From the NCBI GenBank assembly GCA_015207585.1, contig JADEWQ010000028.1, forward strand, positions 16,946 through 55,866: a stretch of DNA of 38,921 bases, written 5' to 3'. Below are positions 1 to 38,921 of the stretch, piece by piece. The notes under the pieces are model-generated. The model had not been told where the DNA came from, did not search any database, and saw only the letters and a program-made list of their open reading frames with translations. Made by a program: the position numbers and the translations under genes. The DNA comes from Pleurocapsales cyanobacterium LEGE 06147. Lineage in GTDB: Bacteria; Cyanobacteriota; Cyanobacteriia; Cyanobacteriales; Xenococcaceae. Every line of letters begins with the position of its first letter. The first letter of the stretch is position 1.

Positions 1-145
1 TTCCATTGCTATTTATTCTGTTTAATTAAGCTCTCTGTGTTATTTTAGTCGGAAAATTGTCAGTTTTTGAGTTTTCATTTCCTTTTAAGCGATTTATGAT
101 GCGATGTGGGGAGCTTCGGAAAGCATTGATTTTGACAGGAAAATT
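1..145. repeat. 145-bp direct repeat, left copy (HicB gene upstream region)
   Basis: Bases 1-145 match 1416-1560 with one difference (G at 128, A at 1543). The right copy is the start codon and upstream region of the HicB-like gene. Positions 1-6 here therefore read, on the minus strand, as the first two codons (Met-Glu) of a second HicB-like gene whose body lies left of the window. The repeat may continue beyond the window edge. The match ends abruptly at 145/1560. Confidence 0.95.
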
Positions 146-149
146 CAGC

Positions 150-360
150 CCATATTTTTTATAGGGGCGATCTCAAAGAGATCCGCTAGTCTTCGACGCA
201 CTTCGTGTACGCGGTGCGCACTAATCGCCCTGACAGCGATTTGTTACATAGCAAATATGCTGTGGCGAGCAGAAGCTTTTCACGAGCGCGAGAGGTTCGC
301 TCCTTACAGTCGCGGTGCGGCAGCACCCGCTGCGCGGGAGCGCATTAATTGGAAATCAAA
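150..360. repeat. cluster of short palindromic repeats
   Basis: This non-coding stretch holds several GC-rich palindromic modules. One unit starts with ATAGGGGCGATC near 160 and closes with AATCGCCCT near 225, with smaller hairpins inside. Another, around 312-345, contains CGGTGCGGCAGCACCCGC. The reverse complement of that module recurs inside the TPR gene near 28430. The ATATTTTTTRTAGGGGCGAT start also occurs near 1190 and, with one change, near 1678. I see no supported gene between 146 and 505. Confidence 0.6.
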
Positions 361-505
361 CAGCATCGTATCATTCTTCTTTTTAACAGGCGATCGCTTG
401 TTTGATTGGTAAATTATTTTAAAATTAATTATTACTACAATTACTACACACCTCGTCAAGCCAAGATACCATTCATAAATTTTTTTGAAATTGACTGTCA
501 GTAAT

Positions 506-739
506 ATGAATGAAAAAGAATAACTTATTAGAGAAATAAAACAAGCTCCTGATTTTTTGGTAAAAGAAGTCTTAGACTTTTTGCTATTTATTAAAAGTAG
601 AACAAAAGATCTTAAGCCGAGTAGCGATCGCAATTTAGAAGCACAATTACGAGAAATGGCTGAAGATCTAGAGGTTCAGGCGGAAATAAATTCTATTAAT
701 CAGGAATTTTTGGTGACTGAAATGGATGGTTTAACTTAA
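506..739 (+). pseudogene. DUF2281-like antitoxin with stop at codon 6
   Basis: The frame from ATG 506 reads MNEKE, then TAA at 521-523, then LIREIKQAPDFLVKEVLDF and on to the stop at 737-739. The part after the stop looks like the complete N-terminal helix of DUF2281-type small antitoxins, usually 70-80 aa. This suggests a CAA-to-TAA change in a 77-codon gene. The longest open stretch with a usable start is 60 aa from TTG 557, which loses the first helix and has no clear ribosome binding site. The stop lies 2 nt before the MazF start, so the two genes would be translated together. The C-terminus is acidic, as expected for toxin binding. The family call is from memory of the motif. Confidence 0.7.
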
Positions 740-741
740 AC

Positions 742-1089
742 ATGACCATCAAAAGAGGAGAAATTTATTTTGTTAATCTCAATCCAGTAAAGGGACGAAA
801 ACAATCAGGAAAAAGACCAGTTTTAGTTTTATCTATCGATGCTATTAATCAGCTACCTTTAGTGGTTACTGTTGTTGTGGGAACAAAAGGAGAAAATATA
901 AGTCGGGACTATCCTACAAATGTGCGAGTATCTAAAAAGGAAAGTGGACTTCCTGTGGAAACAGTTTTTCTCTGTTTTCAAATTCGTTCTTTAGATCCCG
1001 CTAGATTTACTTCTGAACCAGCAGGACGGTTAAACCAAGAAAAAATGAATAAAATTGAGGCTGCTGTTCGCTACTGTTTAGGACTTTAG
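742..1089 (+). CDS. MazF/PemK-family endoribonuclease toxin
   Basis: A 115-aa protein of typical MazF length. It opens with MTIKRGEIYFVNLNPVKG, the usual first strands (RGEIY-V-L-P-G), followed by K-RPVLVLS and later a T-VFLCFQIRSLD strand. MazF toxins cleave mRNA at short sequence motifs and are neutralised by the protein encoded just upstream. The start is ATG 742, 2 nt after the upstream stop, so translation is probably coupled. The reading frame is intact while the antitoxin frame is broken, which is the wrong way round for a working module. The toxin may be inactive, weakly expressed, or held by an unlinked antitoxin. The catalytic state cannot be judged from sequence alone. Confidence 0.88.
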   Translation: MTIKRGEIYFVNLNPVKGRKQSGKRPVLVLSIDAINQLPLVVTVVVGTKGENISRDYPTNVRVSKKESGLPVETVFLCFQIRSLDPARFTSEPAGRLNQEKMNKIEAAVRYCLGL

Positions 1090-1169
1090 GGAAATTATAC
1101 ATTTTGCTGTAAGTGAATTACATTAAAAGCGATCGCACTGTAGGTTGGGTTGAAGCATAAAACCCAAAA

Positions 1170-1421
1170 TCAACTTTGTTTTTGGTTGCACCATATTTTT
1201 TGTAGGGGCGATCGTACTAAAGGATAGTCAAAAGATTCGGCAATAGGAATTAGGGTTGTATCTGTTTGAGATTCGAGCAGTTTTTGGGCAACATCACGGG
1301 CAATTTCTAAAGTTTCAGTGATGGTTTTACCTTGAACAACAAGTCCTTGAAGGTCATCTGTTGTCGCTAAATAGTAACCTTCTGGAAGTTTCTCGATGTG
1401 CAAGTTAATAATCTTTTCCAT
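1170..1421 (-). CDS. HicB-like antitoxin, orphan, with repeat-derived C-terminus
   Basis: An 83-aa protein starting at ATG 1421. Residues 1-67 fit the short HicB-like fold: MEKIINLHIEKLPEGYYLA, then DLQGLVVQGKTITETLEIARDVA, ending with IPIAESFDYPLV. HicB-like proteins normally neutralise a HicA RNase. No hicA is visible on either side, so this is an orphan or its partner lies left of the window. Family members usually end soon after the FDYPLV strand. Here the frame runs on about 14 more residues through a dispersed repeat (TTTTTTGTAGGGGCGATCG near 1195), so the tail looks acquired from the repeat. The upstream region is duplicated at the left window edge. Confidence 0.7.
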   Translation of the reverse strand: MEKIINLHIEKLPEGYYLATTDDLQGLVVQGKTITETLEIARDVAQKLLESQTDTTLIPIAESFDYPLVRSPLQKIWCNQKQS

Positions 1422-1560
1422 TGCTATTTATTCTGTTTAATTAAGCTCTCTGTGTTATTTTAGTCGGAAAATTGTCAGTTTTTGAGTTTTCATTTCCTTT
1501 TAAGCGATTTATGATGCGATGTGGGGAGCTTCGGAAAGCATTAATTTTGACAGGAAAATT
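1416..1560. repeat. 145-bp direct repeat, right copy
   Basis: This copy matches 1-145 with one substitution. It covers the first two codons of the HicB-like gene and its upstream region, so it probably carries that gene's promoter. The two copies flank the MazF module and the HicB-like gene, giving a duplicated unit of about 1415 bp. Confidence 0.95.
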
Positions 1561-1576
1561 GGGATGAAATAGTGAT

Positions 1577-1677
1577 ATGTTGGGTTTCGCTTTCGCTTAA
1601 CTCAACCTACGGGCGATCGCACTTCAGTAGATCTCTTCGAGATCGTCAATTGGTAGTTGAAGAATGAAACCCAACAT
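1577..1677. repeat. MITE-like inverted-repeat element, about 101 bp
   Basis: ATGTTGGGTTTC at 1577-1588 is the exact inverse of GAAACCCAACAT at 1666-1677. Between these arms are a HIP1-like site and a smaller hairpin (GATCTCTTCGAGATC, 1630-1644). There is no coding capacity. A related GTTGGGTT...AACCCAA pair lies near 1144-1172. It is followed directly by ATATTTTTTGTAGGGACGAT, the dispersed repeat also seen near 150 and 1190. Confidence 0.6.
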
Positions 1678-1746
1678 CATATTTTTTGTAGGGACGATTG
1701 GTTAATCGCCCTTAGCGAGTATAAAAAGAGAAAAAGCAAAAGGTTA

Positions 1747-3216
1747 TTAAGTCCTAGGGACGACATAGACAATACGAAAACCGATAAGGTTAAGATGGTC
1801 AACACCGATAAAGTAGTCGCGAGCCGCTGAACGACAGTTGAAAAAAAAGTCCCACCAAGAACCACCGCGTAATACTTTACAATTACTATTTTTTGTTAAC
1901 CAAGTACTGCCATCTATGGGCGCACCCTCATAGCTCTCATGCCAAGTATCGGCGCACCACTCCCAAACATTACCGTGCATGTCGTGTAAACCAAAGGTAT
2001 TGGGCGTAAATTGTCCCACTGGAGTGGTTTTTTTATATTTAACATCGTAATTCGCTAACTCAGTGGTAATCGTCTCGCCAAAATGAAAGGGTGTGGTAGT
2101 TCCAGCACGACAGGCATATTCCCATTCCGCTTCGCTAGGTAATACGTATTCTCGTCCAGTCCGTTTTGATAATCTGACACAAAATTCAACTGCATCGTAC
2201 CAAGAAACACCATCTACAGGGAGATTATCACCTTTGAAGCGGGATGGATTGAAGTTGAGTTCGCGATTGATTTTAGGTAGAGACGCAACTGCTCTCCATG
2301 GTGCCTGAGTTACTTGAAACTTACCCATAAAGAAAGGTTTAATTGTAACCTTATGTTGGGGTCTTTCTCTGTCCTTACTAAATTTTTCTCCTAATGGTGC
2401 GCCCATCATAAATGATCCGCCAGGAATAGAAACCATTTCCAGGATGACACCATTACCGAGGTCTTCAGTGAAATATTGGGCTTGATTGCGGCTGCGATTG
2501 AGCTTAACTTGTGAACCCCAACCAAACAGTCCCGAACGTTCTACGGTTACTGTCACTACGTCAAATGCAAACATCTGAAGCGAGGGAGATGATTGAATAT
2601 AGGAAGTTGCGGTAGGTGGTTGTTGAGAAATCTGGTTTGAGGATTTCGGAGATGAAACAGTTTGAGTAACTGTACCCGCAACACCAGGAAAAATATCAAC
2701 ACCAAGAGTTGCTGCCCTTTCGCACCAATAACACTTACTATAGTGACGACTATAATGATGGCTATCTACCCTGCCACAGACAGTTAACTCATTAACCGCT
2801 ACTTGTAAAGCATCGTGCCAATCTTGAGCGGTAGGACGCAGATGGGGTTGCGTATGTCCCTCGTTAAAGCATTGGAGAAATAACTTTTTTACTTTTGGAT
2901 GAACGACATCGAGAGGAATAGTATTCTGACTGGGACGAATCAAACTATTTTGTCCGGCGTACCAATACCCTTTACGAATCAATTCAGTTTGTTCTGGAGA
3001 TTCCCCTGAACCAATCCATTGCCCCGAAAAAGGATGATAGCCAAACAAGAGATAATGAATCAGTACCGCCAAGCGAAAACGGTCATGGGTTTCTGTTTGA
3101 TTGGTAGTAGCAATATCTTTTCCAAGCAGTTCTACAGGGGTAAAACCTTCTGAACCAACAGTTTGATTAAGGCTTAAACAGTTAATCTGCCCAGCCGCTA
3201 TTCTTAGAATGCCCAA
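1747..3216 (-). CDS. truncated kinase C-lobe fused to FGE-sulfatase-type domain
   Basis: A 489-aa frame. Residues 20-180 resemble the C-lobe and tail of TerY-P-type protein kinases: GSEGFTPVELLGKD after the activation segment, then a DRF-LA-L--LL-GYHPFSG helix, a C-E-GH--P--RPTA--W--AL stretch and a CYWCERA zinc-ribbon-like motif. The glycine loop, catalytic lysine, HRD and DFG motifs are missing, so it cannot be an active kinase. Residues 250-489 are an FGE-sulfatase (SUMF1-like) domain with SIPGGSFMMGAP, GLHDMHGNVWEWCADTW and LRGGSWWDFFFNCRSAARD. The paired active-site cysteines of true formylglycine-generating enzymes are not evident. The frame starts at TTG 3216, one codon after an in-frame stop and inside a repeat end (3219-3247), so it is probably the 3' part of a longer gene and may be a pseudogene. 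Confidence 0.75.
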   Translation of the reverse strand: MGILRIAAGQINCLSLNQTVGSEGFTPVELLGKDIATTNQTETHDRFRLAVLIHYLLFGYHPFSGQWIGSGESPEQTELIRKGYWYAGQNSLIRPSQNTIPLDVVHPKVKKLFLQCFNEGHTQPHLRPTAQDWHDALQVAVNELTVCGRVDSHHYSRHYSKCYWCERAATLGVDIFPGVAGTVTQTVSSPKSSNQISQQPPTATSYIQSSPSLQMFAFDVVTVTVERSGLFGWGSQVKLNRSRNQAQYFTEDLGNGVILEMVSIPGGSFMMGAPLGEKFSKDRERPQHKVTIKPFFMGKFQVTQAPWRAVASLPKINRELNFNPSRFKGDNLPVDGVSWYDAVEFCVRLSKRTGREYVLPSEAEWEYACRAGTTTPFHFGETITTELANYDVKYKKTTPVGQFTPNTFGLHDMHGNVWEWCADTWHESYEGAPIDGSTWLTKNSNCKVLRGGSWWDFFFNCRSAARDYFIGVDHLNLIGFRIVYVVPRT

Positions 3217-3218
3217 TT

Positions 3219-3247
3219 AGTTTAGGAAATTTTACATTGCATTATAG
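3219..3247. repeat. solo end of MITE-like repeat
   Basis: Bases 3219-3247 closely match the left end of the inverted-repeat element at 36880-37002 (TTAGGARATTTTACATTGCR). No matching right end is present. The kinase homology at 1747-3216 stops right here, so insertion or recombination at this repeat is a likely cause of the truncation. Confidence 0.6.
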
Positions 3248-3286
3248 CCGTCATGAACTACTTACACCAGGATAATCTTGGAAATT

Positions 3287-3778
3287 TTAACCATCTAATG
3301 CCAAGCCGTTCTCTGCTGCTTGGGCTAGATCTTGAGCAACACGGGAAAAATAAGGACGAATCAACCACCACAATAGCGGGGATAACCAACCGCGTAAAGT
3401 CACCGAGTAAGAAATATAACTACCGCAAAGAGTTGATTCGATCTGATAGGTAATTCTCTGCTCGATACCAGCAATAGCGAGAATTCTAATACTAAGTAAT
3501 TTTTGGGGACAAACGTTTTCCACAAACAGCTTGATGGGAATGGGGGTTAATCGGGTTACAACTTGATATATAAGACCAGGTTTAGCCTTCAAACCTTGAG
3601 GCAAATTAGTTTTAGCAAACAGTGGATGCCAAGAGACATCAGCCAGATCGATCAGTTTTTGCCAAAGAATGTCTACTGGTGCGTTGCTGAGAGTGCGGTA
3701 TGTCTTGCATACCAAAAACTGACATGAGAGTCTGCCTCTACCAGCCAACAGCTTGAAAGAAAAACATAAAATCATCAT
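3287..3778 (-). CDS. SRPBCC-family (START/polyketide-cyclase-like) protein
   Basis: About 163 aa from ATG 3778; a TTG lies 5 codons upstream and another ATG directly follows. The start is uncertain, with a weak AAGGGG just upstream. Residues from about 25 on, CKTYRTLSNAPVDILWQKL, DLADVSWHPLFAKTNLPQGL and KPGLIYQVVTRLTPIPIKLF, have the pattern of SRPBCC helix-grip proteins, which bind hydrophobic ligands. The second half (ITYQIESTLCGSYISYSVTL) continues the sheet, and a long C-terminal helix (VAQDLAQAAE) closes the fold. Similar proteins are common in cyanobacteria with no assigned ligand. It is divergent from hemF, with 184 bp between the starts. Confidence 0.7.
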   Translation of the reverse strand: MMILCFSFKLLAGRGRLSCQFLVCKTYRTLSNAPVDILWQKLIDLADVSWHPLFAKTNLPQGLKAKPGLIYQVVTRLTPIPIKLFVENVCPQKLLSIRILAIAGIEQRITYQIESTLCGSYISYSVTLRGWLSPLLWWLIRPYFSRVAQDLAQAAENGLALDG

Positions 3779-3962
3779 ACCCCTTACTCTCAAGATGCTT
3801 AGGCAAATATTTTAGTTCAAGAATTGAATTGAGAAGGGTCGCTTTCTATTAAGATATTTTGCTAGTTTCGAGAAAATCAACTTTACACGGGATGAGTTCT
3901 CGTCTGAGGTACCCGATTCAAGGTAGTCTGAGGGAGTAACTGTTAATATTTCTTTGTTTTAG

Positions 3963-4994
3963 ATGACCGCTTTGCAAACTGACGCAACTAATCCATCTCA
4001 ATTACTTATACCTCCAACTGACTCTGCAGGAAGAGTCAGTCAATTTATGAAACAGCTACAAGATGAAATTTGCGATCGCCTAGAAGAATTAGATGGCACG
4101 CAGTTTACAGAAGATAGCTGGGAAAGAGACGAAGGGGGTGGCGGGCGATCGCGGGTGATGCGAGAGGGAACGATTTTAGAACAGGGTGGAGTTAATTTTT
4201 CTGAAGTTTGGGGTAAACAATTACCTCCTTCTATTTTAAAACAACGCCCAGAAGCCGAAGGACATGGTTTTTATGCCACGGGAACATCGATGGTACTCCA
4301 TCCTCGCAATCCTTATGTACCTACCGTTCACCTCAATTATCGTTACTTTGAAGCAGGTCCGGTATGGTGGTTCGGCGGTGGGGCAGATTTAACTCCTTAT
4401 TATCCTTTCGCTGAAGATGCAGCCCATTTTCACCGTACTCTCAAAGCTGCTTGCGACAAACATCATGCAGAATATTATCCCGTATTCAAACGCTGGTGCG
4501 ACGAATATTTTTATCTCAAGCACCGTCAAGAAACCCGAGGCGTAGGCGGTATCTTCTTTGACTATCAAGATGGACGAGGAACATTGTATCGCGGTCCTTA
4601 CAAAGACAGTGCTGCGGCTATCTACAGTCAGCAACTCAGCGAAATAGAAACCCGCAGTTGGGAAGAATTATTCCGTTTTATCCAAGATTGCGGTCGAGCC
4701 TTTTTACCAGCATACATTCCCATCGTCGAAAAAAGAAAAGATATCGAGTATGGAGACAGAGAGCGCAATTTTCAACTGTATCGTCGAGGACGTTATGTAG
4801 AATTTAATTTAGTCTACGACCGAGGTACTATTTTCGGTTTACAAACTAACGGACGTACTGAATCTATCCTGATGTCTTTGCCTCCATTAGTACGTTGGGA
4901 ATACAACTACAATCCCGAACCAGATACCCCCGAAGCAGAATTGTACGAAACCTTTTTAAAACCTCAAGATTGGGCTAATTGGCACTCGTCTTAA
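3963..4994 (+). CDS. hemF: oxygen-dependent coproporphyrinogen III oxidase
   Basis: 343 aa, the usual length for cyanobacterial HemF. It decarboxylates coproporphyrinogen III to protoporphyrinogen IX using O2, in the shared heme/chlorophyll/bilin pathway in the cytosol. Visible signatures are [12 protein letters not shown] (58-69), [20 protein letters not shown] (101-120), NYRYFEAG (125-132) and [13 protein letters not shown] (135-147). RGGI-type residues appear as [10 protein letters not shown], and the C-terminal [20 protein letters not shown] is strongly conserved in the family. Start ATG 3963 follows an AT-rich leader without a strong Shine-Dalgarno. It stands alone on the plus strand and is followed by a hairpin at 5035-5063. 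Confidence 0.97.
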
Positions 4995-4996
4995 TA

Positions 4997-5033
4997 AAAG
5001 CTCTTAGCTGTTAGCTCTTAGCTATTAGCTAGT
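4997..5033. repeat. short tandem repeat (CTCTTAGCTNTTAG)
   Basis: Near-tandem copies of CTCTTAGCTGTTAG lie just after hemF, and the motif TTAGCTTTTAGCTAG recurs near 5102-5116. This simple repeat is non-coding and lies in the hemF 3' region. Confidence 0.6.
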
Positions 5034-5034
5034 A

Positions 5035-5063
5035 TTTAAACGGGATCTTAAACCCCGTCTAAA
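5035..5063 (+). terminator. hairpin downstream of hemF
   Basis: TTTAAACGGG (5035-5044) pairs with CCCGTCTAAA (5054-5063) with one mismatch across a 9-nt loop. No U-run follows, so it may end or stabilise the hemF transcript rather than be a classical terminator. Confidence 0.4.
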
Positions 5064-5153
5064 TACCTGTACCGCTCAGACGGTGGAATCTTAGACCCAA
5101 ATTAGCTTTTAGCTAGTTAATAAAATTACTCCTGACTCCTGAATTTTGATTCC

Positions 5154-5529
5154 TTATTGAATAGTAAATAATTCCGCCGAAAAATCTTGACGTTTGGTGA
5201 AGCGATATGAGCCGAGTAATGCACCCCAGATCGCTTTACCAGTTTTCGGTCGATACCCTTGTCATAAGTTTGCAATTGTTCCGAAGTTACTGCAAATCCC
5301 AAAGTAACTTGATAAGTATTTCCCTGATAACTAAAACTACAGGGCTATCGCTTGCCGAAAAAGCTTGAAAACGATAGTTACTATTAGAAAGAGTTTCTAT
5401 TTGGATATTATGAATACAATTTGGCAGCAATTCAATTTGTTCCGGCTTGATTTGTTGTAGTAGTTTGGGATGACGACTCGCTCCGGCGAGATACTTACCT
5501 AAAGCTACCAGTTCGGAAGAGAAGACCAT
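5154..5529 (-). pseudogene. degraded CpcT/CpeT-family phycobilin lyase
   Basis: From ATG 5529 the protein reads FSSELVALGKYLAG, then jumps to SRHPKLLQQIKPEQIELLP. Intact CpcT/CpeT proteins (about 190-200 aa) have roughly 80 residues between these two blocks, so there is an internal deletion. After FSASDSP the family continues in another frame as CSFSYQGNTYQVTLGFAVTS, then YDKGID. A second shift, apparently a lost C near 5205, leads into KTGKAIWGALLGSYRFTKRQ, ending at the stop 5154-5156. Both shifts fit single-base losses. CpcT attaches phycocyanobilin to Cys-153 of beta-phycocyanin; this copy cannot do so. A functional paralogue elsewhere in the genome is expected. Sequencing error could explain a frameshift but not the deletion. 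Confidence 0.8.
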
Positions 5530-5772
5530 TGCTAAAAAAAATGACGCAGATTTTATTCAATTATTTATTGCGAAAAATCGGTCGATCGTGCCTTTTCCAT
5601 CTTCTAAAATGGTGAGTAGAATATAATCGAACAGCGATCGCCAGACGGAGATAACACTGAGCCAGATGTACTCAAAAAAATTTAGATTAACTAATTGGCA
5701 GTATCCATCTCTACAATAGACAATGGTGTAGCCGAATAAGAAAACATCCTAAATTAGTTACAGAGTTAATTT

Positions 5773-6000
5773 ATGAATAACAATCCCGCCTTATATCAAG
5801 AAGCCCGTTACGAACCTGCTGTAGTCATCCCCCTAAAGCAAGAAGCTTCTTTAATAGATTGGTTAAAAGCCAATAATCGTTTAATTGCTCGCGAATCCGA
5901 AGAACTAGACTATAGTGGAGAAGATCCAGAAATCGATGAATTAATGGGTGGAGAAGAAGATTTTGAAGAAGATGATTTTGAAGATGTAGAGGATTCGTAA
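5773..6000 (+). CDS. DUF3134-family acidic small protein
   Basis: 75 aa. The N-terminal half, NPALYQEARYEPAVVIPLKQ followed by SLIDWLKANNRLIARE, matches the cyanobacterial DUF3134 family of unknown function. The C-terminus is a strongly acidic tail (EEDFEEDDFEDVEDS). It has no signal peptide or membrane segment and is probably cytosolic. The gene lies 118 bp upstream of mraY on the same strand. No strong Shine-Dalgarno is visible before ATG 5773. Confidence 0.85.
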   Translation: MNNNPALYQEARYEPAVVIPLKQEASLIDWLKANNRLIARESEELDYSGEDPEIDELMGGEEDFEEDDFEDVEDS

Positions 6001-6118
6001 CAAATTTTTATATATACTTTTTTGCCTTTTCCTAGAGTTTTTGTATCCGTGTGGCTGGATAACTTATGAGCGATCGCTTTATCTGTAGATAATTACTAGT
6101 TATCAATTTAAATTCATC

Positions 6119-7216
6119 GTGAATGCCAAATTATTATTTCCGGCAAGGCTCACTCAACCATCAGGCACGAGCTTATTAATTTTACTTGCCTTCATTACGG
6201 TCTTTTGGGCAGGAGTCATTGATTTAAGCACTGGAGGGTTTGAGGGAAAAACGGCTCTTATGAGCATACCCTTGCTTACCTGTGCTTCTATCTGCGGTAT
6301 ATTAGGTTATGGTACAGTTCCTTTGCTACGAAGGCTTAAAACGGGACAAGTAATTCAAGAAGATGGTCCTCAAACTCATTTAAAAAAAGCCGGTACTCCA
6401 ACGATGGGAGGTATTTTTTTTATCCCCGTAGCAGTTATCGTCGCTCTGATTTGGTCGCAACCTACTCCCGAATTAATTGCTGTCTCACTAGTCACTCTTG
6501 CTTATGCAGCGATCGGCTGGATTGATGACTGGCAAGTATTGCGGCAGCAGTCAAATAAGGGAATATCCCCAAGGATGAAACTAACTCTACAAATTACCGT
6601 AGCAGTTTTGTTTTGTTTTTGGATGATTTGGCACGAACCAGCTAGTATTACTAATATTGCCCTACCGGGAGGCATAAATCTATCTTTAGGCTTACTATTT
6701 TGGCCCTTAGCCGGATTTGTCCTTACGGCCGAAAATAACGCTACTAATTTGACTGATGGTGTAGATGGATTAGCAGCCGGTACGGGTGCGATCGCCTTTG
6801 TTGGATTAGGGGCAATTGCTGCTTCAACTTCTCCAGAATTAATGATTTTTTGTGCTTGCCTGAGTGGAGGATGTCTTGGTTTTACCCTTCACAATCGCAA
6901 CCCTGCTACCGTTTTTATGGGCGATACAGGTTCTCTTGCTGTAGGCGGTGCTTTAGCAGCAGTAGGACTTCTCAGCGGTAATCTCTGGGCTTTATTTATC
7001 GTCAGTGGAATTTTCTTTGTCGAATCTCTTTCTGTTATCGCTCAGGTTAGCTACTACAAAGCAACCAAAGGTCGCGATGGTAAAGGAAAACGTTTATTTA
7101 AAATGGCACCACTCCACCATCACCTCGAACTAAGTGGCTGGTCGGAAACTCAAATTGTCGGTGCTTTTTACCTGATCAACACTTTACTAGCGGTTATTGC
7201 TTATTTATTTCGCTAA
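6119..7216 (+). CDS. mraY: phospho-N-acetylmuramoyl-pentapeptide transferase
   Basis: 365 aa, start GTG 6119. MraY transfers phospho-MurNAc-pentapeptide from UDP to undecaprenyl phosphate, making lipid I for peptidoglycan at the inner face of the cytoplasmic membrane. Conserved sites seen are KAGTPTMGGI (90-99), the DDW pair at 136-138, NATNLTDGVDGLAAG (207-221) with its catalytic aspartates, FMGDTGSLA (266-274) and the HHHLELSGWSE loop (333-343). About ten hydrophobic segments are visible. The gene stands apart from any mur/fts cluster, which is common in cyanobacteria. An ATG overlaps the GTG in another frame and is not the start. Confidence 0.96.
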   Translation: MNAKLLFPARLTQPSGTSLLILLAFITVFWAGVIDLSTGGFEGKTALMSIPLLTCASICGILGYGTVPLLRRLKTGQVIQEDGPQTHLKKAGTPTMGGIFFIPVAVIVALIWSQPTPELIAVSLVTLAYAAIGWIDDWQVLRQQSNKGISPRMKLTLQITVAVLFCFWMIWHEPASITNIALPGGINLSLGLLFWPLAGFVLTAENNATNLTDGVDGLAAGTGAIAFVGLGAIAASTSPELMIFCACLSGGCLGFTLHNRNPATVFMGDTGSLAVGGALAAVGLLSGNLWALFIVSGIFFVESLSVIAQVSYYKATKGRDGKGKRLFKMAPLHHHLELSGWSETQIVGAFYLINTLLAVIAYLFR

Positions 7217-7388
7217 ATTGACCCATTCCAAACAGGCAAGGGGTGGTGTGCAGAAGCAAGTGCGAACTGTTTTCTTAATTCATTTCTAAAAAGAAATAGG
7301 CTATAGCTGATAACTCGATCCCCGTTTATCTTAAAATCATTACTAATTAGATTTATTTATAAGCTTATATCCCTGCCAAGGAGGAATG

Positions 7389-8324
7389 ATGAGACGACCA
7401 ATTATTATAGGTATTGTAGGTGACAGTGCTGCCGGTAAAACTACTCTTACGCAGGGAATAGCTCAAGTATTAGGGGAAGATGACGTTACAATAATTTGTA
7501 CTGACGATTACCATCGCTACGATCGCGTGCAAAGAGCCGAACTAGGTATATCTGCCCTTCATCCAGATTGTAACTACTTGGATATTATCGAACAGCATTT
7601 AAGCTTGTTGCGAGACGGACAAGCAATTCTTAAACCTATTTATAACCACAGTACGGGGAAATTCGATCCGCCAGAATACATTAAACCCAACAAGTACGTT
7701 ATTGTTGAAGGATTACTAGGCTATTCTACCCGTCAGATGCAGGGTAACTACGATGTCAAAGTTTATCTTGCTCCTCCCGAATCTCTCCGCCAAACTTGGA
7801 AAGTTAGACGAGATACCCGCAAGCGAGGCTATACGGAAGAACAAGTATTAGAGCAGTTACGTCGGCGAGAATCTGATTCAGAAGCTTTTATTCGCCCTCA
7901 ACGACAGTGGGCTGATGTAATTGTAACTTTCTATCCTCCTAATGAAGAGTCGGAGCAAAATAATTTACTGCTCAACGTGCGCTTGATTCTTCGTCCTACC
8001 ATACCCCATCCTCATTTCAGTGCTATTCTCAGTGCCGATGGCAATCACTTGGGTTCGGCTATTCGCCTCGAACTCGATCGCGATATGGGTAAACCTGTGG
8101 ATGTACTAGAGATTGACGGTCATGCTACTGTCGAGCAAGTTCGTGAATTGGAAAAAATGCTTTGTAATGAGGTTCCGTATTTAGGGCAATTTTGTAGCTT
8201 AGAAGGAAATCAAGATATTGGTAAGGTAATCGGAACCACTGGAGAAACTCTCCAAAGTTATCCCTTAGCTCTCACCCAATTACTGATCACTTATTACATG
8301 CTCAAAGCTTCTCATTTAGAGTGA
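7389..8324 (+). CDS. phosphoribulokinase/uridine-kinase-like P-loop kinase
   Basis: About 311 aa. ATG 7389 is preferred over the adjacent ATG 7386 because AAGGAGG at 7378-7384 is 4 nt upstream of it and only 1 nt from the first. The Walker A motif is GDSAAGKTTL, followed by CTDDYHRYDR and ALHPDCNYLDIIEQHL, which match the PRK family. It continues with KPIYNHSTGKFDPPEYI and VIVEGLLGY. Canonical cyanobacterial Prk has GDSGCGKS with a redox cysteine in the P-loop; here that residue is Ala. It is therefore probably the second, PRK-like paralogue of cyanobacteria rather than the main Calvin-cycle enzyme, and its substrate is uncertain. A perfect 28-bp palindrome follows the stop. Confidence 0.85.
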   Translation: MRRPIIIGIVGDSAAGKTTLTQGIAQVLGEDDVTIICTDDYHRYDRVQRAELGISALHPDCNYLDIIEQHLSLLRDGQAILKPIYNHSTGKFDPPEYIKPNKYVIVEGLLGYSTRQMQGNYDVKVYLAPPESLRQTWKVRRDTRKRGYTEEQVLEQLRRRESDSEAFIRPQRQWADVIVTFYPPNEESEQNNLLLNVRLILRPTIPHPHFSAILSADGNHLGSAIRLELDRDMGKPVDVLEIDGHATVEQVRELEKMLCNEVPYLGQFCSLEGNQDIGKVIGTTGETLQSYPLALTQLLITYYMLKASHLE

Positions 8325-8352
8325 TTGGCTTTTTCAGTTACCAATTCCCATA

Positions 8353-8380
8353 GTAGGGACGTAGCATGCTACGTCCCTAC
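8353..8380. terminator. 28-bp perfect palindrome between convergent genes
   Basis: GTAGGGACGTAGCA at 8353-8366 is the exact inverse of 8367-8380. It sits between the end of the PRK-like gene and the convergent small gene, where a bidirectional terminator would be expected. It has no U-run and could also be a cruciform or a repeat-type palindrome. Confidence 0.5.
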
Positions 8381-8433
8381 AAAGTTCAAAATATCCTGTT
8401 TTCCTTTTCCTGTTCCCTGTTTACTAATGCTCA

Positions 8434-8724
8434 CTACTCACTGCCATCTATTCTCGTCCAACCCATAATCTTCTTGCCAATCCGAAAAATAACAGAATTG
8501 GCAAGACCTAATTGCTCAACAGCTATGGCGAGCAAATAAGTTTGTTTTTGGACAACCGGACAAAGATGAGGACAGCTAATAAAATCAAGGCATAACACTG
8601 TGGAACGTCCCCAAGGTTCGCGAAAAACTTTAATCTTCTCGGGAAGACAAGTTACTAGAGAGCGGAATCTTTGCAGCGCAACTTTCTCAAAGTTGGCACT
8701 AGTGCAATTAAGGGGTGATTCCAT
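8434..8724 (-). CDS. conserved cyanobacterial hypothetical protein
   Basis: 96 aa from ATG 8724, chosen because AAAGGAGC lies 8-9 nt upstream; a TTG eight codons earlier is the alternative. Visible features are RFRSLV, CLPEKIKVFREPWGRSTVLC and a cysteine-rich CLDFISCPHLCPVVQKQTY, then LANSVIFRIGKKIMGW. The pattern resembles small cyanobacterial proteins I cannot name further. There is no signal peptide or membrane segment. Three cysteines in a row of motifs (C-x5-C-x3-C) might bind metal, but that is a guess. The gene converges on the PRK-like gene. Confidence 0.65.
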   Translation of the reverse strand: MESPLNCTSANFEKVALQRFRSLVTCLPEKIKVFREPWGRSTVLCLDFISCPHLCPVVQKQTYLLAIAVEQLGLANSVIFRIGKKIMGWTRIDGSE

Positions 8725-8748
8725 GATCTCTGCTCCTTTAGCAATCAA

Positions 8749-9703
8749 AAAACCTGCATATCTTCGGTGCTTTTTTAGATTAACACTTACTCTTGGCTTG
8801 TTATTGACTTTGCGATTAATTTAAGAAAAGTTTCCAATTTTTACCTATGAAGTTCTTTTCTGATAACTTTTTGAGCAATTTAAATTCAACCATGGTGTAA
8901 CTATCGCTCCCAATCGGTTCGATTGGAGGAACAAAATGTCTGGCAATTAGTCTAAGAAGATGGTGTTTGTTTTACTTTAGGAGGAACGCTGTTGTTTTGT
9001 TTGCCGCTGAGGAAAAGACTAGATAAGGCTTCAAAGTTCGGCGGTTACTAGAGGTATTCGAGGCGATCGCTATCAAGGTAATTGGCAAGCAGCGGAAGAT
9101 TAACTAAAATCGATTTCAGTTTTGCTCGAGCAGATAGGAGGCAATAGTTAATAGATAAAGCTAATTATATTCACTGCTTACATTCGGTTGTCTAAATTAT
9201 CCAAAATTTAAGACAATTATTGGCTATTTCTCAATGTTTCTGGAGAAAATCCAGACTTTAATTAATGTACTTTAAATATCAACTTCGATCTCTAATAAAT
9301 TAACAGTAAAGTGTCAACTCTGCCGCTTCATAAGCTTACTAAAACATCACCGTCGGAATAAAGCTGCCATTTTAAATAGACAAAATGCTTATACAATAAG
9401 CGTTTTTACTTTTTATTTTTTAGTCCGGGCGATTGGCCAATCGCCTTTTTACTTTGGTACAGGTAGTTTAATAGATTTAAAAATTTTCGATATATTTACC
9501 AAAATTTTACACAGTTTTATTACTTTTGAATAGTAGAAAAAAATAGACGTTACTCGTTCAAACTTGTACTTCACTCGGTCTATTTTTGTCTTGATTAAAA
9601 ATCTAGTGCCTCCAAAAGCTAGGATTTATATTGCTTTTTCTTGAACAGATTGACAACTACTAGTTAATTCTCATTTGTAAAGGAAAGGAGAAAAAGGTCG
9701 GGA
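8749..9703. other. long intergenic region with possible gene remnant
   Basis: No intact gene is visible over about 950 bp. Around 8903-9055 the plus strand reads as a broken protein-like stretch (LEEQNVWQLV, stop, EDGVCFTLGGTLLF) with stops, which I cannot assign to a family. The stretch then becomes AT-rich with two hairpins (9386-9410 and 9428-9450) and a roughly 250-nt AT-rich leader before the glycan cluster. A promoter for that cluster probably lies within 9450-9690, but no convincing -35/-10 pair could be fixed by eye. Confidence 0.5.
9386..9450 (+). terminator. two tandem terminator-like hairpins
   Basis: The first has GCTTA and TAAGC arms around 9387-9401, followed by TTTTTACTTTTTATTTTTT. 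The second is a perfect 18-bp palindrome, GGCGATTGGCCAATCGCC (9428-9445), followed by five T. A similar GACGATTGGTTAATCGCCC lies at 1694-1712, so the second may belong to a repeat family. Either could insulate the cluster starting at 9704. Confidence 0.5.
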
Positions 9704-10882
9704 ATGCTCATAAATTTACCTCAAAGAACAGTAACTTCAACTAAAAGGGGCGGTGTTGAGGTTTCTATTGTCATGCCTTGCTTGAACGAGGCGGAAACGA
9801 TAGGAACCTGTATCGCCAAAGCACAGTGGTATATAAGAGAGCACAATCTCGCCGGAGAAATCATTATTGCCGATAATGGCAGTACAGATGGTTCTCAAGA
9901 GATTGCCACACAAATGGGAGCTCGTGTCGTTCCAGTTCAAGAAAAAGGATATGGCAGTGCCCTGATTGGTGGAATTCGTGCTGCACGCGGTCAGTACATT
10001 ATCATGGGGGATGCTGACGATAGTTACGATTTCACCAACTTGACTCCATTCATTGAGAAGCTACGAGCGGGCTACGATTTAGTCATGGGCAATCGCTTCA
10101 AAGGTGGAATCGAACCTGGAGCTATGCCGCTTCATCACAGATATTTGGGCAATCCCGTACTGACGGGAATTGGCAAGCTTCTCTTTTCCAGTCCTTGCGG
10201 TGATTTTCACTGCGGATTGCGTGGTTTTAGAAAAGATGCGATCGCTCAACTCGATTTGCGTACTACGGGGATGGAATTTGCCAGCGAAATGGTAGTTAAA
10301 GCCACCCTCCACAGAATGCGCATTACGGAAGTGCCCACAACTTTATCTCCCGATGGTCGCAGTCGTCCTCCTCACTTGCGTAGTTGGCGCGATGGTTGGC
10401 GACATTTGCGCTTCCTTTTCTTGTATAGTCCCCGCTGGCTGTTCTTTTACCCGGGAATACTTTTAATCTTAATTGGTTTAGTCGCTACTTTCTGGCTTTT
10501 GCCCAGCCCTAAAGTCCATACTTTACTCTATGCCTCCACAGCGATCGTCATCGGCTTTCAGATAGTTACCTTTGCTCTGTTTACAAAAGTTTTCGCCATT
10601 AGCGAAGGACTGCTTCCCGAAGACCGGCGATTGCGGCGAGTTTTTAAGTATTTCAACTTAGAAACGGGATTGATTGCTGGCAGCATCCTCTTGTTATTGG
10701 GTATTGTTACTTCTATCTATGCCTTTGAAATATGGGAGCAAAGTTTATTCGGTCCCCTCGATCCCGCTCAAATGATGCGCATAGTTATTCCCTCGGTTAC
10801 TTGTCTCGGTCTTGGCTTTCAAGTTATTTTTTCTAGCTTCTTTTTGAGCGTATTGGGTTTAAAAAGACAAACATCAAGCTAA
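9704..10882 (+). CDS. GT2 glycosyltransferase, DPM1-like with C-terminal membrane helices
   Basis: 392 aa. The N-terminal GT-A domain has VSIVMPCLNEAETIG (about 20-34), ADNGSTDGS (56-64), KGYGSALIGGIRAARG (81-96) and the metal-binding MGDADDSYDF (101-110). CGDFHCGLRGF and GMEFASEMVVKA follow, as in dolichyl/undecaprenyl-phosphate hexose synthases. After about residue 235 there are four hydrophobic segments. Such enzymes move a sugar from a nucleotide donor to polyprenyl phosphate, giving the donor used by GT-C enzymes outside the membrane. Several GT-C-like genes lie downstream. Start ATG 9704 is preceded by AAAGGAAAGGAG somewhat further upstream than usual. It heads a same-strand cluster. 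Confidence 0.88.
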   Translation: MLINLPQRTVTSTKRGGVEVSIVMPCLNEAETIGTCIAKAQWYIREHNLAGEIIIADNGSTDGSQEIATQMGARVVPVQEKGYGSALIGGIRAARGQYIIMGDADDSYDFTNLTPFIEKLRAGYDLVMGNRFKGGIEPGAMPLHHRYLGNPVLTGIGKLLFSSPCGDFHCGLRGFRKDAIAQLDLRTTGMEFASEMVVKATLHRMRITEVPTTLSPDGRSRPPHLRSWRDGWRHLRFLFLYSPRWLFFYPGILLILIGLVATFWLLPSPKVHTLLYASTAIVIGFQIVTFALFTKVFAISEGLLPEDRRLRRVFKYFNLETGLIAGSILLLLGIVTSIYAFEIWEQSLFGPLDPAQMMRIVIPSVTCLGLGFQVIFSSFFLSVLGLKRQTSS

Positions 10883-10947
10883 ATAAATAATTTGAGCAAA
10901 GGTAGTAACCTGGTTAAAAACGTTAAATTTTTTTGACAGGAGTGGCA

Positions 10948-11574
10948 ATGGCTATAGGACCTCTTGTGCGTGGTATGCTCGGTCCCCTAGAAAGACCGAT
11001 TTCGGAACTATATCGAAGTATATTTGTTGACCTTACCGCTCTAGTAAATCAGGTTAAGCAGTGGGTTGATGCCTCAAAGATCTTGGAAGTTGGCTGTGGA
11101 GAGGGGGCAGTTACCGAGCGTCTGGTAAAGACTTATCCTCATGCTGAAATAACAGGAATTGACATTACCCCTAAAGTGGGACGGATGTTTCAAGAAGATC
11201 TCACTAGAGTTAATTTTAAGCAGCAAACAATTAAGGATTTCATAGCTGAGAATTCCTCTCAGTTTGACTTATTGCTAATCAGTGATGTAATGCATCACGT
11301 CCCCCCCCAAATGCATGAGGATCTATTAACAGATGCTAAAGATGCTTTAAAACCAGGAGGCTGGCTTGTTCTTAAAGATTGGGAAAGAAGTAAAACACCC
11401 ATTCATCTACTTTGCTATTTGTTAGATAGATATATTACCGGAGACCGCGTTCGCTATAAAAGTGCCGATGAGTTTCGCGATCTAATTAGAGATGTATTTG
11501 GCAAAAACTGTATCAAAGCTGAAAAACGAATTCGTCCCTGGTCAAATAATATTGCCTTTCTCATCCAGGTTTAA
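10948..11574 (+). CDS. class I SAM-dependent methyltransferase
   Basis: 208 aa from ATG 10948, preferred because GACAGGAG sits about 5 nt upstream; a TTG at 10933 gives 213 aa. Motif I is LEVGCGEGAVTERL (46-59), then TGIDITPK with the acidic residue that binds the SAM ribose, ISDVMHHVPP and LKPGGWLVLKDW. The enzyme probably methylates a sugar or lipid intermediate of the surrounding glycan cluster; the substrate is not readable from sequence. A run of eight C occurs inside the gene at 11301-11308 (codons V-P-P-Q), in frame here. It lies 65 bp after the GT2 gene and 26 bp before the next one. Confidence 0.88.
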   Translation: MAIGPLVRGMLGPLERPISELYRSIFVDLTALVNQVKQWVDASKILEVGCGEGAVTERLVKTYPHAEITGIDITPKVGRMFQEDLTRVNFKQQTIKDFIAENSSQFDLLLISDVMHHVPPQMHEDLLTDAKDALKPGGWLVLKDWERSKTPIHLLCYLLDRYITGDRVRYKSADEFRDLIRDVFGKNCIKAEKRIRPWSNNIAFLIQV

Positions 11575-11600
11575 AGGCAGTCGTCAAACAAAGTCATCTA

Positions 11601-12563
11601 ATGAAACAACCTTGGTTATCTGTCATCATGCCAACTTATAATGGCAAAGATTATTTAGCATCGGCTTTAGATTCGATTGTTACTCAAGGTGACCCAGAAA
11701 TTGAATGTATTGTTATTGATGATGGCTCTGTAGATGCAACGCTTTCAATTATAGATACTTATAGTGATATACTCCCTCTCAAGCTCGTCCAAAGAGAGCG
11801 ACAGGGTAACTGGGTAGCTAATACTAATTATGCTCTTTCGGTTGCTCGTGCCGACCATGTTTGTTTCCTTCATCAAGACGATCTTTGGCTGCAAGGTCGT
11901 TTAAGAGTTATGAAAAGTTTGGTCGAGCAAGATCCTCAAGCTAGTTTATACCTCCACCCTTCCCTATTTATTGATGAGAGGGGAAATCGTTTGGGTTTGT
12001 GGCGATGTCCTTTACCTACCTTCCCTGTGTCAATTGAGGCTAAAAAAATGGTGGAGAAATTACTAGTGCAGAATTTTATTTCCATACCCGCACCTCTTTT
12101 TAAGCGAGAAGTAGCTCTCAAACTAGGCGGACTCAACGAAAAGCTATGGTATACTGCCGATTGGGATTTTTGGTTAAAAATTGCTGCTTGTGGTCACACA
12201 GTTTATTATCCTCAGCCATTAGCTGCTTTTCGGGTTCATGGTAGTTCCCAGACAATTCGTCGCAGTTCTAGTTTGGAAGAATTTGAGCAGCAAATGCAAG
12301 GGGTTGTAGATACCCATTGGAACTACTGGAAGACTACTACTAATTTCCAGCCCAGAATTAGACAAATAGCTCTTTTTTCTACGAAAGTAAATACAGCTTT
12401 AGCAGCTTTAGTTCATGGGAAAAAAACTAATTTATGGAAACTGTTGTTGAATTTTTTAACTCTAGGACCTCTAGGTTGGTATCTCTATCAGAGAGATTCT
12501 CGAATCTGGGAAAGGGTATCGGCTAGAGTGAAAGCTCGATTACAAGCACAAACTATAGATTAA
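11601..12563 (+). CDS. family 2 glycosyltransferase
   Basis: 320 aa. The GT-A fold is clear: LSVIMPTYNGKDYLASALDS (6-25), CIVIDDGSVDATL (36-48), ERQGNWVANTNYAL and the DXD-like HQDDLWLQGR (91-100). AP-FKREVALKLGGLNEKLWYTADWDFWLKIA is the acceptor/catalytic region typical of bacterial GT2 enzymes. No membrane domain is evident, although there is a hydrophobic stretch near 275-295. It probably extends a glycan or glycolipid on the cytosolic face. It is 26 bp after the methyltransferase and 18 bp before the sulfotransferase, consistent with one transcript. Confidence 0.9.
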   Translation: MKQPWLSVIMPTYNGKDYLASALDSIVTQGDPEIECIVIDDGSVDATLSIIDTYSDILPLKLVQRERQGNWVANTNYALSVARADHVCFLHQDDLWLQGRLRVMKSLVEQDPQASLYLHPSLFIDERGNRLGLWRCPLPTFPVSIEAKKMVEKLLVQNFISIPAPLFKREVALKLGGLNEKLWYTADWDFWLKIAACGHTVYYPQPLAAFRVHGSSQTIRRSSSLEEFEQQMQGVVDTHWNYWKTTTNFQPRIRQIALFSTKVNTALAALVHGKKTNLWKLLLNFLTLGPLGWYLYQRDSRIWERVSARVKARLQAQTID

Positions 12564-12581
12564 AAGGAGATTATAAGTTAA

Positions 12582-13514
12582 ATGAAAATGCCAAATTTAT
12601 TTATTGTCGGACAACCCAAGTCAGGATCGACGGCATTGCACCAATTTTTGGGGCAACATCCAGAAATCTATATGTCTAACATTAAGGCTCCTCATTTTTT
12701 TTGTAAAGATTTTCACAGAGAAAGCGATGAATATCACCGCATGAAGTTGTATTTTGATTACAGAGATAAAGAGTCTTATTTGCAACTTTTTGCTAAAGCT
12801 AACTCGGAAAAAATCTTGGGAGAGTCTTCCGATCACTATCTATATTCAGAAGTAGCGGCTGAGGAAATATTTCAATTTAATCCAGAAGCGAAAATAATTA
12901 TTATGTTGCGGGAACCAGTTAGTTTTCTTGGTTCTCTACACAATCATTTTGTTAAAGTAACTAACGAAGTTGAGGAAGATTTTACTAAAGCTTTAGCGTT
13001 AGAAGAATATAGAATCAAGGGAGAATGTATCAGTCCGCGTATTATGTGTCCTTCTTGGGCATACTATTCCCAAAGGATAACTTATTACGAGCAAGTAAAG
13101 CGTTATTATAAAGTATTTGACCCCGACCAGATTAAAATTATTATCTATGAGGAATATCGAAAAAATAATGCGAGGATTTATCGAGAAATTCTTGAATTTT
13201 TAGGAGTAGATCCCGAGTTTACTCCTCAATACGATCGCATGAATGTTAGTAAAGAAGTTCGCTTTAAGCAATTAAATCATTTAGTTAACAATCAAATCAT
13301 TAAAAATACGACCAAAACTCTATTTTCTCAAGAATTTAATGATTGGGTGCGAGAAGAGATTGTGGCAAGATTTCTATGGAAAGAGGTGACTAAACCCCCC
13401 GCACCAATCGAAATTAAACAAGAGCTAATGCAAAAGTTTAAACCAGAAGTTTTGAAAATATCCGATTTAATTGGAGTAAATCTGGAAAAGCAATGGGGAT
13501 ACGATCGCATTTAA
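12582..13514 (+). CDS. sulfotransferase family protein
   Basis: 310 aa. PNLFIVGQPKSGSTALHQFL (4-23) is the 5'-phosphosulfate-binding loop of PAPS-dependent sulfotransferases, and KIIIMLREPVSFLGSLHNHF (about 104-122) with Arg110 and Ser118 is the 3'-phosphate site. The C-terminal KIIIYEEYRKN region is also usual in the family. Bacterial members sulfate polysaccharides, glycolipids or lipids. AAAAGGAG about 11 nt before ATG 12582 is the binding site. Placed between glycosyltransferases and a flippase-like protein, it implies that the product of this cluster is sulfated. Confidence 0.9.
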   Translation: MKMPNLFIVGQPKSGSTALHQFLGQHPEIYMSNIKAPHFFCKDFHRESDEYHRMKLYFDYRDKESYLQLFAKANSEKILGESSDHYLYSEVAAEEIFQFNPEAKIIIMLREPVSFLGSLHNHFVKVTNEVEEDFTKALALEEYRIKGECISPRIMCPSWAYYSQRITYYEQVKRYYKVFDPDQIKIIIYEEYRKNNARIYREILEFLGVDPEFTPQYDRMNVSKEVRFKQLNHLVNNQIIKNTTKTLFSQEFNDWVREEIVARFLWKEVTKPPAPIEIKQELMQKFKPEVLKISDLIGVNLEKQWGYDRI

Positions 13515-13560
13515 ATATAATTGCAGAAAATTGATATTCAATTATTAGTTAACTTTTAGA

Positions 13561-14583
13561 ATGCTATCCCTTAAAAAACTACTTTATCCATTATTTTCTC
13601 TAACGCTGGGAATTTTTTTGATCTGGCTAATAATTCGTCTGACTCCCGTTACTTTAGAGGAAATTGCCTCAACTGTACAAAACTTAAATCCAATCGGTAT
13701 TAGTCTGGTTGTTATTACTACGTTTACTCATTTATGGTTAACAGCCTATAAATGGAAATTAATTACGCAAAAATTAACTTCAAACAATCAAACACCTCGG
13801 AAATTTTATCTGTTTTATGTTGTTTTTGCTAATTTAATCGCTCAGTTTGTACCACAGCAAATTGGATTAACTTTTGTGCAAAGTTTGGCTCTTAAAGTAC
13901 ATAAGGTAAGTACTCTTTCTCAAGGTTTTTTCTCAGTTATATATGACCAGTTTCTAAATATTCTTATTCCCGTACTGCTATTACCTCCTTCTGTTTTTTT
14001 GATTTTAGGCAAAATTTCTTTACCCATAGCGATTTTTGTCTCTTTAGGCATTCTTTTAATTACCCACTGCATTATTTTGCAATGGCATAAACCCCTCGTA
14101 ATTTTTCTATTTAGAGCTTACTTTAAAATTAAAAAGATAGCTTCGCGAAATAAACAAGATACTCAATTAAACTTAGAAGACATTCCTATTTTGAGCACGA
14201 GATTTACGATTCGTCTTTTTTGGCTGTCTGTCTTCAGACATGGTAATTGGATTTTGCGTAGTTTTTGTGTGGTAATAGCTGGAGGCTTTACGATTAATTT
14301 TTGGTCGATCGCTTTTACGACTAATTTAGTACAGACAGCAATGATCGTAAGTATTACCCCTGCGAATCTAGGCTTTATGGAATGGAGTTGGATTGGGGGA
14401 TTAGAATTACTAGGTGTTCCGGCGAGCGTAGCAGGTAATTTTGCCTTTATACAGCGTATTTTGGGAATAGTTGCACTAATTGCGATCGCTATGGGGTGTG
14501 GCTTAAGTTTAGCAGCAGACCGTTTCTCTTTAGTTAAAAAAACGCTGAAAACAAATGAGATTAGCAAAGAAACTTGGCGTTGA
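13561..14583 (+). CDS. flippase-like membrane protein (LPG-synthase TM family)
   Basis: 340 aa with about eight hydrophobic helices. The order of motifs, IRLTPVTLEEIASTVQNLNP near the N-terminus, a FVPQQIGLTFVQSLALK region, and SITPANLGFMEWSW near residue 260, fits the lysylphosphatidylglycerol-synthase transmembrane / AglD-type family. Members often sit in glycan or lipid clusters and are proposed to flip or handle polyprenyl-linked sugars, though few are characterised. Its last 29 bp overlap the next gene, so translation is probably coupled. The synthase catalytic domain found in MprF is absent. Confidence 0.75.
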   Translation: MLSLKKLLYPLFSLTLGIFLIWLIIRLTPVTLEEIASTVQNLNPIGISLVVITTFTHLWLTAYKWKLITQKLTSNNQTPRKFYLFYVVFANLIAQFVPQQIGLTFVQSLALKVHKVSTLSQGFFSVIYDQFLNILIPVLLLPPSVFLILGKISLPIAIFVSLGILLITHCIILQWHKPLVIFLFRAYFKIKKIASRNKQDTQLNLEDIPILSTRFTIRLFWLSVFRHGNWILRSFCVVIAGGFTINFWSIAFTTNLVQTAMIVSITPANLGFMEWSWIGGLELLGVPASVAGNFAFIQRILGIVALIAIAMGCGLSLAADRFSLVKKTLKTNEISKETWR

Positions 14584-16060
14584 AACTTTTCTACAGCTAG
14601 CAGTACTAATTTTAGTAATCTCAATATTTCTAAAAGGCATTATTGATGTAGATACTGGGTGGGATACATGGGTTTATCATCTTCCTTTTGCTGCCAGAAT
14701 TTGGAGAATCGTTCCCCCCGAACTCTATTTATTTGAAGACCATGAAGAATTTCGTTTTGCTGGTTTTCCCCTGTTAGCGCAATTTCTTCAGGGATTTTTC
14801 TGGTTTATTACGGGACGCTTGCAAGCTGCTAACTTAGTCGGTTTTTTTAGCTTGGCTTTGTATTTATTTTTTCTCAAATTATATTTTAAGGTTCCTCTTT
14901 ATTTAAGTGCGATCGCTCTTTTGGCTATTCCTTTGGTTCAAATTCATGCCACTTCTTGTTATGTAGATTTACCAGCAAATATAGGTATGTCAATCCTGGT
15001 GCTGATGACCTATTTTCTCTATAAGCAAAAAGATTTTCCGACTAAATGGGATCTGCTAGTTATTGTTCTGGCTGCTGCTGGTGCATCCAATATTAAGCCG
15101 CAGTTACAACCATTAGTCTTTTTAATTCTCTGTTTTCTCGGATTAAGAATAGCTTGGCTGGGATGGAGACAAGCCGATGCACCAAAACAATGGTTACTAA
15201 AAGCCATACCGATTACTTTGGTTGCCTCCCTGATAATTTTTGCTACACCGATTAAGAATGTAGTTATTTATGGCAATCCTTTTTATCCGGTAAGAATTGA
15301 AATAGTAGGTAAGGTTTTAAATCACAAATTGGGTTTATATAGCGACTCTCCTGACTACCTCAAAAATGTTTCTCCGTCTCAGAGATGGCTTTATTCGATT
15401 GTTGAAATTAATAGTCCCGAGTGGTCAGTAGATCAGTATAGTCTGGATGAATCTCAAAATCGTATGGGGGGTTTTTTTGGGGTTTATGTTGTTTTCAACC
15501 TAATTCTTTTTGGATATATAGCTTTCAGGGATTGGCTGCGAAGCAGGGGTATGAAAGAGATTAACTATTTTCGAGAAACTATTGTTGCCGTTATTGTCGT
15601 GGCAATTATGACGACGGTGGCTGCTAATTTTCCCCAATCTCACGAACTTCGGTACTATATGTACTGGATGATCTCTTTAGTGTCTTTAAATTTAGCTTTA
15701 ATTACTCGTCGCGTCCGTGAAACCCCTCGCCTTTGGCGAGATCGCTCATTCCCAAACTCTAAGTTATTCAACTCTTACACTGTAGGAGTTGTCTATCTTT
15801 TTTTCTTAGCAGTGGTAATCGCTAAAACGGAGTTTTTTTATATAAAACCCAATTTCTATACTCTCGAACAACACATCCAGAATTATACTGATTCGAATGT
15901 TATAGCGGCAATTAAACCAGGAGATGAAGTATGTCTGGTAGGCAAGCAACCTCATACCTTTTTATATGCTTCTAAGTTTCATCCTTATCTGAACTATACA
16001 TATTCAATTAAATCGGCTGGCGAACCAAATCTATGTGCTGGACGGGAAAAAATACTTTAA
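14555..16060 (+). CDS. polytopic membrane protein, GT-C-like, paralogue 1
   Basis: 501 aa, with about ten hydrophobic segments. After the first helix comes KGIIDVDTGWDTWVYHLPFA, an acidic first loop like the catalytic Asp loop of GT-C glycosyltransferases of the ArnT/PMT type. Then LLAQFLQGFFWFITGRLQAA, HATSCYVDLPANIG and ATPIKNVVIYGNPFYPV, shared with the two following genes. The family is not one I can name; GT-C is inferred from topology and the first loop. The start overlaps the upstream gene by 29 bp, and the stop abuts the next ATG exactly. Near 15733-15755 a short palindromic repeat (CCTCGCCTTTGGCGAG) is read in frame in a variable loop. Confidence 0.75.
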   Translation: MRLAKKLGVETFLQLAVLILVISIFLKGIIDVDTGWDTWVYHLPFAARIWRIVPPELYLFEDHEEFRFAGFPLLAQFLQGFFWFITGRLQAANLVGFFSLALYLFFLKLYFKVPLYLSAIALLAIPLVQIHATSCYVDLPANIGMSILVLMTYFLYKQKDFPTKWDLLVIVLAAAGASNIKPQLQPLVFLILCFLGLRIAWLGWRQADAPKQWLLKAIPITLVASLIIFATPIKNVVIYGNPFYPVRIEIVGKVLNHKLGLYSDSPDYLKNVSPSQRWLYSIVEINSPEWSVDQYSLDESQNRMGGFFGVYVVFNLILFGYIAFRDWLRSRGMKEINYFRETIVAVIVVAIMTTVAANFPQSHELRYYMYWMISLVSLNLALITRRVRETPRLWRDRSFPNSKLFNSYTVGVVYLFFLAVVIAKTEFFYIKPNFYTLEQHIQNYTDSNVIAAIKPGDEVCLVGKQPHTFLYASKFHPYLNYTYSIKSAGEPNLCAGREKIL

Positions 16061-17548
16061 ATGAAGATTAAATTAAAAGAAAAAAGATTTGGCATAACAA
16101 CTTTACTCAGTCTATTTGCCTTAGTCGTGACTACATCGGTATTTTTTAAAGCAATTATCGATGTAGATTTAATGTGGGATACGTGGGTTTATCATCTCCC
16201 CTTTGCCGTCAGAATTTGGAGAATCATTCCCCCCGAACTGTATTTATTTGAAAGTGTTCACGAGCATCGTTTTGATGGTTTTACCTTGTTAGCAGAATTT
16301 CTTCAAGGATTTTTCTGGTTTGTTACCGGACATTTACAAGCTGCTAACTTAGTCTGCTTTTTCAGTTTGATTTTGTATATTGTTTTTCTCAAAGTATATT
16401 TTCAGGTTCCACTCTATTTATCTGCGATCGCTCTTTTGGCTATTCCGCTGGTTTTGACTCACTCTACCACCTGCTATGTAGACTTGCCAGGGAATATCGG
16501 TATCTCAATTTTAATCTTGATGATTTATTTACTCTACAAGCAAAATAATTTTCCGACTAAATGGGATCTAGGAGTTATCTTTCTAGCTGCTGCTAGTGCA
16601 TCTAATATCAAATTGCAGTTAGAACCTATAGTTTTTTTAATCTTGTGTTTTATTGGTATACGAATTGTCTGGTTGCGTTGGAGACAAACTAAAGCTGATA
16701 AAACTCAATGGCTGCTTAAAACAATACCGATTGCTTTGGTTGCTTCGCTGTTAATTTTTGCCACTCCTATAAAAAATATTGCTCTTTATGGCAATCCTTT
16801 TTATCCCGTAAAATTTGAAATAGCAGGCAGGGTTTTAAATCACAAATTGGGACTTTACAGTCAATCTCCAGATTATCTCAAAGAAGCTCCTAGAGCGCAG
16901 AGATGGCTTTATTCTATCCTCGAAATTAATAGTCCTAATTGGACAGTAGATCAATTTAGTTTGGATAAATCTAAAAATCGCATGGGAGGTTTTTTTGGTG
17001 CTTATGTAGTTTTTAATCTAATTCTTTTCGGATATATTACTTGGCGCGATCTCGGCTCTGCCGAGCCGCGTAGCGACCGTTGTCGGGAAACTACTGTTGC
17101 TTTTATTGTCTTAGTAACTATGTCTGCAGTGGCTGCTAATTTTCCTCAATCTCACGAGTTGAGATACTTTATGTACTGGATGATCTCGTTAGTATCTTTA
17201 AATTTGTGTTTGCTTTCTCATGATAACCAAGTATCGTCTTTTTCGCTGCAATTGTTGAAACCTAAATATAGTGGACTTGCTTATGCTTTCTTTCTGGCAA
17301 TTGTACTTGTCAAAATTGGCGATGTCTATGCCAAACCTACTTCCTACACTCTTGACAAACATCTACAGGCAATTGTTCAACCAAAAGTTTTAAGTAAAAT
17401 TAACCCCAATGAGGAAGTTTGTATTGTAGGTAAACAACCTTATACTTTTGCTTATGCTTCTCCTTTTCATACTCAGTTGGGTTATTCTTATTCGGTTAAA
17501 GCTTCTGGTTCAGCGGATAATTGCGAGGGAAGAAGGGTAGTTAAGTAA
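16061..17548 (+). CDS. polytopic membrane protein, GT-C-like, paralogue 2
   Basis: 495 aa, closely related to paralogues 1 and 3 along its whole length, with the same FFKAIIDVDLMWDTWVYHL loop, FLQGFFWFVTGHLQAANLV, STTCYVDLPGNIG and a C-terminal soluble part with CIVGKQPYTFAYASPFH. ATG 16061 directly follows the stop of paralogue 1. In the loop near 17048-17085 a GC-rich palindrome (CTCGGCTCTGCCGAG) adds the peptide DLGSAEPRSDRC, with no counterpart in the other two paralogues. Function: probably a glycosyltransferase or polymerase using a polyprenyl-linked sugar outside the membrane, as inferred for paralogue 1. Confidence 0.75.
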   Translation: MKIKLKEKRFGITTLLSLFALVVTTSVFFKAIIDVDLMWDTWVYHLPFAVRIWRIIPPELYLFESVHEHRFDGFTLLAEFLQGFFWFVTGHLQAANLVCFFSLILYIVFLKVYFQVPLYLSAIALLAIPLVLTHSTTCYVDLPGNIGISILILMIYLLYKQNNFPTKWDLGVIFLAAASASNIKLQLEPIVFLILCFIGIRIVWLRWRQTKADKTQWLLKTIPIALVASLLIFATPIKNIALYGNPFYPVKFEIAGRVLNHKLGLYSQSPDYLKEAPRAQRWLYSILEINSPNWTVDQFSLDKSKNRMGGFFGAYVVFNLILFGYITWRDLGSAEPRSDRCRETTVAFIVLVTMSAVAANFPQSHELRYFMYWMISLVSLNLCLLSHDNQVSSFSLQLLKPKYSGLAYAFFLAIVLVKIGDVYAKPTSYTLDKHLQAIVQPKVLSKINPNEEVCIVGKQPYTFAYASPFHTQLGYSYSVKASGSADNCEGRRVVK

Positions 17549-17576
17549 AAGTTTTTTCTTACTTAGTCATTTTTTA

Positions 17577-17700
17577 AAATATAATTTTGCCTCACGCAAA
17601 GGCGAGGCAGCGCGTTGCGGAGGTTCCCTCCGTTGTAGCGACTGCCGTTGCAAAGGACGCGAAGAAGGTTATTCTGCTAGCGATCGCTTTCAGTTAATTG
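17577..17700. repeat. GC-rich palindromic repeat between paralogues 2 and 3
   Basis: The 195-bp gap holds a string of palindromic modules (CGCAAAGGCGAGGCAGCGCG, TTGCGGAGGTTCCCTCCG, TAGCGACTGCCGTTGC) and a HIP1 site. Such modules are dispersed through cyanobacterial genomes. It interrupts the otherwise tightly packed cluster, so paralogue 3 may need its own promoter or depend on read-through. Confidence 0.65.
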
Positions 17701-17743
17701 ATGATTTATTTTTACTTACAATATATCTATTCAATTAAAAAAA

Positions 17744-19324
17744 ATGACTTTAATTAAAAAAGATAATATTATCCAAAACATGAAAATTAAATTTTTTCAA
17801 AAAAGATATGGAGTAGTAACCTTTCTCAATTTAGTTGTTTCGATCGTTGCAATCTCGCTTTTTTTTAAGGCAATTATTGATGTAGATAAATCTTATGATA
17901 CTTGGATGTATCACGTTCCCTTTGCTGCCAGACTTTGGGGAATTATTCCTAGAGAATTACATATTTTTTATGATGCTGAAGAAGCTCGTTTTGCTGGTTT
18001 TCCTGTTTTAGTTGAATTTTTGCAGGGATTTTTTTGGTTTATTACCGGACGGGTTCAAGCAGGTAATTTAGTAGATTATTTAAGTTTGGGTTTATATTGT
18101 TTTTTTCTTAAAGCTTATTTTCAAGTTCCTCTTTATCTATCGGCGATCGCCTTTTTAGCAGTTCCCTTGGTTCAAGTCCACGTTACCTCTTCCTATGTGG
18201 ATTTGCCAGGAGGTGTATGCTTATCAATTTTGATAATGATGACCTATTTACTATATATAAAGAAAGGAGAAGATGTTTATAACAAGCGCAATTTGTTTTT
18301 AATCTTTTTAGCCGCTGCTGGTGCTGCTAATATTAAATTTCAATTAGTTCCTTTAGTTGTCTTTGTTCTCTTTTTTGCTTTATTCCGGATTATCTGGCTG
18401 CGCTGGCAAAAAATGCAAGCAGGCGAGAAACCTTATAAGTGGCTGCTAACTTTTATTCCTCTTGTTTTTTTGACCAGTTTGTTAATTTTTGCCACGCCAA
18501 TTAAGAATGTAGTTATCTACGGCAATCCTTTTTATCCCATAAAAATAGAAGTAGCAGGTGCAGTTCTCAATCACCAATTAGGTTTCTATCAACACGCCGC
18601 AGATTCTATTAAAGACGTACCGCAAGTGCAGAGATGGCTTTACTCTATCCTAGAAATCAATGCTCCGAGATGGTCAATCGATCAATGGAGTCCCGATCCA
18701 ACTAAAAGCCGTCTTGGTGGTTTTTTTGGTGCCTATGTTGTTTTCCATTTACTGCTGTTAGGCTACCTATTTTGGCGCAATCGCAGTCGCGAAACTACAG
18801 TGGCGATCGCTCTATTGGCAGTAATTTCAATTGTCACTGCCATTGCACCCCAATCTCACGAACTTCGCTACTATCTATATTGGATGATCTTGCTAGTATC
18901 TTTAAATTTATACTTAGTTACTCGTCTAGAGCGATCCTCCTCTAGGGATGCTGCTATACCGCGCAGCGCCTCGCCGGAGGCGAGACTGCCCCAAAAGTCG
19001 CCAAGACTCAATTCCCGAAATTTAGGACTGGTCTGTCTTGTATTTTTATCTATAGTAATTGTTAAAACTAATTTTGTTTATGTAACGCCAAATTTTTACA
19101 CTTTAGACAAGCATCTCAAAACTTTTGTCAATTTTAATCTCTTAAGAAATCAAATTCAGCCAGGCGATGCGCGCGTCTGTTTGGTGAACAGAAGTAAGCA
19201 ATATCGCAAAACTTTTCTCTATTCTTCTTATTTTCATCCTCAATTGGGTTATTCCTATTCAATTAAATCAGCTCTAGATCCTAGCGAATGTAGAGAAATA
19301 ACTAAAGTCATAGATGTTCACTAA
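17744..19324 (+). CDS. polytopic membrane protein, GT-C-like, paralogue 3
   Basis: 526 aa from ATG 17744. The second Met (17780) aligns with the starts of the other paralogues (MKIKFFQKRYGVVTFL) and is the more likely start, giving 514 aa. It shares FFKAIIDVDKSYDTWMYHVP, LQGFFWFITGRVQAGNLV, SSYVDLPGGVC and ATPIKNVVIYGNPFYPIKIE with its neighbours, again with about ten membrane segments. The variable C-terminal loop (DNA 18945-18990) contains an in-frame palindrome (CGCCTCGCCGGAGGCG) coding for an extra Ser/Arg/Pro/Ala-rich peptide. The three copies differ mainly in these loops and the C-terminal soluble part, which may reflect different acceptor choice. It ends the cluster. Confidence 0.75.
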   Translation: MTLIKKDNIIQNMKIKFFQKRYGVVTFLNLVVSIVAISLFFKAIIDVDKSYDTWMYHVPFAARLWGIIPRELHIFYDAEEARFAGFPVLVEFLQGFFWFITGRVQAGNLVDYLSLGLYCFFLKAYFQVPLYLSAIAFLAVPLVQVHVTSSYVDLPGGVCLSILIMMTYLLYIKKGEDVYNKRNLFLIFLAAAGAANIKFQLVPLVVFVLFFALFRIIWLRWQKMQAGEKPYKWLLTFIPLVFLTSLLIFATPIKNVVIYGNPFYPIKIEVAGAVLNHQLGFYQHAADSIKDVPQVQRWLYSILEINAPRWSIDQWSPDPTKSRLGGFFGAYVVFHLLLLGYLFWRNRSRETTVAIALLAVISIVTAIAPQSHELRYYLYWMILLVSLNLYLVTRLERSSSRDAAIPRSASPEARLPQKSPRLNSRNLGLVCLVFLSIVIVKTNFVYVTPNFYTLDKHLKTFVNFNLLRNQIQPGDARVCLVNRSKQYRKTFLYSSYFHPQLGYSYSIKSALDPSECREITKVIDVH

Positions 19325-19844
19325 GCGATCCAGACATTTTTAGCCCAAAAGGAAGTCACGAGTGTCAATCAAGAGAGCGATCGCCAAATCAAAAGATAAA
19401 CTTTCTTGAGAAAAAGAGAATCACTCTCGAACTTATAACAACGAAACAGTTGTTAAACCCAACCGAGTTGGCAAGCGATCGCAAAACCAATAATTATTCC
19501 CGCCATACCGCTCAATATTGATGGCAGAAAGTACCAATTAGAATAAGATATCCGAGAGGAAGTTTTGAAATGTCTAGAGGTTGTAATCATCTTTAATATC
19601 TTCAATCGTCCTTTATTGTTTAATTAGGTAAAGATTTTTGTGTTTATGCAGGGAAATTTATTTAGCCCAGTAGAAGTAATTCGTAAAGCTTGGAAAGAAT
19701 AAGCGAAATCACACTTTTTTTAGGAGAAAAAAGCGATCGCCAGAAACAGATTGGGCAACCTCTACAAAAACAACAAAATTAGCCACAAAAGTACTAATTG
19801 TCCTTAGAAACAAGATTCTGTCAAAGATAAGTCTCGTAGACTTT
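19325..19844. other. intergenic region between glycan cluster and cphA
   Basis: It contains two HIP1 sites, a possible 45-aa minus-strand ORF (listed separately) and an 18-codon plus-strand ORF at 19646-19702 that may be a gene remnant. A hairpin with AAGTCT/AGACTT arms at 19829-19843, followed by TTTTATTTTT, lies against the cphA stop and could terminate plus-strand transcription arriving from the cluster. Confidence 0.5.
19453..19590 (-). CDS. possible 45-aa small membrane protein
   Basis: ATG 19590 opens 45 codons ending at TAA 19453-19455. The product has a polar, basic N-terminus (MITTSRHFKTSSRI) and one hydrophobic segment (LPSILSGMAGIIIGFAIA), which suggests a single-pass membrane protein. 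The ribosome binding site is weak. There is no homology I can recall. It may be chance, since the HIP1 site supplies part of the hydrophobic segment. Confidence 0.35.
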   Translation of the reverse strand: MITTSRHFKTSSRISYSNWYFLPSILSGMAGIIIGFAIACQLGWV

Positions 19845-22463
19845 TTATTTTTCGATCCGTTTTTGAATCAAACTGACTGCCCTAGTTATACTTTCTGGAA
19901 ACACTATCACCAAACTACCGCTACTAGCTCGATTCAAACCAGTTTCAATTGCCTCCGTTTCGTCGAGGATCGTCTCATAACCTAAATTAGGATTTTCCTG
20001 ATAAATTCCCTTAGCAATCAAATCGGCTGCTTCCCCTCGCCCTCTTCCCCGGGGATCGTCATCTTCTTTAATGATAATGGTGTCAAAAGTTTGGGCAGCA
20101 ATTTTGCCTAGTAAAATTAAATCTTCATCGCGGCGATCGCCAGGTCCCCCTACTACCCCAATTTTTTCACCCTCCCAATTACGAACGAAACCGCTTACTG
20201 CTTCGTAGCCGTGAGGGTTGTGAGCGTAATCGACTAAAGCATGATATTCTCCCAAATTGAAAAGGTTCATCCTGCCAGGAGTCTGTGCTGGTGAAAGCTG
20301 AAAAGTTCTAACGCCTCGCCGAATGATTTCGATATCTACCCCTTGAGTGTAGGCTGCTAAACATGCAGCTAGGGTATTGGCAATCATAAATGGTGCCATG
20401 CCTCCCATCGTCACTGGAATATTGACGGCTTTTTCTATTCTTAGAGTCCATTTCCCTTCTAAGATAGAAAGATAGCCATTTTCATAAACTGCTGCTAAAC
20501 CGTCGCGACGGATATGGTCGCTCACGAGCTGATTATCGGGATTCATGGAAAAATAGGCTACCTTGCTTTTGACCCTTTGCGCCATGGCAGCAACGAGAGG
20601 ATCGTCAGCATTAAGAACGGCATAGCCCTCTGGCTTGACAGTTTCCGCAACCACGCTCTTGACTTGCGCCATTTGCTCGATGGTCTCGATGTCTGCTAAT
20701 CCTAAATGATCGGCAGCAACGTTGAGCACGATACCAATATCGCAACTATCAAAAGCCAGACCAGAACGTAAAATTCCCCCACGGGCTGACTCTAAGATCG
20801 CTACTTCTACCGTAGGATCTTTGAGAATGACGCTAGCACTGTAGGGACCGGTGTTATCTCCTTTTTCTACCAAATATTCGTCGATATAAATGCCATCAGT
20901 AGTGGTGTAGCCGACTACCTGTCCTGTTTGACGATAGATATGAGCTGTCAGGCGCGTAGTAGTAGTTTTGCCATTGGTTCCCGTAATAGCAATAATGGGA
21001 ATGCGGCAGGAAGTACCTGCAGGAAATAGCATATCTAGCACGGGTGCGGCAATATTACGGGGCAATCCCTGACTGGGAGCAGCGTGCATGCGGAATCCGG
21101 GAGCTGCATTTACCTCGACCACTACGCCATTGACATCTCTGAGAGGTTTAGTAATATCGGGCGTTATGATATCGATACCGGCAATATCCAATCCAACTAT
21201 TTTGGCTACTCGTTGGGCTATCCAAACATTTTCGGGATGAATATCGTCGGTACGATCTACGGCGATGCCTCCCATACTCAGATTAGCTGTAGCGCGTAAA
21301 TAAGCTGTTTCTCCTGATTCTAGTACCGTATCCAAGCGGTAGCCTTGCTTTTCTAAGACTGTTAGTGCGGCGCGATCGACAGTAATTTTGGTGAGTACGT
21401 TATCGTGTCCTTCTCCTCTTCTCGGGTCGCGATTGGTAATTTCGATGAGTTCTTCAATCGTAGATTTACCATCTCCTGTTACATGAGCGGGAATTCTTTC
21501 GGCTACTGCTACAAGTTTACCGTTAATTACTAAGACGCGGTGGTCGGTACCGAGATAGTAACGCTCGACAATCACCGAGCGCGTTTTTGATGCCGCGCTG
21601 GCTAAATCGTAAGCTTCCTCTGCTTCTTGCCAACTGTTGATATTAATCGTAATTCCCCTGCCGTGATTGCCATCGAGAGGTTTGATCACGATGGGATAAC
21701 TGCCTACATCTTCGATGGCATCTTCTAATTCATCTAGGTACTGGATAACTGTTCCTCTCGGTACGGGAATGCCCATCTCGCTCAAAATAGTCTTGGTTCC
21801 TTCTTTATCACAGGCTAGTTCGACGGCGAGAATACCAGAATTTTCGGTCAAAGTAGCTTGAATTCTTTTTTGTCTGGCTCCATAACCCAACTGCAACATA
21901 GCGCGGGCACTCAGCCACATCCAGGGGATTTTTCGGGTTTGGGCTTCTTGAACAATAGTTTCCGTACTCGGACCGAGGGCGGCATTAGCATATAGGTCTT
22001 TTAGGTCTGTCAAGTCTTGCTCTAACTCTTCTTGAGGATAGCTTCCCGTTTGAATAATTGAGTTACAGAGTCTGACAGCTGCTCTACCCGCATAGCGACC
22101 TGCTTGCTCTTCTACATACTCAAAGACAACATTATAAACCCCCGGAGTTGCAGTTTCTCTCGTGCGCCCGAAGCCTACTGGCATTCCCGCCAATTCTTGC
22201 AATTCGAGGGCGATGTGTTCGATGATGTGCCCCATAAAAGTTCCTTCTTGCACCCGTTCGAGAAAGCCCCCTCGATGACCGCGAGAACAATAGTGTTCTA
22301 TTAGGCTGGGCAGTACTTTGATTAACCCCTCGTAAAAACCAGGAATCTCGTTTGATGGCTTCTCTGCTAGTTCTTCTAAATCAAGGCGCATAACTATTAA
22401 TTTATGTCGCCGAATACTCCAATAATTGGGACCGCGTAGTGTTTGGGTTTTCAGAATTCTCAT
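19845..22463 (-). CDS. cphA: cyanophycin synthetase
   Basis: 872 aa, the normal length for cyanobacterial CphA. It makes multi-L-arginyl-poly-L-aspartate, the nitrogen reserve granule, from Asp, Arg and ATP. The N-terminal domain (1-160) begins MRILKTQTLRGPNYWSI. The ATP-grasp domain at about 220-475 has YPIVIKPLDGNHGRGITIN and VVEVNAAPGFRMH. The Mur-ligase-like domain (from about 485) has the P-loop GTNGKTTTT (495-503), and later AHNPHGYEAV and GGPGDRRDED. All key motifs look intact. cphB lies 169 bp upstream on the same strand, the usual cphB-cphA arrangement, which pairs synthesis with degradation. Start ATG 22463 is supported by the conserved N-terminus. Confidence 0.97.
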   Translation of the reverse strand: MRILKTQTLRGPNYWSIRRHKLIVMRLDLEELAEKPSNEIPGFYEGLIKVLPSLIEHYCSRGHRGGFLERVQEGTFMGHIIEHIALELQELAGMPVGFGRTRETATPGVYNVVFEYVEEQAGRYAGRAAVRLCNSIIQTGSYPQEELEQDLTDLKDLYANAALGPSTETIVQEAQTRKIPWMWLSARAMLQLGYGARQKRIQATLTENSGILAVELACDKEGTKTILSEMGIPVPRGTVIQYLDELEDAIEDVGSYPIVIKPLDGNHGRGITININSWQEAEEAYDLASAASKTRSVIVERYYLGTDHRVLVINGKLVAVAERIPAHVTGDGKSTIEELIEITNRDPRRGEGHDNVLTKITVDRAALTVLEKQGYRLDTVLESGETAYLRATANLSMGGIAVDRTDDIHPENVWIAQRVAKIVGLDIAGIDIITPDITKPLRDVNGVVVEVNAAPGFRMHAAPSQGLPRNIAAPVLDMLFPAGTSCRIPIIAITGTNGKTTTTRLTAHIYRQTGQVVGYTTTDGIYIDEYLVEKGDNTGPYSASVILKDPTVEVAILESARGGILRSGLAFDSCDIGIVLNVAADHLGLADIETIEQMAQVKSVVAETVKPEGYAVLNADDPLVAAMAQRVKSKVAYFSMNPDNQLVSDHIRRDGLAAVYENGYLSILEGKWTLRIEKAVNIPVTMGGMAPFMIANTLAACLAAYTQGVDIEIIRRGVRTFQLSPAQTPGRMNLFNLGEYHALVDYAHNPHGYEAVSGFVRNWEGEKIGVVGGPGDRRDEDLILLGKIAAQTFDTIIIKEDDDPRGRGRGEAADLIAKGIYQENPNLGYETILDETEAIETGLNRASSGSLVIVFPESITRAVSLIQKRIEK

Positions 22464-22632
22464 TTTTGCTTGCTTATCGGTATCAGATGCAGAAGCATGA
22501 AGAAGCCATTATAATAGTGTCTCGTTGCTGTAGCAAATACACTGTTATCTCTGAACAAATTGAAGAATATATAGATTATCTAACAGTTAAGTTCTAGATA
22601 GATAGTTAAGTCAAGAAAAGCTCACTTAATTT

Positions 22633-23595
22633 TTAAGTTTCAGCTTGGGGAATGGGCTGATGCTGCTTGAGATCGTAGCGATCGCCATGACTCAATATAT
22701 GAAGCCTCAGATTATGAAGACTTAAAGGTTCACTTCCCTGGGTTTGAGATTGATTGGTGTAAGACATTGTCCTGGCATCGAGAATGGTCACCGTTCCTCT
22801 ACCCATTACTTGGATTATATTGTTTTGTTCAAACAAAGCGCAGGTATCTTCATCAATTCCTACTCCTATTAATTGAGGATGAGCCGCGATCGCGCTCAGC
22901 AATCGTCCCAAACGATTGCGGTTATGAAAATGTTGATCTACCAACACTTGGGGAATAATTCCCAGTCCCATCGCCATATCTACCAAAGCACGATTAGGAC
23001 ATTCGCCACTACTCCCACCAGCGATCATGTGATGACCCATAACCGCTGCTCCCGCACTCGTTCCAGCTAGCGTAATTTCTTTTTTTTTAACCCTCTCAAC
23101 AATTTTGTCCATTAAGGGCGTGTCCGCCAGCAATCCGCACAAGCGGAGCTGATCTCCACCAGTCATAAATAATCCAGTACACTCTTCCACGTGTTGGAGA
23201 TAGTACGGGTCTTCTCCTCGATCGCGATCGCGAACATCTAATACTTTAATATATTTAGCCCCCATCTCTTCAAAAATGCGTACGTAGCGCTCGCCAATCA
23301 GAGTAGGTTCTCTCGAAGCCGAAGGAATAATACCAATGACGGCATCGGTACCGCCCGAACGAGTAAAAAAAGTGTGTAGAATTTCCCGTCCGTGGACTTT
23401 ATCTTCAGCACCGCCAATTACCAAAATTGCGGTTTTGGTTGATTGATGTTTTTCTGCTGGTTGAGCTTGAGTTTCTGGATTGAGGATCATTTCGCTTTCA
23501 GGCATGAAAAGACAATTTATTTGCTGTTGTACGGCGGACGGTGCTGATTTTTTATCGATATCAAAATATATATTTTTTGTCAAGAAACAAGCCAA
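22633..23595 (-). CDS. cphB: cyanophycinase
   Basis: The longest frame is 320 aa. Met31 (ATG 23505) gives 290 aa, nearer the roughly 270-aa family length, and is a plausible alternative start, since residues 1-30 are not conserved in my recollection. CphB is a serine exopeptidase of family S51 that releases beta-Asp-Arg dipeptides from cyanophycin. Visible sites are ILVIGGAEDK (57-66), GIIPSASREP (88-97), FMTGGDQLRL (143-152) and the nucleophile elbow LAGTSAGAAVMG (176-187), with Ser180 as the likely catalytic residue. It precedes cphA on the same strand and is divergent from trmD, sharing a 163-bp AT-rich intergenic region. Confidence 0.95.
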   Translation of the reverse strand: MACFLTKNIYFDIDKKSAPSAVQQQINCLFMPESEMILNPETQAQPAEKHQSTKTAILVIGGAEDKVHGREILHTFFTRSGGTDAVIGIIPSASREPTLIGERYVRIFEEMGAKYIKVLDVRDRDRGEDPYYLQHVEECTGLFMTGGDQLRLCGLLADTPLMDKIVERVKKKEITLAGTSAGAAVMGHHMIAGGSSGECPNRALVDMAMGLGIIPQVLVDQHFHNRNRLGRLLSAIAAHPQLIGVGIDEDTCALFEQNNIIQVMGRGTVTILDARTMSYTNQSQTQGSEPLSLHNLRLHILSHGDRYDLKQHQPIPQAET

Positions 23596-23758
23596 TGGTG
23601 TTTCTCAGATTGTAAACTTATAAAATACCAAAGACTCATACTTTTTTGTCATAATTAGGAGTTTATTTTAATTGAATTTCTCTAACTTTAGTATGAGCAC
23701 GGCGATTTATTCCTAACTAATTTTTATTGTTCAAAAGCGAGAGTTAAAAGGAGAAAAT

Positions 23759-24463
23759 TTGCTGCATTTTGACATTATCACTCTATTTCCCGATTTTTTT
23801 ACTTCTCCTTTTCATTCTGGTTTACTCGGCAAAGCTCTTGCTAAACAAATTGCCACCGTCAACCTCATTAATCCCCGTGATTTTGCCCCAGATAAGCATC
23901 GGCGGGTAGACGATGAACCCTATGGCGGCGGAGTCGGTATGCTATTAAAACCAGAACCTCTTTTTGCTGCGGTTGAATCGCTTCAGATGCTACCCAGAAA
24001 AGAGATTATTTTAATGACTCCTCAGGGTGAAACTCTCAATCAGTTGTTGCTACAGCAACTAGCTAGTAATTACGACCAGCTAATTTTAATTTGTGGACAT
24101 TATGAGGGTGTTGACGAGCGAGTACGCCAGCATTTAGTTACCAGAGAGGTATCTTTAGGAGATTTTGTCCTCACCTGTGGAGAAATTCCTGCTTTAACTA
24201 TTATCAATGGTGTCATCAGATTATTACCAGGAACGGTGGGTAAAGAAGAATCCCTCAAAGCTGAAAGTTTTGAGACAGATTTACTCGATTATCCTCAATA
24301 TACTAGACCAGCTATTTTTCGAGGATGGGAAGTACCAGAAGTACTGCGTTCGGGAAATCATCAAGCAATTGAAAAGTGGCGCAGAGAACAACAAATTCAA
24401 AGAACTCGCGCTCGCCGTCCCGATTTGTGGCATAAGTGGCAGTCAACAGGGAATAACCAATAA
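23759..24463 (+). CDS. trmD: tRNA (guanine-37-N1)-methyltransferase
   Basis: 234 aa from TTG 23759; AAAAGGAG 7-8 nt upstream supports this start, although CTG directly follows. TrmD methylates G37 next to the anticodon using SAM and prevents +1 frameshifting. It is a trefoil-knot SPOUT enzyme: FDIITLFPDFF at the N-terminus, DDEPYGGGVGMLLKPEPLF (51-69), LICGHYEGVDERV (110-122), LGDFVLTCGEIPAL (133-146). The DYPQYTRP motif of the family is also present near 180. It converges on sasA with 21 bp between the stops. Confidence 0.95.
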   Translation: MLHFDIITLFPDFFTSPFHSGLLGKALAKQIATVNLINPRDFAPDKHRRVDDEPYGGGVGMLLKPEPLFAAVESLQMLPRKEIILMTPQGETLNQLLLQQLASNYDQLILICGHYEGVDERVRQHLVTREVSLGDFVLTCGEIPALTIINGVIRLLPGTVGKEESLKAESFETDLLDYPQYTRPAIFRGWEVPEVLRSGNHQAIEKWRREQQIQRTRARRPDLWHKWQSTGNNQ

Positions 24464-24484
24464 TTAATAATTATCAATTATCAA

Positions 24485-25657
24485 TTAACGATAAACTGGC
24501 AATGTAAAGTGAAAACAACTACCGCGACCGGAGGAACTATCCACCCAAATTTGACCGTAATGGACATTAATAATTTTGCGACACATACAAAGTCCTAAAC
24601 CATAACCCTCTTGTTGCTCATCTCGTTTTAGACGAAAGTGATCTTCAAAAATGCGTTCTTGTTTTTCTGGAGGAATGCCAGGACCTGTATCGCAAATACT
24701 GACCTGAATTTTCTGGCTAGTACGGTGTAGAATCGACAAGCAAATTTCTCCCCCTTCCGGGGTATATTTAATCGCATTATCTAGTAAATTTACGATCGCT
24801 TGACGTATCAACTCTTCGTCGGCATAAACAAAAGGTAAATCTTGTGGAATATCTTCTTTTAGCAGTTGCGACTTTTCCCGAACATGATTGGCAAATTGAC
24901 TGATAATATCGCGACACAAAGGTTGCAATTGCATTTTACGGGGTTCTACTCGTAATTGAGCGCTCATACTCTTCGAGGCTTCTAATAGCTCTCCAATCAT
25001 GCGATTCATGATCCGGAACTGCTTGCGTGCCTGTTTGAAGAATTGCTCTCTCATTTGGCGAGTTTGTTGGTTATTTTCTCGCTCTTGGGATAGTTCCAAA
25101 GTTTCTACTGCTATAGAAGCTGCTGTAAGTGGACTGCGCAAATCGTGAGCCAGCATTGCTAAAATTTGGTCTTTAAAGCGTAATTGCTCGAGCAGTGCTT
25201 CTTTCTCTTTCTGGAGGTTAAATATTTGATCGGACAATCTGATTAACTCTGCCGAATAACCAATGGAGTTAGTTGATGATGAAAGTGATGACGAACCATC
25301 TGACTTCGAGCCATTCTCCTGCTTTTGCTGGGTGGAGAATTGCCATCGCGGCCACCACTTCTCTAACTGGTCGATTAAGTTACTGCCAGCCAAAGTTTGT
25401 CTGGGCAATGGGGAAATTTTTACTAAAGCCGGAGTAGCTACCAACTTATAATGCTCGACTAAATGAGCTTGTTTGCCGATGTCAATTACTTCTAATTGAA
25501 AAGTATGTTTCGCTTTTAAATTTTGCAGATAAGCACGAATGCGCTGGATATTTGCTTGAGAAGTAGAGCGTTCATCTACAAACAATAGTAATTGGAGAGA
25601 CTCTTGCTCGGAAGCGTTTTGTTCAAAATCTGCTTGTTGACTATAGTATTGCAACAC
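24485..25657 (-). CDS. sasA: circadian output histidine kinase SasA
   Basis: 390 aa. The N-terminal 100 residues form a KaiB/thioredoxin-like sensor (LQLLLFVDERSTSQANIQRI), which in SasA binds KaiC. A Ser/Gly-rich linker (115-132) leads to a coiled helix and the HisKA motif AHDLRSPLTAASIAVETLE with phospho-acceptor His171. The ATPase domain has the N box NLLDNAIKYTPEGG, G1 DTGPGIPPEKQERIFEDHF and G2 GYGLGLCMCRKI. SasA autophosphorylates when bound to KaiC and passes the phosphate to RpaA to drive circadian transcription. No kai or rpaA gene is in the window. Start ATG 25657. Confidence 0.95.
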   Translation of the reverse strand: MLQYYSQQADFEQNASEQESLQLLLFVDERSTSQANIQRIRAYLQNLKAKHTFQLEVIDIGKQAHLVEHYKLVATPALVKISPLPRQTLAGSNLIDQLEKWWPRWQFSTQQKQENGSKSDGSSSLSSSTNSIGYSAELIRLSDQIFNLQKEKEALLEQLRFKDQILAMLAHDLRSPLTAASIAVETLELSQERENNQQTRQMREQFFKQARKQFRIMNRMIGELLEASKSMSAQLRVEPRKMQLQPLCRDIISQFANHVREKSQLLKEDIPQDLPFVYADEELIRQAIVNLLDNAIKYTPEGGEICLSILHRTSQKIQVSICDTGPGIPPEKQERIFEDHFRLKRDEQQEGYGLGLCMCRKIINVHYGQIWVDSSSGRGSCFHFTLPVYR

Positions 25658-25935
25658 TAGATAAGAGAATAAATAGGAAGTAAATTAGGAAAAAAATAAC
25701 TTTGTTGCTTGATTTATGTTAGGTGTACTTAATTCTTTTAGATTGTATTTTAGAATCTCTTTAATAATCTAAACAATAGCTGAGACAAAAAAATTTGGTT
25801 TTTTTTCGCACTAAAACTATCATCTAGATATTTCTTGCCCGAATTTTAAGAGCAGCAAGTATTAAGATATTATAAACCTTATCCCATTTACCTCAGCCCT
25901 TTATTCATTTACAAAAAAGTCACGGAACTATCATC

Positions 25936-27525
25936 ATGGCTCTTGGTTATCTTGCCCTCGTGCTTCACGCTCACCTCCCTTTTGTCAGACATCCCGAAAG
26001 TGACTATGTATTAGAAGAAGAATGGTTATTTGAAGCAATTACAGAAACTTATATTCCTCTACTGCATGTATTTGAAAATTTAAAGCGGGATGGAATTGAC
26101 TTCAAAATGACTATGAGCATGACACCTCCTCTGGTGTCAATGTTAACAGATCCTCTTTTGCAAGAACGTTATGACGACCACTTAGCCAAATTAGAAAAGT
26201 TAGCAGAAAAGGAGATCGAACACAATAAGCATAACGGTCACATTCGCTATCTGGCAGAGCATTATGCTAACTCATTTAACCAGATTCGCCATACTTGGGA
26301 AAACTGCGATCGCGATTTAGTAAAAGCATTTAAACAATTTCTCGATAGTAATAACCTCGACATTATTACTTGTGGGGCTACTCACGGCTATTTTCCCCTG
26401 ATGAAAATGTATCCCCAAGCAGTATGGGCACAGATTAAGGTAGCCTGCGAACACTACGAAGAACATTTCGGTCGTCCGCCGAAAGGTATTTGGTTACCAG
26501 AATGTGCCTATTACGAAGGGGTAGAGCGCATGTTAGCCGATGCCGGTTTGCGCTACTTTATTACAGACGGACACGGTATTCTCTATGCTCGTCCCCGTCC
26601 TCGTTTTGGTAATTATGCTCCTATCTTTACCGAAACTGGGGTAGCAGCGTTTGCACGGGATCATGAATCTTCCCAACAAGTGTGGTCTTCACAAGTGGGT
26701 TATCCGGGCGACCCTGAATATCGGGAGTTTTACAAAGATTTGGGCTGGGAAGCAGAATACGAGTACATCAAACCTTACATAATGCCCAACGGGCAACGGA
26801 AAAACACGGGGATTAAATACCATAAGATTACCAGTCGGGAAGCAGGTTTGTCGGATAAAGCCCTTTACGACCCCTATTGGGCAAGAGAAAAGGCTGCCGA
26901 ACACGCGGGTAACTTCATGTATAACCGAGAGCGACAAATCGAACATTTAGCGAGAGTAATGCAGCGTCCACCTATTGTTTTGGCTCCCTATGATGCCGAG
27001 TTATTCGGTCATTGGTGGTACGAAGGACCGTGGTTTATCGATTTTCTCTTCCGCAAGACTTGGTACGACCAAAATACTTATGAGGCAATCCATCTTTCTG
27101 ATTATTTGCGCAGACATCCTACCCAACAAGTATGTCGTCCTTCTCAGTCAAGTTGGGGATACAAGGGATTCCACGAATACTGGTTAAACGAAACTAATGC
27201 CTGGATTTACCCCCACCTCCACAAAGCTGCCGAACGAATGATCGAGCTATCCTGCCGCGAACCTGCAGATGAACTGGAATGGCGGGCTTTAAATCAGGCA
27301 GCGCGGGAGTTACTGCTGGCACAATCTTCTGACTGGGCCTTTATCATGCGGACGGGTACAATGGTACCTTATGCAGTAAGACGGACGCGATCGCACTTGC
27401 TCCGTTTTAACAAGCTATACGAAGATATATTAATCGGCAAAATCGATTCTGGCTGGCTAGAGAAAGTACAAGATATTGATAATATTTTTCCCAATATCAA
27501 CTATCGTGTCTATCGTCCTTTGTAG
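25936..27525 (+). CDS. GH57 1,4-alpha-glucan branching-type enzyme
   Basis: 529 aa. The N-terminus LALVLHAHLPFVRHPESD carries the HAHLPFVRH motif typical of GH57 branching enzymes. GIWLPECAYYEG supplies the likely nucleophile Glu189, and LAPYDAELFGHWW the likely acid/base Asp353. SMTPPLVSML and CGATHGYFPL are further conserved GH57 regions, and a DUF1957-like helical C-terminal domain follows. The protein has no signal peptide, so it probably acts in the cytosol on glycogen or short glucans. Biochemical roles vary in this family, from branching to hydrolysis or transfer. The gene stands alone, with a terminator-like hairpin at 27570-27596. Confidence 0.9.
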   Translation: MALGYLALVLHAHLPFVRHPESDYVLEEEWLFEAITETYIPLLHVFENLKRDGIDFKMTMSMTPPLVSMLTDPLLQERYDDHLAKLEKLAEKEIEHNKHNGHIRYLAEHYANSFNQIRHTWENCDRDLVKAFKQFLDSNNLDIITCGATHGYFPLMKMYPQAVWAQIKVACEHYEEHFGRPPKGIWLPECAYYEGVERMLADAGLRYFITDGHGILYARPRPRFGNYAPIFTETGVAAFARDHESSQQVWSSQVGYPGDPEYREFYKDLGWEAEYEYIKPYIMPNGQRKNTGIKYHKITSREAGLSDKALYDPYWAREKAAEHAGNFMYNRERQIEHLARVMQRPPIVLAPYDAELFGHWWYEGPWFIDFLFRKTWYDQNTYEAIHLSDYLRRHPTQQVCRPSQSSWGYKGFHEYWLNETNAWIYPHLHKAAERMIELSCREPADELEWRALNQAARELLLAQSSDWAFIMRTGTMVPYAVRRTRSHLLRFNKLYEDILIGKIDSGWLEKVQDIDNIFPNINYRVYRPL

Positions 27526-27861
27526 TCATGACTTGAGTTGACAAAAGTTGACAAATTTGGCTCTTAATAATAGTGCGAGCAAGATGCCCGCACTATAGTT
27601 TTTATTTTTGGGTTTTATCTCCCTTCCATAAACTCTTAATTAATCGCTTTAGAGGGAATCGGGGCTATTAAGAAGCTTGATAAGTTTATCTTAATAAGTG
27701 GTGTCTAGCTTTTATACAACGGGAAGTTCGCCCACCACGGCTACATCTTTCTTTACCGCTTGATTAATAGTATACATCAATCTTGACCGAAATTCATGAG
27801 GGGCTGTCATCCGAATTCATTTCGGATGCTTGAAAGCCCCGTCTCCGCACTTAACTAACGT
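27526..27861. other. intergenic region with terminator and structured repeat
   Basis: This 336-bp gap holds the GH57 terminator (listed separately), an AT-rich stretch with GACAAAAGTTGACAAATTTGG near its start, and most of the structured element at 27782-27896. No gene is supported. Confidence 0.6.
27570..27596 (+). terminator. rho-independent-type terminator after GH57 gene
   Basis: ATAGTGCG (27570-27577) pairs perfectly with CGCACTAT (27589-27596) across an 11-nt loop and is followed by AGTTTTTATTTTT. The position, 45 bp after the stop, fits termination of the GH57 transcript. Confidence 0.75.
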
Positions 27862-27896
27862 TTAAGCGGGAGCCTTCTTTCGGGAACAAGGGTAAA
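27782..27896. repeat. structured element, copy A
   Basis: It begins CTTGACCGAAATTCATGAGG, as does the reverse-complement copy B at 32299-32390. Stem a pairs GGGGCT (27800-27805) with AGCCCC (27835-27840). Inner stem b pairs CATCCGAA (27808-27815) with TTCGGATG (27821-27828). CCGAAA near the start can pair with TTTCGG near 27878-27883. Copy B has different bases in stems a and b but keeps the pairing. The last ten codons and the stop of the TPR gene lie inside this element. Confidence 0.65.
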
Positions 27897-30603
27897 TTTT
27901 GTTGAGAAGATCGATCGCTTGTCGGTGCAATTCTAAGTTACCTTGCTTGACAAATAAGTCTTTTGCTCTCTGAATATCTTTAATTGCTCCTTGTCGATCG
28001 GTTAAAGCATAACGCAGAAGACCTCGATTGTAGTAAGCTTCTGCATCCTGGGGATTGAGAGCGATCGCTTGATTATAATCTTCCATTGCGGTTTGTTGCT
28101 GACCCAATTCGTCGTAGACAGTACCTCGGTTATAATAAGCTTCAGCATATTTGGGATTGAGACTGAGAGCTTTGTTGAAAGCGACAATTGCGGCTTGCGT
28201 TTGGTCGAGATTGACAAGAACTACGCCACGGTTATTGTAGGGTACTGGATCGTTAGGATTGAGGCTAATGGCTCGATTGTAATCTGTTAGGACTTGTGTG
28301 AGAATTTGTCGATCTGTTTCAGATAGACTTTGACGACGAGCGATACCGCGATTGTTGTAAGCAACAGGACTCTCTGGCTTGGTGACAGTAGGAATGTTAT
28401 GCTCTCTAATTTCTAAGCGATCCCGCTTTGCGGGTGCTGCCGCACCGTGGCGATAATTGCCCCGATGCTCATAGGTTTGGAGATTATTGCCATCGAGATA
28501 TAGAGATTGCTCGTAATCAACTGCCGCGTTTTGGCGATCGCCTGCATCCCGAAAAGCATTACCGCGCTCGAAGTAGACTTCTGCCGTTCGTGTATCTCTA
28601 GTAACATCGGCATAATAAGTGTAATCTTCAATTGCACCCTGATTTTCTCCTAGCTCAAAGCGAGCATTAGCCCGTTTGCGATAGGCTTCGGCTATTTGGT
28701 TTCCTTCCCGATAACCTGGAGCATCAGCATTGTAGCTCAGGTATTGGGTATAATCTTGTTTGGCTTTTTTATACTCTTTTAGGGCATAGAAAGCATCAGC
28801 CCTAGCGTAATGATATTTTGCTGCTTTTGCTTGGGGTAAATGATATTTTTCGAGTGCTTCAGTGTAATCTTCTACGGCTCGTTTGTGTTGGTTTAGTTTG
28901 GCATATGCCTGTCCGCGATGATAGTAACTTTCCGCTTTGTCAAAATCTGGGTTGAGATCTTGGCGAATTGCCAGAGTACGTTCTTTATCTTTACCTTGTC
29001 CGTAGCGAATTGCTAGAGTATAATCCTCGATCGCCCCTTGATAATCTCCATCCTCGGCGCGAACACAACCGCGAGCAAAATAAGCAGGAGCATATTTGTT
29101 GTTTACGTAAATAGCCTGATTAAAGTCTCGAATGGCTTTCTGGCGATCTCCTTGACGGGAAAAGATATAACCGCGATCTCGAAAAGCTCTCGCATATTCA
29201 AAACTGTCAAGATTAGGATCGTAGCGAATAGCTTCTTGAAAGTCTTTTATTGCGTCATCGTAATATTTCTTCGCTTGGGAATAATCTTGAGTTTCTTGAA
29301 CGGGTTGCTTGATAGAAGCGTCACAGTAGTAACCGGCGATAGTAGATTCTTCTGGTATTACTTGTTTCTCTGCCAAACGTACTAATCGCTCTGCCAGTCT
29401 AACTAAAATCTTGCCTCGTTCATGATATCCTCTAGCTCTAGGACGATTATTCATAATAAATGTATTTACGTTGAGATTGAAGACTTTCTCATAATCATCT
29501 AGTGCTGCATCTTGATTCATCAATTGTTCGTGAGGTATATTACGCTCATCATAAGTAATAAATGTATTTGGATCGAGAAATACATTTGGATCGATCTCGA
29601 GTACTTGTTTGTAATCATCTAATGCTGTCGCTGTATAACCCAAATCGTCGTAGACAATTCCCCGATGATAATAGGCTTGTGCAGAATTAGGACTCAGTCT
29701 AATTGCTTGGTTATAATCTGCTAGAGCTAACTTTTGGATTTCTTTTTGGTGGCGGATATCATACTTGATTGGAAGACGGAGATCGTTACTTATTAGATGA
29801 GGAATATCATCACTTACTTGTCCTATTTGATAACGAATAAAACCACGCTTATCGTAGCTTTCAGAATCGGTAGGATCGAAACTAAGATAACTAGTGTAAT
29901 CTGCTTCTGCTTGTAGTTTGTAGCGCATCCACTCGGCTAATCTTCTTACCCGATTTCGATCTACTTCTTTTCTGCTACTAATTAACACTAAAGAGCCAGG
30001 CTCAGATTTCACAAGATCCGCTAATGCTGAGAAAGTAGACGCTCTTCCTCGATAAGGCTCGCCGTAGTCGGGGTAGAGAGGGGTTGCTGCGGCGATCGCT
30101 GCGGTAAAATCTGCAATTGCTGCTTCTTTTGTTTCTCTTTTGTTCGATTCAGAGAGAATAAATCCTCGATTAGTATAGGCTAAAGTCAAATATTTATGGG
30201 TATAAACAGGGGCAAGTTTGTGATAGTTTGGGGTGATTTTAATAATCTGTGTATAGTCGTCTAAAGCCCCTTCTTTATCTCCCATCCTGTCACGGAGAAT
30301 TGCTCTTTTATAATAAATTTCTGGATTAGTATGGTCTAAACGTAGAGCCAGAGAGTAATCTTCTAGTGCGCCTCGTATGTCGCCTAACTTAGCACGGGAA
30401 TCAGCACGACATAATAAAGCTTTGACATCTGAAGAATTCCAGTTAAAAGTGCGATCGCATTGCTCAAAAGCTTCTAATTCCGTGTTAGATTGATTTGTTT
30501 TAAAAACTAAGTCCGGTAAGGCAAATGCAACTTTAGGCTGAATATTTATTAATGTAACGATAATTGCGGTAGCAGCTAATTCTGTTATTACAAAACTGCT
30601 CAA
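27862..30603 (-). CDS. large exported TPR-repeat protein
   Basis: 913 aa from TTG 30603. The N-terminus has a hydrophobic segment (VITELAATAIIVTLINIQ) ending near FALPD, like a signal peptide lacking its basic part. The rest is almost all TPR units, with repeated A--DY--AI-L-P--AEAYYNRG patterns from about 35 to 900, and many Tyr-rich helices. It probably acts as a protein-binding scaffold in the periplasm or outside. Extending the frame upstream adds basic RKKQISRKI, and a better ATG at 30691 is out of frame by one base across a C8 tract (30630-30637). A palindromic repeat is inserted in frame near 28425-28450 (peptide GAAAPAKRDR), and the last ten codons come from the structured repeat. No operon partner is evident. 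Confidence 0.8.
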   Translation of the reverse strand: MSSFVITELAATAIIVTLINIQPKVAFALPDLVFKTNQSNTELEAFEQCDRTFNWNSSDVKALLCRADSRAKLGDIRGALEDYSLALRLDHTNPEIYYKRAILRDRMGDKEGALDDYTQIIKITPNYHKLAPVYTHKYLTLAYTNRGFILSESNKRETKEAAIADFTAAIAAATPLYPDYGEPYRGRASTFSALADLVKSEPGSLVLISSRKEVDRNRVRRLAEWMRYKLQAEADYTSYLSFDPTDSESYDKRGFIRYQIGQVSDDIPHLISNDLRLPIKYDIRHQKEIQKLALADYNQAIRLSPNSAQAYYHRGIVYDDLGYTATALDDYKQVLEIDPNVFLDPNTFITYDERNIPHEQLMNQDAALDDYEKVFNLNVNTFIMNNRPRARGYHERGKILVRLAERLVRLAEKQVIPEESTIAGYYCDASIKQPVQETQDYSQAKKYYDDAIKDFQEAIRYDPNLDSFEYARAFRDRGYIFSRQGDRQKAIRDFNQAIYVNNKYAPAYFARGCVRAEDGDYQGAIEDYTLAIRYGQGKDKERTLAIRQDLNPDFDKAESYYHRGQAYAKLNQHKRAVEDYTEALEKYHLPQAKAAKYHYARADAFYALKEYKKAKQDYTQYLSYNADAPGYREGNQIAEAYRKRANARFELGENQGAIEDYTYYADVTRDTRTAEVYFERGNAFRDAGDRQNAAVDYEQSLYLDGNNLQTYEHRGNYRHGAAAPAKRDRLEIREHNIPTVTKPESPVAYNNRGIARRQSLSETDRQILTQVLTDYNRAISLNPNDPVPYNNRGVVLVNLDQTQAAIVAFNKALSLNPKYAEAYYNRGTVYDELGQQQTAMEDYNQAIALNPQDAEAYYNRGLLRYALTDRQGAIKDIQRAKDLFVKQGNLELHRQAIDLLNKIYPCSRKKAPA

Positions 30604-30691
30604 TATTTTTCGGCTAATTTGCTTTTTTCGGGGGGGGTAGAAAGCTAATTAATAGATTATTACTTTTGGAAATTGAGTTATTAGACTTCAT

Positions 30692-31119
30692 GCTCCACTA
30701 GATTGGTTTAGATACCAAATCATTTAAGATATAGCAATCATAGGTTGGTATAATTATTGATGTCTTCAGAATAAATACGTAGATAAAAATATAAAATAGT
30801 ATTAAAAAATCATTAATAATAAATTAAATGCTTATCTTAAGTTTGATTTTAATTTTGGTGAGTATTTATCTAAAAACTCTGAAATAATAAAACCATTGAA
30901 ATTAGAGAAATTTTGACAAGCGATCGCGAATGATGAAAGTATACGCATTAGCAAATCTCAAGTTTTACTAAGATTAAAGATATCTTTGCTAGAAAAAACA
31001 ATCAAATGCACGCGTTAGACAAATCACTTGTAAGTTGGCGCTTAGTTATGGACGCAATTTCAACAGCGATCGTAATAGTCATAATTATTTAAGATTAATT
31101 AAGATTGTGGAGGAAATAT
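30692..31119. other. intergenic region, AT-rich
   Basis: It separates the divergent TPR and lipocalin-like genes and probably holds both promoters. It contains one HIP1 site near 30922 and a 28-codon ORF at 31006-31092 with a hydrophobic end (AIVIVIII), which I do not consider supported. No hairpin terminator or RNA gene was recognised. Confidence 0.5.
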
Positions 31120-31620
31120 ATGGACGGAGTAGAGTTATTTAAGCGATCGCTAGGAAAATGGGAAGGTCGTCGTTGGTATGTCTATGATAATGGCGACAAA
31201 GTAGTTCGATACACCCAATTTAGTAATGAGGTAATATCCCGAGAAAAATTTCTATTCCCAGAGGGGATTTCAGTACATCATACATTCAAAGTGTGGAATG
31301 TCTCCGAGGGCAAACTAGAACATGAAATGGATACAGTTCTGCATGCATGTCCGGAGTATATCGTGCGTGACGTTGGCTACTTAGGAGAGGAAAAAATAGA
31401 GTGCCCTATCACATCTTTTGGCAATGATATGTGCCGCATGATTACAAAATATAAAAATGGTTGGACTCACATGGAGTTTTTCCATTTTCTAAGTTCTGAT
31501 GTTCGAGCGCGAAACATCCGGTATGATGGAATCAATTGCAGCGGCACTTTTCTCGAAAACCGAGTGGATAAGTTTCCAGAGGTAAAACCTGACGAATTAA
31601 GTAAGTATTTGCTTGGATAA
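31120..31620 (+). CDS. small lipocalin-like protein of unknown function
   Basis: 166 aa from ATG 31120; GGAGG at 31109-31113, 6 nt upstream, supports it over the TTG at 31105. The N-terminal LFKRSLGKWEGRRWYVY, with an F...S-GKW-GRR pattern, resembles the first strand of lipocalin-fold proteins such as CpcS-type bilin lyases and DUF3598 proteins. It continues as alternating strands (YTQFSNEVISREKF, KLEHEMDTVLH). I cannot assign a family with confidence. It has no signal peptide or membrane helix. The convergent neighbour also looks like a lipocalin (HIGVWQGTVIKV), so the two may bind related hydrophobic ligands. Confidence 0.65.
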   Translation: MDGVELFKRSLGKWEGRRWYVYDNGDKVVRYTQFSNEVISREKFLFPEGISVHHTFKVWNVSEGKLEHEMDTVLHACPEYIVRDVGYLGEEKIECPITSFGNDMCRMITKYKNGWTHMEFFHFLSSDVRARNIRYDGINCSGTFLENRVDKFPEVKPDELSKYLLG

Positions 31621-31680
31621 TAGAGGGGAATTTTAGATCCTTATCTTATATAACAAACCTCGCCGTTTGCAGGAATTATG

Positions 31681-32130
31681 CTAAATAACTTGTTCTTGAC
31701 GGGTTTCTTCGATATATGTAATCCCGTCAAAAACTCCTGCTTGAAAAATTTGAGTACTTCGGACACGAGAATTAGCACCTGTAAGAGTCATTGTCTCCAC
31801 GTAGGTGTAGCGTTTTCCCTCTTCAATTTTCGATGAACTGAAGAGAATTATCTCATTTCCGGCATCCCAAGCTGTAGCAGCAAATTCTGGGTAATCGGCG
31901 GAACTCAGGATTAAAACTCCATTTTCAAACCTACCTTCAAATCGAAGGATTCGTACGTTACCGTCTGGAAGGATATAAGTATTTACCTGATGATAATCAT
32001 AACCGTCAATTGACACGGCAAAGGTTCCATGAAAAGATCTCTGGCGTTCACCTTGAGGATTTACTTTGATTACTGTTCCTTGCCAAACTCCAATATGTCT
32101 GTTAAAAATTTCAGGAACTTCATAATCCAA
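31681..32130 (-). CDS. DUF3598-like lipocalin-fold protein
   Basis: 149 aa from TTG 32130; no in-frame ATG exists before the upstream stop, so the start is uncertain. FNRHIGVWQGTVIKVNPQGE is like the opening of cyanobacterial DUF3598 proteins, followed by repeated beta strands (GTFAVSIDGYDYHQVNTYIL, RILRFEGRFENGVLIL, YTYVETMTLTG). DUF3598 proteins are usually longer, with two barrels; this would be a single barrel. Function unknown; ligand binding is the expected role. It is convergent with the preceding lipocalin-like gene, with 60 bp between stops. Confidence 0.65.
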   Translation of the reverse strand: MDYEVPEIFNRHIGVWQGTVIKVNPQGERQRSFHGTFAVSIDGYDYHQVNTYILPDGNVRILRFEGRFENGVLILSSADYPEFAATAWDAGNEIILFSSSKIEEGKRYTYVETMTLTGANSRVRSTQIFQAGVFDGITYIEETRQEQVI

Positions 32131-32410
32131 CCTACTCTGAATTATCGTGATTAACCTTCACTTTTGATGTGTGTTTGGCATCACGTTCGAGAAACTGTAA
32201 ATTTAATATCAATATTAATTAAAAAAATGATTGATACACATGAAATTCTTCTGTCCCCAAGTCTCTGTATCCCTACATCAATCATCTGTTAAACGTTTAT
32301 TTACCTGTCTTCCGAAAGAAGGCGATGAGACGGTCGCTCAAGCATCGGACGCGACCTTCCGATGACGCGACCTCATGAATTTCGGTCAAGGTATTTATGG
32401 AGATTTGCTA
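32131..32410. other. intergenic region upstream of tnpB element
   Basis: The first part (32131-32298) is AT-rich with no recognised feature and should hold the promoter of the minus-strand lipocalin gene. The remainder is copy B of the structured element. The tnpB element begins at the TTCAC at 32411. Confidence 0.5.
32299..32390. repeat. structured element, copy B (reverse orientation)
   Basis: Read on the minus strand it begins with the same 20 bases as copy A. Stem a is GGTCGC/GCGACC instead of GGGGCT/AGCCCC. Stem b is CATCGGA/TCCGATG instead of CATCCGAA/TTCGGATG. CCGTCTC and GCCTTCTTTCGG are kept. It lies outside the left end of the tnpB element, so it is not obviously part of it. Confidence 0.65.
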
Positions 32411-32457
32411 TTCACTGTAAAATAAGCTATCATATTAAATGAGAGCTAAAGGTCGAT

Positions 32458-33690
32458 ATGCTTAAAGTAGTCAAGATAAGGTTATATCCAACCAAGGAAC
32501 AGAAAGAACACCTAGCCAAGAGCTTTGGTTGTTCTCGCTGGGTGTATAACTATATGCTTGCTAAGACTAATGAGCAGTACAAGGCAACAGGTAAAGGTCT
32601 TTCGCATTACGATCTGACTAAATTGTTGTCTACCCTTAAGAAAGAGAATGAATGGCTTAAAGAACCCTACTCTCAAACTCTACAATCGGCTTGTTTAAAC
32701 TTGTCTAAGGCTTTCGTTAACTTCTTTGAGAAACGCGGAGGCTACCCTAGATTTAAATCTAAGCATCATAGACAATCTATTCAATACAAGCAAAATGTCA
32801 AGATAGAAGGTGACTATCTTAAAGTACCTAAGTTAGGGTTAGTAGTAGCCAGAATACATAGACAATTAGAAGGTAAGTTAAAAACAGTCACTATTTCTAA
32901 GAACCCAGACGGTAAATACTTTGCTTGATTATTGTTTAAGGATGGAGTTGCTAAACCCAAACAATCAAAAGAAGGTAAAGCAATTGGTATTGACTTAGGG
33001 TTAACTGACTTTTGTATTACTAGCGATGGGTCAAAGTTGAAACAACCTAAATGGTTGCGTAGACACGAGAAGAACCTAAAGCGTAAACAACGAAAGCTTT
33101 CTCGTCAAGTTAAAGGTAGTAAGAACCGAGATAAAGCAAGACTTAAAGTAGCTAAAGTTCAAAGTAAGATATCAAGATGTCGTGAGGATTTTCTGCACAA
33201 ACTATCCCGCAAGATAGTAAACGAGAACCAAGTGATTGTGTTAGAAAGTCTAAATGTAAAAGGTATGGTGCGCAATCCTAATCTATCTAAAGCTATCAGT
33301 CAGGTAAGTTGGGGACAGTTTGCTACTATGCTTAAATACAAAGCAGAGCAAGAAGGTAAAGTCTATTTAGAAGTAGATAGATGGTTTCCTTCTAGTAAAA
33401 CCTGTAATGTATGTCTTAATGTAGTAGGTAACCTACCTTTAGATATTAGAGCTTGGACTTGTAATAGCTGCAATACCCATCACGACAGGGATATTAACGC
33501 TTCAATTAACATAATGAATGAAGGCTTGCGGATATTGTCCTTAGGAACTAGGGACACTGCTTGTGGAGGGAGCGTAAGACGAAGTCGCCGCAGCTCCCGG
33601 ACTCAGGTTCCGGGAGAACGGCGACCAAAGAGTGGACGTAAAAAATCCACTTCTAGGCAGTCCCCGGTGAAGCAAGAAGCCCACGCTTAG
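32458..33690 (+). pseudogene. tnpB: TnpB RNA-guided nuclease gene with one in-frame stop
   Basis: The frame is open from ATG 32458 to TAG 33688-33690 (410 codons) except for TGA at 32926-32928 (codon 157). Both sides match TnpB: LRLYPT-type start, FGCSRWVYNYMLA, PYSQTLQSACLNLSKAF and YPRFKSKHH before the stop; KAIGIDLGLTDFCI, VIVLESLNVKGM and HHDRDINAS after it. The RuvC Asp, Glu and Asp residues (about 179, 263, 345) and the zinc-ribbon cysteines (CNVC, CNSC) are intact. Family members usually have Ser at the stop position (YFAS), so TCA to TGA is likely. Reinitiation at TTG 32932 would give the nuclease half alone. It is probably inactive. Confidence 0.88.
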
Positions 33691-33717
33691 TCGTTAGACA
33701 AGCGATGGGTAGTTCAC
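33680..33717 (+). ncRNA. putative right-end / omega-RNA 3' hairpin of tnpB element
   Basis: In IS605-group elements the guide RNA for TnpB overlaps the end of tnpB and the right end, with its guide segment starting just past the element boundary. Here the overlap of the tnpB stop with a hairpin and a terminal TTCAC fits that layout. If made, its guide would start near 33718 in the leader of the RidA gene. Inferred from position; transcription is not shown. Confidence 0.45.
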
Positions 33718-33777
33718 TCCCACCTACTTGCTTAAAACAACAAGATGGTATTATTTTGATCAGTGAAAGGAAATCTG

Positions 33778-34173
33778 ATGGACAGAGAAAATATCATTTC
33801 CTCCCACTTATTCGCAGCTCGCGGACCATTTTCACACGCCGTAAAAATCAGTGGGTCTGGAAGCTTGATTTTTACTTCGACTGTCGCGGCTCTTGACAAA
33901 AACTGGCACGTCATAGGCGAAGGAGATATCCGAAAACAGACTGAGGCAACCATTCTTAATTTGAAAACAGTTTTGCACGAGGCAGGAGCCAGTATTAAGG
34001 ATGTAGTTAAAGTCAATTGGTACCTCACGGATATAAGCCATTTTCAGACCGTGCTTGAGGTGAGAGAGCAAATGTTTGAAGGCAACAGACCAGCAAGTGC
34101 CACAATTCCCATTGGTTCTCTTGCCATTCCCGAACTCTTACTCGAGGCAGATGCGATCGCAGTTATTCAGTAA
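33778..34173 (+). CDS. RidA/YjgF/Rid-family protein
   Basis: 131 aa from ATG 33778, with GAAAGGA about 7-8 nt upstream; a GTG at 33763 gives 136 aa. The family pattern is seen in GPFSHAVKISGSGSLIFTS, LNLKTVLHEAGASIKDVVKV, YLTDISHFQTVLEVREQMF and RPASATIPIGSLAIPELLLE. RidA proteins deaminate reactive enamine/imine intermediates or bind small molecules. The Arg in the RPA-AT motif, needed for deaminase activity in RidA, is present (GNRPASAT). The tnpB element ends about 60 bp upstream and may have displaced the native promoter. Subfamily not assigned. Confidence 0.88.
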   Translation: MDRENIISSHLFAARGPFSHAVKISGSGSLIFTSTVAALDKNWHVIGEGDIRKQTEATILNLKTVLHEAGASIKDVVKVNWYLTDISHFQTVLEVREQMFEGNRPASATIPIGSLAIPELLLEADAIAVIQ

Positions 34174-34204
34174 TAATTTTAAAAAGTACTAGTACCGCTA
34201 CGCG

Positions 34205-34240
34205 GAAGTTACGCAGGCAAAAGTCACGCAGGCAAAAGGT
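34205..34240. repeat. short tandem repeat (ACGCAGGCAAAAG)
   Basis: Two adjacent copies of AGTYACGCAGGCAAAAG follow a CGCTACGCGG palindrome between the RidA gene and the convergent epimerase gene. Non-coding. Confidence 0.6.
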
Positions 34241-34323
34241 AAAAAGCTGTTATCTCTTAATTAATAGCCAAAAGTAAGAAGAAAGCTCTCAAAGAAAAAC
34301 CAGAGATATAATAACTTTCTATT

Positions 34324-35190
34324 TCAAACAATTGTATCGGGATAAATTAATTTGTAACCTGCTGCTTTAATCTTCTGATTGTCCACGCAAGCATTCAGAG
34401 AGCTAAAGCTTGGCTTGGTTGCGTCCCAAGAAACTCTGGGAAGACCCTGGCGATCGCAAATGTGGTCGAACAGATCTCGGTTGGTTCGGTGTAGATCGTT
34501 TACCAAATTATAAATACCATCCAACCTGTTTTGGCGAACAAACTCGACAGCCGCAATAATGTCATCTAGATGAATCCAACAGGCAATATTTTCACCGCTT
34601 CCAGGAAGAGTTTCGCCAGCAAAACGACCTATGCGTTTTGTTAACTCGCGACCGGGACCATAAATGCCGCCTAAACGCAGAATACAAACTTTGATAGCTT
34701 TAATAGCCGAGTGCAATAAAACCTGCTCTGCTTCATACAGCACCTTATTATATTCGCTGTTGGTATCGGCTGGAGAAGCTTCATCAACCCACTTGCCATT
34801 TTTGTCCCCATAGATGGCGCAGCTACTCAAATAAATTAACTGCTTCACCGTGGAAGCATCTCTCAACGCCGCGACCAAATTTCTGACAGTAGGAAGGTAA
34901 GTTTCTTCATATCCCTTTGCATCCACTTGGCGATCGCCGACTGGAGCGACACTGATAAGAACTGTATCCTGATTTTGGATTATCGACTGTACAGCTTTAG
35001 CGTCATGTCCTTTCATGACTACTACCTGCGCGGCTACTTCCTCGAGTTTGGCAACTCGCTCCTGTCTTGTAGTAGTTGCTGTCACTAAATGACCCTTTTT
35101 TTGCCAATAACGAGCTAAGGCAGTTCCCACATAGCCACAGCCGATAATCGCTACTTTATCAAAGACACGGGAAAAATTAGCAACCATCAA
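34324..35190 (-). CDS. NAD(P)-binding SDR / epimerase-like protein
   Basis: 288 aa. The N-terminal Rossmann fold has VAIIGCGYVGTALARYWQKK (13-32), then ISVAPVGDRQ and LIYLSSCAIYGDKNGKWVDE, typical of extended SDRs of the YeeZ type. The usual YxxxK catalytic pair is changed: the site reads EYNKVLYEAEQ, so the Lys position is Leu. It may therefore bind nucleotide without normal epimerase chemistry, or use a different mechanism. VCILRLGGIYGPGRE and a WIHLDDIIAAVEF motif complete the domain. It probably starts at one of the two Met codons (35190 or 35187). It stands alone, convergent with the RidA gene. Confidence 0.8.
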   Translation of the reverse strand: MMVANFSRVFDKVAIIGCGYVGTALARYWQKKGHLVTATTTRQERVAKLEEVAAQVVVMKGHDAKAVQSIIQNQDTVLISVAPVGDRQVDAKGYEETYLPTVRNLVAALRDASTVKQLIYLSSCAIYGDKNGKWVDEASPADTNSEYNKVLYEAEQVLLHSAIKAIKVCILRLGGIYGPGRELTKRIGRFAGETLPGSGENIACWIHLDDIIAAVEFVRQNRLDGIYNLVNDLHRTNRDLFDHICDRQGLPRVSWDATKPSFSSLNACVDNQKIKAAGYKLIYPDTIV

Positions 35191-35348
35191 TTTTTATTTA
35201 GCAAGCGTTCCAACAATTATATGGTCCCCGTTGATACGTTTGCTAACTCTTATTTATTTTGCAATCAATGTACATTGCTTCTTCAGGTTTAAATAAATTC
35301 AATGAATGAAACAATGTACATCGATACTTTCAAACTAGTATCTACTTC

Positions 35349-35807
35349 CTAGTTGCTAAAAACATCCTTGATGTTATCAATAGTGCTTTCAACAACATTC
35401 TTTGTATTATCTACTGCTTTCTCAGTTCGAGCTGCATCTTCCTCTGCTCTTTGTTCAATTCGAGCTGCATCTCTTTTTGCTTTGCGTTCAACAAAACTGC
35501 CATTGTCATCGGTTGTTCGATCGACTCGCTCGGCATTTTTATATGCAGTTCGCTCAACCTTATCTGCCGTATCTCGGATGAAACTCTTAGCTCGTCCAGC
35601 ATCTTCACTAGCTTTCTCTTGAACTCGATCGCCCGCGTCTGCCACTAAAATCGAGTTGGCAGCAGGATCGGCAATTGCTGCGGTGTTCGAGAAAAATGCA
35701 CCCTGCCAAACGAAGGCGATCGCCGACACACAAAATAGAGTTGTCGCCATCCAGCGCCCTACCGTTGAAAGCAGTTTCATAAAATTATTCAATTTCATAG
35801 AATACAA
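35349..35807 (-). CDS. exported charged, helix-rich repeat protein
   Basis: 152 aa; M4 or M10 are other possible starts. Residues 15-48 hold a signal-like hydrophobic segment (WMATTLFCVSAIAFVWQGAF) followed by AIADPAA. The mature part is almost entirely charged helix with repeated units (DRVQEKASEDAGRAKSF, VERTAYKNAERVDRTTDD, VERKAKRDAARIEQRAEED), reminiscent of LEA-like or coiled proteins. The 11-residue periodicity suggests an amphipathic helix, perhaps associated with membranes or stress. No enzymatic motif. Unknown function; such proteins recur in cyanobacteria. Confidence 0.7.
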   Translation of the reverse strand: MYSMKLNNFMKLLSTVGRWMATTLFCVSAIAFVWQGAFFSNTAAIADPAANSILVADAGDRVQEKASEDAGRAKSFIRDTADKVERTAYKNAERVDRTTDDNGSFVERKAKRDAARIEQRAEEDAARTEKAVDNTKNVVESTIDNIKDVFSN

Positions 35808-35898
35808 TCTTGATGAGATTTAGCATTCTAATTTCTACTTCATCTCGGTCATCGGCTAAATCTTTCCTTAGATAGAACTACTTAACAATCTTTACTTT

Positions 35899-35985
35899 CT
35901 ATCGAGTACTTTCTTTTTCTATATCTACTTCTGTTCCTTCCCGAAGTCCTATTTGGTCCGATATTGCTTTTGGTATTCTAATCTT
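35899..35985 (-). pseudogene. fragment of MazE/AbrB-type antitoxin
   Basis: The minus strand reads KIRIPKAISDQIGL, then REGTEVDIEKESTR and a stop, the C-terminal half of a SpoVT/AbrB-like DNA-binding domain as found in MazE. The N-terminal part is missing. It is in a different frame from the truncated SDR gene and begins exactly at its end, so two broken genes are joined here. No toxin gene follows downstream. Confidence 0.6.
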
Positions 35986-36412
35986 GAAAACCAGCAATCG
36001 AAGAAACATTAATAATACTGCCAGAACCCCGCTGTTTCATCTCTGGTAAAAATAAACCCGTTAGCCCTACTAATGCTGTAATGTTGAGTTGAATCATCTC
36101 GATTTGCTTGTCTAAAGGGCGATCTGCAAACGCTCCATAATCGCCAAACCCAGCATTGTTAATTAATAAATCTACACTTAATCCTAATCGCTCGACTCGA
36201 TCGAATAAAGTGCGGGCGGCTTCAGGTTCGGTCAAGTTTTGTACTATTACTTCTGCCCGAATGTTAAATTGCCCTTGTAGTTGTTGGGCCAGCTGGTTGA
36301 GTTTATCTTCCGAACGAGCGACCAATACTAAATTAGTGTTTTTAGCAGCAAGTTCTAGGGCGAAAGCTTCACCGATTCCAGAAGAAGCACCAGTAATTAA
36401 AGCAGTTTCCAT
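35978..36412 (-). pseudogene. 3'-truncated short-chain dehydrogenase
   Basis: From Met25 (ATG 36412) of the longest frame the protein begins METALITGASSGIGEAFALE, the cofactor loop of classical SDRs, then LVARSEDKLNQLAQQL, LINNAGFGDYGAF and GSIINVSSIAGFQD before the stop. The normal protein of about 260 aa should continue to the YxxxK active site, which is missing. The frame is cut right after the SSIAG strand and continues into an unrelated MazE-like sequence. It is not expected to be active. The 24 residues upstream of Met25 look non-native. Confidence 0.85.
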
Positions 36413-36494
36413 AAAATTCTCAATCAGCTTGGCAATTTTCGTTAAGAATTGTAACGCAAAACCCTGCTTTTTTTTCTTGCTCAAAAGTAGTAAT

Positions 36495-36713
36495 TTAGCG
36501 ATCGCTAAAAAATTGCCAAACGTTCTGTATTAATCGGACTAGTTGCTGCCAGACTTCCTGATACCCAATCCCAAATACTACCTGTAAGAAAAGGACAATT
36601 GCGGCGATCGTTATAGCAGTAGTGATACTGACTTTAACTACTCTAATTAGCCAAGTAAAAATTAACCAAGCAATAACAATTGCTGTAACTAAAACAATTA
36701 ACTCTGCTGGCAT
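36495..36713 (-). CDS. small two-helix membrane protein
   Basis: 72 aa with two hydrophobic segments (IVLVTAIVIAWLIFTWLI and ITTAITIAAIVLFLQVVFGI) separated by a short basic loop, and an amphipathic end (VWQQLVRLIQNVWQFFSDR). This kind of small inner-membrane protein is common in cyanobacteria; no function is known to me. It lies upstream of, and on the same strand as, the truncated SDR. Confidence 0.65.
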   Translation of the reverse strand: MPAELIVLVTAIVIAWLIFTWLIRVVKVSITTAITIAAIVLFLQVVFGIGYQEVWQQLVRLIQNVWQFFSDR

Positions 36714-37115
36714 AAGTCAACCAGATTAAAACCCTAATAACCGAGTCTATTGGCGGCAAATATCTTCTCAATCATAGCCGATGCTCGTTCCCGTACTCTG
36801 AGCAAGAGGTTTTACAGCGTCTCCCGAAAACTGCGTAAGTTCTGGCTACGAGCATTGACAACTTATACCAATTTAAATAGTTAGGAGATTTTACATTGCG
36901 TTATATATTGATAGGGACGAAGAGGTTCGCTTGCTGTGCTCGCCCGCGCCCTCTTTGCACTGCCAAAGGCAGCATCGCCCCTATAACAATGCGTCCTAAC
37001 TTTCCATCTCGATCTCAACCTTAGATTGGGTTGGTGTGACCTACAAGATCGGCGATCGCTACTTTGAGATTATTAATATGTAATGGATCTAAATATTGTT
37101 TAGGAGAATTCTGGC
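36714..37115. other. intergenic region with MITE-like element and possible remnant
   Basis: Besides the element at 36880-37002, the minus strand at 36734-36805 reads LLLRVRERASAMIEKIFAA, then NRLGY and a stop, which could be a gene end or chance. The remaining bases (37003-37115) form the ttcA leader with one HIP1-like site. Confidence 0.45.
36880..37002. mobile_element. 123-bp MITE-like inverted-repeat element
   Basis: The left end (AGTTAGGAGATTTTACATTG, continuing GCGTTATA and then TAGGGACG) is an imperfect inverse of the right end, whose complement begins AGTTAGGACGCATTGTTATA and continues GGGGCG. The inside holds smaller GC-rich palindromes (CTGCCAAAGGCAG). There is no coding capacity. 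A lone left end of the same family is at 3219-3247, so it is dispersed. Confidence 0.65.
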
Positions 37116-37922
37116 ATGGGAGCAACAAAGGTTCGTACCTCAAATACCTTCAAAAAATTACAGGCATGCTTGCGAGGTTTAGTGGGAAAAGCAATCCACA
37201 ATTATAATATGATTGAAAACGGCGATCGCGTGATGGTTTGCCTCTCAGGGGGCAAAGATTCCTACACCATGCTCGATCTTTTGCTCAGTCTCCAACGCAA
37301 ATCTCCCGTACAATTCGAGCTTTTTGCCGTAAATCTAGACCAGAAACAGCCAGGTTTTCCAGAGCAGGTGTTGCCAGAATATCTAGAATCTGTGGGCGTA
37401 TCTTACCGAATTATTGAAAAAGATACCTACAGCATTGTTAAACGAGTTATTCCCGAAGGAGCGACCATGTGCGGCTTGTGTTCTCGCTTGCGCCGAGGAA
37501 TTCTCTACCGGGTAGCAAGGGAAGAAGGAGCAACTAAAATTGCTTTGGGTCATCATCGGGAGGACATTATCGAAACTTTATTTCTCAATATGTTTTATGG
37601 CGGACGACTTAAAGCCATGCCTCCCAAGCTTTTGAGCGACGACGGACAGCACGTGGTTATTCGACCTTTAGCTTATTGTCCAGAACGAGATATTGAGCGT
37701 TACGCTAATGCCAGACAGTTTCCCATTATTCCCTGTCAACTTTGTGGTTCTCAGGAAAACTTACAGCGCGCCCAGATCGAGCAGCTTTTAAAGACTTGGG
37801 AACGAGAACATCCAGGTCGAATTGACAGTTTATTCCGCAGTCTTCAACATGTCTCGCCGTCTCATCTAGCAGATACCCAATTGTTTGATTTTACTAGCTT
37901 GAAAAGACAGAATCTCGACTAA
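37116..37922 (+). CDS. ttcA: TtcA-type tRNA 2-thiolation enzyme
   Basis: 268 aa. The PP-loop [13 protein letters not shown] (44-56) activates the target base with [14 protein letters not shown] carries Cys119 and Cys122, and CQLCGSQ the third cysteine, which hold the Fe-S cluster in Ttc[21 protein letters not shown] and [11 protein letters not shown] are also family-specific. TtcA makes 2-thiocytidine at position 32 of some tRNAs. Start ATG 37116 follows TTTAGGAGAATTCTGGC, giving a good ribosome site. It converges on the VOC gene with 38 bp between stops. Confidence 0.93.
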
Positions 37923-37960
37923 CAGTAATTCTGAATGAAGATTCTTGACTACTGAATTTT

Positions 37961-38554
37961 CTAATTAGATACTTCTGCCATTTCAATCACTCGGTCTTCT
38001 AAATCTTTTACCAAGAAATTAAGAGGTTTATCTCGACGAATTTTATATTTCAAACGTCTTGCTTGAACGCGCAATAAAACTTCTTCCAAACAATCGCGAT
38101 CGAAACAAACGTGACGCTGACGGTTTTTTTGACCTAAACTAGCTCCAGTAATAACGTGTAACTGAGTATTTTTTTTCAGTTGATACCACAAGCCATCCGC
38201 ACCGCCAAAACCAGGGTTAGTTGGATTAGCTGACAAATAGAGAGAATCGATACCCCCCGTTCCTAGAGTTTGCTCATAGTTATAGTAGTAGTGCAGGGGA
38301 ACATCGGCAGTGGATAGATTTAATAGACCTTCATAAAATTGTTGGGCAATTTTGAGATCGGAAACCATGATCGTATGCACTTTCGGCGCACTAGTGAGAA
38401 ACATCCACATTGCCCCTGCATAAGCGAGCAACAGCATCACCATGATGCCTTGAGTGGAAAAAAGACTATCTAGAGGTATAGAAGGTAAAAATGCGCCTAA
38501 ACGATAATTACTAACTAATAAGTCAAAATTTTCAATAATTGTGGTCATCATCAA
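37961..38554 (-). CDS. membrane-anchored glyoxalase-like (VOC) protein
   Basis: 197 aa; M2 or M3 are equally possible starts. Residues 35-54 are hydrophobic (QGIMVMLLLAYAGAMWMFLT), a probable membrane anchor. The rest resembles a VOC/glyoxalase fold: VHTIMVSDLKIAQQFYEGLL, LHYYYNYEQTLGTGGIDSLY and HVCFDRDCLEEVLLRVQAR, ending with FLVKDLEDRVIEMAEVS. VOC enzymes use a metal site made of His and Glu; possible ligands are His59 and a C-terminal Glu, but this is not certain. Cyanobacterial relatives are annotated only as glyoxalase-like. No operon partner. Confidence 0.75.
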   Translation of the reverse strand: MMMTTIIENFDLLVSNYRLGAFLPSIPLDSLFSTQGIMVMLLLAYAGAMWMFLTSAPKVHTIMVSDLKIAQQFYEGLLNLSTADVPLHYYYNYEQTLGTGGIDSLYLSANPTNPGFGGADGLWYQLKKNTQLHVITGASLGQKNRQRHVCFDRDCLEEVLLRVQARRLKYKIRRDKPLNFLVKDLEDRVIEMAEVSN

Positions 38555-38794
38555 TTAAATCGTCAACGATTGGTTAGCATTTTTAAAAGATTGTCAGTTA
38601 AGTCAGTATTTTATTTTAGCTATGAGCTTATATGGATCGGTAATTTGTTGGCGATCTTAGCATTATTGAGAAGATAACTTCGGCTATTTTTCTCCTCTCA
38701 GCCTATCCTATTTGCCCGATTCTTTGGAAAAGCTTGTTTGTAAAATCGTAGTTTAGTTTTTTTTCTCAATCTTCAAATTGTCTTATTACTCTAA

Positions 38795-38836
38795 GTGAAG
38801 TACCTAGCGGTTCTCTTGCGAGTAACCGTAGGCTTC
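38795..38836 (-). repeat. right-end hairpin of a second IS605-type element
   Basis: On the minus strand: AAGCC, then CCTACGGTT...AACCGCTAGG arms, then TACTTCAC. The same order (AAGCC, arm, loop, arm, TA-TTCAC) ends the tnpB element at 33680-33717. The terminal TTCAC complement is at 38795-38799, so the element extends rightward out of the window. Confidence 0.6.
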
Positions 38837-38921
38837 CTACCCAGCAGACAGCACAGTAGTAGATTTCTTTCGTCCTCTATTACTGCGTCTTACGTCTGGA
38901 CAGTAGGCTTTTTCCCCGCTT
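38837..38921 (-). CDS. tnpB: partial TnpB, C-terminal end (continues beyond window)
   Basis: The minus-strand frame ending at TAG 38837-38839 reads SGEKAYCPDVRRSN, then RGRKKSTTVLSAG. It shares VRRS and GRKKST with the C-terminus of the tnpB at 32458-33690, in the same order relative to the right-end hairpin. The catalytic domains lie to the right, outside the window, so the integrity of the gene is unknown. Confidence 0.6.
   Translation of the reverse strand, partial: SGEKAYCPDVRRSNRGRKKSTTVLSAG

Follow-up and report, generated by a model that had tools for sequence, protein, structure and literature searches.

Multi-component (three-component) transmembrane glycosylation systems are known from several bacterial surface polymers, including GtrA/GtrB/Gtr for O antigen and CsbB/GtcA/YfhO for teichoic acids (PMC8035078, PMC11127046). 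A DxD motif is named for the GT-C enzymes (PMC8035078). Another related process is the N-glycosylation of Halobacterium salinarum, in which sugars are added stepwise to dolichol monophosphate, followed by sulfation, flipping and transfer by AglB (PMC11980604). Archaeal UPF0104 proteins (PF03706) have been proposed as flippases for glycosylation, a prediction in the source as well (PMC5898192). The work on synechan treats sulfated polysaccharides among bacteria as a cyanobacterial trait, and assigns the majority of cyanobacterial sulfotransferases to clusters with Wzx/Wzy or ABC export (PMC8205485); a sulfated capsule has since been reported in Vibrio (PMC11641403).

The locus considered here comes from Pleurocapsales cyanobacterium LEGE 06147. 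The window, a stretch of 38,921 nucleotides of contig JADEWQ010000028.1, carries eight plus-strand genes within positions 9704-19324, in the order A-B-C-D-E-F1-F2-F3:

A, 9704 to 10882, plus strand: AglJ/DPM1/GtrB-like GT2, candidate polyprenyl-phosphate sugar synthase (Glycos_transf_2, AglJ, solved-structure relatives)
B, 10948 to 11574, listed frame from TTG 10933, plus strand: SAM-dependent methyltransferase, accessory (Methyltransf_25)
C, 11601 to 12563, plus strand: second GT2, candidate second sugar transferase (Glycos_transf_2)
D, 12582 to 13514, plus strand: PAPS-type sulfotransferase (Sulfotransfer_3, solved relatives)
E, 13561 to 14583, plus strand: stand-alone MprF-type flippase (LPG_synthase_TM), candidate lipid-linked sugar flippase (PF03706, TIGR00374, model)
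F1, 14555 to 16060, plus strand: GT-C-fold membrane protein, candidate glycosyltransferase (predicted structure)
F2, 16061 to 17548, plus strand: second paralogue of F1 (identity to F1, tree)
F3, 17744 to 19324, start probably 17780, plus strand: third paralogue of F1 (identity to F1, tree)

All the genes named in a first-pass annotation lie at the place and on the strand given there, and Pfam agrees with it for A to E. The genes are closely packed: the listed frames from A to E are separated by 50, 26, 18 and 46 bases, F1 overlaps the end of E and is followed directly by F2, and 195 bases lie between F2 and F3. Promoter matches in the window show no excess (26, against 30.1 in shuffles), which does not settle the transcripts. 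Terminator-like stems number 14, against 8.9 in shuffles (sd 2.8), and as some fall within the gene run, a single transcript is not established. Rfam gave no match anywhere in the window, and defence-system models none for A, D, E or F1. The genome encodes an APS kinase, for PAPS supply.

The reading that we hold to be somewhat probable is a lipid-linked sugar route in which A loads, C and D modify, E flips and F1-F3 transfer the sugar outside. What the analysis shows is which genes make up the set, that they are conserved and inherited together, and which folds F1 and E have in their models; we infer all substrates, the order of modification and flipping, and the acceptor. In the first step, A would move a sugar from a nucleotide sugar to polyprenyl phosphate at the inner membrane face. 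Still inside, C would attach a second sugar and D, using PAPS, a sulfate; some species would also add a methyl group at this stage, by B or another methyltransferase. E would then flip the lipid-linked sugar to the periplasmic side, where F1-F3 would take the sugar off its lipid and attach it to a surface polymer, which may be LPS, capsule or sheath polysaccharide, or alternatively a protein; each F copy would probably form its own linkage.

The grouping of these genes was followed through 243 genomes of the window's order. Orthologues of A and C were counted at an E-value of 1e-60 and those of E at 1e-40, leaving weaker paralogues of these broad families uncounted; D, searched at 0.001, matched in 167 of the 243, and its orthologues are taken as the top 15 matches, which score 559-593 bits against 243 for the one after them. 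The D and E orthologues occupy an identical set of 15/243 genomes; each of these belongs to the window's family and carries F. C is found in 18/243, namely all 15 with D and three more, and F in 35/243. An A orthologue is present in 25/35 genomes with F versus 33/208 others (Fisher 8e-11, in a test that ignores kinship). The order A-C-D-E-F, in one orientation, is kept in 13 of the 14 other sampled family genomes that carry F, and A and C overlap by 4 bases in 9 of these 13 conserved clusters. Loci around F were examined for 33 of the 35 F genomes, G078 and G133 being known only as sequence-search records, and frames of at least 100 residues were read in relatives' loci. Variation also occurs: in genome G233 the cluster genes are rearranged and A lies on a separate contig, and one Xenococcus MAG has no C, two sulfotransferases and a GT4-type enzyme.

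In 23 of these loci (L041-L063, of 7 to 20 kb, some truncated where the contig ends), no frame had any of ten flanking window genes as its best match. An eleventh flanking gene, for a sasA-like kinase, was excluded from this count because it matches unrelated kinases. The result gives no support to synteny inherited over a long piece of chromosome. Since the order is conserved in 13/14 genomes and the flanks are not shared, the grouping is not due to chance, and chance adjacency of unrelated glycan genes is ruled out by the shared distribution together with the conserved order. The linkage put forward in the first-pass annotation is not refuted by the survey of 243 genomes: the genes are co-inherited, and 13 of 14 relatives conserve their order.

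The same distribution bears on whether one operon might house two machines, with A, E and F adding an unsulfated sugar outside while C, D and B decorate another molecule inside, such as a glycolipid or a polysaccharide repeat unit whose Wzx/Wzy or ABC export genes lie outside the cluster. A with a flippase and a GT-C enzyme would form a complete system even without C and D (PMC8035078, PMC11127046), F occurs without a D orthologue in 20/35 genomes, and cyanobacterial sulfotransferases are reported mostly from clusters of the Wzx/Wzy or ABC kind (PMC8205485). Separate machines would need neither the identical distribution of D and E (15/243) nor the placement of D and E between C and F in 13/14 other family genomes, and we regard this arrangement as unlikely.

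Outside the full cluster the components are found in other company. An A orthologue is missing from 10/35 F genomes; because F often occurs without A or D, F alone does not imply the proposed pathway. F lies near GT2 genes at three Polyangiaceae/Sorangium loci, near A in 4/7 Geminocystis-type genomes and near PMT_2-type proteins in the Microcystaceae loci tested. The family is present in cyanobacteria, Myxococcota-type records and Defluviicoccus, and is retained by diatom endosymbionts. Among genomes with A and without F, 12 of 33 were examined at one locus each. A has at least 69% identity in eight of the 12, and seven of these eight have a small candidate flippase no more than about 3 kb from A (none in the eighth): GtrA in three, EamA/TMEM234-like proteins in three and LPG_synthase_TM in one. 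The EamA/TMEM234-like proteins score below curated cut-offs and lie on the opposite strand, as does the LPG_synthase_TM case. At the loci of the other four A relatives, with 40-43% identity, no flippase was recognised.

The window's A matches Pfam Glycos_transf_2 (5e-28), and its closest solved structure is dolichol monophosphate mannose synthase (4e-13). Its top NCBIfam match is AglJ (TIGR04182), at 130.4 bits across residues 19-295 and short of the cut-off of 325; by sequence, A is a relative of AglJ and not a member of the family. A simple hydropathy count gives it four C-terminal hydrophobic segments, and A is a candidate for the membrane-linked GT-A-fold polyprenyl-phosphate-sugar synthase of multi-component systems. 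C also matches Glycos_transf_2 (3.2e-24), and B matches Methyltransf_25 (1.8e-17). B is 56% identical to a protein that adjoins A and C at locus L138; as the start of this homologue aligns at B residue 6, B probably begins at ATG 10948 rather than TTG 10933. By the same hydropathy count the window's B, C and D have zero membrane spans, and are therefore expected to act inside, ahead of flipping; the C homologue of L138 has one hydrophobic segment.

The first-pass annotation had read the run as sugar charging of a polyprenyl carrier, decoration by methyl and sulfate, and transfer outside the membrane. The gene set, folds and linkage bear this scheme out in part. Methylation as a core step is rejected, since a counterpart of B is absent from all 13 conserved clusters; methyltransferases other than B are present in some relatives' clusters, and B is, on this distribution, accessory. 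The polyprenyl-linked glycan, taken there for the product, is more likely the donor.

D matches Sulfotransfer_3 (Pfam, 6.6e-17), and its solved relatives are 3rnl (5.2e-38) and heparan sulfate N-sulfotransferase (3e-8). Alignment with 3rnl places an N-terminal PAPS-binding loop and a REP..S stretch in D, which we take to be PAPS sulfotransferase motifs. Both are kept in 8/8 sequences, the loop reading KSGST in the window and KSGTT in the other seven. The sulfate would be carried by the lipid-linked sugar, D's adjacency to A, E and F being no proof of the acceptor.

E belongs to LPG_synthase_TM (PF03706, 1.1e-18) in Pfam and scores 56.4 bits with NCBIfam TIGR00374, above the cut-off of 43.2. 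Its model, built from 11 sequences, is of middling confidence (pLDDT 81.1); six MprF entries match it at Z 17.3-19.2, and the next fold reaches only 5.0. The modelled E has the fold of the MprF flippase domain, and a sugar-lipid is its candidate cargo.

F1-F3 have no Pfam match. F3 alone touches NCBIfam LIC_10190 (NF047510), at 40.2 bits against a cut-off of 100, with nothing for F1 and F2; this model matches 13/54 F homologues at E 0.001, and an F profile found nothing at E 1 among the sequences of solved structures. The F1 model is of high confidence (pLDDT 93.6, pTM 0.94), and its top structural match is ArnT (Z 18.3 across 386 residues, 12% sequence identity). Foldseek ranks 1-11 and VIA ranks 1-43 are all GT-C or related, the VIA lists leaving some families unnamed, so that absence from them carries no weight. 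As predicted in the first-pass annotation for the membrane proteins, F1, the one modelled, matches GT-C enzymes, and its model has a GT-C fold. In GT-C enzymes the acidic motif sits in the first outer loop, after helix 1. In F1, helix 1 comprises residues 9-30, and an acidic DxD-like motif (D31, D37) lies in the first outer loop behind it, the outer side being assigned from the basic N-terminus. Residues D37, Y41, D138 and R366 are invariant in 54/54 sequences and D31 is kept in at least 90%; the alignment comprises 51 of 59 F frames and the window's three, eight being omitted as shortened, contig-end-cut or near-duplicate.

F2 and F3 are 65% and 58% identical to F1, and the alignment puts the start of F3 probably at the internal ATG 17780. 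In the tree, F3 clades with copies from four other genomes (support 100/100); F1 (95/78) and F2 (93/72) form separate lineages with weaker support than F3. Pairs of the three have dS of about 1.0-1.3 and dN/dS of about 0.25 (NG86, near saturation and therefore rough). Recent amplification of F is not supported, as F1, F2 and F3 belong to distinct lineages common to other genera and dS is high.

The structure of F1 also bears on protein glycosylation, in which F1-F3 would put a sulfated sugar, perhaps whole, on pilins or S-layer proteins, a process likened to the archaeal dolichol-phosphate N-glycan pathway. We consider this rather doubtful. F1 has 501 residues with, in the model, only a short C-terminal tail beyond the last long helix; its best match, ArnT, modifies lipid A, and among the cluster genes none was recognised as encoding an acceptor protein. 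The F1 model also matches PMT and oligosaccharyltransferases, and the F1 fold does not identify the acceptor. Further points in favour of protein are archaeal: the best NCBIfam family of A is AglJ, the UPF0104 flippase family adjoins an AglD-like GT2 and a PMT/STT3 relative (PMC5898192), and the sulfated tetrasaccharide of Halobacterium is made on dolichol phosphate and transferred by AglB (PMC11980604). It is very improbable that the genes make a sulfated small molecule or a free glycolipid retained in the membrane, F then being a tailoring enzyme that acts late. A polyketide cluster common to Hyella and Pleurocapsa does contain sulfo- and methyltransferases (PMC7381351), but no polyketide or peptide synthase is found among 18 window proteins in and around the cluster, and the multiple GT-C copies suggest repeated external transfer.

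If D does sulfate a polyprenyl-phosphate-linked sugar, the lipid-linked sugar route would be a different and compact one, with enzymes transferable to other hosts. It would also assign roles to two poorly characterised groups of membrane proteins: the F family would be GT-C transferases, and PF03706 proteins that stand alone would flip sugar-lipids. No description of a sulfated version with several GT-C copies was found in the literature searched, judged from titles and partial texts.

Synechan (xss) and other cyanobacterial sulfated exopolysaccharides share with this locus a sulfotransferase within a glycan cluster, but use Wzx/Wzy or ABC export (PMC8205485). No Pfam match to Wzx, Wzy or an ABC exporter was found in 28 window proteins, of 36 listed frames. 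The ArnT and ArnC/ArnE/ArnF route resembles it in that F1 has ArnT as best structural match, and in that small EamA-like proteins, under Pfam cut-offs, lie near A orthologues in three genomes; unlike that route, F1-ArnT identity is just 12% and amino-arabinose genes were not recognised in the cluster. The archaeal UPF0104 neighbourhood likewise has a predicted flippase, a GT2 and a PMT/STT3-type protein in adjacent genes, although it is archaeal and the available text mentions no sulfotransferase (PMC5898192). A's nearest named family, AglJ, comes from haloarchaeal N-glycosylation, yet the two sulfotransferases of Halobacterium salinarum are annotated with alkaline-phosphatase domains rather than PAPS domains, and its transferase is AglB (PMC11980604). 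We view only tentatively the possibility of a bacterial counterpart of haloarchaeal sulfated-glycan assembly, in which a whole sulfated oligosaccharide would be built on polyprenyl monophosphate, flipped by E and handed on by three GT-C enzymes of an uncharacterised family; cyanobacteria would then have one more way to make sulfated surface glycans, beside Wzx/Wzy and ABC export. Multi-component systems have a GT-A-fold polyprenyl-phosphate-sugar synthase on the membrane, a flippase and an outside-acting GT-C enzyme whose sequences diverge widely, parts for which A, E and F1-F3 are the candidates here. They differ in that the candidate flippase here is of MprF type, as against the GtrA, Wzx, SMR and MATE types described there, the set regularly includes a PAPS sulfotransferase and a second GT2, and up to three old GT-C paralogues stand in tandem. 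Because a polyprenyl-phosphate-sugar synthase with a flippase and a GT-C enzyme is of a described kind, the earlier view that the set is not a described pathway can stand only for a version that includes a sulfotransferase. The parts and the architecture appear to be of known types, and what is new, as far as the literature searched goes, would be the combination of sulfation with several GT-C copies that are old and divergent.

The eight plus-strand genes that the first-pass annotation had reported at 9704-19324 are present as stated, on contig C238 of a 6.2-Mb genome, in a stretch whose gene content is cyanobacterial (hemF, cyanophycin synthetase, cyanophycinase, a KaiB-domain histidine kinase and a GH57 enzyme). 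Pfam and NCBIfam searches assigned two family 2 glycosyltransferases (GT2; A, of AglJ/DPM1 type, and C), one methyltransferase (B), one PAPS-type sulfotransferase (D) and one LPG_synthase_TM protein (E, a stand-alone MprF-type flippase), and left the three tandem, paralogous large membrane proteins (F1-F3, family F) without a Pfam family. The listed frames are spaced by 50, 26, 18 and 46 bases, then overlap or abut, with 195 bases before the last gene.

9704-19324, plus strand: the eight-gene cluster
1747-3216, minus strand, upstream of the cluster: protein with an FGE-sulfatase (formylglycine-generating-enzyme-like) domain (2.2e-54)
32458-33690: IS605-type OrfB/TnpB transposase in two adjacent frames, an N-terminal helix-turn-helix followed by the catalytic part

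Tests of 28 window proteins gave no sulfatase match. The transposase looks broken, as it is split over two frames.

The cluster is a unit of inheritance. In a 243-genome sample of the window's order, F was matched in 35 genomes, A in 58, C in 18, and D orthologues and E in 15 each (A and C counted at E 1e-60, E at E 1e-40, D orthologues at 559-593 bits with the next match at 243). The D and E genome sets are identical and fall wholly within the window's family, and A, C and F occur in all 15; at these thresholds, F and orthologues of A, C, D and E all went unmatched in the other three genomes sampled from this family. All but one of the 14 other genomes keep the order A-C-D-E-F in a single orientation, with one to three copies of F and a four-base overlap of A and C in nine of the 13 clusters. 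This shared genome set and conserved order bear out the proposed linkage of the genes. The exception, G233, has rearranged genes and A on a separate contig. A shortened F frame of 316 residues (L041 9416-10366, other strand), likely a remnant, lies beside its rearranged cluster, and two full-length F genes share the contig. Beyond the sample, a Xenococcus MAG has the order A-D-D-E-GT4-F, without C. A phylum-wide sample of 386 genomes gave F in 17, including one weak match (8e-27) outside the order. In nine loci, including L049 (15258-17993) and L059 (17213 onward), a family of ~900-residue proteins adjoins the A end of the cluster, pointing away from it; both members tested are UPF0182.

The GT-C fold suggested earlier for the membrane proteins is supported for F1 by its predicted structure (54 sequences; pLDDT 93.6, pTM 0.94). 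Foldseek ranks 1-11 are all GT-C enzymes (ALG9, ArnT, AftA, Pmt4, oligosaccharyltransferase, ALG3 and AftD), with E < 0.001 for rank 1 only. The top VIA-align match is ArnT (Z 18.3, rmsd 4.8, 386 residues), and ranks 1-43, down to Z 8.5, comprise GT-C enzymes, GT-C-containing complexes and a relative, subunit U of GPI transamidase. The relation is visible from the model and not from sequence, since the F profile had no match at E 1 among solved structures and, at E 0.01, Pfam PMT_2 was touched by one and Ost5 by two of the 54 members. All 54 are invariant at D37, Y41, D138 and R366; D37, just past the first helix, agrees with the DxD-type motif described for GT-C enzymes (PMC8035078). Identity to F1 is 65% for F2 and 58% for F3. 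F3 groups with copies from four other genomes (support 100/100), and F1 and F2 fall in other lineages with weaker support; pairwise dN/dS is ~0.25, a rough value with dS near or above 1. The three look like old, distinct copies, which makes three linkages or acceptors more likely than a dosage effect.

E, at 340 residues, matches the length of the MprF flippase half without the synthase half. The six MprF matches of its model (11 sequences, pLDDT 81.1) score Z 17.3-19.2, and no other structure scores above 5.0. PMC5898192 (2015), in the portions available, proposes E's family as a flippase of lipid-linked sugars in archaea; its members there have an AglD-like GT2 and a relative of PMT/STT3 as neighbours, and the window cluster combines these three protein kinds.

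The most likely scheme overall is that A would load a sugar on polyprenyl phosphate, C and D, sometimes with a methyltransferase, would complete the lipid-linked sugar in the cell interior, E would flip it, and F1-F3 would transfer the sugar on the outer side. By a simple hydropathy count, C, D and B have no membrane span (a C homologue has one), and PAPS is a cytosolic compound; C, D and the methyltransferase would thus act inside. The genome encodes an APS kinase. We consider the whole scheme somewhat better than an even bet, with the A-E-F part rated above it and sulfate on the lipid-linked sugar below. A sulfated, polyprenyl-linked glycan system is what the first-pass annotation had proposed; the finding is real, its GT-C and linkage components are upheld, and the interpretation was a good inference.

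Methyl decoration, also part of that proposal, fared less evenly. The methyltransferase gene is present and others occur in some clusters (L042 has one of Methyltransf_25 type, L044 a different one, and L041 and L062 have the FkbM type), but a counterpart of B is absent from all 13 conserved clusters. B is not random, as two genomes without F, D and E carry A, B (56% identical), C (55%) and a GtrA protein together. The methyltransferase is a side part of the system.

Neighbourhoods of A without F were covered in 12 of 33 such genomes, eight with A at 69% identity or more and four at 40-43%. Among the eight, a GtrA protein lies within 3 kb in three (the call in G221 rests on 97% identity to GtrA of G202), an EamA/TMEM234-like protein within 1.2 kb in three and an LPG_synthase_TM protein in one, with none recognised in one. 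The bearing of these differing candidate flippases on function is suggestive only, because the EamA-like matches are under curated cut-offs and the EamA-like and LPG_synthase_TM genes lie on the strand opposite A. In the four genomes at 40-43% (L143, L147-L149), the membrane proteins near A are GT87, DUF2142 or unassigned, with no flippase recognised, which points to further unnamed pairs of A relatives with other membrane proteins in cyanobacteria. A PMT_2 protein occurs near A in G202 (above cut-off) and G231 (below).

F lies near A in four of seven Geminocystis-type genomes; three Polyangiaceae/Sorangium loci have it close to GT2 genes, in two cases on the opposite strand. Its Microcystaceae neighbours, where tested, are FkbM methyltransferases, long GT fusions and PMT_2 proteins; in Microseira and UBA11371, the neighbouring PMT_2 matches are at or under cut-off. 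Three Epithemia/Rhopalodia diatom endosymbionts and the similar genome uoEpiScrs1 (L107-L110, L119) hold a row of four genes of 1001 residues, 387 residues, F and 522 residues; where tested (L064), a GT fusion, an FkbM methyltransferase and a PMT_2 protein surround F. Crocosphaera watsonii retains the 386-residue gene, F and a PMT_2 gene. Such retention in small genomes suggests a needed surface glycan. F also occurs in Myxococcota-type records, several of them Polyangiaceae (loci within L116, L120-L123, L125-L132, L134-L135); of 13 such loci, 6 have a GT2 nearby that weakly matches A. In Defluviicoccus (L134), F lies next to a DUF2304 protein. In the 'Cyanobacteria' MAG HKST-UBA04 (L136, 6775-7902 and 9914 onward), an F relative (30%) has a distant sulfotransferase (23% to D) ~2 kb away on the opposite strand, and the two may form a second sulfated system.

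The first-pass remark that the set was not recognised as a described pathway holds at most for the combination with a sulfotransferase, of which no description was found in the literature searched (subscription papers mostly outside it), but not for the architecture. Available portions of PMC8035078 and PMC11127046 define a multi-component transmembrane glycosylation system as a GT-A synthase, a flippase and a GT-C, which the window set fits; the flippases they name there are of GtrA, Wzx, SMR and MATE types. Cyanobacterial sulfotransferases are placed mostly within Wzx/Wzy or ABC clusters in the accessible text of the synechan paper (PMC8205485); the 28 window proteins tested gave no match to either export type. 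The nearest pathway logic is that of Halobacterium, which builds a sulfated tetrasaccharide on dolichol phosphate, although its sulfotransferases are alkaline-phosphatase-like, unlike D (PMC11980604, in part). An Actinoplanes study (PMC13390465, in part) assigns a sulfotransferase-bearing Wzx/Wzy route and a GtrA route to different clusters instead of one combined system. The window cluster is a real finding that varies a known type of system.
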